From a bacterium (GTDB lineage: Bacteria; UBP14; UBA6098; B30-G16): 10,557 bases of DNA. The notes under the pieces were generated by a model, which did not search any database, was not told the origin of the DNA, and saw only the letters and a list, made by a program, of their open reading frames with translations. The stretch lies in the NCBI GenBank assembly GCA_027007865.1, contig JALTEE010000095.1, forward strand, positions 1 to 10,557. The letters run 5' to 3'. The translations under genes were made by a program, and so were the position numbers. This document shows, in pieces, positions 1 through 10,557 of the stretch; position 1 is the stretch's first letter, and each line of letters begins with the position of its first letter.

Positions 1-21
1 ATTTAACATTGGGGAATCCAT

Positions 22-1521
22 ATGAAACAAGAACGCTCGGTAGAAATCTATGGTAAAACGGGATGGATAATAGGCGGGCTAATCGCATTTTTTGTCCTGT
101 TATTCATTCCATTTTCGGGGCTTGCTTTTTCAGGTCGAGTTGTCCTCGCCACTGCGGTTTTGATGGCGATTTGGTGGATGAGTGAGGCAGTTCCGATTCC
201 TGCTACTGCACTATTGCCGCTTGTGATTTTTCCCGCCTTCGGCGTATTGACATCGAAGCAGGCATCCGTTCCTTACGGAGACCATAATGTATTCCTTTTC
301 CTCGGTGGTTTTTTCATTGCGAGAGCGATGGAACGGCACAATTTGCATCGTAGAATTGCGCTCAACATATTGCTCGCAGTCGGAACTGCGCAGCGCAGAA
401 TCGTGCTCGGCTTCATTCTCGCAACTGCATTTTTGTCGATGTGGATTTCAAATACCGCATCGACAATGATAATGCTTCCTATCGCGCTCGCTGTTGTCGA
501 TAAACTCGGCGAAAAAGGAACTTCATTTGCGAAATCGTTATTTCTCGGAATCGCTTATGGCGCATCTGTCGGTGGAATCGCAACACTCGTAGGAACGCCG
601 CCGAACATCGTTCTCGCAGGACAGATGCGAAACATCTTTCCAAATGCGCCGACACTCACATTCGCATCATGGCTACCTATCGGATTGCCCGTGACAATAC
701 TGATGATTCCGATAGTCCTGTGGGTTCTAACATCTGTAATATTTAAACTCGGCGGGAAAAAGCATCTCGACAAAGAATTTCTGCGCAGCGAAAGAGCATC
801 GCTCGGACCAATGTCCCGTGAGGAAAAAATTGTTCTGTTTGTTTTTGCACTCGTCGTTGTCGGATGGATTTTTAGAAAAGGATTAAATCTCGGTTTCGTC
901 TCGATACCCGGCTGGAGCGGGCTCCTCGGCATATCCAAATATGTTCACGATTCGACGGTTGCTATGTTCGGCGCTATGCTACTTTTTATAATTCCTGCGC
1001 GGGATGGCGGCAGAGTTCTCGAATGGCGAACCGCAGTGCAAATCCCGTGGGGTATCGTGCTTCTTTTTGGCGGTGGTTTCTCGCTCGCATCCGCATTCGG
1101 CGCATCGGGACTGTCACAGTGGATTGGCAATGGATTGGCAGGATTGGGAAATCTCTCGATACCGGTGTTGATTATTGCAATTTCCACAACGATGACATTT
1201 CTAACGGAATTCACATCGAACACAGCAACAGCGACATTGATGCTGCCAATACTGGCTTCTGCAGCGGTCGGAATGGGCACAGACCCACGATTGTTGATGA
1301 TTCCCGCAACGCTTTCCGATTCCTGCGCATTTATGCTGCCAGTGGCGACTCCGCCGAACGCTATCGTATTCGGCTCGGGGCAACTCAAAATCAAAGAGAT
1401 GATGAAGGCGGGAATTATATTGAACATTTTAGGCGTAATCGTAGTATTGGCTGTGATGTATTTCATCGGAATTCCCGCTCTGGGAATTCACATAGGCACG
1501 ATGCCGTTGTGGGCGAAATAG
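22..1521 (+). CDS. SLC13/DASS-family sodium:dicarboxylate (anion) symporter
   Basis: This 499-residue polytopic inner-membrane protein probably couples Na+ entry to uptake of a di- or tricarboxylate such as succinate, malate or citrate. The two pseudo-symmetric halves each carry the family's hallmark pair. The first has SNT at residues 143-145 (followed by a hydrophobic stretch ending MLP) and GTPPN at 191-195. The second has SNT at 399-401 (followed by ATATLMLPI) and ATPPN at 442-446. In VcINDY-type transporters these SNT loops and the following PP turns form the Na+ and carboxylate sites. Length matches the family (about 450-500 residues). The ATG at 22 is preceded by a purine-rich GGGGAA, about 8 bases upstream. 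The exact substrate cannot be read from sequence; sulfate or phosphate transport by a divergent member is less likely. It lies 65 bp before rfbB on the same strand, but the two show no functional link. Confidence 0.93.
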   Translation: MKQERSVEIYGKTGWIIGGLIAFFVLLFIPFSGLAFSGRVVLATAVLMAIWWMSEAVPIPATALLPLVIFPAFGVLTSKQASVPYGDHNVFLFLGGFFIARAMERHNLHRRIALNILLAVGTAQRRIVLGFILATAFLSMWISNTASTMIMLPIALAVVDKLGEKGTSFAKSLFLGIAYGASVGGIATLVGTPPNIVLAGQMRNIFPNAPTLTFASWLPIGLPVTILMIPIVLWVLTSVIFKLGGKKHLDKEFLRSERASLGPMSREEKIVLFVFALVVVGWIFRKGLNLGFVSIPGWSGLLGISKYVHDSTVAMFGAMLLFIIPARDGGRVLEWRTAVQIPWGIVLLFGGGFSLASAFGASGLSQWIGNGLAGLGNLSIPVLIIAISTTMTFLTEFTSNTATATLMLPILASAAVGMGTDPRLLMIPATLSDSCAFMLPVATPPNAIVFGSGQLKIKEMMKAGIILNILGVIVVLAVMYFIGIPALGIHIGTMPLWAK

Positions 1522-1538
1522 ATGTTAAATTCATCGAA

Positions 1539-1544
1539 TATAAT
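1539..1544 (+). promoter_or_regulatory. possible -10 box ahead of rfbB
   Basis: A perfect TATAAT sits in the AT-rich gap between the transporter and rfbB, about 43 bases before the rfbB ATG. No convincing -35 hexamer lies 16-18 bases upstream (that stretch is the transporter's 3' end). A separate rfbB promoter is therefore possible but weakly supported; read-through from the transporter is equally possible. Confidence 0.2.
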
Positions 1545-1586
1545 AAATCATCTATTTCTAAAACAAAATCTTCGTGGGAGTATTAA

Positions 1587-2582
1587 ATGGGTTACAATGT
1601 TTTGATTACAGGCGGAGCGGGATTTATCGGCTCGAATTTTGCGCGGATGCTCGTCGGCGAAAGCGACATCGAACACATAAAAATCCTCGACAAACTCACT
1701 TATGCAGGCAGCCTCGATAATCTCGAAAATATTTTGGACAATCCGAAAATCGAGTTTATTCGCGGCGATATTGCCGACCCCGACGATGCGGGCAGAGCAA
1801 TGCAAAATATAGATTGGGTCATAAATTTCGCCGCAGAATCGCATGTTGACCGCTCGCTAACAGATGCCTCGCAGTTTATCCGCACAAACATAGAAGGCGT
1901 GCGAAATCTTCTCGAAATCGCACGAGATACAAAGCCGAAAAAATTCCTGCAAATTTCGACCGATGAAGTATATGGACCTGTTCTATCGGGAGCGACGGAC
2001 GAAACCGCTCGCCTAAAGCCGTCCAGCCCGTATTCCGCATCGAAAGCGGCGGCGGATATGCTATGCAACGCATATCTCGTATCGTTCGGTGTGCCCGTGA
2101 TAATCGCTCGCAGCGCAAATAATTATGGCGCATATCAATATCCCGAAAAACTTATCCCGCGATTCGTCGCACTGGCGATGCAGAATAAAGAACTCCCTCT
2201 CTACGGCGATGGCAGATATGTCCGCGATTGGCTCTTCGTAGAAGACAACTGCCGTGCGCTTTTGCTGCTACTGCGAAAAGGCGAAATCGGCGAAATATAC
2301 AATATCGGAGCATCCGAACTGCACGAAAATATCGAAGTGGCAAAAATATTGCTCGATATACTCGAAAAGCCGCAAAAATTGCTAACAAATGTAGAAGACC
2401 GACTCGGGCACGATAGAAGATATTGCGTAGATTGGAGCGAAATCGAAAAACTCGGCTGGAAACCGAAAGCGCATTTTCACGAGCAATTTGAAAAGACAAT
2501 TTTATGGTATCGCGATAGAATAGAATGGTGGAATCATAAAACGAAAGAGGCGGAAAATTTCTACTGCAAGCCTTCGGCTTGA
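1587..2582 (+). CDS. rfbB: dTDP-glucose 4,6-dehydratase
   Basis: RfbB/RmlB converts dTDP-D-glucose to dTDP-4-keto-6-deoxy-D-glucose in the cytoplasm, the second step towards dTDP-L-rhamnose and related surface-polysaccharide sugars. The 331-residue protein is an extended SDR with every expected motif: the NAD-binding TGGAGFIG at 8-15, AAESHVDRS at 82-90, STDEVYG at 124-130 (catalytic Thr125, Asp126, Glu127), Tyr149-xxx-Lys153, NNYG at 178-181 with YPEKLIP at 185-191, and RDWLFVEDN at 213-221. Length is normal for the family. The ATG has GGGAG six bases upstream. The tail (FYCKPSA) is encoded by a palindrome that overlaps the stop codon, so the last few residues probably come from a repeat insertion. 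Other rml genes (rfbA, rfbC, rfbD) are absent from the window, so the final sugar is unknown. Confidence 0.96.
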   Translation: MGYNVLITGGAGFIGSNFARMLVGESDIEHIKILDKLTYAGSLDNLENILDNPKIEFIRGDIADPDDAGRAMQNIDWVINFAAESHVDRSLTDASQFIRTNIEGVRNLLEIARDTKPKKFLQISTDEVYGPVLSGATDETARLKPSSPYSASKAAADMLCNAYLVSFGVPVIIARSANNYGAYQYPEKLIPRFVALAMQNKELPLYGDGRYVRDWLFVEDNCRALLLLLRKGEIGEIYNIGASELHENIEVAKILLDILEKPQKLLTNVEDRLGHDRRYCVDWSEIEKLGWKPKAHFHEQFEKTILWYRDRIEWWNHKTKEAENFYCKPSA

Positions 2583-2598
2583 CACCCTTCGGCGTGCC
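2567..2598. repeat. REP-like double palindrome overlapping the rfbB stop codon (copy 1)
   Basis: CAAGCCTTCGGCTTG at 2567-2581 is a perfect 6-bp stem with a 3-base loop. It is followed at once by a second imperfect stem, CACCCTTCGGCGTG. The same two-part pattern occurs at 4932-4967, just after another gene end, so it looks like a dispersed repeat. It could help end or stabilise the rfbB transcript, but no U-tract follows, so a canonical intrinsic terminator is not supported. Confidence 0.5.
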
Positions 2599-2700
2599 TC
2601 GAAGTTGCTCCCATTCTGTCCGCTGGAATTCTATCTGTCTAAACGACTTGAAAATTGTATTGTTTTTTAAGATATAAACCTCCTACTCGCTTCGCTCGTT

Positions 2701-2722
2701 TGTCCTCCTTATTAGGGGGACA
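2701..2722 (+). terminator. hairpin downstream of rfbB, possible transcript end
   Basis: TGTCCTCC and GGGGGACA pair over eight bases (one G-U wobble when read as plus-strand RNA) around a TTATTA loop, giving a stable GC-rich hairpin about 120 bases after the rfbB stop. The minus-strand RNA would carry a C-A mismatch at that pair, so the plus-strand direction is favoured. No T-run follows directly, so calling it a terminator is tentative. Confidence 0.3.
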
Positions 2723-2909
2723 GATGTCAACGCTTCGGCATCAGGGGGTTTTGCAAGTATTCCGCCTATCCTTTCGTCAGCATCACCTCGCAATCGTGTC
2801 GCACACAATCTCGCCCTCTGTTTTGCTGTTGCTACCGATAGCACGCTTATTATTCTGACCGTGTATAGTTTTCATATCAATGTGTTTTTCAAAACATTAC
2901 ATTATTGCA

Positions 2910-2930
2910 ACATCTGATTTATCCGGATGT
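2910..2930 (-). terminator. imperfect hairpin downstream of the glycosyltransferase
   Basis: ACATC at 2910-2914 pairs with GATGT at 2926-2930, extended inward past a mismatch. It lies about 20 bases beyond the glycosyltransferase stop codon. A second imperfect stem (AATGT...ACATT, 2878-2897) lies further downstream next to T and A runs. Either could end the minus-strand transcript; neither is a textbook terminator. Confidence 0.22.
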
Positions 2931-2951
2931 GTCAGAACTTTTTCAATAGCA

Positions 2952-4685
2952 TCAAAGTCTATTTTTCTTGCGCCAGATATCTATGGTACCGAATTTTCCC
3001 TGTTTGAATGAAGTGACGGAATCGTAATTTTCGTTCAAGAACTGAACCATATCCGTTTTTTTTCGATAACTCCATCCAGCAGGAACTGCAACAGCGGCAA
3101 TGACATCGGGCATACGATGTATAACCGGGGATTCTGTTATTAAGGCAGGGCGATTATTTTTCAAAAATTTGGCTTGTTCACTGTTGGTCAATCCATCCAA
3201 ATCCCAGATTTTTAGTTTTGGGGCAAAGAAACTTATTGCGCCTATTCTGATTGTTGCGACAGATGAACCAGCAGTGATATTTTTTGCAAGCCATTTTCCA
3301 ACTACAACTTGGTCGTGCCCGTGCATTATCATAGCTACTTCTTCATTTCGAATGTATTTGCCCAGTTGCGATTTCCACGCAATAGGTGATGAAAGTAAAA
3401 TGCCAGCCAATATGATGACAATTGCTGTGCGCCCAAATCGCAGTTTTCCTGTTTCTTTCAAATTTGATACAAAGAAATATAGCCATCCACTCAAAAGCAT
3501 CGCCACCAGTGGATAAACAGGAACGATGAATCTTCCGAAAAACATCCAATCGTTTTGAGCATATATGATAAATATCAGGCTTGCCAGAATAGGACCCGAG
3601 CAAGCTTTTATTAGAAGTTTGAATTTGTCATCAAATTCGACGCGAGAAATTGTTATCAGCGCTATAAGAAACGGTCCTCCAATGGCTACTGTCCATGGAA
3701 TAATATATCTCATACCATAGAATCCGCCAAAGTGTCCCGATGGCTTTGCAATCGCAGTGTTTGGAAGCAATGCTTTATAGTAATATAGCCTGAATATTTC
3801 GTACGCCACAATTGGTAGCAGCATTATGAATAACCCTAGAAATTCATATTTTAGCGATATTCTGCTGTTTTTCCCCCGTTTGATAGTTGTAAGATACCAT
3901 ATTATTGCGTATAACGAACCTTCGGGTCGCGTTATTCCTATAAATCCAAATGATATAGCAGCAAGTATATGCCAGTAATTACTATTTTTTATCGTTGCTT
4001 TTATTCCAAAAACTAATAATAAAGTAAAAAGGGGACCTTCAAGCCCAGCCGTGGCATAGATATGAAATCCAGGGTTGACAATCAAAATTGCCGCAGAAGA
4101 GGCGAAAACTATAATTCGCTGTTTCATATCCCGCCATTCTGCGCAAATCCATAAAATTCCTGCGAGTGTCAGAATTGAAAATAGTAGTCCGAATATCCGT
4201 GCTAAATCTGGCAGTTGTAAATGTGTTATTTTGAATGTTATTGCTAATAACAATACCCATAATGGATTGGAAAAGCCCTCTACATATTCATTATCGTTAA
4301 ATGTCAAGCCGTGACCATTTGCTAATCTATCGGCATACCTGAAACTTATGTAGGCATCATCGGTAATATGAGACCAAAGATATAGTTGGGGCAATAGCAT
4401 CAGTAATATGAATCCACAGAATATTAAAAACAGGACAATTTTATCCCTCCGAATAGCGAAATATTCTTGAGAATCGCCCAGAATAGCAGATTTATCCGCG
4501 TCGGTATCTTTTGTATTGACTTGTCTATTCATCGTTTTGCCCGCATCTACTTCTCTCATATATTGCCAATATAATATCCCAAGAGCAACCAGAAGAATAC
4601 TGAGAGTATGTTCGAGGGAAAATTTTCCCTCCGTGTTCTTTGAAAACTTTCCTGATAAAACCGAGAGTGCAATTATTATCAACAC
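2952..4685 (-). CDS. polytopic GT-C glycosyltransferase, AftB/ZomB-like
   Basis: This membrane protein (577 residues from the GTG at 4685) has about a dozen hydrophobic segments and the motif set of the AftB/ZomB-like GT-C families. The first external loop has the Asp-Asp pair (DD at 109-110, in TDDAYISFRYA) followed by VEGFSNPLW at 135-143. Further along are GLEGPLF at 214-220, TRPEG at 252-256, LLPNTAIAK at 306-314, GRFIVPVYP at 384-392, and a soluble C-terminal part with WDLDGLT at 494-500. Such enzymes transfer a sugar from a polyprenyl-phosphate carrier to an extracytoplasmic acceptor; donor and acceptor are unknown here. The N-terminus is odd. The GTG start has no ribosome-binding site, while a good site and an ATG pair at 4706/4703 open the same frame but meet TAG at 4694-4692, four codons later. 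About 80 residues, including one hydrophobic segment, precede the usual first membrane helix. It could be a nonsense mutant, a reinitiation product, or a gene truly starting near residue 43 or 52. Confidence 0.82.
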   Translation of the reverse strand: MLIIIALSVLSGKFSKNTEGKFSLEHTLSILLVALGILYWQYMREVDAGKTMNRQVNTKDTDADKSAILGDSQEYFAIRRDKIVLFLIFCGFILLMLLPQLYLWSHITDDAYISFRYADRLANGHGLTFNDNEYVEGFSNPLWVLLLAITFKITHLQLPDLARIFGLLFSILTLAGILWICAEWRDMKQRIIVFASSAAILIVNPGFHIYATAGLEGPLFTLLLVFGIKATIKNSNYWHILAAISFGFIGITRPEGSLYAIIWYLTTIKRGKNSRISLKYEFLGLFIMLLPIVAYEIFRLYYYKALLPNTAIAKPSGHFGGFYGMRYIIPWTVAIGGPFLIALITISRVEFDDKFKLLIKACSGPILASLIFIIYAQNDWMFFGRFIVPVYPLVAMLLSGWLYFFVSNLKETGKLRFGRTAIVIILAGILLSSPIAWKSQLGKYIRNEEVAMIMHGHDQVVVGKWLAKNITAGSSVATIRIGAISFFAPKLKIWDLDGLTNSEQAKFLKNNRPALITESPVIHRMPDVIAAVAVPAGWSYRKKTDMVQFLNENYDSVTSFKQGKFGTIDIWRKKNRL

Positions 4686-4691
4686 TACTGC

Positions 4692-4716
4692 CTATACAAT
4701 CATCATAATCCTCACC
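4692..4716 (-). promoter_or_regulatory. ribosome-binding site and four-codon minicistron before the glycosyltransferase
   Basis: On the minus strand, GGTGAGG at 4716-4710 is placed well for ATG ATG at 4706-4701. The frame then reads Ile, Val and stops at TAG (4694-4692). After two sense codons (GCA, GTA) the long glycosyltransferase frame has GTG then TTG. The minicistron and the long frame are the same frame, so removing the TAG would give one continuous protein with a hydrophobic start (MMIV-AVVLIIIALSVL). Either a nonsense mutation or a stop-and-restart leader would explain it. Confidence 0.6.
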
Positions 4717-4778
4717 GTGTTTAAATTGCAATTTGAATTTGTTCCCCCTCGATTATTCGATGAAAATTCTTTGTCATA

Positions 4779-4807
4779 AGTATGCCTAACAGACCGCACA
4801 TAGTCAA
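4779..4807 (-). promoter_or_regulatory. sigma70-type promoter for the glycosyltransferase gene
   Basis: On the minus strand, TTGACT (4807-4802; 5 of 6 to consensus) and CATACT (4784-4779; 4 of 6) are separated by exactly 17 bases. Transcription would start near 4772, giving a leader of about 65 bases before the ATG pair at 4706/4703. This suggests the glycosyltransferase is transcribed separately from the B' gene upstream of it. Confidence 0.55.
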
Positions 4808-4915
4808 TAGACATTTTTCAATCTGTGCAATTTGTGTATTGGATATTATGTTCAAATTTCCTCTCTCTTAGGAAGAAGGTGTCTTACCCAAACAGGATAG
4901 GTGAGGGGCTTTTCG

Positions 4916-5027
4916 CCACCGTTCCATCGCACAAGCGTTCCGCTTGACCACCAGCCTTCGGCGCTCACAGATGTCGCTCCTGGTGGTCGCTCGGGTTATC
5001 TTGCAATCACCACCGTTCCATCGCACA
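4916..5027. repeat. 18-bp direct repeat spanning the 3' end of gene B' and the region after it
   Basis: The sequence ccaccgttccatcgcaca occurs at 5010-5027, inside the last codons of B', and again at 4916-4933 beyond its stop, 94 bases away. Between the copies lie the B' stop codon and the palindromic repeat at 4932-4988. The arrangement looks like a short duplication bracketing an inserted element, or slippage that copied the 3' end of the gene. Confidence 0.6.
4932..4988. repeat. REP-like palindromic element after gene B' (copy 2)
   Basis: Part one, aagcgttccgctt (4933-4945), is a 5-bp stem with a 3-base loop. Part two holds CTTCGGCG and is enclosed by a perfect 9-bp inverted repeat, gaccaccag (4946-4954) and ctggtggtc (4980-4988). 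The order 'CAAGCsTTCsGCTTGAC, ACC, CTTCGGCG' matches the element at the rfbB stop (2567-2598). No T-run follows on the minus strand, so it may protect the 3' end of the mRNA rather than terminate it. Confidence 0.5.
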
Positions 5028-6057
5028 CAATTTCTTCCTCGCACTCTATTGTATATAGATACAATCCTTCTGTCAAGGAATTTCCGCTATCATCGCGTCC
5101 GTCCCATCGCGCTGCGCTTTTTGCTGCTGTGCCTGTGGGAACTTTTATCGTTCTGACCTGATGCGAGTGCATATCGAATATTCTAATTGTCGCTTCTTTT
5201 TCGCCAATTCTTTCGAATGTGAACTGGGAAAAATCGTTCTTCCCGTCGCCGTTTGGGGTGAAGGGATTGGGAACGCGGGAGCAGGTGTATTCTTGCTGTG
5301 CCAGTTCGCACGCGTTTCCTCCGCCGGGAATGGCGCCGGGCTCGAGCTCGTAGCCAGGCATTCCTGCAGCAACAAACAACATATTAGAAGCAAAATGATA
5401 CTCGTCAGGATATGTAATATTTAGCAATTCCCACCAGCCTGTGGATGTGGCGAGAATTACAAATGTGCTACAATTCCCTTCCTGGCGAAAAGGATATGAT
5501 ATTGCTGCAACAGGATAGATGGTATTCCCGCCTTTTATAACATAGAAAGGATATGCATTCTCACCACAGGATATTGCTGGAGGTGTTCTCAATATAAAAG
5601 GATTAACACCATTGGTGAAAGGGGGAAAAGGTATTATTTGAAACGAATCAATACATGTCCAAAGTTCGTATCTGCAAGAATCACCTATTTCAAGCGTCGT
5701 ATGCCAACGCGGGTCCGAAAGTAGGTCATTAGCAGAGGGGAAAAACATATCGGAAGGTGTCCAGTAAACTACATTGCCCTTTTTGGCAAATTCAATTATC
5801 AGAGATTTTGTCTCGTAATCATACAAATGAGGACCGCAGGAAATCCAAAGCATATCCATATTCATAAGATTATCCCAACCTTCATCTGAAACAAAATGAG
5901 TCTCGGCTCCATGGGCGACAAGCGTGTCAAGAAAATATGACCAACACCAATCCAAATTGCAACTATTAGTGTCGTCCCACAAAAGTTTTTGTGAATGTGC
6001 GAATGCGTTGAAAAAAAGTAAATTCACCAATATTACAATAAGAATATATTTTTTCAT
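4996..6057 (-). CDS. exported protein with GATase/DUF4350-like N-domain and FlgD-like C-domain (B')
   Basis: Paralogue of the gene at 6644-7717. The start is set at the second of two ATGs (6057), which has GGAG seven bases upstream; this gives 353 residues. A signal peptide (1-20, ending FFNAFA) is followed by a domain beginning KLLWDD with DTLVAHGAETHFVSDEGW (44-61) and MNMDMLWIS (65-73). That pattern resembles GATase-like/DUF4350 Rossmann folds, though I see no catalytic Cys-His-Glu set. Shared with the paralogue are DLLSD (111-115), TNGV (148-151), SCGEN (163-167) and EGNCSTFV (193-200). The C-terminal 98 residues (256-353) form a FlgD-Ig/CHU_C-like domain starting EYTCSRVPNPFTPNGDGKND and ending GLYLYTIE...VVIAR. 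Domains of this kind act as sorting or cell-surface modules in FCB bacteria. It starts 21 bases after the A' stop, so the two are probably co-transcribed. The precise function is unknown. Confidence 0.8.
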   Translation of the reverse strand: MKKYILIVILVNLLFFNAFAHSQKLLWDDTNSCNLDWCWSYFLDTLVAHGAETHFVSDEGWDNLMNMDMLWISCGPHLYDYETKSLIIEFAKKGNVVYWTPSDMFFPSANDLLSDPRWHTTLEIGDSCRYELWTCIDSFQIIPFPPFTNGVNPFILRTPPAISCGENAYPFYVIKGGNTIYPVAAISYPFRQEGNCSTFVILATSTGWWELLNITYPDEYHFASNMLFVAAGMPGYELEPGAIPGGGNACELAQQEYTCSRVPNPFTPNGDGKNDFSQFTFERIGEKEATIRIFDMHSHQVRTIKVPTGTAAKSAARWDGRDDSGNSLTEGLYLYTIECEEEIVCDGTVVIAR

Positions 6058-6078
6058 CATAATTCTCCAACACAGCAT

Positions 6079-6627
6079 CTACCATGTGACTGTCGCTATT
6101 ACCCACCAATAATTTGCAGTTCCCTCGGATTGCACAATTATCCCATGGCTGTCAGGAATGGTCATACTTGATATAGATTCAATATATCCGTCATCTGCAA
6201 CTGTGACAGTTACCGAACCTGTCGATATATTTCTAATAGCATATATTCGTCCTTCACAAGTGGTTGCATTTGGCAATGTCACAGTAATTGGAGCATCAGC
6301 AAGAATTGTAAAATTTTCTTCTCCGATGGTTCCAGCACTTAGGTCAATGTCGGTTGATCTTCTCAAAAATTTAGTAGCCATAGAGCCATCGAACTGCAAT
6401 GTGGAGTTTGGCGTTGGGTTGTTTATTCCGAGCTTTCCGGGGTGGTCTTCGCTGAAGAATGCGGCGGTATAATTGTGTGGGACAACCACATTATTTCCGA
6501 AAGCATAGGAAAAGTCGCCATCGACTTTGTTTTTGCGACCACCTGTATTTGCAATCTGTGCTCTCATTTCGGGTTATGCAAATATAAGCGCAAAAGCGAT
6601 ACACATAACAACCATCGTATATCTCAT
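6079..6627 (-). pseudogene. truncated, interrupted paralogue of the beta-roll surface protein (A')
   Basis: A ribosome-binding site (GGAGGG, 6637-6632) and ATG ATG (6630-6625) open a frame encoding a signal peptide, MRYTMVVMCIAFALIFA. It stops at TAA (6576-6574), right where signal peptidase would cut. The same frame resumes after two codons at ATG 6567 and runs 162 codons to TAG at 6081-6079. The first part of that stretch (GGRKNKVDGDFSYAFGNN, then HNYTAAFFS) aligns with residues 815-845 of the large protein at 7735-10434 (AGGNNNTVSGDYSFAFGNG, NNYEAAFYS). The N-terminal domain and all earlier repeats are missing. The remaining tail (TLQFDGSMATKFLRR..., ending YWWVIATVTW) differs from that of the large protein. 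Most likely an internal deletion plus a nonsense codon. Reinitiation at 6567 would give a protein without export signal, and no ribosome-binding site precedes it. It lies 13 bases after B and 21 before B'. Confidence 0.72.
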
Positions 6628-6643
6628 CATTCCCTCCGGTTTT

Positions 6644-7717
6644 TCACCTCGCAATCACCACGCTCCCATCGCACACAATTTCTCCCTCGCACTCTATCGT
6701 ATATAGATACAATCCTTCTGTCAAGGAATTTCCGCTATTATCGCGCCCGTCCCATCGCGCTGCGCTTTTCGCCGCTGCGCCAGCGGGAACTTTTATCGTT
6801 CTGACCTGATGCGAGTGCATATCGAATATTCTAATCGTCGCTTCCTTCTCGCCGATTCCATCGAATGTGAACTGGGAAAAATCGTTTTTCCCGTCGCCGT
6901 TGGGGGTGAAGGGGTTGGGAGCGCGGGAGCAGGTGTATTCTTCTGGTTCTATTGTAAAAGTAGTCTCTGCGAATGCACAGGGGTCGAATTCATAGCCAGG
7001 AACACCAGTAAGTGTGAGGAATATATTTCTTGCAAAAATCCATGTATCACCGAAACCTGGTAGAGAAGTAGAACCATCTTCAAAAGTATGATTTCCCGCG
7101 AGAACAAATACAAAAGAACTGCAATTACCCTCCTCGAGAAATGGAAATGATATGGCTCCTACTATTTCATTTGGAGAGTTGTCAGCAAAAACAAGTGGAT
7201 AACAATTTTCGCCACAGGATAGTAATTGTGGTGCATATAGCACAATTCCATGAACGCCGTTTGTAATCGGTGGCAATTCAACAAAAAGGCTGCAGAATAC
7301 TCCTCTACTTTCATAAGTGCCATATATAAGTTTTATAGAAGTTTCCCATCCATAATCCGATAGCAGGTCGTCTATTACATAAGAAGTAGTGTCAATGCAT
7401 TCATTTCTTATAGGAGCCATAAAGATTTTACCTCCATATCTGCAGTAAGATTGCAAAATCGCTTTTTCGGTTGGAGAATAGTAATCACCAGGTATTGGAG
7501 ATTGGAGCCATACCACATCCATATTCATTATATTTCCCCACCCTTCAACAGAAGTGTAATGAACCGATATTCCATAAGTAGCAAGTGTGTCCATAATGCA
7601 TTGCCAGTAATGGTATGGGTCATGCTCATCCCTTATGTCATCGTATAGTATATCAATGGGAAATACATTTTGTCCATATATAACAAGAAAAAATAGAATG
7701 ACAATATATTTAACCAT
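6644..7717 (-). CDS. exported protein with GATase/DUF4350-like N-domain and FlgD-like C-domain (B)
   Basis: This 357-residue protein has a signal peptide (about 1-20, MVKYIVILFFLVIYGQNVFP). Its N-terminal domain starts DILYDD (22-27), followed by MDTLATYGISVHYTSVEGW (42-60), NIMNMDVVWLQSP (62-74), a SPTEKAIL helix (81-88) and YGGKIFMAP (94-102). This is the rhythm of GATase1-like/DUF4350 domains in which a flexible 'gate' is predicted from sequence, but no clear nucleophile elbow is present. Conserved with the paralogue at 4996-6057 are DLLSD (117-121), ITNGV (151-155), SCGEN (167-171) and EEGNCSSFVF (195-204). The C-terminal FlgD-Ig/CHU_C-like domain spans 260-357, ending TEGLYLYTIE...VVIAR. 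The gene begins 17 bases after the large beta-roll gene, has no clear ribosome-binding site of its own, and so probably depends on translational coupling. Role unknown; I infer a surface or secreted partner of the beta-roll protein. Confidence 0.82.
   Translation of the reverse strand: MVKYIVILFFLVIYGQNVFPIDILYDDIRDEHDPYHYWQCIMDTLATYGISVHYTSVEGWGNIMNMDVVWLQSPIPGDYYSPTEKAILQSYCRYGGKIFMAPIRNECIDTTSYVIDDLLSDYGWETSIKLIYGTYESRGVFCSLFVELPPITNGVHGIVLYAPQLLSCGENCYPLVFADNSPNEIVGAISFPFLEEGNCSSFVFVLAGNHTFEDGSTSLPGFGDTWIFARNIFLTLTGVPGYEFDPCAFAETTFTIEPEEYTCSRAPNPFTPNGDGKNDFSQFTFDGIGEKEATIRIFDMHSHQVRTIKVPAGAAAKSAARWDGRDNSGNSLTEGLYLYTIECEGEIVCDGSVVIAR
6647..6940 (-). repeat. near-identical 294-bp C-terminal module shared by B and B'
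   Basis: The last 98 codons of B (6647-6940) and of B' (4999-5292) encode proteins identical at 90 of 98 positions by my alignment, with long identical DNA stretches (for example around gacctgatgcgagtgcata). The N-terminal parts of the two genes share only scattered motifs. The module also looks richer in G+C than the 5' halves. This is a direct repeat about 1.65 kb apart and a potential recombination site. Confidence 0.85.
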
Positions 7718-7734
7718 TTCAAGGTAATGAAATA

Positions 7735-10434
7735 TCAGTTAAGGTTTTCCCAGGTAACTGGCGCTGTACTTGTGCACACCTTTAACTTGTTGTCGGTAGA
7801 ATCGTAGTAGATCATTCCAACTTGAGGTGACGATGGCGGATTAGGTCTCGGCACCAGGTATAGCACATCGGTAATTTTCACCACACCGGGATTTGAAGTG
7901 CTATAAAATGCGGCTTCATAGTTATTGCTCACATTCACACCGTTTCCGAAAGCGAAAGAATAATCGCCGGATACTGTATTATTGTTTCCGCCTGCTATGG
8001 CAGAGTATGATGCGGAATCAATTGTGTTTGAAAACCCGCCGGCAATTACATTGCAGCTATCATCTTCACCTCCCAATATAAGATTCTCCCATCCGCCAGA
8101 ACAAGTTGAATATCTAGCGTCAACATCATTGTCATGACCGCCAGCAACAGTAGAACCGTATTGGGTTACATCATTGTAATCGCCGCCGCCAACGGTAACA
8201 TCTCTTGCGGTTGCTGTATTAGCGTATCCGCCTCCTATAGTAGAATAAAGACCGCTAGCGACATTTCCCAATCCTGCTGTAGCATGTCCACCACCACCAA
8301 TTGTTGAATAGTTACCACTTGCGGTGTTATTTATTCCGCCTCCAATTGTGCTATTTATCCCACTTGCATTATTATTATTTCCGCCACCTATGAAACTACT
8401 ATCACCACTGGCATTATTGTTCATTCCACCGAAAACTGCTGCTGTATAACCGCCAGCTCTATTTGACATTCCGCCGCCAATTATAGAATAGCTTTGTCCA
8501 ATTATGTTATCATATCCCCCACAAATTGAAGAGTAATCAGCATTAGGTCGTATGAAATTATCTTTCCCACCGCCGATGAAGCCATAAGCGGCGCTGTCGG
8601 CGTTTTCCAATCCCCCGCCGATGGCGGAGTATTTTTCGGTGATGGTGTTGTCGTATCCACCCGCGATGACCACAGCGGTGTCGGAAGCATCGTCGCCTGC
8701 GGTATTTAAATAGCCAGCAAAAACACCGCTATATATGGAATAGGTAGCGTTTTTAAGCCCACCTCCAATGGAGCTATAATCTTCAAAAACCTGGTTTTTT
8801 TCGCCCCCTGCAATAGTTGATTTATCTGCGTTGCTGTAAATGACATTACTCATTCCTCCACCTACAAATCCGTATGCTGAACTGTCTGCGTTTGCTTCAC
8901 CGCCGCCGATTGTGCCGTAAATTCCGTTGATATAATTTTTTCCCCCTCCGGATATAGTCGAATTTGAAGCTAAAGCACTGTTGCTTATTCCACCGCCGAT
9001 AAAAACAGCGTAATCTCCCGAGGCATCACCTGCCGTGTTTCCTCGACCACCGACAAGCGCACCATAATATGAATTTACTATGTTCGAAGTCCCGCCACCT
9101 ATGGTAGTATAATAAGATTGAACTTTATTGTAGTATCCTCCGCCTACGAATGATGCTACTCCATTTGCTTCGTTTGAAAAACCACCCGATATTGCGGAGG
9201 AATATCCAGTTGCTTTGTTTCCGGAACCAGACCCGATAAATGAATACCAGTTGGTTATTTGATTGTTTTCACCGGAACCGATAAAATTTTTTGTACCATT
9301 CACATAATTGTTGCTTCCGGTACCTATTATATTGTAGTCGCTGCAAATTTTGTTTCCCGCACCCGCACCGATGATGCTGTAATTATAACCCTTCGAATCT
9401 TCCATCTCTTCGAATTGGGCGCGGATAATTTCAGCAAGACTGTCATCGTCGATTCCAGCCAGTATGGAAGATAGGTCTGCTGCTGATGATGTGCAGGAAT
9501 CTCCACCATCGAATATTCTATTTGTGCTTCCACCGATAATTGCACTGTAATCCGCATCTTCGATTCTGTTCAATTTTCCTGCGCCGATAAAGGAAGAAAC
9601 TCCTCGAACCTTGTTTTTTTCGCCGCCACTCACAGTAGAATAATCGTATGCTGCAACATTCCCAGCTCCGCCGCCAACGGTGCAGTATGCGTAATTTTGT
9701 CCGCTCGTTCCTGTCGTGCAGGCAACACCGATATTTATTTGAGTGGAATCTTTCGTTCCATATAAAATATCTTTAGCATCGCCTTTCGCTATGCCCTGCA
9801 TCGCTTCGGTGCAGTTGGCATCTTTTGCTGTGTATAAAACCTGGGAATGCTTTATCCACTGAACACAGCCCGATGTATCGTCGGTTACAGCATCTATGCC
9901 CCCTTTGTCATTCCCGGATGCAGAAATTTCGATGATATTGCTGTCGCTGTCAAAATCCACATCGATGCCATTCCCGCCAGATAAGTAAAAGAACGGTTTT
10001 TCCTGCGTTATCTCGATTTTGTTATGTCCACTGGTGCCGAGAATAAATATTTTAGACAATCCATTATCGGATTCGAGAGATATCCCGTCCGAACCTGTGC
10101 CAATTTTATATCTAACTTTTATGCTGCTATCATCGATGTTCATTTCGAGATAATAACCATCGGAAAAGTCCACCACGGGCAAAAAAGGAATATCTTTGCC
10201 CAACTCGATGTTGAAGCGCCCATCTTCGAATTTTACATCGTTAAAATTTTCCTCCCAAACAGCTCGCTTGCTATCACGGGAATTGTAAATCTTAACGGAA
10301 AGGTTATGTTTCCCCTCGATTGGCTGTCTATTGTCCGGATTGAAAATAACGCCATTATATTTTACAATTCCATCGTTTGTGGCGAACAAAAAACTGAAAA
10401 AACAAATAATTGCAATAAAATATGCGAGTTTCAT
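7735..10434 (-). CDS. large exported beta-roll repeat protein, YadA-head-like (A)
   Basis: The 899-residue protein starts at an ATG with GGAGG six bases upstream and has a signal peptide (MKLAYFIAIICFFSFLFA, 1-18). Residues 21-105 form a small beta domain (KYNGVIFNPDNRQPI, then NLSVKIYNS, AVWEENF, DGRFNIELG, DGYYLEMNI), of the kind that often precedes such repeats in surface and tail-fibre-like proteins. A linker with glycine-rich turns follows. From about 245 to 845 run short repeats of the type TIGGGxxNxASGxYS, related to the left-handed beta-roll of trimeric autotransporter heads. The C-terminus (850-899, with IYYDSTDNKLKVCTS and TWENLN) is soluble. There is neither a YadA-type beta-barrel anchor nor the FlgD-like domain found in B, so it cannot be a classical autotransporter; how it reaches or stays on the surface is unknown. 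Trimerisation and adhesion are inference from the family. First gene of the A-B-A'-B' run. Confidence 0.85.
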   Translation of the reverse strand: MKLAYFIAIICFFSFLFATNDGIVKYNGVIFNPDNRQPIEGKHNLSVKIYNSRDSKRAVWEENFNDVKFEDGRFNIELGKDIPFLPVVDFSDGYYLEMNIDDSSIKVRYKIGTGSDGISLESDNGLSKIFILGTSGHNKIEITQEKPFFYLSGGNGIDVDFDSDSNIIEISASGNDKGGIDAVTDDTSGCVQWIKHSQVLYTAKDANCTEAMQGIAKGDAKDILYGTKDSTQINIGVACTTGTSGQNYAYCTVGGGAGNVAAYDYSTVSGGEKNKVRGVSSFIGAGKLNRIEDADYSAIIGGSTNRIFDGGDSCTSSAADLSSILAGIDDDSLAEIIRAQFEEMEDSKGYNYSIIGAGAGNKICSDYNIIGTGSNNYVNGTKNFIGSGENNQITNWYSFIGSGSGNKATGYSSAISGGFSNEANGVASFVGGGYYNKVQSYYTTIGGGTSNIVNSYYGALVGGRGNTAGDASGDYAVFIGGGISNSALASNSTISGGGKNYINGIYGTIGGGEANADSSAYGFVGGGMSNVIYSNADKSTIAGGEKNQVFEDYSSIGGGLKNATYSIYSGVFAGYLNTAGDDASDTAVVIAGGYDNTITEKYSAIGGGLENADSAAYGFIGGGKDNFIRPNADYSSICGGYDNIIGQSYSIIGGGMSNRAGGYTAAVFGGMNNNASGDSSFIGGGNNNNASGINSTIGGGINNTASGNYSTIGGGGHATAGLGNVASGLYSTIGGGYANTATARDVTVGGGDYNDVTQYGSTVAGGHDNDVDARYSTCSGGWENLILGGEDDSCNVIAGGFSNTIDSASYSAIAGGNNNTVSGDYSFAFGNGVNVSNNYEAAFYSTSNPGVVKITDVLYLVPRPNPPSSPQVGMIYYDSTDNKLKVCTSTAPVTWENLN
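7900..9702 (-). repeat. beta-roll repeat array inside gene A
   Basis: About 600 codons of degenerate 14-16-residue repeats built on [ST]-[IVF]-x-G-G-G/A-x-x-N-x-x-x-x-x-Y-S. The recurring DNA words are short, such as ccgccgccaat on the plus strand. The array is interrupted at residues 308-350 by a non-repeat insertion, and several units are longer with GD.ASxD or NADSxAYG inserts. Units near the C-terminal end (residues 670-740) are the most regular, matching NNNASGxxSxIGGG. Confidence 0.85.
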
Positions 10435-10438
10435 TTTA

Positions 10439-10512
10439 AACCTCCGAGTTTATGAACTATCTTTCACTTGTGCAACGGGCTAATAACCCGCTGTTGACAG
10501 CACTCGGAGGTT
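10439..10512 (-). promoter_or_regulatory. leader hairpin that would cover the ribosome-binding site of gene A
   Basis: On the minus strand AACCTCCGAGT (10512-10502) is the exact complement of ACTCGGAGGTT (10449-10439), and the second arm contains the GGAGG ribosome-binding site of gene A. The 52-base interval contains a nested stem: CAAC-GGG (minus-strand equivalent) pairs with CCC-GTTG around a short loop with a 3-base bulge. If transcription starts upstream of 10512, the site would be sequestered. A weak promoter-like pair inside the interval (TTGCAC, 17 bases, TAAACT) would instead give a transcript lacking the first arm. Confidence 0.5.
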
Positions 10513-10526
10513 AATGGCGGCGCTCG

Positions 10527-10537
10527 CCCCCCCCCCC
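10527..10537 (-). promoter_or_regulatory. G11 homopolymer tract upstream of gene A
   Basis: Eleven consecutive C on the plus strand (G on the minus strand) lie about 93-103 bases before the gene A start codon, just upstream of the leader inverted repeat. An AT-rich stretch containing TAATAT lies between the tract and the window edge. Runs of this length slip during replication, and in several pathogens they vary the expression of surface proteins. Here that role is inference. Confidence 0.4.
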
Positions 10538-10557
10538 GTCTTTAACCAATATTAAAT

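Follow-up and report, generated by a model that had tools for sequence, protein, structure and literature searches.

A candidate fibre-plus-partner surface module, present twice in tandem on a bacterial contig

Background and summary

Four minus-strand genes on a bacterial contig are best explained as a diversifying surface module of two secreted proteins, a fibre and its partner, present twice in tandem. We give this reading a probability of about 55%. The observations behind it are the gene order, the homologies, the recurrence of the pair in relatives and the presence of SprA in the genome.

The first protein, A, would be an adhesive fibre similar to the mosaic adhesive trimer (MAT) fibres. 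Behind its signal peptide, an N-terminal domain close to the cell surface would lead into a beta-roll stalk that ends in an exchangeable tip. B, the second protein, would reach the surface separately: its C-terminal domain would take it across the outer membrane by the type IX secretion system (T9SS), and there it would display a GIFT domain without catalytic activity, which most likely binds a glycan or a protein. The two genes are probably co-transcribed, and their products probably act on a common target outside the cell. The fibre of the second copy lacks both stalk and N-terminus, and its export is improbable. The two copies would have separated long ago, with gene conversion as the probable reason why their sorting domains remained similar.

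The building blocks are known. Their combination into a fibre-plus-partner surface module is real and recurring, and was not found described. In the open-licence literature, no paper was found that joins the MAT fibre with type IX secretion or with a GIFT domain, and the MAT paper itself (PMC10769870) names neither 'type IX secretion' nor 'GIFT domain'. That paper also leaves open which surface element the N-terminal domain of the fibre binds. MAT-type fibres in a SprA-bearing phylum, tightly paired with a predicted secreted GIFT protein, provide a concrete candidate partner, and the truncated fibre/partner units are a concrete place to look for tip exchange. That relatives keep the pairing suggests a rapidly changing surface module, whose function is putative.

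The four genes

The window is an entire contig (G000:C95) of 10,557 nucleotides, from a draft genome of 2.21 Mb in 530 contigs that is 74.5% complete. The ORF listing has the series A, B, A' and B' on the minus strand, as are all parts of these genes given below. Gene A, for the MAT-like fibre protein, is at 7735-10434 (899 aa). It is followed after 17 nt by gene B at 6644-7717 (357 aa), which has a GIFT domain and a T9SS type-B-like sorting domain. A' is a 162-codon ORF at 6079-6567, holding the last beta-roll repeat and a tip unlike that of A. B', again with GIFT and sorting domain, is at 4996-6078 (360 aa). Its likely start is the MMKK methionine at 6060, and with this start, which is our choice, the A'-B' spacing is 18 nt.

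A first-pass annotation had described an A-B-A'-B' alternation with gaps of 13-21 nt. The order stands, but the second unit is not intact, since A' is a 162-codon piece. The gaps hold only if A' starts at 6630, which is 13 nt past B, and not for the A' ORF at 6567.

The frame from 6630 has 18 signal-peptide-like codons (6630-6577, judged by eye), which are followed by an in-frame TAA at 6576-6574; the whole stretch is 6574-6630, and the A' ORF restarts at 6567. No export signal was seen in the 162-codon ORF itself. A' and A do align at the last repeat as had been stated, with 48% identity over 54 aa. As a second beta-roll fibre, A' does not hold up: it keeps that last repeat only, plus a different tip. 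The open frame of A' is beyond chance, because none of 5000 base shuffles was stop-free over the 162 codons, and because its tip has a homologue in another family, the A of G015:C137 (37% over 99 aa, E 4e-17).

The fibre protein

Protein A starts with a signal peptide (by eye) and a MAT_N-like domain; about 30 beta-roll motifs follow, and a short tip ends the protein. The MAT_N-like domain (residues 9-113, 10096-10410) was found with a profile built here. The motif count is 30 head motifs under a loose pattern, and the tip spans approximately residues 856-899 (7738-7869), as judged from tip comparison. No Pfam family matches A at E <= 1. A YadA-type trimeric autotransporter was considered and rejected, as this search gave no C-terminal YadA anchor.

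The NCBIfam family NF053851 describes the N-terminal domain of Bdellovibrio MAT proteins. It matches A with E 5.6e-4 for the whole protein and E 1.3e-5 (25 bits) for the N-terminal piece alone, under the curated cut-off of 60 bits. Across the loci of the phylum it matches 38 of 39 MAT_N-like domains at E <= 0.01, with a best value of 1.3e-11; these 39 scored at least 90 bits with the profile built here, and two of 41 (33 and 14 bits) were dropped. By sequence comparison, the N-terminal domain of A is homologous to the MAT domain, even though the A of the window is below the curated cut-off. A PDB search with a model of the MAT_N domain (39 rows, mean pLDDT 83) gave no clear match.

According to the MAT paper, the fibres of Bdellovibrio bacteriovorus have a beta-rich domain of about 130 aa directly after the signal peptide, which sits next to the cell surface (PMC10769870). 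A appears to share this layout, and also the long stalk, the exchangeable C-terminal tips and the several paralogues per genome reported there (PMC10769870). A differs from the Bdellovibrio fibres in its stalk, which is built from GG-N beta-roll-like repeats, and in being followed by a gene for a T9SS-type partner; there is no sign of predation here. The same paper speaks of tip swapping as predators diversify their fibres (PMC10769870).

Variable C-terminal tips on a common architecture are present in the A genes too. Ten A genes or remnants carry five tip types, mutually unrelated at E <= 1e-4, and some of these types are also found on other MAT_N proteins. A shares its tip type with the remnant of an A gene at G005:C155 (59% over 56 aa, E 9e-20).

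The partner protein

GIFT domains are best known from eukaryotic cilia and glycosylation complexes. Here, one is part of a predicted surface protein of a bacterium. Among solved folds, the nearest found for B is the GIFT domain of IFT52: approximately residues 20-246 of B (6980-7660) align with 5fms_B (22-246) and 5fmr_A (20-255), so that B has the IFT52/OST48-type GIFT fold. The earlier description of a DUF4350/GATase-like fold was correct in outline, with the IFT52 GIFT domain as the nearest solved structure. Unlike IFT52, OST48/Wbp1 and GldG (the last of which was itself outside the comparison), B is short and predicted to be secreted, with a signal peptide (by eye) and a T9SS C-terminal domain.

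An active class I glutamine amidotransferase was rejected as a candidate. Positions 95-103 after the GG motif, which by the usual layout of the fold would be the nucleophile elbow, are free of cysteine in all 12 rows of the alignment.

The sorting domain of B is at 6644-6946. CHU_C matches B and B' with 38.8 and 38.5 bits (cut-off 27; E 1e-9 for B'), and TIGR04131 scores 34.1 and 32.6 bits, just under its cut-off of 35. The B profile scores B' at 334 bits, with B' itself being among the rows from which the profile was built.

In its C-terminal domain match, and in having SprA in the genome, B resembles T9SS type B cargo (TIGR04131 / CHU_C). The search for a translocon covered SprA and PorP/SprF. 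SprA_N scores above cut-off in G000 and in 14 of the 17 genomes of the phylum, versus 0 of 14 controls, which places a translocon component in the same genome as B. PorP/SprF stays below cut-off in 17 of 17, and unlike for known type B cargo, there is no PorP/SprF match (E <= 0.001) on the window contig or on the A-B contig of the sister species G001. On three other contigs (G003:C22, G006:C86 and G002:C69), sorting-domain matches are adjoined by a PorP/SprF-like match, which is not the case at the A-B locus.

Pairing across relatives

The survey covers 17 genomes of the phylum, 11 of which are matched by the B profile. Overall this profile matches 15 of 386 genomes, where the four outside the phylum match weakly. 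What is called a 'short' B here is a set of 11 genes in 7 genomes. Seven are complete ORFs of 357-452 aa with a sorting domain, and L054 and L057 are cut near or in that domain. Those of G005 (283 aa) and G002 (151 aa) are interrupted earlier by a contig end, and their profile score and location put them in this class. L058 has a weak TIG-like stretch between the GIFT and sorting domains.

Directly upstream of 10 of the 11 short B genes there is an A gene or an A-tail remnant. The remnant in G003 has 52% identity over 50 aa (E 3e-9). The eleventh gene, G016:C175, has an unclear upstream match and was counted as a miss. Six genomes have this A-B order, and a seventh has it as a remnant. An A is directly upstream of 0 of 11 other GIFT-domain ORFs (Fisher p 3.4e-5 against short B) and of 7 of 223 other ORFs in these loci (p 2e-12), p-values that overstate the case because the loci were picked for their A or B matches and the copies share ancestry, so that the counts are not independent. 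Without G005, G002 and L120 (a cut 253-aa ORF among the 11 other GIFT ORFs), the figures are 8 of 9 against 0 of 10 (p 1.2e-4, with the same overstatement). L122, L123 and L124, which are cut or too short, were left out of the upstream test.

In the reverse direction, 7 of 20 repeat-rich fibre genes are followed by a B. A repeat-rich fibre gene is defined by a loose motif count of at least 5 and an uncut 3' end. This excludes ORFs cut by a contig end and the short A pieces of the window (A') and of G005. The 935-aa ORF of L121 was excluded too, as it lacks MAT_N and looks like an unrelated protein, although its downstream neighbour is a long GIFT ORF. The idea that A and B form a pair is therefore borne out from the side of B (10/11 versus 0/11), but not from the side of A (7/20).

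MAT_N is present in four of the ten A neighbours of B, namely A of the window, G015:C137, G016:C88 and G002 (where the start is cut by the contig end). It is absent in the other six: A' of the window, A and A' of G001, G015:C102, G005 and the G003 remnant. An exportable A is thus kept less often than B, and in these six of ten pairs, where A is without its N-terminal part, B seems to persist without an exportable partner.

Divergence of the copies

B and B' are 49% identical over their whole length, and their C-terminal modules, 1648 nt apart, are 92% identical over 295 nt (5000-5294 in B', 6648-6942 in B). This agrees with the first-pass annotation, which noted overall similarity with a nearly identical C-terminal module. 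It had also spoken of a tandem duplication. A simple recent one is excluded, because the GIFT domains of B and B' are only 32% identical, versus 92% for the sorting domains.

Other genomes show the same pattern. GIFT-domain identity between B and B' is 37% in G001, it is 30-40% between the short B of the sister species, and it is around 26-48% among short copies. Sorting-domain identity within a genome is 92% in G000, 99% in G001 and 92% between the two copies of G015, and 67-75% between sister species. The sorting-domain dS is 0.29, 0.15 and 0.33 for G000, G001 and G015, and dN is 0.038, 0.004 and 0.031. These values suggest that gene conversion has homogenised the sorting domains under constraint.

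In their GIFT domains, the long-B orthologues of G000 and G001 are still 83% identical, which means that short B genes diverge or get replaced unusually fast. The A stalk of these two genomes is 60-82% identical over residues 181-660, then 35-43%, and 22% at the tip.

If tip and partner changed together, similar tips should come with similar B proteins, and a check of such co-variation had been proposed. It was not found. Among 10 genes (G016:C175 is without a tip), 6 of 45 B gene pairs have homologous A tips. Mean GIFT identity is 30.9% in these six and 33.7% in the other 39 (p 0.12, in the wrong direction), so tip type does not predict GIFT-domain similarity. One pair fits: A'-B' of the window and A-B of G015:C137, with GIFT domains 39% identical and grouped in the B tree (94/92). 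The other five have dissimilar GIFT domains (27-31%).

Several things count against the module reading: 13 of the 20 repeat-rich fibre genes have no B behind them, the MAT_N and TIGR04131 matches of the window are under the curated cut-offs, A tip and B GIFT domain do not co-vary, B seems to persist without an exportable A in six of ten pairs, and the pairing counts come from related copies in loci chosen for A or B matches.

Competing explanations

Another reading, possible if rather unlikely, is that the last A stalk repeats through the B GIFT domain are swapped as a unit. Stalk repeats and B sorting domain could then serve as recombination arms, and truncated A'-B' units as silent donors. 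Rhs and CDI systems offer a parallel: they have 5'-truncated orphan modules that act as silent donors, and their truncated downstream modules combine a variable 3' end with a second gene, like A'-B'. Unlike in those orphan cassettes, no toxin or immunity gene was recognised here, and the second gene encodes a predicted exported protein. Sister species have similar stalks but differ at the 3' end of A and in the GIFT domain of B (30-40%); similarity rises again in the sorting domain (67-75%), while the long-B orthologue holds its GIFT identity. Truncated A pieces immediately precede a B gene in G000, twice in G001, and in G015:C102 and G005, and G003 retains a bare remnant. In G015:C137 a further truncated A, interrupted by the contig end, comes after B. 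The one fitting pair named above shares its tip type and B group across families. However, A and A' have no near-identical DNA at the stalk arm, and the five dissimilar pairs are contrary to tip and B moving together. The comparison also involves sister species only, where quicker 3' divergence would give the same picture. A full exchange system, in which the 3' end of A and the ligand-binding part of B would be one variable cassette between conserved arms with truncated units as silent donors, is slightly more doubtful still.

Plain duplication with decay is on a par with the swapped unit, unlikely but worth weighing. On this view B and B' function by themselves, A' and the remaining truncated A pieces are decaying relics, and the genes are adjacent because they descend from one ancestral operon. 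It would fit the loss of the N-terminal part of A in 6 of 10 pairs (one a bare remnant), the TAA in A', and the 11 short B frames, all of which are open as far as the contigs reach. But the truncated A pieces are themselves open for long, at 991 and 500 codons in G001 and 162 in G000. Adjacency was also kept despite the low GIFT identity among short copies and despite replaced A tips.

The first-pass annotation had suggested that B anchors or sorts A, which has no C-terminal sorting signal of its own. This is improbable. There is a T9SS signal on B and none was found on A, the gaps are tight, and SprA is present. Yet A has its own MAT-type N-terminal domain, which is surface-adjacent according to PMC10769870. 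Most repeat-rich fibre genes have no B neighbour, co-variation is absent, and B persists beside A pieces without a signal peptide, the N-terminus being lost in 6 of 10. B as the anchor of A is weakly supported. Retention of B beyond exportable A weakens the anchor idea further, and leaves decay or silent cassettes.

An assembly or binning artefact, in which draft-genome repeats joined fibre fragments to B genes, is very improbable: the window genome is a fragmented draft, three relatives are metagenome assemblies and fibre repeats are hard to assemble, but six genomes show the same order and a seventh a remnant of it, and the records of the three relatives stem from different assemblies. A phage or plasmid origin is not supported, as no B-profile match or A relative was found in viral_contigs and no B match in plasmids, searches of limited sensitivity.

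Other fibre genes and surroundings of the locus

MAT_N fibre genes in other loci have various downstream neighbours. Por_Secre_tail proteins follow in L101, L108, L132 and L110, an LRR protein in L096, a beta-propeller-repeat protein in L095 and a C10 peptidase in L034. The fibre gene of L112 has a neighbour without a family match. In L100 a VWA-like protein follows, just above the integrin-beta VWA cut-off, and likewise in L105, below that cut-off. The proteins of 682-711 aa behind the MAT_N genes of L100, L104 and L105 look alike by eye.

The arrangement is doubled in L110 (G016:C474, 4441-10382), a second tandem of the A-X-A-X kind. It has two MAT_N fibre genes, the first with Peptidase_S74. 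The X proteins are 180-181 aa long, start 10-11 nt after each fibre gene and are near-identical by eye; the first has Por_Secre_tail.

Elsewhere in the window, the minus strand encodes a 577-aa membrane protein (by eye) at 2952-4685, which weakly matches an arabinofuranosyltransferase model (E 2.8e-9, far under cut-off). Near it is a putative dTDP-glucose dehydratase gene at 1587-2582, also read by eye. Two very short intergenic stretches on the minus strand, 2798-2818 and 4913-4933, are like the end of the B sorting domain (EGEIVCD, CDGTVA).

Finally, a 13-base element with inverted ends (AAGCGGAACGCTT) is at 4933-4945. G000 has 37 copies of it and G001 has 17, and none of the 15 other genomes of the phylum has more than one; a control pattern gave 0. 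The element is a genus-specific REP-like repeat, which adjoins the A-B locus in both species.
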